38,576 nt of DNA, taken from a virus. The position numbers and the translations under genes were made by a program. The stretch covers positions 1 to 38,576 of the IMG/VR virus record IMGVR_UViG_3300043446_003813; one strand, written 5' to 3'. The notes beneath the pieces are model-generated. The model was not told the DNA's origin, did no database searches, and saw only the letters and a program-made list of their open reading frames with translations. Of this stretch, positions 1 to 38,576 are shown piece by piece (within the stretch, counting starts at the first letter, position 1; every line of letters begins with the position of its first letter).

Positions 1-1
1 A

Positions 2-97
2 GATGATTTATTGGACAAATTAATTGTGGTAATGTTGGTCAGTCTCGCATTTGGAGGACTGGCTGATGCCCACAAGCAATCTGACAGAAGATGTTGA
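2..97 (+). CDS. possible 3' end of an upstream gene (partial)
   Basis: A frame is open from the left edge to a TGA at 95-97 and encodes about 31 residues with a hydrophobic middle. It would overlap the next gene by about 30 bases. The frame starting at base 1 has a TGA at 4-6 and the third frame closes with TAA at 21-23, so this is the only frame that could carry an upstream gene far into the window. The fragment is too short to recognise, and the upstream gene may already have ended before the window. Confidence 0.2.
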   Translation, partial: DDLLDKLIVVMLVSLAFGGLADAHKQSDRRC

Positions 98-482
98 ATT
101 TTTAACTGACGTTGACACCCGTGGTGATGTTGTGCGCCGCGCGCGCTTCATCCGTCGTCCACGGCGAGTCAATGGTCGTAACGTTCCCGGCAACGCACGG
201 TATTACCGTCGTCGTCAGCGTGAACTTCTGGCTGGTAGGCGCGCAGCGCAGCGAGCCGAGCGCGGTGGAGCACGGGCTGCTGCTGCTGGTCGGGCTGCAC
301 GCTCTGCTGGAGGGCGCGCCGCTCGTGCCCCACGTGGTGCTGGAGGAGCAGCACCTGCTGGTGGTGAGCGGCGTGCAGGATTTCTAACACGGCTTCGTCG
401 TGGAATCCGCAACGTTGCTCGGCGGGTGGAGGCAAACCGTCGTACAAGGCGTGAGCGAGCAAATCGTCCGCCAACACGATAG
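66..482 (+). CDS. Arg/Ala-rich basic protein of the head/neck region
   Basis: This gene encodes 138 aa that I cannot assign to a family. The N-terminal ~35 residues are ordinary and acidic (around ED-VEFLTDVD). The rest is dominated by Arg, Ala and Gly with runs such as RRAAQRAERGG and ends in several Arg clusters, so it resembles a protamine-like or histone-tail-like nucleic-acid-binding segment. I chose ATG 66 because GGAGGA at 53-58 lies 7 bases upstream; an in-frame TTG at 51 is less likely because it would overlap that site. The core (about 130-400) is visibly more GC-rich than the rest of the window. It sits just before the head-tail adaptor, where phages carry capsid accessory genes. 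A DNA-binding virion protein is an inference only. Confidence 0.6.
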   Translation: MPTSNLTEDVEFLTDVDTRGDVVRRARFIRRPRRVNGRNVPGNARYYRRRQRELLAGRRAAQRAERGGARAAAAGRAARSAGGRAARAPRGAGGAAPAGGERRAGFLTRLRRGIRNVARRVEANRRTRRERANRPPTR

Positions 483-496
483 GGAGGTGACCAGCC

Positions 497-1129
497 ATGC
501 TGGTATCCGTATCTGACCTCTCCAAGTACATGGATATCCGATTCAGCAACCGTCAAGAAGAGGCTGCTGAGTTCGTACTTGAGGGTCTTCAAAGTGAACT
601 TGAGTCGTATCTTCGCCGACCTATAGAACCTACGGTTTTTGAGGAAACGTATGTTCTTGAGTCAAATCATACTGGCGTACCCATGTCCTCATTTTTTACG
701 AATGAGTCATCTGCGTCAACGGATACGGTAAGTATGGTTTCTTATATGCAACCACCTCAAACTGTTTATTTGCGTAACTCTCCAGTTATTGAAGTTGAAG
801 AAGTAACACTACGTCAACAGGGTTCAGCAACTGCCACAACCCTTACCGAGGGGATTGATTACGTCGTACGCCGTTACGGTATTGACGTTTTCCGTGGATT
901 CGCTAACGATGTAATCACAGTCTCATACACGGCAGGACTTGCTGGTGGGGGAATTAGGGTCTTCAAATTAATGATTCTCCGCGCTGCGACAAGAGAAATG
1001 CAAAATATGCATGATGATGTCGTCGGTATTAAAGATTTGGAGACGCGTAACGTTGCCCCACTTGAGACTGGTTTCCTTGAGAAGGAACTGCTTGCCGTAA
1101 AGCGGTGGCGCAGGAGCCGAGTCGCTTGA
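497..1129 (+). CDS. head-tail adaptor (gp6/gp15-like connector)
   Basis: The 210-aa protein begins with a helical segment (roughly residues 5-42, with EEAAEFVLEGLQSELESYLRR) typical of HK97 gp6 / SPP1 gp15-type head-completion proteins, which form the ring under the portal where the tail docks. An inserted beta-rich middle (about 45-150) is followed by a helical end (RVFKLMILRAATREMQN). A strong ribosome site (GGGAGGTGA, 482-490) precedes the ATG. The following gene starts inside its last 25 bases, which implies translational coupling. The assignment rests on this pattern plus its place directly upstream of a tail-completion gene. The length is somewhat above the usual ~110-150 aa. Confidence 0.6.
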   Translation: MLVSVSDLSKYMDIRFSNRQEEAAEFVLEGLQSELESYLRRPIEPTVFEETYVLESNHTGVPMSSFFTNESSASTDTVSMVSYMQPPQTVYLRNSPVIEVEEVTLRQQGSATATTLTEGIDYVVRRYGIDVFRGFANDVITVSYTAGLAGGGIRVFKLMILRAATREMQNMHDDVVGIKDLETRNVAPLETGFLEKELLAVKRWRRSRVA

Positions 1130-1608
1130 TTCGCATCAAGATTGACTGTGATGCCGATGATGCCATTGAGTATCTAGATGGCATGATTGCGCGTAGCCAA
1201 GACTTTACAGTGGTGTTTCAGTGGGCAAAACGCTACTTGGCGCGAGCCAATGCAGAAAACTTTACGTCCAGTGGTTTACCAGTAGGTGGATGGTCGCCAC
1301 TTTCGGCACGTTATGCAGCATGGAAGGCAGTCAGATTCCCCGGCATGCCAATCATGCAGCAAACTGGAAAACTGTTCCGCGACCTTGCGAGCCTTAACAG
1401 TGCACCGAATGAGATAAATCTAACTAGTGCAACATTTGGCACCAAGATTGAATATGCTAAATTTCACCAGTACGGAACTACTAGAATGGCAAAACGGCAG
1501 ATTGTTTTTGAGCCCCCCATGTTCGCACGCGAACTGGCGGATAAGGCTGCTAAACATGTTGTTGGTTCTGGTGGTCGCGGAGTCCGCAGATTTTTTGGTG
1601 GTGCATAA
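1105..1608 (+). CDS. virion morphogenesis / tail completion protein (gpS/Mu gpG-like)
   Basis: The 167-aa protein matches the phage virion-morphogenesis family (P2 gpS, Mu gpG). The sequence shows the characteristic WSPLSARYAAWK, then IMQQTGKLFRDLASL and YAKFHQYGTTRM, which is the conserved order 'W..LS..Y...K / L..TG.L..S / YA..HQ.G' of that family. These proteins finish the tail-neck interface so that tails join filled heads. The start is a GTG at 1105 inside the preceding gene (25-base overlap). Its stop TAA is at 1606-1608 and overlaps the ATG of the next gene at 1608. Confidence 0.75.
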   Translation: MAQEPSRLIRIKIDCDADDAIEYLDGMIARSQDFTVVFQWAKRYLARANAENFTSSGLPVGGWSPLSARYAAWKAVRFPGMPIMQQTGKLFRDLASLNSAPNEINLTSATFGTKIEYAKFHQYGTTRMAKRQIVFEPPMFARELADKAAKHVVGSGGRGVRRFFGGA

Positions 1609-2204
1609 TGCCTAATGAACAAGACATCGTTATGTTCGGCGCACATTTCGCCAAAAAAGTTGTCAACGACTATCTTGAGTATGACATCCCAACTCGGCTC
1701 ACCCGCTACCGTAACGCATGGAACGTAGACGATTACACGCTGCCAGACCCAGAAAAGTACCTCGTGTATGAACCAATTGCCTTAGACCACTGGCCGACGC
1801 TCATTACTGTCGTCATTTCCACGAATTCCTTTGACAGACTTTTAAACTATGGGGCTGGAGACCCGCTCTATCGCGTCTCATACTCTATGCGTACCTATAT
1901 TTGGGCTAAGACCGAGGGTTCAGAAGAAGTCACCCTGATGCGCGACAGGTTGTCAACTGTTGTCCGCTCATCATTGCTAGATTCTCCATGCATGAAGGGT
2001 TTGAGTGAACCAACCGTAGATGTCATGCTTGATGAAAGCACGGTGCGTGAAGAGTTTTCTGACCTGACTCTGATTAAGGGTGACCGTGTACTTGCGGGCG
2101 CCTACATAGGGTATGATTTGTATCTAAACGAACTTATTTATCGTCAACCAATTGCAGGACTAAATGCAATTGACGCTGAGTTTTACAACATGCGAGGAAC
2201 ATGA
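1608..2204 (+). CDS. probable neck / tail terminator protein
   Basis: The protein is 198 aa and is not recognised by a clear motif. It has mixed alpha/beta character with central beta strands (ITVVISTNSFDRL, YRVSYSMRTYIWAK) followed by a helix (LMRDRLSTVVRSSLL). That arrangement is reminiscent of tail terminator proteins, which have an antiparallel sheet with flanking helices. The position between a tail-completion gene and the tail sheath is the usual place for a terminator. It starts by an ATG overlapping the previous stop. The function is inferred mainly from order. Confidence 0.45.
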   Translation: MPNEQDIVMFGAHFAKKVVNDYLEYDIPTRLTRYRNAWNVDDYTLPDPEKYLVYEPIALDHWPTLITVVISTNSFDRLLNYGAGDPLYRVSYSMRTYIWAKTEGSEEVTLMRDRLSTVVRSSLLDSPCMKGLSEPTVDVMLDESTVREEFSDLTLIKGDRVLAGAYIGYDLYLNELIYRQPIAGLNAIDAEFYNMRGT

Positions 2205-2563
2205 TGCCTGAGAAAAAAGTATGGAACTCACAGGAGCATCCGATTATCTGCGATACGCACGGAACATACCTGAAGCCCAAAAAGAGTCTCTGGGTCGCCG
2301 ATAATGAAATCCTTGAAGGTCTCATCAACCAGAAACTTGTTGTTGTTGTTGGTGAACGGGCTGAGAGCATTGTGATTAGTGAACCAGCACAGGTAGCAGA
2401 AGAAACTCCCTCAATGAAGACGCGCTCAAGCCGTTCTAAGAAAAATACGGAAGAAACTCCTGAGCAAGAGCAGGAAGTTGAAGTACAATTACCAGAAGCG
2501 TCAAATACTGAAGTTATTGAAGAGGCTCCAACCGAAGCAATACTTCCTGAAGACGAGCAATGA
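2204..2563 (+). CDS. small hypothetical protein with acidic tail
   Basis: The gene encodes 119 aa (120 if the tandem ATG at 2201 is used). Residues 1-60 form a compact basic/hydrophobic unit (WNSQEHPIICDTHGTYLKPKK, then LVVVVGE). The second half is low-complexity, with Glu, Pro and Thr and a short basic patch (KTRSSRSKK), and is probably disordered. I favour ATG 2204, in the TGATG overlap with the previous stop, because GAGGAA at 2194-2199 is too close to 2201. It lies just before the sheath gene. No family is recognised. Confidence 0.55.
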   Translation: MPEKKVWNSQEHPIICDTHGTYLKPKKSLWVADNEILEGLINQKLVVVVGERAESIVISEPAQVAEETPSMKTRSSRSKKNTEETPEQEQEVEVQLPEASNTEVIEEAPTEAILPEDEQ

Positions 2564-2594
2564 TTTAGGTATACTCGCTGAGGATATCTAAATC
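2562..2594 (+). promoter_or_regulatory. stem-loop upstream of the tail sheath gene
   Basis: GATTTAGGTAT (2562-2572) pairs with ATATCTAAATC (2584-2594) over 11 positions with one G-U pair. The loop can add CTC/GAG (2574-2576 with 2580-2582) around a GCT tip. The structure overlaps the stop codon of the preceding gene, and the sheath ribosome site (GGAGGA, 2612-2617) follows it. No U-run follows, so it does not look like an intrinsic terminator. An RNA-processing or stability element, or a partial attenuator, fits better. A TATACT hexamer at 2570-2575 could also be a -10 box, but no -35 is evident. Confidence 0.45.
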
Positions 2595-2623
2595 AAGGTT
2601 TCAATTAGCACGGAGGATGGCGA

Positions 2624-4126
2624 ATGCCCGGTGTACAGATTACAACCGCAGTACGTACAGGACCAGCAGTAACTGGCGTTGCACCTGATTCAACATTCTT
2701 TGTTGTAGGTGAGACACAGCGCGGAAAGCAGAACACCGCTGTCCTCGTTACCAGCCTTGACGAGTACGTCACCCAATTCGGTGGGTATGAAGCAGATAAG
2801 CACACGTACAACGCTGTGCGGATTTTCTTTGAGGAAGGCGGCGCAAACTGCTATGTTTCGCGTGCAGCAAATGCTGCTTGGGACACTGCGGCTGTGCTTG
2901 TTGAAGACGCAACTGATGAGACCAAGGGAATCACGGTTTCTGCTGCTGGAAGCGGTGAGTGGGGCAATGACATCTCGGTTGTTGTTTCTGCGGGTGACGG
3001 TGTTTTCAACGTGGAAATCCAATACGGCGCCGATAACGAAGTTATCGCTAGCAAGAGTGACCTAACTACAATTGCCGAAGCAATTGAATGGTTTGAAAAC
3101 AGCACTGCAGCCAAGCGCTATGTGCAAGTTGCCCTCGCCGCTGATACTGACGACACGAACGCACTTGGCGCTGGCACATACAACCTAAGCGGTGGCACCA
3201 ACGAAGAAACTGTTGCTGTCGCAGGAGTAGTAAGCGCTCTCGCTGCCTTCACCGAGGAACTCGGAGGTGGCTGTGTTGCTGCGCCAGGTTTTGCAACTGG
3301 TTCCGACACCACGCTCTACGATGCTCTCAAAAACCATGCCGTAAGCCAGAATCGCATTGCTTTGCTCTCCTTCAAGAAGGGCGAGACTAAGGCAAATGCT
3401 ATTTCTAACTCGGAATCATACGGTGCCAGCGATGACACTGGTCACGAGAACGTTGCAATGTACTTCCCATGGGTTACTTTCCCCTCAGGAACAGGCGTAA
3501 CACTAAGTGCTTCTCCCGAAGCATACGTCGCAGCAGTCCGCTCAAAGACCCACAACTCAACTGGGCCATGGAAGGCTTACGCTGGAGTTGAGTCAAACTC
3601 CCGTTTTGTCACTGGTGTCGCAATGGCACTCAGCAAGGCTGACGGCGACGAACTTGACGCGGCTCGCGTAAACCCAATTCGCATCATCGCAAATGATGTG
3701 CGAATCTATGGTGCCCGCTCGCACGCAGGCGCAGGGACAGCGACAAGCGAAGCACGCGAATCGCAGTGGCGTTTCATTACCGCACGCGAAACAATCAACT
3801 ATGTGGTCAACCAAGCAAACATCGCACTGGAGCCACTTGTTTTCTCAACGATTGATGGTCGTAAGACAATCTACGCCGACATCACCGCTGCTTTGCAGTC
3901 GGTTCTTGAGCCAGTCCGCATCGCTGGTGGTCTATATGAAGGTTTCTCGCCAACTGGCAAGCGCCTTGACTATGGCTACACCATCAAGGTTGATGACACT
4001 CTGAACCCAGCAAGCCAACTGGAAAGTGGTCTTGTCAAGGCTCAGGTCGGTATTCGCGTCTCCAGCATTGGCGACAAGATTACGGTCAACATCATCAAGT
4101 CAAACCTGACAACGGCTCTGGTATAA
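2624..4126 (+). CDS. contractile tail sheath protein
   Basis: The 500-aa protein is the tail sheath subunit, which polymerises around the tail tube and contracts on infection. The N-terminus (PGVQITTAVRTGPAVTGVAP followed by FFVVGETQRG) is the classic start of FI/T4 gp18-type sheaths, with the extended N-terminal arm that links neighbouring subunits. The C-terminal third carries the conserved sheath core, including WRFITARETINYVVNQA and EPLVFSTIDGRKTIYADITAAL, and the end (SSIGDKITVNIIKSNL) is the usual beta-strand arm. A good ribosome site (GGAGGA) precedes ATG 2624. The tail tube gene follows after 10 bases with its own strong site. The family assignment is secure. Confidence 0.95.
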   Translation: MPGVQITTAVRTGPAVTGVAPDSTFFVVGETQRGKQNTAVLVTSLDEYVTQFGGYEADKHTYNAVRIFFEEGGANCYVSRAANAAWDTAAVLVEDATDETKGITVSAAGSGEWGNDISVVVSAGDGVFNVEIQYGADNEVIASKSDLTTIAEAIEWFENSTAAKRYVQVALAADTDDTNALGAGTYNLSGGTNEETVAVAGVVSALAAFTEELGGGCVAAPGFATGSDTTLYDALKNHAVSQNRIALLSFKKGETKANAISNSESYGASDDTGHENVAMYFPWVTFPSGTGVTLSASPEAYVAAVRSKTHNSTGPWKAYAGVESNSRFVTGVAMALSKADGDELDAARVNPIRIIANDVRIYGARSHAGAGTATSEARESQWRFITARETINYVVNQANIALEPLVFSTIDGRKTIYADITAALQSVLEPVRIAGGLYEGFSPTGKRLDYGYTIKVDDTLNPASQLESGLVKAQVGIRVSSIGDKITVNIIKSNLTTALV

Positions 4127-4136
4127 CGGAGGAACA

Positions 4137-4604
4137 ATGCCTGATTCAATGCGTAAACTCGCAGCACAACGCCAGATTGTGGCGAAGATTTCCCCCAGTG
4201 TGTCTGGAACAGGGCAACTCTTCCCCGACTATTTTACGCAGGTATCGGGCGGAGAAATTTCTGCCTCTGTGGAAAAGGTCTACCACGGCAAGTCGCTGTT
4301 CCCCGAAACACTCTGCGCTCCAGCGGAAATCGGTGACATCACTGTAACTGGCTACGTCTCGTACGATTCTACCTTCCTTGCCAAACTGCAAGATTTGCGT
4401 CAACTCGTCGGTCGTATCTATTACGATATTACTGTTCAAGTTTTTGACTGTGACCTTAATGTCCCTGGCGCTGACCGCTTCTACTCCAAGGCTCTCCTTG
4501 TTGGGTTGAGTGAAGGTGAAGGCGATGCCTCATCGGGTACACCAGCAACATTCGCTCTTACCTTCAGTATCTCCACTGTTTCGGTTCCAGCAACTTCTGC
4601 CTGA
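4137..4604 (+). CDS. tail tube protein
   Basis: The 155-aa product is the inner tail tube (gp19-like/FII-like) that the sheath surrounds and through which DNA passes. Length and composition fit, with a beta-rich protein (GEISASVEKVYHGKS, ITVTGYVSYDSTFL, YDITVQVFDCDL, and the last strand ATFALTFSISTVSV). The position directly after the sheath and before the chaperone pair is the canonical myovirus order. GGAGGA at 4127-4132 gives a clear start. After the stop there is a run of seven T and a 6-bp hairpin (TACGAG 4611-4616 / CTCGTA 4626-4631), but in the wrong order for an intrinsic terminator. Confidence 0.88.
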   Translation: MPDSMRKLAAQRQIVAKISPSVSGTGQLFPDYFTQVSGGEISASVEKVYHGKSLFPETLCAPAEIGDITVTGYVSYDSTFLAKLQDLRQLVGRIYYDITVQVFDCDLNVPGADRFYSKALLVGLSEGEGDASSGTPATFALTFSISTVSVPATSA

Positions 4605-4656
4605 TTTTTTTACGAGTTGTACCTGCTCGTAATAGCCATCGTGCTAGTCTCGCTGC

Positions 4657-5172
4657 ATGGAAGAACCCACATTCAACATCGTAAGCAATCTGTCAGACGA
4701 CGCTGCTGGTGACCCATCAAACAACGTGCTTTCTGCGTTGAAGGCTGTCATTAGCAAGAGCGTTAAGCGACCAGATGTATTCATTGAAGTTCCAGAACGA
4801 CCGGGTGTGAATATCCGCGTTTCGCCAAACATTACGCAACATCAGTTGCGTTCATGGCGCAAGAATGCTGGTGAGGATACAAAGGCTGGCATGGACACGG
4901 TCAAGTTCGCATGCGCAGTTGTTGGTCATACAACTACGGGCATCACCATGAATGGTGAAGTCGTTACTGATGACCGTGGCGTTGAGTTGACATTTGCGTC
5001 GCCCGAGATTCTGGCAATGACAAATACTCAGCGTCCGCTGCCAGATTGCGTTAAGGCATTCTTTGGCATTGAGCCACATATTGAGGCGGCGGCAGTTGCG
5101 ATTATGGAAGCGGCTGGTTATGGGGACACGGTGGACACTGCGGACCCTACGAAGACGTCCTCTACGAACTAG
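4657..5172 (+). CDS. tail assembly chaperone, short (gpG-like) form
   Basis: The 171-aa protein occupies the place of the short tail-assembly chaperone, between the tube and the tape measure, which binds the tape measure and recruits tube subunits. It has a beta-rich N-half (FIEVPERPGVNIRVSP) and a C-half ending in a helical FFGIEPHIEAAAVAIMEAAGYG stretch. The mRNA continues in the -1 frame after it (see the 4657-5351 entry), which is the hallmark of this gene pair. No convincing ribosome site precedes ATG 4657. A weak TAGTCT at 4645-4650 would allow a leaderless start, a common actinobacterial feature, but this is speculative. Confidence 0.75.
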   Translation: MEEPTFNIVSNLSDDAAGDPSNNVLSALKAVISKSVKRPDVFIEVPERPGVNIRVSPNITQHQLRSWRKNAGEDTKAGMDTVKFACAVVGHTTTGITMNGEVVTDDRGVELTFASPEILAMTNTQRPLPDCVKAFFGIEPHIEAAAVAIMEAAGYGDTVDTADPTKTSSTN

Positions 5173-5351
5173 AAGAGGACGTCCGCGTCATCAACGCCGC
5201 CCGTTTGGGTGAGTTGTTCGGTACAGACCCAATTGCCTTGCTGAACTGCTCTGAAGAAGAGTGGTTGATTAGATTCGCCTGTGCTAAAGTTATAGAGAAA
5301 GACCGTGAGCGACAGGCTAAAGAGGCTGAGAGAACTCGGGGTAAATTTTAA
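4657..5351 (+). CDS. tail assembly chaperone, -1 frameshift fusion (gpGT-like)
   Basis: After the 0-frame stop TAG (5170-5172) a coding frame continues in the -1 phase to TAA at 5349-5351. It reads LYELEEDVRVINAARLGEL, then FGTDPIALL and EEEWLIRFACAKVIEKDRER, a typical helical T-domain with a charged end. The -1 frame has its last upstream stop at 5082-5084, so the shift must fall between 5085 and 5172. No independent start or ribosome site is seen. The best slip point is the C-CCT at 5145-5148, which lies 5 bases before a 10-bp stem-loop. With that slip the fusion would be about 231 aa. The exact slip site is inferred; a canonical XXXYYYZ heptamer is absent. Confidence 0.65.
5154..5183 (+). 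promoter_or_regulatory. frameshift-stimulating stem-loop
   Basis: GACGTCCTCT (5154-5163) and AGAGGACGTC (5174-5183) form a perfect 10-bp stem with a 10-base loop. The 0-frame stop codon TAG (5170-5172) lies inside the loop. The stem begins 5 bases after CCCT (5145-5148), the spacing expected for a -1 frameshift stimulator in a tail chaperone gene pair. Confidence 0.65.
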
Positions 5352-5375
5352 GCAGTTTTCGCTTTTGGGGTTCGC

Positions 5376-8300
5376 ATGGCTGAGCAAGTCACCATTAAAA
5401 TCAATGTAAAGGCTGACACTGCTGTAATTGAACGCGTGCGAGCACAACTTGCCGCATTGTGTCGCGAGGCTGATGAGTGTAGCGATACGTTTGATAAGTA
5501 CTCTAAAAGACTCAACGACACAAGCAAGTCGCAAAAGCGTCTGACTGAAACTACAGAGAATCATTCCAGTGCCGTAAAGCAACTTTCTGGGGCTCAACGC
5601 CGAAACAGCAAAGAAAATGACTCATTCATCAAACAACTGTTCAAGATGGATGACGTCGGTAAGAAACTATTGGGTGGACTTCAAGGTTTAATCAAGTTTG
5701 GTTTCAAATATCTAGCCATTGAGGCTGCTGCTGCCGCTGCAGTCATCGGCTCGGCAGGTCTCCTGTTTAAAACTGGACAACTATTCGCAAAAGGCTACCA
5801 AGCGGCGTTGGCTGGAGTGTCCTACGCCCTCACGGCATTGGTCGCCGCAGGTTCGGCATTCCTTGCAGTACAGCAGCAGTTCGCATCTATTCAGTTTGCA
5901 CCGATGTTTGCCCAAGGACTTGTGAACACCAAAGATAGATTTCAGGCTGCAGACCTAGCAATGCGGAGTTTTGTCAACTCTTCAGAACTAGCGGTGTTCG
6001 GCACAAAGGCACTCTCTGCTTCATTTGCTGAAATTGCCAAGAACGTTAACCCGCAGCAACTTGGACAAGTGACTGGTGCGATGCGCGAGTTGGGGAACGT
6101 TGCTGCAGGTATGGGCGGGGATATTGGCAAGAACTTCCAAGAGGTCTCCAAGTTTGCTGCTGCCTTCCAAAAAGAAGGCACGTTGACCGATGCTGTCAAG
6201 AAGCAGGGCGAGGGTCTAAGCCCAATCTTTAAAAAAGTTATTGAAGAACAGTCAAAGGCTGGGAATACAACCTTTGAGAAGTTCATGTCCACGCTTGCCA
6301 CCAATGAAACGTTCGCAAATGCTTACGGTGGACAACTGGACGCAGTCAACAACACGGTTATGGGTCGGCTGAAGGGTGCACTCACTGACCTCAAGGCAAC
6401 GCTTACAGATATGGGCGGACCGCTGCTGGAGCCACTCGGCAACGCCATCACACGCATAAAGCACCTTATTGAGGCTCTGCTTCAACGTGTGCGCGGAAGC
6501 GTTCAGGAGATTGGTAGTGGAAGCCTCATTGACGGCATGGTCAAGGGTGTAGAGAAACTCACCCTTCTACTCGGACGCCTAATGACCCATGACGTCAGCA
6601 AGGCTGGTGATGCAGTTGACAAAATGAAGGGCGCATGGACAGCAATCACTGGGTTCTTTGAGAAGATTCAGGATTATTTGCGTCCACTTCAAGATGCTGC
6701 GAGCGCTCTATGGGATGCACTAAAACCTATTATGTCGGCGTTTGTCGGAAACCTTAACTCTACGATTCAAAATCTTGCTAACTCGCTAGTGAAGAATAAA
6801 GAAAGCATTGTTGAATTCACTACGTCCGTTGGAGAATTCCTAAAATCATTTGGGAACTTTGGAACAATGCTCAAGGAAGCGTTCATTCAGTCCTTGCCCT
6901 TCTTGAAGCAGGTCGTTAACGCTCTTAAAATGGTGTTTGACGTACTAACTAAAGTTGGTACCGCCATCACAAAACTGGGCGGTTCTAGCGGTCTTGGCGG
7001 TTTTGCAACGCTCATGGCTGGTTTTTTTGGCATGCGTGCATTGAAAATTGGCGCTAAGGGCGTGGGTAAAAAAGTCAATAGCACAATCGGTGGAATGTTG
7101 CCAGGTGGACTAGGGGCTGGTGCAGGCGGTGGCGTGGTTGGGCAGAACGTTGCAACGATGAACGTAACTGCTGGCGTTGTGAATATGTCTGGTGCTGCCC
7201 CCGGCGCACCCGTACCCGGCGCACCCGTACCTGGCGTGCCTATATCACCGACTGGTTTCCGTGGCGCCTATGGCGCGGCTCGCGCTGGTGGGGCAGGCAT
7301 GTTTGGTGCGGCGCGCGCTGGCGCAGGTTCATTCTTTGCCAACAGTCCTTATGCGCCAATGGCGATGATGGCTGGTGGGACAATGCTTAATGCCGTTAAT
7401 CAGTCACAGTTTGGCAATAATCAATATGTAGGTGCTGGCGCAAACATGCTTCAAACTGGCGGAATGTTGCGAATGATGGGCGCAAGTGCGCCAGTCGCTG
7501 CAGGTGCCGCTACAGCAGTTGGGGCATGGAAAGTTGGTGGTGCACTATCAAGTAAGTTCTTTGGTGACGATGACAGTATGAAGGGCAAAATTGGTGGTGC
7601 AGCAACAGGGGCACTGGCTGGTGCCGCAATTGGCTCTATCGTGCCCGGTATTGGTACTGCTGCAGGTGCTGCAATCGGTGGTCTTGTTGGTGGAGTTTCT
7701 GGTTGGCTAAATGCTGGGAAAAACAAGAAAAAAGCCCGTAAGGCTGCAGAAGAATTCGTTGATGGGTATTCAAGTGCAATTGACCAAGCGTTCAAGGATG
7801 GAGATGTTGCAGCGCTTAACGAACTTAAAGATTCCTACGTTGAGCAAGCAAAGGCTGCAGCAAAAGGAAATATTGATGTCTATAACGAGAAAATTAAAGA
7901 GTTTGAACCAGAACTAGAAAAAATCAATAAGCGGATTGATACCTTCTCGCAGAACGCCGAGACCATGAGTCGGTGGCTTGGTATTAGTACAGACACAATG
8001 AATGAGATTTCCGAGGTTACGGGAATTAACTTCCAAAATAGGCTGGTTAGCGTTTTTGAAGTAATCGGTCGCGCAGGAGAAAAATTTGGTTTAGACCTGC
8101 AAGAGGTGCTCGGTAACATTTTGGCTGATGTTGGGCAAAAGCAAACATCTGCAATTCTTGACCTTATTGAGCAACCTGAGAAAATGGCATTGATGGGTAA
8201 GCAACTTGATGCTGCCCAAGCAGCAGTTATGAGTGGCGATACGTCACCTGCTGCCCTAGACGAATATATTAAACAGCAGTTTACTTACGCTCAGGCACAG

Positions 8301-8999
8301 GCTGGCGGAGACCCCATGAAGGGGCTTGCACTAGCCATGGATGTTATTAGAAGTCAGGGTGGAAAAGGTGGTGCGTTAGAAGGAAAAACTGATGCGCTTA
8401 TGGGTCGTATCAACGAGATGGGTCTTCTTGACCCAGCACAACTTGTAAAGATTGCTGAACAATCTGGTCAAATTGACATGATGTCTGGGGAACTTTCTCG
8501 CATATCTGGCATGGACATCAATAAAACTAGGGAAACGCTTCTTAATCAAATTGCTACAGGTGGCATTGATGCGTTTACTCAGCAAAATGAATTGTTGAAG
8601 AGTTATTCATTAACAGAATCTGGAAAGGCTGGCGGAATATCACGAGAGGACTTCCTCCGATACGGTTTTGGCGGCGCAGAGCAACTCAGGACTGGTGCAA
8701 ATATGGCACTTGCGGCACAAAGTTATTCAAATGCCACATATGGTGGCGGTGGCGTTTCACTGCTTCCTCCACCTTCTGCAACTGGAGGAATAGCGACTAG
8801 CACGGGCGCTCTCCAGCCGACAACATCGGTACAGAATATCCAAGTTGGAGAAACGAAGATTACTGTGAGCGGAATTTTGAGCCCATCTGAAGCCGAACTT
8901 ATTGCGAACGCTGTCGCGAAGGTTCAGAATAGTTATGGCGAACGGCGCGGTAGCGGTCGCGGCGGCTTGGGTGGCGGCGTCGGAGCAACGGCGAGTTAA
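5376..8999 (+). CDS. tail tape measure protein
   Basis: This 1207-aa protein is the largest in the tail-core block and follows the chaperone pair, as tape measures do. It sets tail length and is ejected with the DNA. The N-terminal ~75 residues are a charged coiled coil. Hydrophobic segments lie at about 110-135 (LAIEAAAAAAVIGSAGLLF) and 145-170. A Gly/Ala zipper-like segment lies at about 740-778 (ALAGAAIGSIVPGIGTAAGA), as expected for a protein that may enter the membrane. A short tandem PGAPV repeat sits at about 607-622. Long helical Gln/Ala/Lys-rich stretches fill the C-terminal half, and the end is Gly/Arg-rich. At the classical ~1.5 angstrom per residue this predicts a tail of roughly 180 nm. 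A structural lysozyme domain is not evident. Confidence 0.9.
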   Translation: MAEQVTIKINVKADTAVIERVRAQLAALCREADECSDTFDKYSKRLNDTSKSQKRLTETTENHSSAVKQLSGAQRRNSKENDSFIKQLFKMDDVGKKLLGGLQGLIKFGFKYLAIEAAAAAAVIGSAGLLFKTGQLFAKGYQAALAGVSYALTALVAAGSAFLAVQQQFASIQFAPMFAQGLVNTKDRFQAADLAMRSFVNSSELAVFGTKALSASFAEIAKNVNPQQLGQVTGAMRELGNVAAGMGGDIGKNFQEVSKFAAAFQKEGTLTDAVKKQGEGLSPIFKKVIEEQSKAGNTTFEKFMSTLATNETFANAYGGQLDAVNNTVMGRLKGALTDLKATLTDMGGPLLEPLGNAITRIKHLIEALLQRVRGSVQEIGSGSLIDGMVKGVEKLTLLLGRLMTHDVSKAGDAVDKMKGAWTAITGFFEKIQDYLRPLQDAASALWDALKPIMSAFVGNLNSTIQNLANSLVKNKESIVEFTTSVGEFLKSFGNFGTMLKEAFIQSLPFLKQVVNALKMVFDVLTKVGTAITKLGGSSGLGGFATLMAGFFGMRALKIGAKGVGKKVNSTIGGMLPGGLGAGAGGGVVGQNVATMNVTAGVVNMSGAAPGAPVPGAPVPGVPISPTGFRGAYGAARAGGAGMFGAARAGAGSFFANSPYAPMAMMAGGTMLNAVNQSQFGNNQYVGAGANMLQTGGMLRMMGASAPVAAGAATAVGAWKVGGALSSKFFGDDDSMKGKIGGAATGALAGAAIGSIVPGIGTAAGAAIGGLVGGVSGWLNAGKNKKKARKAAEEFVDGYSSAIDQAFKDGDVAALNELKDSYVEQAKAAAKGNIDVYNEKIKEFEPELEKINKRIDTFSQNAETMSRWLGISTDTMNEISEVTGINFQNRLVSVFEVIGRAGEKFGLDLQEVLGNILADVGQKQTSAILDLIEQPEKMALMGKQLDAAQAAVMSGDTSPAALDEYIKQQFTYAQAQAGGDPMKGLALAMDVIRSQGGKGGALEGKTDALMGRINEMGLLDPAQLVKIAEQSGQIDMMSGELSRISGMDINKTRETLLNQIATGGIDAFTQQNELLKSYSLTESGKAGGISREDFLRYGFGGAEQLRTGANMALAAQSYSNATYGGGGVSLLPPPSATGGIATSTGALQPTTSVQNIQVGETKITVSGILSPSEAELIANAVAKVQNSYGERRGSGRGGLGGGVGATAS
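7203..7232 (+). repeat. 15-bp tandem repeat in the tape measure gene
   Basis: The unit GGCGCACCCGTACCC is present at 7203-7217 and again, with one change (CT for CC at the end), at 7218-7232. A diverged third copy (GGCGTGCCTATA) follows. It encodes Gly-Ala-Pro-Val-Pro units, probably a flexible linker. Confidence 0.7.
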
Positions 9000-9007
9000 G
9001 GGTATTT

Positions 9008-9799
9008 ATGGCAACGATTGATAACAGAAACCATGCTGCGCGAGTCTATGGTCAAACAAAACGTGACGCCTCTGGAACAAAAGTTGTAAAAATACAGCGG
9101 TCAAATATTTCGCGTGTAATTACTTTTGACAACGAGCAGCAGCAGGCTTTTATTCGCCTTCTTCCAGTTCAGTCAGATGACACAATATACGAGTTCCACT
9201 TTCCGTATTCACCAGTAAACATCACATATGATGGTTTATCAAATGAAATTGCGGAAATTGAAAGACCAGGCGCTACAGCAATAGTTGCGTATAAAAAACA
9301 TCAACTCCTCAAAATATCATTTGACTTTGTATTAGCAGTTCCGTTTGACGGCGTTACTACATCAATTGATTCAGACATAGCACTTATGCGCAAAATTGCG
9401 GAACACGTAGCGCGTCCAGTTCAAGTCTTCAACCTGGACAAGATGTTTGAACGGACAGCACTGCGTCGTTATCAGCCAGCAAACACGCGACATCGCTCGT
9501 ACGTAACAAAATTCCGTATTGCCGATTTTTCGGTAACAAGCGCTAAACGGAATCCATCTGGTGGGATAACACAAGCAGATTGCAAACTCACCCTTATTGA
9601 GGATGTCAATCCGAAGATTGACGTTGCTTTAATACCAAAATTTGTTCCACCACCATCTATACCTAAAAAGACGACAACTACAACAAAAACAACAGCAACG
9701 GAAGTTCCTAAAGCCTCTACCACAACCGACAATACGGCTAATACAAAGCCAGCATGGGCGCTGAAGGGCGGCGGAACAATTCCCGCTAAGTACAGATAA
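9008..9799 (+). CDS. baseplate adaptor / CIS-tube (XkdP-slot) protein
   Basis: The 263-aa protein lies between the tape measure and the hub, the position of PBSX XkdP/LysM proteins that bridge the tail tube and baseplate hub. The sequence FPYSPVNITYDGLSNEIAEI followed by beta strands (HQLLKISFDFVLAVPF) and then RPVQVFNL fits the N-terminal domain of contractile-injection-system tube/adaptor proteins. A second strand-rich unit (TKFRIADFSVTSAKRNPSGG) follows. The C-terminal ~50 residues are a Thr/Lys-rich low-complexity tail (KKTTTTTKTTATEV). I see no LysM repeat, so this would be a LysM-less version. The family call is moderate; the place in the operon is strong. Confidence 0.6.
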   Translation: MATIDNRNHAARVYGQTKRDASGTKVVKIQRSNISRVITFDNEQQQAFIRLLPVQSDDTIYEFHFPYSPVNITYDGLSNEIAEIERPGATAIVAYKKHQLLKISFDFVLAVPFDGVTTSIDSDIALMRKIAEHVARPVQVFNLDKMFERTALRRYQPANTRHRSYVTKFRIADFSVTSAKRNPSGGITQADCKLTLIEDVNPKIDVALIPKFVPPPSIPKKTTTTTKTTATEVPKASTTTDNTANTKPAWALKGGGTIPAKYR

Positions 9800-9800
9800 T

Positions 9801-11087
9801 ATGATTGATGCAAATATTTTTAGACCAGTAGGCGCTCCTCCGCCAGGATATCCGTACGCGCAAGCGATAGTTGAGTACGGCAATATCAATATGCTTAATC
9901 GTCCGCGTGTAGTGAATGCTGATGGAAGCATCTCAACCGTTAGGTCAATCAGTTTTTCAGAAACCTACAGTGTTTTGTTTGGCCCAGACAAACTACGTCA
10001 TGTGCTTATTCCTACCGTCCATGACGATGGTTACATTATGTCTGATGACGCCGCGATGAAAAGGTATCGCAAAACTGGGCGACATCTAGGTATTTTTTCT
10101 ACAAAAACTGATGTGAACCGTTATGCAATCATGCTTCATGACATGGAACAGGCGCGTCTAAATAACGAGGATTACGAGCAACCATTCAAGCATTCAGACC
10201 AAACTGCAATTTATGATGCCGTAACATCATTTCGCGTTAACTACGCCTTGACTGCTGGCGCTGAAATAAGCGTAGATTTTGCTGATTTCCAAGGTCAAAT
10301 GTTTAAAAATAACTACTTTCAAATTGGACAGCAATACTTTTATAGAAATGAACCATTCCAAATGGCATCTGTGGAAGTTGGGCAGGGCGAAGGAGAGCAC
10401 TGGAACGTAAAGTGCAAGTTGCGCACTTGGCAGCAGCAGCAGATGAAGGAAGACCTGCATCCAGAAAACTATAAGTCTGCCAATGGTTATGAATTCGCTC
10501 AAAAAATGGCATTTAAGTATGGGCTTGTGTTTATCGGTGAAGAAGTTAAAGGCAAGCAGCAGCAGATAAAGGTCAAAGCAAAAAACAATAAAGAAAGTTC
10601 TTGGGACGTTCTACAGCGTGCCGCTGGGGATAATCAGTACTACTGCTTCATCGCTGATGGGAACCTGTTTTTTTGTAGCCCCAAATTTTTACTTGGAAAT
10701 TGGGGCATAGATGAGGTCAACATCTTCGGCAAGATGTTCAAGTACGTACCACTAATTTACCCCACGCCAGAGACGGAAAAACGATTCCTCTTGATGGGTC
10801 TACCAGAGATGCGGTCATCTTTTGATTCCGTAAAAGATGGCGAAGGCAGCGCACAGTTATGGCGTGATAATGCTACGCAATTGCGAGCAGGAATGACGGT
10901 TTATGTGAAAAATATGGGCGGGTACGACGGTGGGTACATCATTAGTTCCGTTGACTATGCGGAAGGCGTGCCAGAACCAGTGTCAATCAGTTTCTCCACG
11001 ATTGAAAAACTTGCCCCAGAAGATAAGAAAAAAGTTGAAGAAAAAATATCTGAGGTTACTGTGATTAGTGGAACTGGTGGAACCTGA
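9801..11087 (+). CDS. baseplate hub protein (gpD/XkdQ-like) with an inserted N-terminal module
   Basis: The 428-aa protein has the slot and much of the pattern of late-control-D/XkdQ hubs, the trimeric ring that carries the tail spike. Signs are a barrel-like part (VNYALTAGAEISVDFADFQG), SANGYEFAQKMAFKYGLVF, SSWDVLQRAAGDNQYYCFI and the strand-rich end (MTVYVKNMGGYDGGYIISSV). Residues about 26-112 are different. They match a module recurrent in large phage virion proteins, with GNINMLNRP, DGSISTVRSISFSE, VLIPTVHDDG and RKTGRHLGIFSTK. I know that module mainly from internal virion and transglycosylase-like proteins, so its fusion to a hub is notable. The start ATG 9801 directly follows the previous stop. 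The end overlaps the next ATG. Confidence 0.7.
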   Translation: MIDANIFRPVGAPPPGYPYAQAIVEYGNINMLNRPRVVNADGSISTVRSISFSETYSVLFGPDKLRHVLIPTVHDDGYIMSDDAAMKRYRKTGRHLGIFSTKTDVNRYAIMLHDMEQARLNNEDYEQPFKHSDQTAIYDAVTSFRVNYALTAGAEISVDFADFQGQMFKNNYFQIGQQYFYRNEPFQMASVEVGQGEGEHWNVKCKLRTWQQQQMKEDLHPENYKSANGYEFAQKMAFKYGLVFIGEEVKGKQQQIKVKAKNNKESSWDVLQRAAGDNQYYCFIADGNLFFCSPKFLLGNWGIDEVNIFGKMFKYVPLIYPTPETEKRFLLMGLPEMRSSFDSVKDGEGSAQLWRDNATQLRAGMTVYVKNMGGYDGGYIISSVDYAEGVPEPVSISFSTIEKLAPEDKKKVEEKISEVTVISGTGGT

Positions 11088-11371
11088 TGGCGTACAACTA
11101 TTTTTCTGAACCAGATTTTTATTCATCAAGCAAGAGTCTTGTACCTGCAGGTATTCATATTGGTATTGTCAAAAGTTCTAGTTCTGCAACAAAGTCTGTG
11201 ATGGTTTTGGTTCCTTCAATTAACGAGAATGACGTTATCGGACCATGTAGAATTGTTATTCCGCTTATTTCTGGAGCGACCGCAGTCATGCCAGCAGTCA
11301 ATACTAAAGTTGTTGTTGCATTTCTTGACGGCAACTATGACCAGGGAGTTTGTTTAGGCAAACTACAGTAG
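11087..11371 (+). CDS. short OB-fold baseplate / spike-base protein (gp5/gpV-like)
   Basis: The protein is 94 aa, almost all beta strand (HIGIVKSSSSATKSVMVLVPS, CRIVIPLISGA, TKVVVAFLDGNYDQGVCLGKL). The order of five strands ending in 'V.VAF..G....G..LG' is the pattern of the OB-fold domain of gpV/gp5-type spike proteins, which attach the central spike to the hub. There is no long repetitive beta-helix spike or metal-binding HxH tip, so it would be a minimal OB protein or needs a partner spike. ATG 11087 overlaps the hub stop (TGATGG). Confidence 0.6.
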   Translation: MAYNYFSEPDFYSSSKSLVPAGIHIGIVKSSSSATKSVMVLVPSINENDVIGPCRIVIPLISGATAVMPAVNTKVVVAFLDGNYDQGVCLGKLQ

Positions 11372-11409
11372 GTATGCCGTAGGGCGCTGTTCTGTGGGAG
11401 AATAAGAAA

Positions 11410-11712
11410 ATGGACATGCTTTCAAGTCCATTGCGATTCAGCAATGGTGCAGCAAAACTTTTTACTGAAGGCACGGACGAGTATTACGCTGAACTCCTGT
11501 CAAGAATTATGCAGATTGAACCAGGTGAATTCCCAATCTCCATTTTTTTTGGTATTCCCGACCCAACATTTAGCGGGCTGAATAGAGCCACACTCGCTGA
11601 ATTAGCGTCTCAATTTGTGCCAGAAATTGACATAACATCAATTTCAAGCACAATTAGTGAAGACAACCTAGGCGAGGAAACGCTTTTAATTTACTTTGAG
11701 AGGGCAGAATGA
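11410..11712 (+). CDS. baseplate wedge protein (gp25/gpW-like)
   Basis: This 100-aa protein matches the gp25/gpW family of wedge proteins that nucleate the sheath on the baseplate. It opens with a fold-start rich in small residues, followed by YYAELLSRIMQIEPGEFPI and a pattern 'P.FG.P' (FFGIPDPTF). It ends in paired strands (ITSISSTISED, ETLLIYFERA) where family members have an EPRI-type segment. Position between the spike-base and baseplate J genes is canonical. GGGAG at 11396-11400 is its ribosome site. The last bases overlap the next start (11709). Confidence 0.8.
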   Translation: MDMLSSPLRFSNGAAKLFTEGTDEYYAELLSRIMQIEPGEFPISIFFGIPDPTFSGLNRATLAELASQFVPEIDITSISSTISEDNLGEETLLIYFERAE

Positions 11713-12899
11713 CATCGCCAGACTTTAGAGAGTATGTTGACCTTACAATTTATGACACAACTCCTCAGGCTTTATACGACGAGGCAGTTACATATGCCCA
11801 GACTGCTTTACCAGAGTTTGAACCGCGCATTGGGACAATTGAGGATGCCCTATTGCAGAGCATGGCTTATGTTGGCGGAGTCTTAGCGACTGGAATAAAT
11901 CGCCTGCCCAACGGGATAATGGAGGGCATGTGTCGGCTCCTTGGGTTTAATCGCCTAGAGGCAGAATTTGCGACGGGGGAAGTAACTTTTACCACAAGTG
12001 TTAACACGGGTACGGTAATCCCAAAGGGGACAGTAGTTACATACGATACATATAATGATGGAATTACAACGTCCTATCCATTTTCTACTGATAGCGATTT
12101 GATTATTCCTTCAGAGTCAGATTCTGGCAATGTTACAGTTACCGCAACAGTTGCCAGCAAGTATCCAGCACTGCTTGCTGGTCAATCCCTGACACTTGTA
12201 TCGCAAGTTCCTTACGTAATTGCCACGGAAATGTATGACGACCTTTCCGTTGGTGCAGATTCAGAATCACCAACTGCATTTTTCACACGGGCAGCGCAGT
12301 ATTTTGCTTCACTAAATACAACTATTGCTACAGCCTCACAAATGTCTAACTATATTGTGAGTAATTACTCAACTGTGCCAGTAGTTAAGGTTTATGACCT
12401 AACTGACTCCTCGCTCATGTTATTTAGCGAGGCTGATGCGCCGGGGAAAGTAACTGTTTGTGTATGCAATACAAATGGCGATGCCTTGACATCCACGGTA
12501 AAAACGGAATTAGGCGACGACCTATCAGATAGGTGTGTTGCTGGTTTAACAATCTCCGTAATTGATATGGATGAGTTTGATGTGGCAGTAAACATTGCCA
12601 TTTCTGTCCTTGATGGATTTGCCCCATCAGAGGTATCCGCAGCCGTAACTGCAGTCATTGACTCCTACTTAAGCCATACGGGCTGGGATTTTCAGGAAAC
12701 AATCAACAAGAACATTCTTATTGCAAAGGCATCACAAATATCTGGCGTTAAGTACGTGTCTAGTCTTAATATGGTCTTAAACGTGAACGCTGCTGGGAAA
12801 GCCGACGAAGAAGAAGTTGGTGGTTCCCCGACTGGAAACATAACAATGCTCAAAAAGGGTGTTATCCCAATAGGTGCTGCTGATGTTTCTGTCATCTAA
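11709..12899 (+). CDS. baseplate protein J
   Basis: The 396-aa protein is a baseplate J (P2 gpJ / T4 gp6-like) wedge component. The N-terminal helical part has the typical PEFEPRIGTIEDALLQSMAYV and then RLLGFNRLEA, followed by the beta domain beginning TGTVIPKGTVVTYD. The 'VPAGT.v' equivalent, the repeated beta units, and the C-terminal GKVTVCVCNTNGDAL, DMDEFDVAVNIAISVLDGF and VKYVSSLNMVLN strands all fit. J multimers form the periphery of the baseplate and link it to fibres. ATG 11709 overlaps the previous gene by 4 bases. Confidence 0.9.
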   Translation: MTSPDFREYVDLTIYDTTPQALYDEAVTYAQTALPEFEPRIGTIEDALLQSMAYVGGVLATGINRLPNGIMEGMCRLLGFNRLEAEFATGEVTFTTSVNTGTVIPKGTVVTYDTYNDGITTSYPFSTDSDLIIPSESDSGNVTVTATVASKYPALLAGQSLTLVSQVPYVIATEMYDDLSVGADSESPTAFFTRAAQYFASLNTTIATASQMSNYIVSNYSTVPVVKVYDLTDSSLMLFSEADAPGKVTVCVCNTNGDALTSTVKTELGDDLSDRCVAGLTISVIDMDEFDVAVNIAISVLDGFAPSEVSAAVTAVIDSYLSHTGWDFQETINKNILIAKASQISGVKYVSSLNMVLNVNAAGKADEEEVGGSPTGNITMLKKGVIPIGAADVSVI

Positions 12900-12914
12900 T
12901 CGTGGGGGTTCGTA

Positions 12915-14150
12915 ATGGGGCTGACGGTAAACGCGCTAGCAGAGAGCGACTGGACATTTACGGGTTTTGCAGTTCCGTCATCATGGACTGCAACCGATGC
13001 GACCCTGCATACCACCCTATCTGAATATAAGTATCAGGGTTATGGTTCACTCAAAAGCACCCTCACAGCATCTTCTGCAACAATTTTATTTAATGACGAC
13101 CTGTCCTCAACTACAGCCAAAACAACTGCAGATTATGTAGCGGGAAAGATTGAATCTTTTGTCTGGTGTCGCGCTACAGCAACAGCAATAATTACTCCAC
13201 AGTTAACTATTACGCGAACAATGGGTGGTACGCCAGTAGAGGGTGTTGACATCTTCACAGCCTCAGGCACACCTATAGCCCTAACCTCTGGAGACTGGTA
13301 CCTAGTTAGGACTGACCCAGTGTCTATCCCAGTTACTCCAGCAACGGCAACGTATAGCATTTCCTTGCAATATGTAATTTCTGGAGGAACTATTGGTTCT
13401 TCGGTATTTCTGCATTATCCAACAGCGTATGAACAATTGGCTTTTTTGCGGAACACATATTTAATGAACTGTTGGAGTAATATTCCTGCATTATTTCAAG
13501 ATAAGGAAACTGAACTTCCACTTCCAAGTTATGCACTGCTGCGATTTATGGAAGTTGGCATGCAGGCGCATGGTGTAATTAATGATATTGCCGCTGGATT
13601 CCAGTATCAAGATATTTCCGAGGGCAAAGACGAAACTAACCAAGATACGTTAAGCATTCTTGTGCAACCATCTGAAATTCCCCGTGACTATATTTTCTGG
13701 GTAGCGCAATTCACTGGCACTCAACTGCTCAACCCAACTGCAGGGGCAACGCCATGGGCAAATATTCCAAGTACGTGGGATGGGATTGACCTTATTGATA
13801 CCGTAGATGACCCTGATGACGTTGTTGCGTGGGGTTCTCTTCAAGGTTTTGCCCCAGAAATTGCAGGTCTTGATGACTTCTTCAGGTGGCAGGTGGCTTC
13901 AGGTTACTACGGATATGCGGCAGGCTCTATTGCTGCAATCCGTGAAGCAACAAAGCGCGTGCTTGGCGGAACAAAAACTTGCACAATCACGAAGAATTAT
14001 CTTTCATCGCCATGGCGTATTCGCATTCAAACAAAACTTGCCGAAACGCCTGATGCCACAACAGTTGGAGAATCAATTGACGAAATGCTTCAATTGATGG
14101 AACCTGCGCGTCCTTTAGGCGTTGTCCTTACCCACGAAATTATTGCATAG
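12915..14150 (+). CDS. gpI-like tail protein with N-terminal beta-sandwich domain
   Basis: The 411-aa protein follows baseplate J as gpI does in P2-like phages, linking the baseplate to fibres. The C-terminal ~80 residues have the gpI-type look: RWQVASGYYGYAAGSIAAIREA, then a strand pair and IDEMLQLMEPARPLGV, which is the 'P...' end of the family. The N-terminal ~170 residues are an added beta-sandwich (WTFTGFAVPSSWTATDA ... YQGYGSLKSTL ... VWCRATATAIITP) that resembles a carbohydrate-binding-module fold. The fused N-domain is a plausible glycan contact, but its specificity is unknown. GGGGG upstream (12903-12907) serves as ribosome site. Confidence 0.65.
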   Translation: MGLTVNALAESDWTFTGFAVPSSWTATDATLHTTLSEYKYQGYGSLKSTLTASSATILFNDDLSSTTAKTTADYVAGKIESFVWCRATATAIITPQLTITRTMGGTPVEGVDIFTASGTPIALTSGDWYLVRTDPVSIPVTPATATYSISLQYVISGGTIGSSVFLHYPTAYEQLAFLRNTYLMNCWSNIPALFQDKETELPLPSYALLRFMEVGMQAHGVINDIAAGFQYQDISEGKDETNQDTLSILVQPSEIPRDYIFWVAQFTGTQLLNPTAGATPWANIPSTWDGIDLIDTVDDPDDVVAWGSLQGFAPEIAGLDDFFRWQVASGYYGYAAGSIAAIREATKRVLGGTKTCTITKNYLSSPWRIRIQTKLAETPDATTVGESIDEMLQLMEPARPLGVVLTHEIIA

Positions 14151-14184
14151 TTGTATACTTAACAAGCCGCCGTAGGAGATTTGT

Positions 14185-15678
14185 ATGACAGCCTCACAGA
14201 CAACCCGCCTTGAATTATGGACGTGGGAAAGCAGCAACGACGAATTTACCCGTATCCAGATGACCGATTCTCACGAGCAACTGGAAGAATTTGCTGCCAA
14301 GTTCATGACTGGCGAAGGCGCTCCGTCGGTGACAACAGATGCAACGACAAAAGCATTCTACTGGGATACAACTAATGGTGTTTTGTATTTCCGTGGGACG
14401 ACTAGTGGGGGGAGTAGTCACTCATGGACGCAGGTTTCCCATTCGTATGACGTCGCAACGCAGATTACTGGAAATGCAACGGCTTCTGCTGGTACTGGAG
14501 CCGCCCTTGCCAGAGCGTCACACGTACACAGCGTCAGTACCGCAACAGCAATAGATATTGGTGCTACCTCATCTTCGGGAAGTGGCAGTGCACTTGCTCT
14601 TGCTAACCATGTTCACGCCATCCCTGCTGGACATATTACCAACGCCATGATTTCTTCGTCTGCGGCGATTTCGTCAACCAAGATTTCTGGGTCAGTTGCA
14701 GCAGCAGATAAGTGGAATACGGCGCGGACAATCACACTTGCAGGAGATTTAACTGGCTCCGTATCTCTTGACGGAAGTGGAAACGTCACGCTGACAGCCG
14801 TTGTAGTTGACGAAAGTCATGAGCACGCTTCTCAATACCAGCCACTTGATTCTGACCTTACTGCTCTCGCAGGACTTGCCACGACTGGATTTATTGTTAG
14901 AACTGCAACTGGAACTGCAACTACACGCAGCCTTGGCGTATCTGGTTCTGGAATAACAATTTCTAACGCAACTGGTGTCGCTGGCGACGTAACAATAACT
15001 CTTGCATCAGCCTCAGCAAATACGGCATCACATCTTGTTTTGCGCGATGCTAGTGGTAACTTTTCGGCTGGAACAATCACTGCTGCGCTCTCGGGAAATG
15101 CAACAACTGCATCATCATGGCAAACGGCACGCACTATCACTGTAGACGGCGATGCATCTGGAACTGTAAGTATTGACGGCTCTGCCGCCGCAACATTGAC
15201 ACTAACTGTCAGCAATGCCGCACAGGCATCAAAGTGGACGACCGCTCGCACAATCACACTATCTGGCGACGCATCAGGTTCCGTAAGCATTGACGGAAGT
15301 AGCGCAACAAATACCCTCTCGGCGACCGTCGCTACCGCTACCGCACTGCGTACATCACGCACCTTTACATTTACTGGAGATGTGGCAACCGCGAATGATG
15401 GCTCAACAGCAGTAACCGCATCGTTTAACGGTTCCGCCGACCCATCCTTTACCCTACGCGTGAAGAATGACAGCCATACTCATGACACCCGCTACTACAC
15501 AGAAACCGAAATCCACGCCGCAAAGTTGTATCAATACGCTAATAACACGAGCGGTACGGGAACGGCACTTCCATCAGAAGCAGGACGCACAACGCCTCGC
15601 ATCTTCGTCCAATCTACTGAACCAACGTATACCTCACCTGCCGTAGCCGTGACTGGCGATATTTGGTTCCAAATCTGA
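14185..15678 (+). CDS. tail fibre protein with HxH motifs
   Basis: The 497-aa protein has a fibre architecture. The N-terminal ~85 residues include the common tail motif GAPSVTTDATTKAFYWDTTN with GVLYF. A Ser/Thr/Ala/Gly-rich shaft follows. Four HxH motifs are at residues about 113-115, 142-144, 212-214 and 431-433 (HVH, HVH, HEH, HTH), the type that coordinates metal along the axis of trimeric fibres such as the T4 long fibre tip. A repeat beginning TARTITL and GDxxGSVSxDGS occurs three to four times between about 170 and 400. AGGAGA gives a clear start. A likely trimeric receptor-binding fibre. Confidence 0.8.
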   Translation: MTASQTTRLELWTWESSNDEFTRIQMTDSHEQLEEFAAKFMTGEGAPSVTTDATTKAFYWDTTNGVLYFRGTTSGGSSHSWTQVSHSYDVATQITGNATASAGTGAALARASHVHSVSTATAIDIGATSSSGSGSALALANHVHAIPAGHITNAMISSSAAISSTKISGSVAAADKWNTARTITLAGDLTGSVSLDGSGNVTLTAVVVDESHEHASQYQPLDSDLTALAGLATTGFIVRTATGTATTRSLGVSGSGITISNATGVAGDVTITLASASANTASHLVLRDASGNFSAGTITAALSGNATTASSWQTARTITVDGDASGTVSIDGSAAATLTLTVSNAAQASKWTTARTITLSGDASGSVSIDGSSATNTLSATVATATALRTSRTFTFTGDVATANDGSTAVTASFNGSADPSFTLRVKNDSHTHDTRYYTETEIHAAKLYQYANNTSGTGTALPSEAGRTTPRIFVQSTEPTYTSPAVAVTGDIWFQI

Positions 15679-15881
15679 TGACCATGGGGCGAGTAAATGT
15701 CTTCTCTGACGGAAAGTGGCGTCAAGTAAAAGCCGCATACGCGTGGCGCAATGGCTGGGTTGCCGTTCGTTCACTCCAAGTCATGTCAGATACTGGGTGG
15801 GTACGCATCTCGTTTGCTGATGGTTCAGAAACACTAGATACCGTAGATAATTGGGACGAACTATTGGCGTTGGCGGCTTGA
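15678..15881 (+). CDS. small Trp-rich hypothetical protein
   Basis: The 67-aa protein starts at ATG 15678 in the TGATG overlap with the fibre stop; a second ATG at 15684 is possible. It has GRVNVFSDGKWRQVKAAYAWRNGWVAV and then GWVRISFADG. The 'W..V...Y.WRNG.W..V' pattern is common in small phage tail proteins placed after fibres, where it may form a small beta domain that caps or assembles the fibre. No exact function is known to me. Confidence 0.55.
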   Translation: MTMGRVNVFSDGKWRQVKAAYAWRNGWVAVRSLQVMSDTGWVRISFADGSETLDTVDNWDELLALAA

Positions 15882-15882
15882 C

Positions 15883-16215
15883 ATGTCTGCTGACCAGAAG
15901 ATTGACCTCCAACTTGATTTTGCTCTGACTACACGACTCCTGCTAGCGGTATTTGGTTTTACTACATTTGCTAATGCGGAAATGATTATTCCTGGGCTTG
16001 TTGCGCTTGCTGCGGTTGGTGTTGTCCTTTTCCATATGCTTGTAGGAAAGTACGTCGTGCATCGCCATATCTATATAGCCGCGATGTCAACTTGGGGAAG
16101 CGCAATTATTGCCTGTGCAACTTATGACGCCGGGTTGATGTATGTGTCAATGTTTTTGTGTTTATATATATATGAACTATTTGTGTTTAAAAAGTGGGGC
16201 TTAATTCATGCCTGA
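15883..16215 (+). CDS. multi-span membrane protein (possible holin)
   Basis: The 110-aa product has three to four predicted membrane segments: about 16-30 (TRLLLAVFGFTTFA), 34-54 (MIIPGLVALAAVGVVLFHMLV), 62-80 (HIYIAAMSTWGSAIIACAT) and 84-102 (GLMYVSMFLCLYIYELFVF). The N-terminus is short and charged. The small, hydrophobic, late-expressed character fits a holin or a superinfection-related membrane protein, but there is no endolysin gene next to it in this window. The gene overlaps the next start. Confidence 0.5.
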   Translation: MSADQKIDLQLDFALTTRLLLAVFGFTTFANAEMIIPGLVALAAVGVVLFHMLVGKYVVHRHIYIAAMSTWGSAIIACATYDAGLMYVSMFLCLYIYELFVFKKWGLIHA

Positions 16216-16537
16216 CATGACAAATCTCATCGTTGTCCTTGGCTCTATTGCTACTGCCATAATTTCGGCAGTAGTTGTCATACGTGGTCAGAAGGTTTCC
16301 GCAAACGTTGACCTAAAAGGCGTTCAAAACGAACAAGTTAAAACAATTTTTGATGGGTACGGGAGCATCGTTGATGACTTACGTGCAGAAGTTATACGCC
16401 TCAAGGAAGTGATTGAGGGGCTACAATTAGAACAAGACGAATGCCTAAAGAAGAATGATGCTCTTCTGGCAGAGGTTGAGTCGTTGAAGCAACGCATACA
16501 TCACTTGGAGGTCAACAATGGAAGAACCGCTGAGTGA
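16208..16537 (+). CDS. membrane-anchored coiled-coil protein (possible lysis accessory)
   Basis: The 109-aa protein has one N-terminal membrane span (residues about 6-26, LIVVLGSIATAIISAVVVI) followed by a coiled coil (about 55-102, DDLRAEVIRLKEVIEGLQLEQD and onward with regular Leu/Ile/Val). Such 'one TM plus coiled coil' proteins are found in phage lysis regions (holin-like or spanin-like i-components). It overlaps the end of the previous membrane gene and the beginning of the next, so the three are translated together. The lysis role is an inference. Confidence 0.5.
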   Translation: MPDMTNLIVVLGSIATAIISAVVVIRGQKVSANVDLKGVQNEQVKTIFDGYGSIVDDLRAEVIRLKEVIEGLQLEQDECLKKNDALLAEVESLKQRIHHLEVNNGRTAE

Positions 16538-16766
16538 GGACGAAATTCTCCAAAATTTTACGGAGATGGTCAAGGGCGCGCTGCCTGACAAGGTTGTTAC
16601 AAACTTCATAATTATTGCAGAAGTTGTTGGTGGCTCGGAGAATGACCTGAGTATCGCAACTTCTGATGGCATGACCCCGTGGCTCGCGAATGGGATGCTT
16701 CAGGCTGGGATGGACATGATTGCCATGGGCTATCCAGTGATGCAGGATGAAGACGACGACAGTTAA
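16518..16766 (+). CDS. small hypothetical protein
   Basis: The 82-aa acidic protein begins with ATG 16518, overlapping the previous gene by 20 bases, preceded by a good GGAGGTC site (16507-16513). It has an amphipathic N-terminal helix (SEDEILQNFTEMVKGALPD), a middle hydrophobic strand (NFIIIAEVVGG) and an acidic end (DEDDDS). I do not recognise it. Co-translation with the two small membrane proteins suggests a shared function. Confidence 0.5.
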   Translation: MEEPLSEDEILQNFTEMVKGALPDKVVTNFIIIAEVVGGSENDLSIATSDGMTPWLANGMLQAGMDMIAMGYPVMQDEDDDS

Positions 16767-16852
16767 TAGTTATAGTAATTACTCATGAAAAATTACCACT
16801 ACGCAAAGGTATTTTTGGTCTAAAATCAGAGTATCTGAGTCTCGGAGAACCC

Positions 16853-17200
16853 ATGATTGCTGGTATTTACAACATAACGTGCGAACAGGGTTCTACTTTT
16901 ACGCGCACGTTTACAATACAAAATCCAGATGGAACAGTTTACCCTTTATCTGGTTTTCAGGCACGAATGCAAATACGGCGCGATGTTGAATCGTCTACGG
17001 TGATGTTCAGTGCCACCACGGAAAATGGCTGTATCCAGATTGAGCCAACTGTTGGGGAAATCATCGTAGATTTAAGTGCTACGCAGACGGCAAGCATCAC
17101 CAGAAATGGTGTTTATGACCTTGAAATTTATTCTTCGGATGGGCTCGTCTACAAGGTTGTCAAGGGTTTATTCCGACTTGATAAAGAGGTAACGCGATGA
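16853..17200 (+). CDS. small phage structural beta-protein (BppU-N-like)
   Basis: The 115-aa protein has the pattern common in many tailed phages: QGSTFTRTFTIQNPDG ... LSGFQARMQIRRDVES ... IVDLSATQTASI ... GVYDLEIYSSDGLVYKVVKG ... EVTR. It corresponds to a jelly-roll-like domain related to BppU-type upper baseplate proteins that connect receptor-binding parts. It precedes a 58-aa gene and a 112-aa gene with stop/start overlaps, a conserved small-gene arrangement around fibre loci. A likely minor tail component. Confidence 0.65.
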   Translation: MIAGIYNITCEQGSTFTRTFTIQNPDGTVYPLSGFQARMQIRRDVESSTVMFSATTENGCIQIEPTVGEIIVDLSATQTASITRNGVYDLEIYSSDGLVYKVVKGLFRLDKEVTR

Positions 17201-17373
17201 GTGGTGAAAACATTATCATCGTAGAAGAACTGAGAAATGTTGTAACCGTTGACGAAAGTGCTCCTACACAAATAACCGTCAGCATTAATGGAAGCCCACT
17301 TAGGGCATCATCCACAACCCTCCTGCATGGTGTCGGTGCGCCGTGGACAATCATAATTGACGTGGAGGCATAG
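17197..17373 (+). CDS. 58-aa small tail-locus protein
   Basis: This short gene is easy to overlook. ATG 17197 overlaps the previous stop (ATGA), and its own stop TAG (17371-17373) shares its last base with the GTG of the next gene. The product has two strand pairs (NIIIVEELRNVVTVDE, TQITVSINGS) and ends in APWTIIIDVEA. The continuous overlap on both sides and the fully open frame make it real. The function is unknown; it is probably a small structural or assembly protein acting with its neighbours. Confidence 0.6.
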   Translation: MSGENIIIVEELRNVVTVDESAPTQITVSINGSPLRASSTTLLHGVGAPWTIIIDVEA

Positions 17374-17711
17374 TGCCTGGTTTCATCGCGTCCGACTACG
17401 GTTCAATTGGTGACTACTACATTGATGTTGAGACTGGTGATTTTTACGGTCCGAAGACGGATGCAGGGTGGCCAGACACGCCATTTTTCACCGCCGTTAC
17501 GACTGCAACACAGCAAAATGAACGCTATGTACATACTCAGGGTTCACCTTCACCGACTTGGTCAATAACCCATCCATTGGGCGGGAGACCATCAGTTACA
17601 GTGGTTGATACTGCAGGAACAATGGTTATTGGTGAGGTAACATATAATAGCAACACGCAGGTTACTGTGAATTTTACATCAGCATTTTCTGGGTTCGCAT
17701 ACCTCACATAG
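17373..17711 (+). CDS. small tail protein
   Basis: The 112-aa protein uses a GTG start at 17373 with GGAGG at 17365-17369. It has two parts familiar from phage tails: an N-terminal IGDYYIDVETGDFYGPKTD (fibre-tip/collar type 'GDYY.D...G..YGP') and a C-terminal beta module with YVHTQGSPSPTWSITHPLGG ... TVVDTAGTMVIGEV. The C-terminal module recurs in many tail fibres and appears here on its own. It is probably part of the fibre complex with the 428-aa fibre encoded 15 bases downstream. Confidence 0.65.
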   Translation: MPGFIASDYGSIGDYYIDVETGDFYGPKTDAGWPDTPFFTAVTTATQQNERYVHTQGSPSPTWSITHPLGGRPSVTVVDTAGTMVIGEVTYNSNTQVTVNFTSAFSGFAYLT

Positions 17712-17726
17712 TCAAAGGTCGGTTTA

Positions 17727-19013
17727 ATGGCTACCAAATTTGTAACAAATCTTGACCTCGTTCAGAACCAGATTCTCAACGGACGGTTTGAGAGCGTTGC
17801 CAGCGACCCTGCAACGGACAACTTTGAAGGTCGCCTCATCTACAACACAACCGAAGACACAATCAAGGTGTATTCGGGTTCAGCATGGCGGAAGATGCTT
17901 CATGGCATTTCGTCTGCTGGCTCTGCTTCTGAGGCGCTTACAATCAGTGAGTCCAATGGCGCAGTAACAATCACGCCAAACCTAGCCACGTCGTCCGACG
18001 ACGGTGTGATGTCTGCTGCGGATAAATTAAAACTAGATAATGCCACCGATGCGGCAACTGCGCTCCGACTTGTTATCCGCGATGCTGACGGACAGGCAAA
18101 GTTCGGCACCCCAACACACGATTCGCATGCTGCAACAAAGGGCTACGTTGACGCTGCTCGTTCGGGTCTTGACGTTAAGGCTTCTGTCCGTGCTGCTACG
18201 ACCGCAGCAGTAAACCTTTCAACAGACCTTGCCGCAGGACAAGTTATTGACGGCGTGACCCTTGCCGAAGGTGACCGAATCCTCGTTAAGAACCAAACAG
18301 GTGGGGGGCAAGCCGACAACGGTATCTATGTCGCCCCTGCGTCTGGAGCCGCTAGCCGCGCAACCGATGCAGACAGCAGCGCCGAAGTAACGACAGGCAT
18401 GTTTACCTTCGTTTCTGAAGGTACCGTTAACGCTGACTCTGGCTGGGTTCTTACCACTAACGACATAATTGTCCTTGGTACAACTGCCCTTGCCTTCGCA
18501 CAGTTCTCTGGCGCTGGTCAGATTACTGCTGGTGCTGGTCTAACAAAGACTGGCAACACCATTGATGTCATTGGCACAAGCGACCGCATCACCGTAAATG
18601 CTGATTCAGTTGACATTGCCTCTACATACGTCGGTCAGACAAGCATCACGACACTCGGCACCATCACTACGGGTACGTGGAATGGCACCGATGTAGCGGT
18701 TGCTGACGGTGGTACTGGTTCTTCTACAGAGTCTGGCGCACGGCAAAACCTTGCTGTTGGCGGAACTCAGGGCAGTGGCGTATCAACGCCAGTTCTTGCA
18801 CGAGTTGTAGCCAAGACAATCGGCAATAACTCGGCAACATCATTCACCGTGGAACATGGTCTTGGGACGCGAGACGTTACTGTTCAGGTTTATGATGCCG
18901 CAACATATGACACCGTTATTTGTGATGTTGTTCGTACTGACACAAATAACGTCACGTTTGGATTCTCGGTTGCCCCAGCATCAAACGCTTACCGCGTAGT
19001 AATCACAGGTTAA
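17727..19013 (+). CDS. tail fibre protein
   Basis: The 428-aa protein has the layout of a widely shared tail fibre. The N-terminus has FEGRLIYNTTEDTIKVYSGSAW. A middle domain (about 150-265) has KASVRAATTAAVNLS, VIDGVTLAEGDRILVKNQT, then DNGIYVAPASGAASRATDAD and GWVLTTNDIIVLG. The shaft end has SITTLGTITTGTWNGTDVAVA and DGGTGSSTESGARQNL. The C-terminal beta domain (about 355-428) is TIGNNSATSFTVEHGLG with VTVQVYDAA and VTFGFSVAPASNAYRVVI. These motifs are common to fibres of many phages. It likely binds a host surface receptor. Confidence 0.85.
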   Translation: MATKFVTNLDLVQNQILNGRFESVASDPATDNFEGRLIYNTTEDTIKVYSGSAWRKMLHGISSAGSASEALTISESNGAVTITPNLATSSDDGVMSAADKLKLDNATDAATALRLVIRDADGQAKFGTPTHDSHAATKGYVDAARSGLDVKASVRAATTAAVNLSTDLAAGQVIDGVTLAEGDRILVKNQTGGGQADNGIYVAPASGAASRATDADSSAEVTTGMFTFVSEGTVNADSGWVLTTNDIIVLGTTALAFAQFSGAGQITAGAGLTKTGNTIDVIGTSDRITVNADSVDIASTYVGQTSITTLGTITTGTWNGTDVAVADGGTGSSTESGARQNLAVGGTQGSGVSTPVLARVVAKTIGNNSATSFTVEHGLGTRDVTVQVYDAATYDTVICDVVRTDTNNVTFGFSVAPASNAYRVVITG

Positions 19014-19021
19014 GAGGAATC

Positions 19022-19216
19022 ATGAATCTGACTGAACAACAGAAAGCGCTAGTTGCATCATATGTTCGGACAGCAATTTCTGCGGGGATTGCTGTCTATC
19101 TAGCAGGAAATCATGATGCTAAGGCGATTGCCTACGCTGCTTTTGCTGCTATTGCTGGTCCGCTAATGCGCTGGTTGAATCCAAACGATAAGGCTTTTGG
19201 ACGCGGAGCAAAATAA
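19022..19216 (+). CDS. small membrane protein (possible holin)
   Basis: The 64-aa protein has two short hydrophobic segments (about 14-28, AISAGIAVYLAG; about 34-51, AIAYAAFAAIAGPLMRWL) and a basic end (FGRGAK). Small proteins of this kind with a hinge of charged residues (NHDAK) are often annotated as holin-like in actinobacterial and cyanobacterial phages. An alternative is a virion membrane-interacting peptide. It stands alone between two fibre genes. Confidence 0.5.
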   Translation: MNLTEQQKALVASYVRTAISAGIAVYLAGNHDAKAIAYAAFAAIAGPLMRWLNPNDKAFGRGAK

Positions 19217-19267
19217 GAGTAATTTGACCTCGTGGGGTCAGCATCAACATAGGAAGCGATTGAGGTC

Positions 19268-22200
19268 GTGACGAGATTTTTGGGAACACCCCTCAAGGGG
19301 GAAGATTTTAGTTCATCAAGCGATGAGGCTTTTTCCGCCAAAGTCGCTGCTGATACGCAACCAAGAATCCGTATTGATGCTGGCGGACGAATTACATGGG
19401 GCAGCGGTTCGGCTGCTGGTGATGTTTATATTTATCGTTACGGCGAAAATATTATTAAGTTTGTCGGGAATGTCGCCGTTGACAGACTATTCGTTGATGG
19501 CATAGAAATAGATACAACTGGTGCTGCCAGTAATCAGATTCTTCGCTTTGATGGAACCAAGTTTGCTCCTCATACAAGCGTTCTTGATGACCTCGGTGAT
19601 GTTGTTATTACATCTGCTACGAATGGGCAGATTCTTGAATATGACGGCACAAACTGGGTTAATACTGTCCGCCCATCTAATGAGCCGATGGGATTTGAAA
19701 ACGCTAACGACAGTTTTCTAGACTTTGATAAAACTACGCGTATTTTTACCATTGAACCAACTGACAGTTCATTCACTGTGTGGGTGTCTGGTAAGCGGTT
19801 TGTTAAAACTGCGCCTGCTTCAGTCACGATTCCCAACGTGTCTGGCATGTATACGATTTATTACAACTCAAGCGGCGTATTGAGTTATAAAGATGATGCA
19901 ATTTATCTTCCTGCTGAAGCGCCTATTGCTTACATCTACTGGAATAGCGCTGACGCCACCGACCATATTTTTGCCGATGAACGCCACGGCGTCACTATGG
20001 ACTGGGCGACACATGAGTATTTGCATAAGACTCGTGGCGCTGCTATTGCTGAAGGTTTTGGTGCCAATAATTACAGCACAACTGGCAACGGTTCTTCAGA
20101 TGCTCATGCGAAAATAGACATCGCGAATGGAGTATTTTTTGACGAAGACCTAAAAATAAGCATCACCCACTCTGATACCCCTGGTTACCATTCGCACGAG
20201 CAGGTGCTGCAAGGTGGGGCAGAGATTCCGATGCTTTATCGGACTAATACCCACTTCCGAAAAGACGCCGCAACCAAGTTCCCAATGAAGCAGGGCACCG
20301 CAAGGGTTGCCTATAACTATTACAACGCTGGCGTTTGGTCTACACCTGACATTTCTAATAATAAATTTGGTGTGACATTTATTGTTGCTACAAACGATTT
20401 GCACTCACCAATCATTGGTGTTTTGGGTCAGGCTGAATACACAGACCAAGGTTCTGCCGAAGCCGCCAAATGGGAAGACTTAGTAATAACCGACCTCCCA
20501 TTAGTTGAATGGCGACCACTATACAAAATCGTTTATCAAACAGCAACAGCATACGCAAATACGCCACATGCTCGCATTACCGCTGTTATTGATATGCGTA
20601 TCGCAATTACCTCTGCGGGTACAGTACCAACAACTCCAGTAACAGACCACGGGTCAATGACTGGCTTAACAGATGATGACCACACACAATATCTAACCGA
20701 TACACGACATGATGCCCTTGACCATTCAACAGCAATGGGCAGCGTTGTTCTTGACGACATTAGCAATGTAACGGTTCCGTCACCATCGTCTGGAGATTTC
20801 CTTAAATGGAACGGTACAGCATGGGTCAATGATGGAATTGATTTGGGCACAGATACTACTGGCAACTATGTATCAGATATTTCAGGCAGTAGTCCTATAT
20901 CCGTTGCCCATACCCCTGCAGAAGGTTCATCAGCAACTGTCTCGTTGGCGCTTGGCTACGGCGATACGCAAAACCCATACAACTCAAAGAACCCGAATCT
21001 TGTATTAGCGTCACCCGAGTCCTCTATGGGCGCGCCATCATTCAGGGCACTCACGACAACGGATATCCCATATCCTGGCTCCGCTAATCAAATTATCTAT
21101 AAGAATGGCTCAAATGTCGCAACAGGCAGTTCTGGTCTTACATACGACGGAACAGATTTCTCCGTAAGTGGCAAAATTAAATCCACTGCATCATCTGGCG
21201 AAGAGGGCGGTGAAATCTTCCTTGCACAGCCACAAAGCAACAACACTCTTAGTGGTGGAGTGACTATTGACCTTTATCAAAACAGACTTCGGTTTTTTGA
21301 GCAAGGTGGTTCGGCGCGAGGTTTTTATATTGACATCACTGGCGGAGGAGCGGGTGTTAGCACAAACCTTGCTAGCGCGGCTGCACCATCATTGGATGGT
21401 CTTAACGACGTAACCGCACCATCTCCATCATCTGGAGATTTCCTAAAATGGAACGGTACAGCGTGGGTCAATGACGCTATTGACCTTGGTACAGACACCT
21501 CTGGTAGTTACGTCCAATCTCTTGTTGCTGGAACTGGCATCACTCTTGCTAATAACTCTGGAGAAGGAGCCACCCCAACAATTAGCATTGGACAGGCTGT
21601 TGGCTCAACGGACTCACCAACGTTTGCTGGTGTAACATTGGACAGTATTCGCATTGGTATTACGGACGCCAATGAGATTGATACAACATCTGGGAACTTA
21701 ACGATTGACTCTGCTGGTGGCACAGTCACTATTGATGACAACTTGACGGTTAGTGGAAATCTAACTGTTAATGGAACAACTACAACTGTCAATAGCACGA
21801 CAATCACAGTTGATGACCCAATAATTACCCTTGGTGGCGATACAGCACCATCATCAGATGACAATAAAGACCGTGGCGTTGAGTTCAGGTACCACAACGG
21901 GGCAGCAGCAAAAGTAGGTTTCTTCGGCTACGACGACTCTACTGGTCGTTTCGTAATGATTCCAGATGCGACAAACTCAAGCGAAGTTTTTTCTGGAACA
22001 GTTGGTGATATTCAGGCTGGAACGTTCTTTGGTGCTCTATCTGGTAACGCCTCAACCGCATCTGCTTTACAAACATCACGTACAATTGCGCTTGATGGTG
22101 ACATAACTGGTTCTGCGTCATTTGATGGAAGCGGAAACGTAACAATCACTACAAATATTGCGAGTGATGCTGTCACACTTGGTTTTGACACAAATGGAAA

Positions 22201-23215
22201 CTACGTAGCAAGCATTCTTGGCGGTACGGGAATTTCCGTCTCAGTCGGTCTTTCCGAGGGTGCAACACCGACAATTTCATTAAATGCGACGTTAGATAAC
22301 CTATCCGATGTCTCTGTCCCAAGTCCAACTTCAGGAGAGTTTCTAAAGTGGAATGGGACAGCGTGGTCAAACTATGGAATTACTCTTGGCTCCGACACAA
22401 CTGGTTCATATGTACAATCACTTGTCGCTGGAACTGGCGTAACAATTACCAACAATAGTGGTGAAGGCGCTACGCCAACAGTTGCTATTGGTCAGGCAGT
22501 CTCAACAACGAGCAACGTGACATTCGCTGATGTCACTGTCACGGGAAACTTGAGTGTTACTGGAAGTACGTTTGGTAGCGCAACACTTGACGTTGACAAC
22601 TATAAGATTACGCTCAACGCCTCAGTAACTGGTGCGCCAACGTTGAATGGCGAAATTGAAGTAAACCGTGGAACCTCACCCGACGTACGGGTTAGGTGGA
22701 ACGAATCTCTAGATATCTGGGAATACACAAACGACGGGTCAACATACTCTCGTATTGGTTCAGCCCTGATGACGGTTTCAGATACGCCACCTTCAAGCCC
22801 TTATACGGGCGACCTTTGGTTTGAGTCGGATAGCGGCATCACCTTTGTTCGTTATGACAGCCATTGGATTGAAATCGGTGCATCTGGCATCGGCGCAGTT
22901 ACCTCAGATACCGCTCCGTCAAATCCAGCAAACGGTCAAGTCTGGTTTGAGTCTGATACGAACCAACTCAAGATTTACTACAGTGGTTCGTGGATTCAGG
23001 TTGGTGGCGCTGATGCAGTCAATGTCATCAATGCCATCAATGCTAAGGGTGACCTTATTGTTGGCACTGCCAACGACACGGTGACGCGTCTCGGAGTCGG
23101 GGCGAATAATTACGTGTTGACGGCTAATTCGTCAACAACTTCTGGTCTAGAGTGGGTTTCTCGTGCAGCAATCGTTGATGACTTTGCTGTGGCGAGTATA
23201 ATGGGCGCTTATTAA
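19268..23215 (+). CDS. large tail fibre protein with internal repeats
   Basis: The 1315-aa protein begins at GTG 19268. GAGG lies only 2 bases upstream and AGGAAG is 12 bases away, so the start is the best available but not certain. The N-terminal ~60 residues contain RIRIDAGGRITWGSGSAAGDVYIYR, a common fibre-attachment motif. A unique domain (about 150-460) with TTRIFTIEPTDSSFTVWVSGKR and an ITAVIDMRIAI strand could be a globular knob. Three copies of a ~75-aa repeat follow. The end has the paired FESDSGITFVRYDSHWIEIG and FESDTNQLKIYYSGSWIQVG modules, typical of fibre tips. A main receptor-binding or whisker-like fibre is likely. Confidence 0.8.
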   Translation: MTRFLGTPLKGEDFSSSSDEAFSAKVAADTQPRIRIDAGGRITWGSGSAAGDVYIYRYGENIIKFVGNVAVDRLFVDGIEIDTTGAASNQILRFDGTKFAPHTSVLDDLGDVVITSATNGQILEYDGTNWVNTVRPSNEPMGFENANDSFLDFDKTTRIFTIEPTDSSFTVWVSGKRFVKTAPASVTIPNVSGMYTIYYNSSGVLSYKDDAIYLPAEAPIAYIYWNSADATDHIFADERHGVTMDWATHEYLHKTRGAAIAEGFGANNYSTTGNGSSDAHAKIDIANGVFFDEDLKISITHSDTPGYHSHEQVLQGGAEIPMLYRTNTHFRKDAATKFPMKQGTARVAYNYYNAGVWSTPDISNNKFGVTFIVATNDLHSPIIGVLGQAEYTDQGSAEAAKWEDLVITDLPLVEWRPLYKIVYQTATAYANTPHARITAVIDMRIAITSAGTVPTTPVTDHGSMTGLTDDDHTQYLTDTRHDALDHSTAMGSVVLDDISNVTVPSPSSGDFLKWNGTAWVNDGIDLGTDTTGNYVSDISGSSPISVAHTPAEGSSATVSLALGYGDTQNPYNSKNPNLVLASPESSMGAPSFRALTTTDIPYPGSANQIIYKNGSNVATGSSGLTYDGTDFSVSGKIKSTASSGEEGGEIFLAQPQSNNTLSGGVTIDLYQNRLRFFEQGGSARGFYIDITGGGAGVSTNLASAAAPSLDGLNDVTAPSPSSGDFLKWNGTAWVNDAIDLGTDTSGSYVQSLVAGTGITLANNSGEGATPTISIGQAVGSTDSPTFAGVTLDSIRIGITDANEIDTTSGNLTIDSAGGTVTIDDNLTVSGNLTVNGTTTTVNSTTITVDDPIITLGGDTAPSSDDNKDRGVEFRYHNGAAAKVGFFGYDDSTGRFVMIPDATNSSEVFSGTVGDIQAGTFFGALSGNASTASALQTSRTIALDGDITGSASFDGSGNVTITTNIASDAVTLGFDTNGNYVASILGGTGISVSVGLSEGATPTISLNATLDNLSDVSVPSPTSGEFLKWNGTAWSNYGITLGSDTTGSYVQSLVAGTGVTITNNSGEGATPTVAIGQAVSTTSNVTFADVTVTGNLSVTGSTFGSATLDVDNYKITLNASVTGAPTLNGEIEVNRGTSPDVRVRWNESLDIWEYTNDGSTYSRIGSALMTVSDTPPSSPYTGDLWFESDSGITFVRYDSHWIEIGASGIGAVTSDTAPSNPANGQVWFESDTNQLKIYYSGSWIQVGGADAVNVINAINAKGDLIVGTANDTVTRLGVGANNYVLTANSSTTSGLEWVSRAAIVDDFAVASIMGAY
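20757..20880 (+). repeat. fibre repeat, copy 1
   Basis: This copy encodes DDISNVTVPSPSSGDFLKW, then NGTAWVNDGIDLGTDTTGNYV. It is closely similar at DNA level to copy 2 over the stretch that reads TCTGGAGATTTCCT and TGGAACGGTACAGC. Confidence 0.75.
21400..21600 (+). repeat. fibre repeat, copy 2
   Basis: This copy encodes LNDVTAPSPSSGDFLKW, then NGTAWVNDAIDLGTDTSGSYVQ and AGTGITLANNSGEGATPTI. It is almost identical to copy 1 in the first half and to copy 3 in the second half. Confidence 0.75.
22290..22500 (+). repeat. fibre repeat, copy 3
   Basis: This copy encodes LSDVSVPSPTSGEFLKW, then NGTAWSNYGITLGSDTTGSYVQ and AGTGVTITNNSGEGATPTV. It is more diverged at DNA level than copies 1 and 2. Confidence 0.75.
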
Positions 23216-23233
23216 GTGATTGAGGTCAATTAA

Positions 23234-23539
23234 ATGGCTAATACAGCAAAAGTTCTTTTTAGAGGTGCGGCTACAACGAACACCAATACGGTGCTATATA
23301 CCGCCCCTGCCTCAACGTCCACGGTTATTACAAATATTGTGGTGACTAATACTTCGTCAAGCCCAGCAACATTCACAATTTCAATGAATGGCGTTATTCT
23401 TGCCCCAACTGTTGCAATTAGCGGATACTCAATGACATCGCTTGACATTAAGCAAGTTCTAGCGACAACGCAAACCCTTACAGGGGGCGCGTCCACTGCT
23501 TCGGTCAACTTTCACATTAGCGGAATGGAAATTGCGTAA
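23234..23539 (+). CDS. small beta-sandwich tail protein, paralogue A
   Basis: The 101-aa protein is a strand-rich domain with VLYTAPASTSTVITNIVVTN and SPATFTISMNGV. It resembles the 119-aa product at 26552-26911 (VYYTTPINTTTIVKQIILTN), so the two are paralogues. Proteins of this kind, which begin with 'T.LYT.P..T.T.V..I...N', are common in phages as small virion decoration or adhesin-associated proteins. GAGGTC upstream is the ribosome site. It overlaps by one base with the next large structural gene. Confidence 0.65.
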   Translation: MANTAKVLFRGAATTNTNTVLYTAPASTSTVITNIVVTNTSSSPATFTISMNGVILAPTVAISGYSMTSLDIKQVLATTQTLTGGASTASVNFHISGMEIA

Positions 23540-26295
23540 TGGGTATTCAACAGTTCCCTATAGGTGATACAACAATTGAGGCAAATGAACTTCTTTACGA
23601 CCCAGTAAATAAGTTACGTGTTTCAACTCCACAGTCACTAATTGACACCGACTTTGAATATGGAACGCAGATTTCAAAGTGGGAAAATTTGGCGATGACG
23701 GATAACCGTCCATTCGTCTATAACGCTCAAACACCACTGACTGGCATCACTGCGATTTCGCTTCCAAACCTGTCGCGTACGGTAACTGTTAGCACCACAA
23801 CACCACCAGCAGTCGGCACACCAATCACTGTTACGGATACCCACCTTCCAATTGCTAACGGAAACTTCATTGTAGAAACTGTGACTGCTAGTACGTCATT
23901 TACCTATACCGCACGCGCCGAAAACACTACAACCGTCACATCGCTGCTTGACTCTAATAAGACACAGTTTTTCCAAGGTGCTTTCTACACTGGCGCACAA
24001 ATTGGCTCGGCACCGACCGTTTCGTATTCGGGTACAAAAATTACGGTGACGACAACTTCACCACACGGTCTGTCAATCGGTAACGAAATCGCAATTACTG
24101 GAATCACAACATCTGGAGCCAACCCACCCAACGGTGCTCACTTCGTCGCTGGAATAGTTAGCGCAACCGTTTTCTTTTACTACGTATTCACCGCCCCGAC
24201 TGGAACGCTCACCACGACGTCTGCCGCAGTATATGCACGTCCACAGGGACAGTTCCTGCATCGCCCATTTGACGGCGGTGTTATTTTCTCCAGCAACTCA
24301 ACGTCAAACTATCAATCAGCAATTCGCCAGACGCGGCGCTACTTCCGCTATCAGTCTGGTAAAGGAATTCAGATGAGTTCAGGAACACTCATCAAACCAT
24401 CATTGCAACTTGAGTCACTGACATCATCTGGAACACTTGTTACTGTTCAAACAAAAGAAAAGCATAACCTGCAGCCTGGTTCAACAATTGAGGTATTTGG
24501 AGCAAACGAAAGTGCCTACAACGGCACATTTACTATCTATACGGTTACTGGATTCAATACATTCACGTACCAAGCGCTAAGTACCCCATCATCTGCTACA
24601 GCGTCTGGTTTGTACTATGCAAACATCAGCCAATGGTATGGATGTTCAAACCGTATTGGGTTGTTTGACCAGCAGAACGGCATGTTCTTTGAGCATGATG
24701 GGCAAGAGTTGACTGCTGTTGTGCGTGCGTCTACATACCAAATTTCAGGACGCATTAGCGTTACGAACGGCTCGCCAAGTATCACTCAAACAGATTCGTC
24801 GTTTCCAACACGTTTCGCAAAGCAGTTGGATATTGGTGATTATATTGTGATTCGCGGTCAGTCATACAGAATTATTGACATTGCAAGCGATACGTCAATG
24901 ACTGTCAGCCCTGCATACAGAGGTGCCACGGCGACAATGGTGATTGCGTCAAAGACTGTAGACAGGCACTATAAGCAGTCTGAGTGGAATATTGACAAGA
25001 TGGATGGGACTGGTCCGTCAGGGTATAACGCTGATTTCACAAAGATGCAAATGTTCTTTATTGACTATTCATGGTACGGCGCTGGCGCTATCCGTTTTGG
25101 TCTCCGAGGGACTGACGGTGAAATTAAGTACTGCCACAAGATTGTCAATAACAACGTTAACTCCGAAGCATATATGCGGTCAGGAAACTTACCTGCACGG
25201 TATGAGTCGTCAACACAACCTCCGTACACAAAACTCACGGCATCCCTGACAAACGTTGCTACGAGCATGTCTGTTGTATCAACATACGGTTTCCCAACCG
25301 CTGGGACACTCCTTGTCGCAAATAACCTTGCGGGTTACGAGTTTGTTAACTATACGGGTAAAACCGACACATCGTTTACTGGTCTAACCCGCGCTCAAGC
25401 AGGTCAAGCATCGCTCGCAACAACTGTCGCTAGCGGTTCAAACGTGCTTACTGTTTCAAGTACATCTGGCTTACAGGTAGGACAACGTGTGTACGGAACA
25501 TCAAGTCCTGACGTTCCAGAAAATACATTCATTTCATCAATTGACTCTGCTACACAGGTCAGCCTTAGCCAAGCAGTAACAGCAACAAACCCAACGTTGC
25601 TCTTTGCCCCAATGAATGATGGAACAGCAAAGTCATTTACCTACTCAGCAACCAACCCCGTTGGTGTTGAACTTGCTTGGCCAACATATGCGCCTACCAT
25701 CTCGCACTGGGGCACATCGGCAATCATGGATGGTCGCTATGATGATGATAAGTCACTGCTCTTCACGTACGGTATGACCACGGCAACCGCAATTGCTGCT
25801 GGCGCAACAAACTGCCTTCTTGCCATCCGTGTTGCCCCTTCAGTTGATAACGGAACATCGGGGACATTTGGAAGTCGCGAACTAATTAACCGAATGCAGT
25901 TAATTCTTCGTGCCCTAGACATCACGACGACTACCGCTGGTGCCAACCTCCTCATTACCGCCGTTCTAAACGGTACGCCAAGTGCTGGCAGGACATGGAC
26001 AAAGCCAGCAACAGTCACCTCAAGCCTTGCTGAAGTTGCTGACTACGGCGGAACTACGACCACAATCTCTGGCGGTGAAACAACTGGTGGATTCTTCCTT
26101 GGAACAGGTGCCTACTCAATTGACCTAACCACAGTACGAGACCTCGGAAACTGCATCCTTGGCGGAGGTAGCACGACGAGCGCGACTGGAATCTACCCAG
26201 ACGGACCAGACACGCTACACATCATGGTGCGTAACCTTGGTGCCGTATCCGCATCAGTGTTCGCACGTCTTTCATGGACAGAAGCGCAGGCATAA
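23539..26295 (+). CDS. large virion structural protein (cyanophage-like)
   Basis: The 918-aa protein opens with IDTDFEYGTQISKWENLAM and NRPFVYNAQ. This N-terminal pattern I associate with very large baseplate/tail structural proteins of T4-like cyanophages. It then has repeated beta modules of the form 'V.T...PHGL..G..I.I.G' (about 165-190, 290-340) separated by ANGNFIVETVTASTSFTY-type strands. A central region (about 345-470) is followed by KMQMFFIDYSWYGAGAIRFGLRG, a motif also shared with those proteins. The C-terminal ~250 residues are beta-rich. It is likely a tail-associated adhesin or baseplate peripheral protein. The homology is from memory of motifs, not a search. Confidence 0.7.
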   Translation: MGIQQFPIGDTTIEANELLYDPVNKLRVSTPQSLIDTDFEYGTQISKWENLAMTDNRPFVYNAQTPLTGITAISLPNLSRTVTVSTTTPPAVGTPITVTDTHLPIANGNFIVETVTASTSFTYTARAENTTTVTSLLDSNKTQFFQGAFYTGAQIGSAPTVSYSGTKITVTTTSPHGLSIGNEIAITGITTSGANPPNGAHFVAGIVSATVFFYYVFTAPTGTLTTTSAAVYARPQGQFLHRPFDGGVIFSSNSTSNYQSAIRQTRRYFRYQSGKGIQMSSGTLIKPSLQLESLTSSGTLVTVQTKEKHNLQPGSTIEVFGANESAYNGTFTIYTVTGFNTFTYQALSTPSSATASGLYYANISQWYGCSNRIGLFDQQNGMFFEHDGQELTAVVRASTYQISGRISVTNGSPSITQTDSSFPTRFAKQLDIGDYIVIRGQSYRIIDIASDTSMTVSPAYRGATATMVIASKTVDRHYKQSEWNIDKMDGTGPSGYNADFTKMQMFFIDYSWYGAGAIRFGLRGTDGEIKYCHKIVNNNVNSEAYMRSGNLPARYESSTQPPYTKLTASLTNVATSMSVVSTYGFPTAGTLLVANNLAGYEFVNYTGKTDTSFTGLTRAQAGQASLATTVASGSNVLTVSSTSGLQVGQRVYGTSSPDVPENTFISSIDSATQVSLSQAVTATNPTLLFAPMNDGTAKSFTYSATNPVGVELAWPTYAPTISHWGTSAIMDGRYDDDKSLLFTYGMTTATAIAAGATNCLLAIRVAPSVDNGTSGTFGSRELINRMQLILRALDITTTTAGANLLITAVLNGTPSAGRTWTKPATVTSSLAEVADYGGTTTTISGGETTGGFFLGTGAYSIDLTTVRDLGNCILGGGSTTSATGIYPDGPDTLHIMVRNLGAVSASVFARLSWTEAQA

Positions 26296-26297
26296 TC

Positions 26298-26552
26298 ATG
26301 GCAATTGACTTCCCTGATTCTCCATCAACAAACGACACATATTCTGACTCTGGCAAAACGTGGAAATACAACGGGTACGCGTGGGTTCTTCAGACAATCC
26401 CAACCGCGCTTGCGAATGGTTCAATTGCCTTAACGCAACTCGCTCAGGGTGGGGCAACAACTGGACAGGCTCTTGTTTGGAGTGGCTCCGCTTGGGCTCC
26501 GCATAATGTTGTGCGAGACAATTTGATTAAGTTCTATATGGAGGTCATCTAA
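26298..26552 (+). CDS. small tail-fibre-like protein
   Basis: I choose ATG 26298 rather than the in-frame ATG at 26274, which lies inside the previous gene. This gives 84 aa that begin with the well-known fibre start IDFPDSPSTNDTYSDSGKTWKYNGYAW ('FP..P....Y...G..W.W.G..W'). The following part (ALANGSIALTQLAQGG with TTGQALVWSGSAWAP) is a second WNG-type module. The stop TAA overlaps the ATG of the next gene (26552). It is a small fibre adaptor or shaft piece. Confidence 0.65.
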   Translation: MAIDFPDSPSTNDTYSDSGKTWKYNGYAWVLQTIPTALANGSIALTQLAQGGATTGQALVWSGSAWAPHNVVRDNLIKFYMEVI

Positions 26553-26911
26553 TGGCTGTTACGCAAAAGCGGCTTGGTGGTCCGAGCCAGTTGACTGCCT
26601 CAAGTGCTGTTTACTACACCACGCCAATCAATACGACAACAATTGTCAAGCAAATCATTCTGACGAACACAACATCGTCGTCAAAGACGGTAACTGTTCG
26701 CCTGAAGCCTTATGGTATTTCTGAGGCGGCGACACACGACATTATTAGCGGGATGACCATTAACGCTAATGAGACAATGGCTTTCAACTGCTCGCTAGTG
26801 TTGAACAACAACGGTTCAACAGCAAATGCAACAAACAGTGACCAATTAACGGCACTGTGTAGTTCGGCAACTTCCGTCAATATTACGGTTGTAGGTATTG
26901 AAGAGGCATAA
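26552..26911 (+). CDS. small beta-sandwich tail protein, paralogue B
   Basis: The 119-aa protein is a paralogue of the 101-aa product at 23234-23539, with the same opening strand pattern and the same position just upstream of a larger structural gene. Cys residues occur in two places (NCSLVL, ALCSSA). GGAGGTCA (26540-26547) is its ribosome site. Start and stop overlap both neighbours by one base. A virion decoration or adhesin-accessory role is inferred. Confidence 0.6.
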   Translation: MAVTQKRLGGPSQLTASSAVYYTTPINTTTIVKQIILTNTTSSSKTVTVRLKPYGISEAATHDIISGMTINANETMAFNCSLVLNNNGSTANATNSDQLTALCSSATSVNITVVGIEEA

Positions 26912-27618
26912 TGGCTGGAATGGTTCGCTACCCGGCGTTGAACGCCATGGCGTCCTTTATTGACTCACCCGATGCTGTCTATGGTACGGGCAATGATGGA
27001 AGCGTAACAATGGATGGTTCATCCATTGTTATTGGAGTGACCCCATCAGCAAATGTTTACACTATGTCGCGAGATGTATATTTTTACAATCTTACCATTA
27101 ATGCTGGAGTTCGTCTAAATCCAAACGGCTATCGGGTATTTGTAAAAAACCAGTTGACTCTTGGCGCTAGTGCAACAATCGGCTATACAACTGGTTTCGG
27201 AACATCTGGTTCTATCCAGCAAGGCGGTGCAGCAGATACTGCTGTTACTCATAGTCTTGGTGGGGCATCCCAGACTAGGGCTGCGACAGCGCCAACTGCT
27301 GCTTTGGGTGGTTCACAGTATTTTCAACAACCACTGCAAGCAATAGATGGTTTCTCTGTTACTGCATCTGGCGGTCCGACATTTCTGCGTGGCGGTGCGG
27401 GTGGGGTTGGGCAGATAGGTGGTGGCGTTGTAATTCTTGCTGCCCGCTACATTTCTGGTCCGACAACAGGGACGGCAACAATCTCTGCTAAAGCAACATC
27501 GCCCGCTGGCGGTGGTGTAATTCTTATAGTTTCATCTGGTGCTGCACTTCCAGCAACTGTCACTACTGACGTTACTGGGTATGCGGCAGGCACAGTGAAT
27601 TACATGCAGTTGGTGTGA
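26911..27618 (+). CDS. Gly-rich adhesin scaffold, short paralogue
   Basis: The 235-aa protein has an N-terminal beta domain (YGTGNDGSVTMDGS ... YTMSRDVYFYNLTINAGVRL ... NGYRVFVKNQLTL) and a C-terminal Gly-rich part (RGGAGGVGQIGGGVVILAARY ... GGGVILIVSSGAAL). This is the same order as in the 633-aa protein encoded next, but without its collagen-like and His-rich insert. It looks like a tandem duplicate. Gly-rich loops on such scaffolds form receptor-contacting surfaces in some phage distal adhesins (for instance the polyglycine-II bundle of S16-type gp38). That comparison is structural inference. Confidence 0.6.
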   Translation: MAGMVRYPALNAMASFIDSPDAVYGTGNDGSVTMDGSSIVIGVTPSANVYTMSRDVYFYNLTINAGVRLNPNGYRVFVKNQLTLGASATIGYTTGFGTSGSIQQGGAADTAVTHSLGGASQTRAATAPTAALGGSQYFQQPLQAIDGFSVTASGGPTFLRGGAGGVGQIGGGVVILAARYISGPTTGTATISAKATSPAGGGVILIVSSGAALPATVTTDVTGYAAGTVNYMQLV

Positions 27619-27619
27619 A

Positions 27620-29521
27620 ATGACTGCTGTTGAGCGATACGGAACGCCAAGTCAAGTCCAAAGAGCAGGAAATGATTCTGTTTATGGCAATGGTGTTGAT
27701 GGAAATATAACACTCGCGGCTGGCGCTACGACGCTTTCGCGCGACATGTACTACAACACACTTACCGTCCCAAGTGGGTCATTTCTCAACACTAATGGTT
27801 ATCGTGTTTTTGTAAAAGGAACATTAACCAATAATGGAATTATTGGTATTGCAAGCAGTGCTGGAGTCACGTACACAGAACCATCTGCCGTAACTACTGG
27901 GACAGTATCTGGAACTACATCTAGCAATGCAATTACTTACCGTATAGGTGGAAAAAGTGGCGGTGCTACCGCTGACGGAACAAGCCTTCTCCCTGCAGGA
28001 ATTCTGTATTCGCTTGATGTTGCTACTAAAGGTCTATTCATTGACCCAAACGATAATCAGGTTAAACCGCTAATCGGTGGCGCCGCTGGAACAACTGGTA
28101 GTCAAGGGATAACATACCCCGCACTAACAAATGCTGATACTTGGCCTAATAAAACTGCTCCGACTTCATGGCCGGGTCAGGCTGGCGGTGCTGGCTCTGC
28201 GGGGAACTCTGGCGGTGCAGGTGGTGCGGGGGGCGCTGGTACCGCAGGAAACCTTGGGGCATACCCGCCGAACTCCCACACAGTGGGAGCGGCTGGCGGA
28301 CGAGGATACACAGGAAACTCTGGCAACCCAGGTACAGCAGGAAACCCTGGTGGAACTGGAAACGCAGGCAACCCTGGCACTGCTGGGAACCCCGGCACTG
28401 CTACGGGCGCAAACCCAAGTATCGGAGGCGCAGGCGGCTCTGGTGGTATAGGGGGCGGTGTTGTTGTCGTCGTGGCTAAAACTCTTGCTGGTTCTGGAAC
28501 AATAGTTTCGCTTGGTGTTTCTGGTTCTGCTGGCAGCGTTGGCACAACTGGTACTGCTGGAACTGCAGGCAACCCTGGCTCTGCTGGTACTGCTGGGAAT
28601 ACTGGAACCGCTGGTTCTGCTGGCTCTGCTGGTACTGCTGGAAACACTGGCGCTGCGGCTCCTGCGATTAATACCTCCCCATTTCACCATTCGCACAGAG
28701 TTAGCAGCGGTCATACCAACTCGCAGAATGGTGGGAACTACCCTGGGCTCAACCATGGCATCGGCGGTTCTGACACAGAACCAGGTAATGGTCTTGCCAT
28801 AAACCACGCACATCTTGGACCACATTTTCACGAACAGCACCGTGCTTCACGACTTCACTTCCATATGCCGCATGGAGGTAATACGCAGGGTCATAACCCA
28901 CCTGTTGTTACAAGCAATAAGCCGCTAACACACGGTCCAGGAAACGTTTATCATAACCCTGCACACATTCACCATGTGGGGCATACACATAACCCACACC
29001 ATGACGCAAGCCATGGGCATAATCACCACACTCACAGCAGTCCAGGCAACAGTTCGCACTCCCCCCATCACTTCGGTCCGCACCATGGTCAGCACACTCA
29101 CGGCAACGGAGACGGACATCATGCATACCACTATTACGGTGGACACCATGGAACGCAGCATGCTGGTGGCCCGCACTACCATGCATCTTCGGGCAAGAAT
29201 ATTGGCTCGCCGCATCACGGAACGTACTATGCTGGGGGAACTGGCGGAGCAGGCGGTGCTGCTGGAACTGCGGGGGCAGCAGGAACAGGCGGTGCTGGAG
29301 GAACTGCAGGGACAGCGGGTCCAGGTGGTTCTGCAGCACCAGCGCAACCCCAAGGCGGAACTGGAAAGCGCGGCGGAGCAGGCGGCGGCGGAGGTATCAT
29401 TGTGATTACAGATAGTGCTTCGCTTGGCAGTATTACGACAAATACAAGCGCTGGCTCTACAGCAGATTCAGATTTCAATACTGCTTCATCTGGGTTTGTA
29501 TACTTAATCCAAAACACATAG
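27620..29521 (+). CDS. collagen-like and His-rich phage adhesin
   Basis: The 633-aa protein is the long paralogue of its upstream neighbour. Residues 1-100 are a beta domain (YGNGVDGNITL ... TLSRDMYYNTLTV ... NGYRVFVKGTLTN). Uninterrupted Gly-X-Y tracts lie at about 186-215, 229-261 and 302-343, and a further Gly-rich part at about 539-590. In the Gly-X-Y tracts the repeated triplet is Gly-Asn-Pro, with Pro only in the Y position. Residues about 354-534 hold 45 His in roughly 180 residues (HSHR, HIHHVGHTH, HNHHTH, GHHAYHYYGGHH). The end (GGGGGIIVITDSASLGSI) matches the scaffold of the neighbour. It is likely a distal adhesin. The His segment could bind metal and the triplets could trimerise. 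A prolyl-hydroxylase-type gene lies 0.6 kb downstream. Confidence 0.75.
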   Translation: MTAVERYGTPSQVQRAGNDSVYGNGVDGNITLAAGATTLSRDMYYNTLTVPSGSFLNTNGYRVFVKGTLTNNGIIGIASSAGVTYTEPSAVTTGTVSGTTSSNAITYRIGGKSGGATADGTSLLPAGILYSLDVATKGLFIDPNDNQVKPLIGGAAGTTGSQGITYPALTNADTWPNKTAPTSWPGQAGGAGSAGNSGGAGGAGGAGTAGNLGAYPPNSHTVGAAGGRGYTGNSGNPGTAGNPGGTGNAGNPGTAGNPGTATGANPSIGGAGGSGGIGGGVVVVVAKTLAGSGTIVSLGVSGSAGSVGTTGTAGTAGNPGSAGTAGNTGTAGSAGSAGTAGNTGAAAPAINTSPFHHSHRVSSGHTNSQNGGNYPGLNHGIGGSDTEPGNGLAINHAHLGPHFHEQHRASRLHFHMPHGGNTQGHNPPVVTSNKPLTHGPGNVYHNPAHIHHVGHTHNPHHDASHGHNHHTHSSPGNSSHSPHHFGPHHGQHTHGNGDGHHAYHYYGGHHGTQHAGGPHYHASSGKNIGSPHHGTYYAGGTGGAGGAAGTAGAAGTGGAGGTAGTAGPGGSAAPAQPQGGTGKRGGAGGGGGIIVITDSASLGSITTNTSAGSTADSDFNTASSGFVYLIQNT

Positions 29522-29529
29522 GAGTCAAA

Positions 29530-29772
29530 ATGCCACTATTTGATGAAATTGACAAAAAACAACGCTTGCAAATTCTGCGCGCAACATATAAGTCTCTAGA
29601 AATGGAACTATTTGAACTTCTTGCTCGTCTTGGCATTGACTATGACGAATACGAATTTGGTTCACATCCAGAATTTACCGAATCTCCCGACAATTACTAC
29701 AAGCGTCGGATTATTGAGATTGAGGCTGCGCTGTCAACACTTGAGGCAAAAATAGCAACACTTTCAGAGTAG
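29530..29772 (+). CDS. small helical hypothetical protein
   Basis: The 80-aa protein is mostly helix (QRLQILRATYKSLEMELFELL at 11-31; RRIIEIEAALSTLEAKIATL at 58-78) with an acidic Tyr-rich centre. GGAG precedes ATG 29530 after an 8-base gap from the adhesin gene. It could be a fibre-assembly chaperone because of its place after an adhesin, but no family is recognised. Confidence 0.5.
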   Translation: MPLFDEIDKKQRLQILRATYKSLEMELFELLARLGIDYDEYEFGSHPEFTESPDNYYKRRIIEIEAALSTLEAKIATLSE

Positions 29773-29777
29773 GGATT

Positions 29778-30197
29778 ATGCAGCGTGTCCTTTATGTCCC
29801 TTCGGCAACAACTTTGACTAGTGCCATTTCAGAAGAAGCAGAGTCTCTGGGTGTCACAATTCTGCATGGCGAGAGTGCCCTATCTCGTTATGTTGAATTT
29901 GACCGAGATATTACTCAAGTCATAATGCTTCCCACTGAACGGCTGTGTCTTTTCATGCCGCAAGTACCAATTCGTATGCATCAGAATGTTGAAGTCACAA
30001 ATGACTTCATTGACCTGCGTGACGAAGTAAAATTCGTTCTTAATGGATTCACTATCGTGGAGCCACTTATACTTGAGAAACATTACGCACGTTACGTGAT
30101 TGAAACCACAGGGTACGGCGTTCAAGTATTTGATATTTTTGACAAGGGGATGCAGGTCATAGAACATGGCGAATATTATGTCGTTAACCCTGAATAA
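29778..30197 (+). CDS. hypothetical protein at the start of the enzyme cassette
   Basis: The 139-aa protein is alpha/beta (RVLYVPSATTLTSAISEEAESLG, then YVEFDRDITQVIMLP and HYARYVIETTGYGVQVFDIFD). I recognise no family. Its last 32 bases are overlapped by the oxygenase gene, so it is translationally linked to the cassette. Confidence 0.5.
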   Translation: MQRVLYVPSATTLTSAISEEAESLGVTILHGESALSRYVEFDRDITQVIMLPTERLCLFMPQVPIRMHQNVEVTNDFIDLRDEVKFVLNGFTIVEPLILEKHYARYVIETTGYGVQVFDIFDKGMQVIEHGEYYVVNPE

Positions 30198-30765
30198 AGT
30201 TGCTCCCTGTATTTTCGTCTACGAGAACGCAATTGCCGATGGGGCGCGTTTTATTGAAATGCTTGAAGAGGAGACCGAAAATGAATGGTCATCTCTCCAG
30301 TGGGATTTTTCACGCACTGGCTCTGGGCGTATCAGCGAATATCGTTCATCGCGCCTGTGTTCGCTCGTAGACATAACTCGCCCATGTCGCGAATCTGAAA
30401 TATCTAAGTTGTTTAATGAATCAATACTTAAAAATGTGCATTCGTGCATTAGCGACTATGCCATATACCATGGGATTCCGCCTGAAATGAACGGTGAAGG
30501 GTGGATAGTCCTTAAGTATGAAGGCGAAGCCCAATATAGAACACACTGGGACCATAGTGGTGATAATGGGCGCATGATATCCGTTGTTGCCTTCCCCTAC
30601 TCCACGGCAACTGTTGGTGGTGAACTTCACTTTCCACACTTTAATACTACGGTAAAGCCGCAGACTGGAAGCGTTGTGGTATTTCCATCCAACTTCCCAT
30701 ACACGCATACTGCACACCCAGTTGAAAACGGAATAAAATATTCCTTGGTCACATGGTTGAGGTGA
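30166..30765 (+). CDS. 2-oxoglutarate/Fe(II) oxygenase (prolyl-hydroxylase type), copy 1
   Basis: The 199-aa protein shows the jelly-roll dioxygenase signature. The iron triad is H127, D129 (THWDHSGDNG) and H181 (THTAHPV); the 2-oxoglutarate-binding basic residue is K191 (GIKYSLVTW). GGELHFPHF is the usual strand between them. Such enzymes hydroxylate Pro, Lys or other residues, or small molecules, using oxygen and 2-oxoglutarate. ATG 30166 has GCAGGTC 7 bases upstream; ATG 30178 is an alternative without a site. Proteins of this kind are common in T4-like cyanophages. The substrate is not known here; the neighbouring collagen-like adhesin is a candidate. Confidence 0.82.
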   Translation: MANIMSLTLNKVAPCIFVYENAIADGARFIEMLEEETENEWSSLQWDFSRTGSGRISEYRSSRLCSLVDITRPCRESEISKLFNESILKNVHSCISDYAIYHGIPPEMNGEGWIVLKYEGEAQYRTHWDHSGDNGRMISVVAFPYSTATVGGELHFPHFNTTVKPQTGSVVVFPSNFPYTHTAHPVENGIKYSLVTWLR

Positions 30766-30769
30766 AGTT

Positions 30770-31033
30770 ATGAGTGACCAGATAGAGCGCAAGGACAGAT
30801 TTGAGTGGATTGGTAAACCAGCCCCTCCAGATGGCATCGTAATTCCTGAGGACAACCCTGTCCCCATTATGAGGGACATCCTTCCGCCTAGTCAGGTTGT
30901 TTCAGCAGATGAGGGTTTGAGTATCTTCCGTTGGTTAATGGCGGATGAGTCAGAACGCAAGGACACGCTTTCGGGGTGTAGATTGCTTGATACGTTTGTG
31001 TATTTAGAAATTCCGAAAGAGGACGATGCATGA
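30770..31033 (+). CDS. small hypothetical protein of the halogenase cassette
   Basis: The 87-aa acidic protein has a Pro-rich first half (KPAPPDGIVIPEDNPVP) and an amphipathic second half (LSIFRWLMADESERKD, LLDTFVYLEI). GAGGTGA (30759-30765), overlapping the end of the previous gene, gives its ribosome site. Its stop overlaps the next ATG. No family is recognised. Confidence 0.5.
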   Translation: MSDQIERKDRFEWIGKPAPPDGIVIPEDNPVPIMRDILPPSQVVSADEGLSIFRWLMADESERKDTLSGCRLLDTFVYLEIPKEDDA

Positions 31034-31266
31034 CAATCTCATTTAACTATACGGATAGCGGAGCGCACATAGATGCACTCATCGCGCAGGTGAAGGAACT
31101 CGTTGATGTTCCTTACGAAACAATTGATGTTTCTAATGAGGAGTCGTTCCGTGCTGCTGCTCGGGCTATGCAGGAGCCAATGCGAAGTAAAGTTCTTCAT
31201 ATGTTGAACTACATTGTATTTAACAAACAAATTAACAATGTTTATGGTGGTGAAATTAATGAATGA
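31030..31266 (+). CDS. small hypothetical protein of the halogenase cassette
   Basis: The 78-aa protein is mostly helical, with HIDALIAQVKELVDVPYETI and then FRAAARAMQEPMRSKVLHML. It starts in an ATGA overlap with the previous gene and overlaps the next start by 8 bases. No family is recognised. Confidence 0.5.
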   Translation: MTISFNYTDSGAHIDALIAQVKELVDVPYETIDVSNEESFRAAARAMQEPMRSKVLHMLNYIVFNKQINNVYGGEINE

Positions 31267-32002
31267 GATAAACATTGTTACAGTTGGGAATGCCACTCAT
31301 CGGGTGAGTTCATTCTCATACCCGCCGCAACTCCCTTCCATTGTTGAGTTTAAAGACTTCAGCAAGGATATTTATTCGCGTCTGGTGAATGACGAGCAGT
31401 TTGATTTACGAACATCATCTCGCTCAGAGGAGTTCCTCGCATATGCTCTTGTTGGAGCACCCGGTGGAGAAGATATCGCCCCCGTGGTATGGAGTTCTCA
31501 CGGACAGGCGGAGATGTATGGGCGGCTTTGCGGCGCAAAAGATGTGTTGATTCATACAGTTCCGTATGCTATTTACTTTGCCGCAAATAACTACGATAAT
31601 GTTTATGTTCTTAATTGTGCATCAACACTAATCGCTAAAGAGCACATGCCTGCAGGAACGCCAGAAATCACAAACGTAACAACTCTGGATTGGGCTGATG
31701 CATACACAAATATGCCAGCGCTTGACATGGCAATTGTCATGTATGCACACCTTGCTGCAGATGATTCGTTATTTGACGCAATTATGAATGCCATTCGCCC
31801 AAACGGTTTAGTTGTTATTCACAATGCCTCTAATGGTGGAGCGCTCTATGAAGTTCTGGGGGATAAAAAACCTCTGGACGCTGCGGCAGAAGTTTCCCTC
31901 TCTGCTCTCCTTCATAAGAAAATCCTAGATAGAGGAGATTTTTTAACGCAACACTTTCAGGGATGGGTATCCCACACGGTTTGCGTTAAACTCCCATCAT
32001 GA
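31259..32002 (+). CDS. Rossmann-like protein, possible methyltransferase-related
   Basis: I choose ATG 31259 (247 aa), because GGTGG (31246-31250) is at a good distance and the 45 bases upstream in this frame lie inside the previous gene. Alternating strands and helices run through the protein (DVLIHTVPYAIYFAANNYDNV, NVYVLNCASTLI, LDMAIVMYAHLAADDSLFDA, NGLVVIHNASNGGALYEVL). The last three resemble motifs IV-VI of class I SAM-dependent methyltransferases ('D.v......H...D......i...l.pgG.lvi.n'). The usual GxGxG is missing, so catalysis is doubtful. It overlaps the halogenase start by 4 bases. Confidence 0.45.
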   Translation: MNEINIVTVGNATHRVSSFSYPPQLPSIVEFKDFSKDIYSRLVNDEQFDLRTSSRSEEFLAYALVGAPGGEDIAPVVWSSHGQAEMYGRLCGAKDVLIHTVPYAIYFAANNYDNVYVLNCASTLIAKEHMPAGTPEITNVTTLDWADAYTNMPALDMAIVMYAHLAADDSLFDAIMNAIRPNGLVVIHNASNGGALYEVLGDKKPLDAAAEVSLSALLHKKILDRGDFLTQHFQGWVSHTVCVKLPS

Positions 32003-33483
32003 CTACGGACACCAAGCAACTTAGTTTTGGCATTGTTGGCTCTGGTACTGCAGGTTTGCTTTCAGCAATAATGCTGCGTCAGGCATTCTCAAACTCTCCG
32101 ATAACAATCGTTTCATCAAGCAAGATTGGGATTGTTGGAGTTGGTGAGGGTAGTACTGAGCATTGGCGTGAATTTATGCAACTCTGCGAAATACCACTTG
32201 AGCAGATGATTGTAAAAACTTCAGCAACACACAAATATGGGATTCGTTTTGAGGGGTGGTCAGGGGCGTTCCCCGACTACTTCCATAGTGTCTCAGGGGA
32301 TGAGGCGCTCTTCGGCTGGGGGCTGTACCCAACATATTCTGGGATTCTTGAGAGCGGTCATTCGCTAACGAGCCAGACATCAAGTATCGGTCTTATTCAG
32401 AACAAGATTCGTCGCGAAAACTTACATGCGAATACAAATCAATATCACTTTGACACTTTTAAGTTAAATAACTACTTCACCGAACTATGCTTTAAGCGTT
32501 CAATTAAGATGATTGATGGCGATGTTGCTTCGCTTTCACGCGATACTTCTACTGGGAATATAAGCAGCGTGACGCTTGAGGGTGGATTAGAGGTACAAGC
32601 AGATTTTTGGATTGATGCGAGTGGATTCTCGCGCGTACTAATGACCCACCTTGAATCACATCACTGGAATTCATTCTCCGACTACCTTCTAGTTGATTCG
32701 GCAATCGCAGCGCCGTCTCCCGCATGGGATGAAGGAATACGACCATACACGAGAGCCGTTGCCAAAGATGCTGGTTGGATTTGGGAAATACCAACACAGG
32801 AAAGACGCGGCAATGGCTACGTCTACTGCTCTAAGTTTATTTCAGACGACGAGGCTGTATCAACTCTTGAGAAACAGATTGGCGACCTACAGGTTAGCCC
32901 TCGTTCATTTAAGTTTGATGCTGGACATTTAAAGAATGTATGGACGAAGAACTGTCTTGCTGTCGGTCTAGCAGCAGCGTTTGTTGAACCCCTTGAAGCA
33001 ACATCTATTGGTAGCACAATTCAGCAAATTAGATTTGCGATACCATATTTGGCTTCATATCAACCAAACCACACAGCATCGCAGCGACATTACAACAAAC
33101 TGTTTTCATCAATGATGGACAACATTCTAACAATGATTAGACTTCATTACGTGTCGGATAGGCGCGATACAGAGTTTTGGCGCGCATGCGCCGAAATGAA
33201 GATAAATGATTCGTTGCAGGAACTTCTTGATTTGTGGCAGGAGCGAACACCATGCCGTCATGATGTGGCAAGCATTAATGGCGAGATGTTCCACGCCCCT
33301 CACTTGTTCCACGTGGCTCAAGGGCAGGGTGTATTAAACCCAGATGTTGCCACAACGATGATTGACAGGTTCGGTCTTCGTCGTCAGGTTGAATTAGACA
33401 TTGCAAACAGACGACATGCGCGCTTCAGCCATGAATTGGTTGACCATCGTGAGTCTCTCAAAATGCAGTTTGAAGATAGGTAA
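31999..33483 (+). CDS. FAD-dependent tryptophan-halogenase-type enzyme
   Basis: The 494-aa protein belongs to the flavin-dependent tryptophan halogenase family. The FAD-binding GxGxxG is GIVGSGTAGL at 11-20. The catalytic lysine is K79 in ATHKYGIRFEGW, the same number as in PrnA. The halogenase-specific WxWxIP is complete (WIWEIP, 260-265). The second active-site segment, AFVEPLEATSIG (327-338), supplies E333 and the Thr/Ser thought to hold halide. These enzymes use FADH2, oxygen and chloride, bromide or iodide. Phage members are known from cyanophages (VirX1 iodinates varied substrates). A flavin reductase would be needed and none is seen, so a host one is implied. It starts in an ATGA overlap. 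Confidence 0.92.
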   Translation: MTTDTKQLSFGIVGSGTAGLLSAIMLRQAFSNSPITIVSSSKIGIVGVGEGSTEHWREFMQLCEIPLEQMIVKTSATHKYGIRFEGWSGAFPDYFHSVSGDEALFGWGLYPTYSGILESGHSLTSQTSSIGLIQNKIRRENLHANTNQYHFDTFKLNNYFTELCFKRSIKMIDGDVASLSRDTSTGNISSVTLEGGLEVQADFWIDASGFSRVLMTHLESHHWNSFSDYLLVDSAIAAPSPAWDEGIRPYTRAVAKDAGWIWEIPTQERRGNGYVYCSKFISDDEAVSTLEKQIGDLQVSPRSFKFDAGHLKNVWTKNCLAVGLAAAFVEPLEATSIGSTIQQIRFAIPYLASYQPNHTASQRHYNKLFSSMMDNILTMIRLHYVSDRRDTEFWRACAEMKINDSLQELLDLWQERTPCRHDVASINGEMFHAPHLFHVAQGQGVLNPDVATTMIDRFGLRRQVELDIANRRHARFSHELVDHRESLKMQFEDR

Positions 33484-33488
33484 TTCTT

Positions 33489-34298
33489 GTGGCATTAAAA
33501 AAAATAGATAAGTATTCCGACATAGTTGTCCCCGAGGGAAAAATTGCAATCATCCCTTGGGATAATCGTTTACTTGAGATGCCACCTTTTCAGAATGACC
33601 GTACGCTTCCGCAATGGGTAAAAGAGGCACCAAATGGACAGGGCTCAATACGTCGGTGTGCGGCAACAATGGATTTTCTTACCACTGGCATAACGATTCC
33701 AGCATGGACAAACTTTCGGTTCATCAAAACTGAGAACGACGGAAATTGGGATTTATCGTGCGACCAGTTTGAAGGATTCGCTGGGGAAAGCCCTGAACCA
33801 TTTCGCAGCCAGCCGTTTAATTTTGACCAAACTGGGTCATGCCCTATGACGCGTGTTCGTGAAGTAGAAACGATTGGCTATCCAAAGTTGGTTAACCCAT
33901 TCCGCATTGTTACTGCTCATGGTTGGTCTACTCTCGTGCTTCCCGCAATGTTTGAACCATCACGGCACTACTCAGTATTGCCAGGGATTGTGAATACGGA
34001 TTACTACCACGAGGCGAATTGTGTTTTGAATCTACTCGGCAATGAGTCGTTTGTTATCCAGTGGGGGACGCCATTGATGCATCTCATCCCAGTAAAACGT
34101 GACTCTCTTCCTCATGAGATAGATTTTTATGATGAGAGCGCCGCAAAGTACGTAATTGGTCGCGGTTTTGGCTCTGGTTCACTAAAGCCATCGTTTTCTG
34201 GTTGGTCTTCTGGACGGCTTTATCGTGCCTATCGGCTAAAGCATGATGCGGAACTTGCTAGCAAAAACGCTAAGCGAAAGTGGTGGAGGAAGAAGTGA
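33489..34298 (+). CDS. DUF6065-like protein next to the halogenase
   Basis: The 269-aa protein begins at GTG 33489, with AGG 8 bases upstream. It has GKIAIIPWDNRLLEMPPFQND and PQWVKEAPNGQGSIRRC, followed by GITIPAWTNFRFI and QFNFDQTG-type strands. The centre (TAHGWSTLVLPAMFEP) and FVIQWGTPLMHLIPVKRD give a beta-rich fold. The pattern, and the place beside a halogenase, fit the DUF6065 family, which I recall as recurring with halogenase genes in phages and bacteria. The function is unknown. The end is Lys/Arg-rich. The 'W' and 'P' positions could form a substrate or partner surface. Confidence 0.6.
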   Translation: MALKKIDKYSDIVVPEGKIAIIPWDNRLLEMPPFQNDRTLPQWVKEAPNGQGSIRRCAATMDFLTTGITIPAWTNFRFIKTENDGNWDLSCDQFEGFAGESPEPFRSQPFNFDQTGSCPMTRVREVETIGYPKLVNPFRIVTAHGWSTLVLPAMFEPSRHYSVLPGIVNTDYYHEANCVLNLLGNESFVIQWGTPLMHLIPVKRDSLPHEIDFYDESAAKYVIGRGFGSGSLKPSFSGWSSGRLYRAYRLKHDAELASKNAKRKWWRKK

Positions 34299-34978
34299 TT
34301 TTCCCCCGAGGTCTAGGTTCCGCGATTGGCTACAAAGATAATGTTATTGAAGACTGGCTTTGTGCAGAAATCATTGAGTATGTGGAATCGCATCAAAGCC
34401 TGATGTATGAAGGACCAACAATGGGTGGTCTACATAAGCATATTAAAAATTGTTATGATTTTGGTCTCACTTATTACAATAATCTAGCAGAGACAGAAGA
34501 GCAGCGTCAGGAACTTGGCAGACTCAACGACTTGGTGTTTGAAAGATTTACTCCAGTACTCCAAGAATACTGTCTATATTTTGAAGGCTTAGATGATTGG
34601 AAAAATCGCTACGATACTGGCTATCAGTTCCAAAAATATATGCCCAATGAAGGATTCTACAGGTCGCACTGTGATGGCGGCGTTTATGTAGAACCACCAG
34701 CGAATACGCGGGTTCTTGGCGTGGTCATCTATCTAAATACTGTAGAAAAAGGTGGAGGGACAGAGTTCCCTCTCCACGACCTTGTAGTAAATGCTGTTTG
34801 TGGGAGGGTCTCGTTTTTCCCCGCAAACTTTACGCATCCCCATGCTGGCTTGATGCCGATTGACTCTCCGAAGTATATTTTGAGCACTTTCTGCTACAAC
34901 CAACCAGACTCACCAGACCATGATGCGTTTTTGTCCCTCGCGGACAACTATGCTGAAGCCAAGCAAGTAGAGTCCTAA
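34295..34978 (+). CDS. 2-oxoglutarate/Fe(II) oxygenase (P4H type), copy 2
   Basis: I choose GTG 34295, which overlaps the previous stop as GTGA and has GGAGGA at 34285-34290, giving 227 aa. The iron ligands are H125 and D127 (YRSHCDGG) and, most likely, H181 in NFTHPHAGLMP. The 2-oxoglutarate residue is K193 (SPKYILSTF). The strand GVVIYLNTVEKGGGTEFP is typical of prolyl-4-hydroxylase-type proteins, and GRVSFFPANF leads to the distal His. It is only distantly similar to copy 1, so it is not a recent duplicate. It closes the cassette; the next gene lies 48 bases on. The substrate is unknown. Confidence 0.85.
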   Translation: MIFPRGLGSAIGYKDNVIEDWLCAEIIEYVESHQSLMYEGPTMGGLHKHIKNCYDFGLTYYNNLAETEEQRQELGRLNDLVFERFTPVLQEYCLYFEGLDDWKNRYDTGYQFQKYMPNEGFYRSHCDGGVYVEPPANTRVLGVVIYLNTVEKGGGTEFPLHDLVVNAVCGRVSFFPANFTHPHAGLMPIDSPKYILSTFCYNQPDSPDHDAFLSLADNYAEAKQVES

Positions 34979-35026
34979 TTAAATCTATAACTGTTTACAA
35001 CATCTACACAACAACGGAGTGATAAA

Positions 35027-35209
35027 ATGACTGAGCAAGTAAATCCACAACTCATTATTGATGAACTGGTAAAGCGAGTGCAATCGCTAACAATTGAGAA
35101 CGTCGTCCTGTCAGCAAAGGTACAAACATTGACAGACCTCGTAAATGCGCTTAACCATTCACATGATGACGAAATGGTGTCAGTAATCGGAGAACCAACG
35201 GAGGAATAG
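35027..35209 (+). CDS. small coiled-coil peptide
   Basis: The 60-aa protein is a helical coiled coil (LIIDELVKRVQSLTIENVVLS, KVQTLTDLVNALNHS) with an acidic end. Similar small coiled-coil genes occur beside fibre genes, where they may help trimerisation. CGGAG precedes the ATG. The stop is 3 bases before the next gene, which takes its ribosome site (GGAGGA) from the end of this one. Confidence 0.5.
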   Translation: MTEQVNPQLIIDELVKRVQSLTIENVVLSAKVQTLTDLVNALNHSHDDEMVSVIGEPTEE

Positions 35210-35212
35210 TAG

Positions 35213-36994
35213 ATGCCCGGTGCAAACGTATTCGCCTACGACGGCACCGCCTACAAGCCGACCGACCGCGCTCAAAGCGCTGGAATCTTCGCCAGAGGAG
35301 CATCTCTATCGGGTGTCATCTACGTCTACCAGTTATCTAAGCCTGCCGCGTCTACAGTTGCGACACAAATTTGGCAGGGCTTCCCACCCACGCCAAGTCA
35401 AGTTACATTCTCACATAGCACCACAGGTACGGCGCCGAACTCTACCAACAGAACAACCATCTCATGGACTTGCGACAGTAGTGCACTTTTGTCCAAATTT
35501 GAGATATACCAAAAAGTTGGAACTGGCTCTTTTGTGGCACTTTCTACAACAATCGGTTCAGGGACTCGCAGTTATACAGTTGATTCCCATGCCGCAGGTA
35601 CGTTATATACCTATTACGTTCGCGCAGTCGGCATATCTGGGTTAACTAAAAACGGCGCGGAAAATTCTTTTACGTTATCTGCACCAACCTTGACTGGCGT
35701 ATCGCTTGCTGAGCAATCTAAGACGTCGTCTTCTGCTACGTGGAGAATAACTGTACCCGCTGGAACATTTCAAAAAGTTGACTGGTACCTATCAACGGAC
35801 AACACCACATTTACGTTTAGTTCCTCAGCAACTATCGGTTCATCAGCAACGTTCGCTGACTTCACTTGGTCAAGTTTGTCCGAGCGGACAACACGTTACG
35901 TCAGGGCTGTTTTAACCAACTACAGTAACCATGCCACTAGCAACACCGCATCGGTAGGAATCACGACACTAAACCAACCACCCGGCGCCCCATCAATCAG
36001 CAGCGTTTCTGCAGTTTCCGAATCTGACCCTGGAATTGGTGGTGGATATGCCACTACGGGAGAGGTTCGTAAACGGGTGAACGTTACGTATTCACTCGCA
36101 GGGGATAGTGACTACAAAGAGCATACGCTTTACGTATACGGGGATAATGGTTATGGAACTGGACCGAGCGGATATGTAACTGAAATTACACGTACGGATA
36201 ACGCCAACCGTACAGAAACAGTTACTGGTCTTATGCCAAGTACTCGCTACTGGTTCCTTTTGCGTCAACGCGATAATAATAGTGGTGAAACAGATAACTC
36301 TCAAGGTTGGCAAACAGCAGTTACTGAACAAATATGGACTCGTAGTCAGGAAAACGCCTATACATCTTATAGTGCAGGTGGCGAAGTTAATGATACGCGT
36401 GATGGCAACTATCTTGTTGATAGTGTTACTACAATCCCTAATGAAAATAGTTATTCTGCAGCATCACAGATGTGGGACAATAACTTAAGCAACTTCTGGC
36501 TTTCTGGAACCAATAGTACCGTTGGTTCCCCAGACCCAGGCTCCGTTGTTCGCATACGCTTTGAATGCAGCGACTTATATTATGACTACTGGGACTATTA
36601 CATCCGTGGTGTCAACTTCTATCTTCCACGCTCACATAACACAGCAATTCAGGTTCGTGCGGGAACTGCAGGCTCATGGCTTGGTACAGCCGTTAACTCC
36701 AGCATTACAGGCAATAGTGACCCATATTTATATGATGCGGTGAGCCCATCTTCTGGTGAAGAGGATGTTAACTGGAGCGTCTATGTTGGTGTTGGCGACC
36801 CAACATTCCGTGTTCATAATGGGGGCTCTAGTGGTGGTTCAGCGAAATTTGCATTCCGTTTTTGTTTACGGAATATGACTAGCGCATATGGTGGGACAGT
36901 TCTCCGCGCTGGATTTTCGGAATTTAATTTTGTTTACATCAGATATAGGGTTCGTAACAGTACATATAATGCAGCAACGAATCGCTACTATTAA
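35213..36994 (+). CDS. FN3-containing fibre / adhesin protein
   Basis: The 593-aa protein starts with the tail-type GANVFAYDGTAYKPTDRAQSA. Three fibronectin type III-like domains follow: about 62-150 (TTISWTCDSSALLSKFEIYQK ... YVRAVGISG), 155-245 (WRITVPAGTFQKVDWYLS ... YVRAVLTN) and 255-365 (VTYSLAGDSDYKEHTLYVYGD ... PSTRYWFLLRQRD). The C-terminal ~220 residues are Tyr- and Trp-rich beta sheet (QMWDNNLSNFWLSGTNS ... VVRIRFECSDLYYDYWDYYI ... IQVRAGTAGSWLGTAV) and look like a discoidin-type binding domain. FN3 domains on phage virions often make weak glycan contacts. It likely belongs to the virion surface. Confidence 0.7.
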   Translation: MPGANVFAYDGTAYKPTDRAQSAGIFARGASLSGVIYVYQLSKPAASTVATQIWQGFPPTPSQVTFSHSTTGTAPNSTNRTTISWTCDSSALLSKFEIYQKVGTGSFVALSTTIGSGTRSYTVDSHAAGTLYTYYVRAVGISGLTKNGAENSFTLSAPTLTGVSLAEQSKTSSSATWRITVPAGTFQKVDWYLSTDNTTFTFSSSATIGSSATFADFTWSSLSERTTRYVRAVLTNYSNHATSNTASVGITTLNQPPGAPSISSVSAVSESDPGIGGGYATTGEVRKRVNVTYSLAGDSDYKEHTLYVYGDNGYGTGPSGYVTEITRTDNANRTETVTGLMPSTRYWFLLRQRDNNSGETDNSQGWQTAVTEQIWTRSQENAYTSYSAGGEVNDTRDGNYLVDSVTTIPNENSYSAASQMWDNNLSNFWLSGTNSTVGSPDPGSVVRIRFECSDLYYDYWDYYIRGVNFYLPRSHNTAIQVRAGTAGSWLGTAVNSSITGNSDPYLYDAVSPSSGEEDVNWSVYVGVGDPTFRVHNGGSSGGSAKFAFRFCLRNMTSAYGGTVLRAGFSEFNFVYIRYRVRNSTYNAATNRYY

Positions 36995-37021
36995 ACCACT
37001 ATTTAATAAATAGTTCTAACT

Positions 37022-37045
37022 GCTACACTATAGTGGAGGTGTAGC
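37022..37045 (+). promoter_or_regulatory. hairpin over the ribosome site of the PA14 gene
   Basis: GCTACAC (37022-37028) pairs with GTGTAGC (37039-37045) around a 10-base loop that contains most of the ribosome site (GTGGAGG). The ATG at 37046 follows directly. A perfect palindrome CACTATAGTG (37026-37035) lies inside. The stem would hide the start of this gene. A TACACT at 37024-37029 could be a -10 box, with no clear -35. An AT-rich inverted repeat CTATTTAATAAATAG lies just upstream (37000-37014). Confidence 0.45.
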
Positions 37046-38576
37046 ATGGGGAAATTTCTGCGCATAACACGCGCACTTATTTTTATACCAGTAGCCACAA
37101 TGGCGTGGTTCACCCCTTCTGGCGCGCGAGCCGCCTCCCCCGGTCTCCAAATGACCGTCTATAACAACTTTGGTTACAACGGCTCGCCCCCACTTCCAGA
37201 CGTCAGCGGACGACCAATTGTAGGCACAACAGTAGTTGGCAACGTAAACCAAGACTTTGATGCCAACCCATACTTCAATATGTATGAGGACTTCATCGTT
37301 AAGTATGAGGGGCACATCACATCGCCAGTTGACGCTGATATTAGTTTCTACCCACCTGCAGATGATGGCACAAAGTTATTTATAGATGGCGTACTGGTTG
37401 ATAACAACTGGCGCGATAAGGGTGGTGGCGCATACCCGACTCAGCCAATCCACTTCAATGCTGGAGAGTCAAAGACGTTCACACTTTGGTTCTATGAGAA
37501 CGGCGGTGGAGCGTGGGTTGAACTTTATTGGGATTTAAACGGTGAGTGGGAAATAGTCCCAGAATCGGCATTTACTCAAGACTCTGTAATCCCAACGCCT
37601 CCATACTTGAATACCCCACGCAATGTACAAGTGGTATCCGTAACTGATTCAAGTGTTTCTATTTCTTGGGATGCTCCAGAGCAATCAAATGCCGAGGTAG
37701 AGCGTTACGCGGTTATGTGGTCATGTGAAACTAATTGGGACATTGCTTACGGACTTGCTGCTTACACAACTGAAATCACAATCAATGGGATTCAGTCTGG
37801 AACATCATGCATATTTCAAGTCAGGGCAGACAATGACACAATCCCTGTGTATTCGGAGTACTCGCAGTCTGTAAGTGCGGTGACACAGACGACTACTACG
37901 ACTACTACAACTACTACGACTACTACGACAGTTCCAGAAACTACGACAACTGAACCTGAAACTACGACAACTACTGAGCCAGAAACCACTACCACAGAAC
38001 CAGAAACAACAGTTCCAGAAACAACTACAACTACTGAGCCAGAACCAGAAACTACGACTACAACGGAAGTAGAGGTTCCAGTTGGAACAACAACCCCAGA
38101 AGAAACAGTTGAAACGACGTTACCTGAACCAACAGAACCACCCGAAACAACGCCGCCGACGAGCGAACCGACGGTAGATGTTCCTCAAGATGTTCAGGAC
38201 GCCGCTGATGCCGCAGTTGATGAGATTCTAACGTCTTCCACGAGCATTGAAGAATTGGCTAGTGCTGTTGATGAACTTGTTGGAGGGGCAGAAACACCAG
38301 AGGAATTGGTCGCGGTTATTGGGGCTCTTCTTGGCAAAGATTTAACCAACGAGCAGTTTGATGCTGTTATTGATTCTGTGTTCTCTGAGCCTTTGTCGGA
38401 CGAGAACTTTGCTGCTGCTCTTGATGCTGTTTTTGAGGAACCTCTAACTGATGAGCAGTTTGATGCGGTCATAACAGCAGTTCTTGATGAGCCTCTATCA
38501 AATGAGCAATTTGAGGAACTTGTGAATGTTCTTGAATCTGACTCAGTGTCCGAGGAACAGGTTGCTGCTGCTGTTG
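37046..38576 (+). CDS. secreted PA14-FN3 protein with Thr-rich linker and acidic repeats (5' part)
   Basis: The frame is open from ATG 37046 to the right edge (510 codons, no stop), so the gene is partial. Residues 1-29 are a signal peptide (basic start, LIFIPVATMAWF, cleavage near SGARA). A PA14 domain spans about 36-178, with the hallmark DDGTKLFIDGVLVDNNW at 107-122. An FN3 domain lies at about 190-280. Next comes a Thr/Glu/Pro linker, about 282-385, from ACT/ACG repeats, like a mucin-type stalk. From about 430 there is a ~20-aa acidic repeat 'LTDEQFDAVIxAVLDEP' (at least four copies). Such architecture belongs to cell-surface proteins of Actinobacteria, in my experience Acidimicrobiia. 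In a phage it may coat the host or be a captured host gene. Confidence 0.8.
   Translation, partial: MGKFLRITRALIFIPVATMAWFTPSGARAASPGLQMTVYNNFGYNGSPPLPDVSGRPIVGTTVVGNVNQDFDANPYFNMYEDFIVKYEGHITSPVDADISFYPPADDGTKLFIDGVLVDNNWRDKGGGAYPTQPIHFNAGESKTFTLWFYENGGGAWVELYWDLNGEWEIVPESAFTQDSVIPTPPYLNTPRNVQVVSVTDSSVSISWDAPEQSNAEVERYAVMWSCETNWDIAYGLAAYTTEITINGIQSGTSCIFQVRADNDTIPVYSEYSQSVSAVTQTTTTTTTTTTTTTTVPETTTTEPETTTTTEPETTTTEPETTVPETTTTTEPEPETTTTTEVEVPVGTTTPEETVETTLPEPTEPPETTPPTSEPTVDVPQDVQDAADAAVDEILTSSTSIEELASAVDELVGGAETPEELVAVIGALLGKDLTNEQFDAVIDSVFSEPLSDENFAAALDAVFEEPLTDEQFDAVITAVLDEPLSNEQFEELVNVLESDSVSEEQVAAAV
37890..38100 (+). repeat. ACT/ACG trinucleotide-rich repeat tract
   Basis: Codons ACT, ACG and ACA alternate in runs broken by GTTCCAGAA or GAGCCAGAA. 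The tract encodes a Thr-rich stalk with Val-Pro-Glu and Glu-Pro-Glu breaks. It would be prone to slippage in replication. Confidence 0.8.
38330..38576 (+). repeat. acidic ~20-aa protein repeats
   Basis: At least four units with the consensus [LT][ST][ND]E[QN]F[DAE][AE][VAL] and ending EPL follow each other at the right edge and continue out of the window. The DNA copies share GAGCAGTTTGATGC at two places. Confidence 0.7.

Follow-up and report, generated by a model that had tools for sequence, protein, structure and literature searches.

To explore what a viral halogenase might act on when its gene lies among tail-fibre genes, we analysed a stretch of viral DNA of 38,576 nucleotides (the window), positions 1 to 38,576 of IMG/VR virus record IMGVR_UViG_3300043446_003813. 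This 38.6-kb source contig carries tail sheath and baseplate genes. Well-studied flavin-dependent halogenases have mostly small indoles, phenols or pyrroles as substrates. A sequence-only reading of the window had described seven tightly packed reading frames with a halogenase and two oxygenases, and had suggested a virion protein as their substrate. The seven frames (A to G below) were present as described, with gaps of +4, −4, −8, −4, +5 and −19 bases between consecutive genes. Packing was equally tight upstream, where the gaps from the cap gene through the two fibre genes and the genes at 29530 and 29778 to A were −1, 1, 8, 5 and −32 bases. Because gaps stay at or below 8 bases all the way from 26552 to 34978, where G ends, the cassette is continuous with the fibre gene at 27620–29521. 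The sequence-only reading had also suggested late expression; in a promoter scan, sigma-70-like sites occurred in the window at chance frequency. The features are listed here, with fibN denoting the N-terminal domain common to the two fibre proteins.

26552–26911, plus strand: cap, a small conserved protein of 119 aa that heads the block
26911–27618, plus strand: first fibre paralogue, 235 aa, with a fibN domain, His-poor
27620–29521, plus strand: second fibre, 633 aa, with fibN, Gly-X-Y collagen-like stretches, a His-rich segment and a C-terminal Gly-rich segment; candidate substrate
29530–29772, plus strand: 80-aa protein that comes after the second fibre in most relatives
29778–30197, plus strand: 139-aa protein, overlapping A by 32 bases, its size kept in many relatives
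30166–30765, plus strand: A, 2OG-Fe(II) oxygenase, prolyl-4-hydroxylase-like; H127xD129, H181 and K191 conserved
30770–31033, plus strand: B, 87 aa, accessory, in close relatives only
31030–31266, plus strand: C, 78 aa, accessory, in close relatives only
31259–32002, plus strand: D, 247 aa, of no recognised family
31999–33483, plus strand: E, flavin-dependent halogenase of the Trp_halogenase family, catalytic motifs intact
33489–34298, plus strand: F, GTG start, PHROG 7084 protein, a frequent partner of phage halogenases
34280–34978, plus strand: G, second 2OG-Fe(II) oxygenase, with a GTG start inside F; H130xD132, H188 and K198 conserved
35213–36994, plus strand: structural-type gene, 593 aa, with an fn3 match (0.0067) below cut-off; it flanks the module and lies outside it

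By family and motifs, E is an intact-looking flavin-dependent halogenase, with halogenation itself predicted. It matched Pfam Trp_halogenase at 7.1e-102 (score 342, cut-off 21), and the motifs from which the sequence-only reading had predicted activity were all present: an FAD motif of the form GSGTAG, K79, GWIWEIP and the PLEATS segment. Across 26 phage halogenase sequences, G14, G16 and G19 of the FAD motif were invariant, as were K79, W260, E333 and S336, and the active-site residues held in halogenases down to 33% identity. Several relatives carry phenylalanine in place of the second tryptophan of WxWxIP (GWxFEIP), so activity may vary among them. The AlphaFold model of E (pLDDT 89.1, pTM 0.90) was matched by Foldseek, over nearly its whole length, to Xcc4156 (6y1w, E 1.1e-39), BrvH (6frl) and classical tryptophan halogenases. 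Of the solved structures, Xcc4156, BrvH and L11 (9luq) are closest to E in sequence and among the closest in fold; all three are bacterial and ~27% identical to it. A phmmer alignment with PrnA stopped at PrnA residue 432, ahead of the C-terminal Trp-binding residues (443–459); the whole-fold match to classical tryptophan halogenases was seen separately.

The best weak NCBIfam matches of E were to the protein-modifying flavoenzymes QhpG (1.1e-8) and LodB (1.8e-6), both far below the equivalog cut-offs (34.5 against 240 bits for QhpG and 27.3 against 400 bits for LodB). Enzymes of the LodB and QhpG types hydroxylate or cross-link an aromatic residue of their own protein partners, and E might likewise work in practice as a flavin monooxygenase on an aromatic fibre residue. 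We consider this highly improbable, since E has the halogenase signature (K79, the PLEATS glutamate and serine, and WxWxIP) and its modelled fold matches Xcc4156 and BrvH. E is treated below as a halogenase.

The two oxygenases described earlier were recovered as well, A and G both matching Pfam 2OG-FeII_Oxy_3 above curated cut-offs (3e-11 and 1.8e-7, respectively). Each residue of the HxD...H metal triad and the 2OG-binding lysine was at least 90% conserved in both. The nearest PDB entries to A were a procollagen-proline dioxygenase (5iax) and a prolyl 4-hydroxylase (P4H, 3itq; E 1.4e-7), and the nearest chains to G were P4Hs (E 0.002). Among solved structures, A and G are closest to procollagen-proline dioxygenases. 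They share the HxD...H...K layout with the bacterial collagen-type P4Hs 3itq, 5hv0 and 5iax, which gave the best PDB sequence match; the similarity is weak and covers ~55–95 residues, and proline hydroxylation by A and G is a prediction. Between A and E, the protein D had been called Rossmann-like. That label is putative: D was compared with Pfam, PHROGs, NCBIfam and PDB sequences, and by profile with the PDB, and none of these searches gave a significant match; its relatives in two further lineages are 27–33% identical.

The remaining gene, F, had been likened to DUF6065, an assignment that we rejected. Neither the window protein (E ≤ 0.1) nor any of 21 members of its family (E ≤ 0.01) matched Pfam DUF6065, and F instead matched PHROG 7084 (phrog_7084) at 2.8e-26. 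All 50 best Foldseek matches of its AlphaFold model (pLDDT 75) were dUTPases, with a best E of 5.9e-5 and TM to target of ~0.4–0.67, and one of the 21 members matched Pfam dUTPase (1.1e-6). F probably has a dUTPase fold as modelled. It is not called a dUTPase here because motif III (I-D-x-D-Y-R-G) is not kept; the aligned segment reads (V/I)(H/N)TD(F/Y)Y(H/Q).

The fibre encoded at 27620–29521 passed the Pfam Collagen cut-off (PF01391, 5.8e-8, score 32.8, cut-off 27.2) and matched a PHROG tail fibre at 5.5e-5. One of its segments, which the sequence-only reading had passed over, is rich chiefly in His, Gly, Asn, Pro and Tyr. Among the matches listed, fibN proteins of 300 aa or longer numbered 111, and 106 of them contain a stretch with at least 10 His per 60 residues, compared with 17 of 2237 other genes from the same loci. 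Pooled over the 108 fibres listed, the variable domain was 17.3% His, 3.3% Tyr and 0.8% Trp, making His the most plentiful aromatic-type residue in fibN fibres. One fibre (L336) has 46 His and neither Tyr nor Trp in its variable domain, and a halogenase is still present at that locus.

To examine how far this arrangement is conserved, IMG/VR was scanned with four queries (the cap protein, the fibN domain, E and F), giving several hundred loci in all, with up to 80 best matches retained per scan. At least 595 relatives of this kind of halogenase were confirmed, spread over hundreds of virus contigs. The sequence-only reading had treated the seven genes as one unit. Among the matches listed, the complete set A to G occurred in four close contigs only (60–85% identity); B, C and D vary, and A to G as a conserved unit was rejected. 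The conserved core is instead the fibre, a 2OG oxygenase, the halogenase and F. The common order is cap, a His-poor fibN fibre, a His-rich fibN fibre, a protein of ~80 aa, one of ~138 aa, a 2OG gene, accessory genes in some loci, the halogenase and F.

The cap protein, lying outside the cassette, was used as an anchor, and loci with at least 8 kb downstream were counted. Among the matches listed, all 41 distinct cap-anchored fibN loci had a halogenase and a 2OG gene, and 34 of the 41 had F. The sole cap locus listed without a fibN fibre (L364) had no halogenase, 2OG gene or F. Counting from the other side, distinct halogenases with 3.5 kb or more of upstream sequence numbered 68, and these had nearby a His-rich gene in 60 cases, a fibN fibre in 61, a 2OG gene in 61 and F in 59, again among the matches listed, and in all listed cases the His-rich gene was the fibN fibre. 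HSTV-3, an archaeal Halorubrum virus, was the only halogenase-free relative of the fibN fibre found among the matches listed. Such relatives may be under-sampled in these counts, since cassette loci supplied the scan queries and each list was cut at its 80 best matches. In HSTV-3, F lies near a fibN adhesin with 2 His per 60 residues, with no halogenase or 2OG gene beside it, an indication that F goes with the fibre and not with halogenation.

Gene order changed among these loci while the company was kept. In two loci (L030 and L031) the halogenase directly follows the fibre and the 2OG genes lie further on; in two others (L351 and L358) the enzymes are upstream of the cap and fibre, with the gene set still adjacent. 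As the halogenase is upstream of the cap there, the latter two are not halogenase-free controls. Three loci from the same halogenase clade (L029, L033 and L034) have a different Gly-rich gene nearby, a Gly_rich_2 match in L033, and no F. The same module was also seen on MAG contigs labelled Actinomycetota (L052) and Gammaproteobacteria (L053 and L054), which are probably phage sequence.

Cargo genes tend to gather at fibre loci, and the cassette might be selfish or neutral cargo of a fibre exchange unit at such a recombination hotspot, with no functional tie to the fibre. The accessory genes between fibre and halogenase do turn over as expected at cargo sites, with B, C and D here and a protein of 350–390 aa elsewhere, and linkage alone does not prove function. 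However, the linkage in 41 of 41 listed cap-anchored fibN loci, its survival through order changes and fibre replacement, and the invariance of the halogenase active site all argue against mere hitchhiking, which we regard as improbable.

Another alternative is that these enzymes, halogenase and oxygenases alike, synthesise or modify a small molecule (for instance an antibiotic, a signal or a modified sugar) through which the infected host is protected or manipulated, so that the fibre neighbourhood is incidental. This is the direction taken in published work. In the jumbo cyanophage S-SSM6a, a 10-gene halogenase/2OG cluster was interpreted as making secondary metabolites or decorating the capsule (PMC7824862), antibiotic protection was proposed for cyanomyovirus halogenases (PMC2984593), and the Actinomycetia phage DSL-LC01 was read in terms of secondary metabolism (PMC10611076). 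The S-SSM6a cluster resembles the window in placing a phage halogenase together with 2OG oxygenases, and differs from it in including carbamoyltransferases and phosphatases (PMC7824862). S-SSM7 has a similar halogenase locus, flanked by carbamoyltransferase and sugar genes, with no adjoining Gly-rich gene. In the group to which the window belongs, by contrast, the conserved company consists of the fibre, the P4H-like oxygenase and F, and no other conserved enzyme set was seen. On one contig the module is present twice (halogenases 47% identical); both modules have a cap, a fibre pair, a 2OG gene and a halogenase to themselves, and each has retained its own fibre. For the window's group, a small-molecule product appears unlikely, less so than hitchhiking.

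We return to the fibre as the candidate substrate, and to whether the association extends to named phages. A Syn10 protein (L292:7284-8873) matched crystallised VirX1 (PDB 6qgm) over its full length. The VirX1 gene overlaps a downstream F homologue (PHROG 7084, 1.8e-71), and upstream of it are another halogenase gene, a gene for 164 aa and those for two tail-fibre proteins (Gly_rich_2 / PHROG 863) whose loops contain His. Like E, VirX1 belongs to the Trp_halogenase family and has F directly 3', at least one recognisable 2OG-type gene after it and Gly-rich tail-fibre proteins upstream. Unlike E, it belongs to another branch of the phage halogenase tree and is paired with a second halogenase, and its neighbouring fibres are of the Gly_rich_2 / PHROG 863 type, whereas the window fibre is a collagen-like fibN protein with a His-rich segment. 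P-TIM40 shares the Syn10 layout. The halogenase lies beside Gly-rich genes in S-SZBM1, S-SRM01 and Sf-CH11, and 5–9 kb from a Gly-rich gene in S-H38 and HTVC008M. No strongly Gly-rich gene was found near the halogenase in 7 of the 15 sampled named-phage loci (S-PM2, Syn1, Sf-CH3, P-SSM2, S-B64, S-SSM7 and S-SCSM2R), nor in a faecal phage contig. DSL-LC01 has a divergent halogenase homologue one gene behind collagen-like genes; it keeps the lysine but reads EPLD and GWVSKIP at the other motifs. Searches of the named phages with the cap protein and with one L358 fibre gave no match.

Taken with the gene order, these sequences suggest that many aquatic bacteriophages chemically modify their own attachment fibres. 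The earlier suggestion of a virion protein as substrate gains support from linkage, which now points to a specific candidate: we think it reasonably likely that the fibre at 27620–29521 is hydroxylated and halogenated by the cassette, which would then be a kit for modifying one virion protein, the fibre whose gene lies shortly before it. In the mechanism we propose, the P4H-like A and G would hydroxylate fibre residues, most simply the prolines of Gly-X-Pro repeats. E, with reduced flavin provided by a host reductase, would add chlorine or bromine to aromatic side chains (His, Tyr or Trp) in the Gly/His-rich part, and F might serve as an accessory or docking factor. The benefit could be a harder adhesin, tuned metal binding or changed receptor binding. 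Counting against this reading are the mostly small-molecule substrates of well-studied flavin-dependent halogenases, the named-phage loci with no strongly Gly-rich gene near the halogenase, and the occurrence of F in HSTV-3 near a fibN adhesin with neither halogenase nor 2OG gene. Tyr and Trp are chemically easier to halogenate than His. A wider version of this proposal is offered tentatively, as a possibility: that phages make halogenated, hydroxylated His-rich adhesins, the halogenase acting on aromatic side chains, possibly His, of a collagen-like fibre, and that the same holds for VirX1, so that a large group of viral halogenases would have tail-fibre proteins as their natural substrates. 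If so, host range or stability would be controlled at a new level, and these phages would be a source of halogenases that act on proteins; we know of no earlier case in which an enzyme halogenates a virion protein. The conserved neighbours make the natural role of phage halogenases directly testable through the mass of one tail-fibre protein.

The sequence-only reading had held the gene set to be undescribed outside cyanophage-like genomes. That holds in part. The enzyme families are known, halogenases being widespread in virus contigs as counted above, and cyanophage clusters of halogenase and 2OG genes have been described (PMC7824862). The module of fibre, halogenase and hydroxylase, and its tie to VirX1, appear to be unreported as far as the open-access journal articles searched go: none of those found linked a halogenase to a tail fibre, a His-rich fibre or a receptor-binding protein. 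Viral prolyl hydroxylases have been discussed alongside tail-fibre collagen, with their use called cryptic (PMC9301287). Finally, polychaete jaws offer a functional precedent for a halogenated His-rich protein material. The Nereis jaw contains up to 27% His and brominated Tyr detected by EXAFS (PMC8410824); its proteins form an animal structural material that is His-rich and bears halogenated aromatic residues, a functional analogy for which homology is not claimed.

The gene surroundings of VirX1, the crystallised halogenase of cyanophage Syn10, bear on the question of its natural substrate: its gene overlaps that of the PHROG 7084 protein, F (L292:7284-9648), and is preceded by Gly-rich tail-fibre genes. 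The window also encodes a virion protein with a cyanophage counterpart; in Syn1, Sf-CH3 and S-PM2, the genes for this counterpart and for the halogenase are ~1.5-3.2 kb apart.

23539-26295, virion protein of 918 aa, ~45% identity to the cyanophage virion structural protein

In Halorubrum virus HSTV-3 (L293:8821-11795), a "putative adhesin" carrying fibN, the N-terminal domain of the window's fibre proteins, was found a few genes from an F homologue. This adhesin is His-poor, and the locus has neither a halogenase nor a 2OG oxygenase gene; F may therefore serve the fibre itself. Actinomycetia phage DSL-LC01 (L381:10222-15691) carries collagen-like genes followed, one gene on, by a halogenase homologue with altered motifs.

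Additional genes were observed in other contigs around the module (the small cap protein, fibN fibres, 2OG gene, halogenase and F). A Pfam search with the first protein listed returned no match.

L305:13421-14512, L309:8115-9164, L026:8854-10017 and L299:11750-12850, in other lineages, proteins of 350-390 aa directly ahead of the halogenase
L036:14773-16854 and L037:7853-9904, additional gene outside the fibN family, His-rich (17-18 His/60) and located downstream of the module

Within the window, an inverted repeat and three similar short stretches were identified, the latter of which may reflect either chance or a common signal.

33521-33543 and 34930-34952, arms of a 23-nt inverted repeat (91% complementary), near the start of F and the end of the second 2OG oxygenase gene (G)
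26430-26454, 29755-29774 and 31943-31967, similar 20-25 nt stretches (GCAACnCnnTCAGnG) ahead of the starts of the cap, the 139-aa gene and the halogenase, respectively

Finally, the tail sheath, together with a MAG contig labelled Actinomycetota (L052), hints at an actinobacterial host.

2624-4126, tail sheath, nearest relatives in Gordonia and Arthrobacter phages (~32%)
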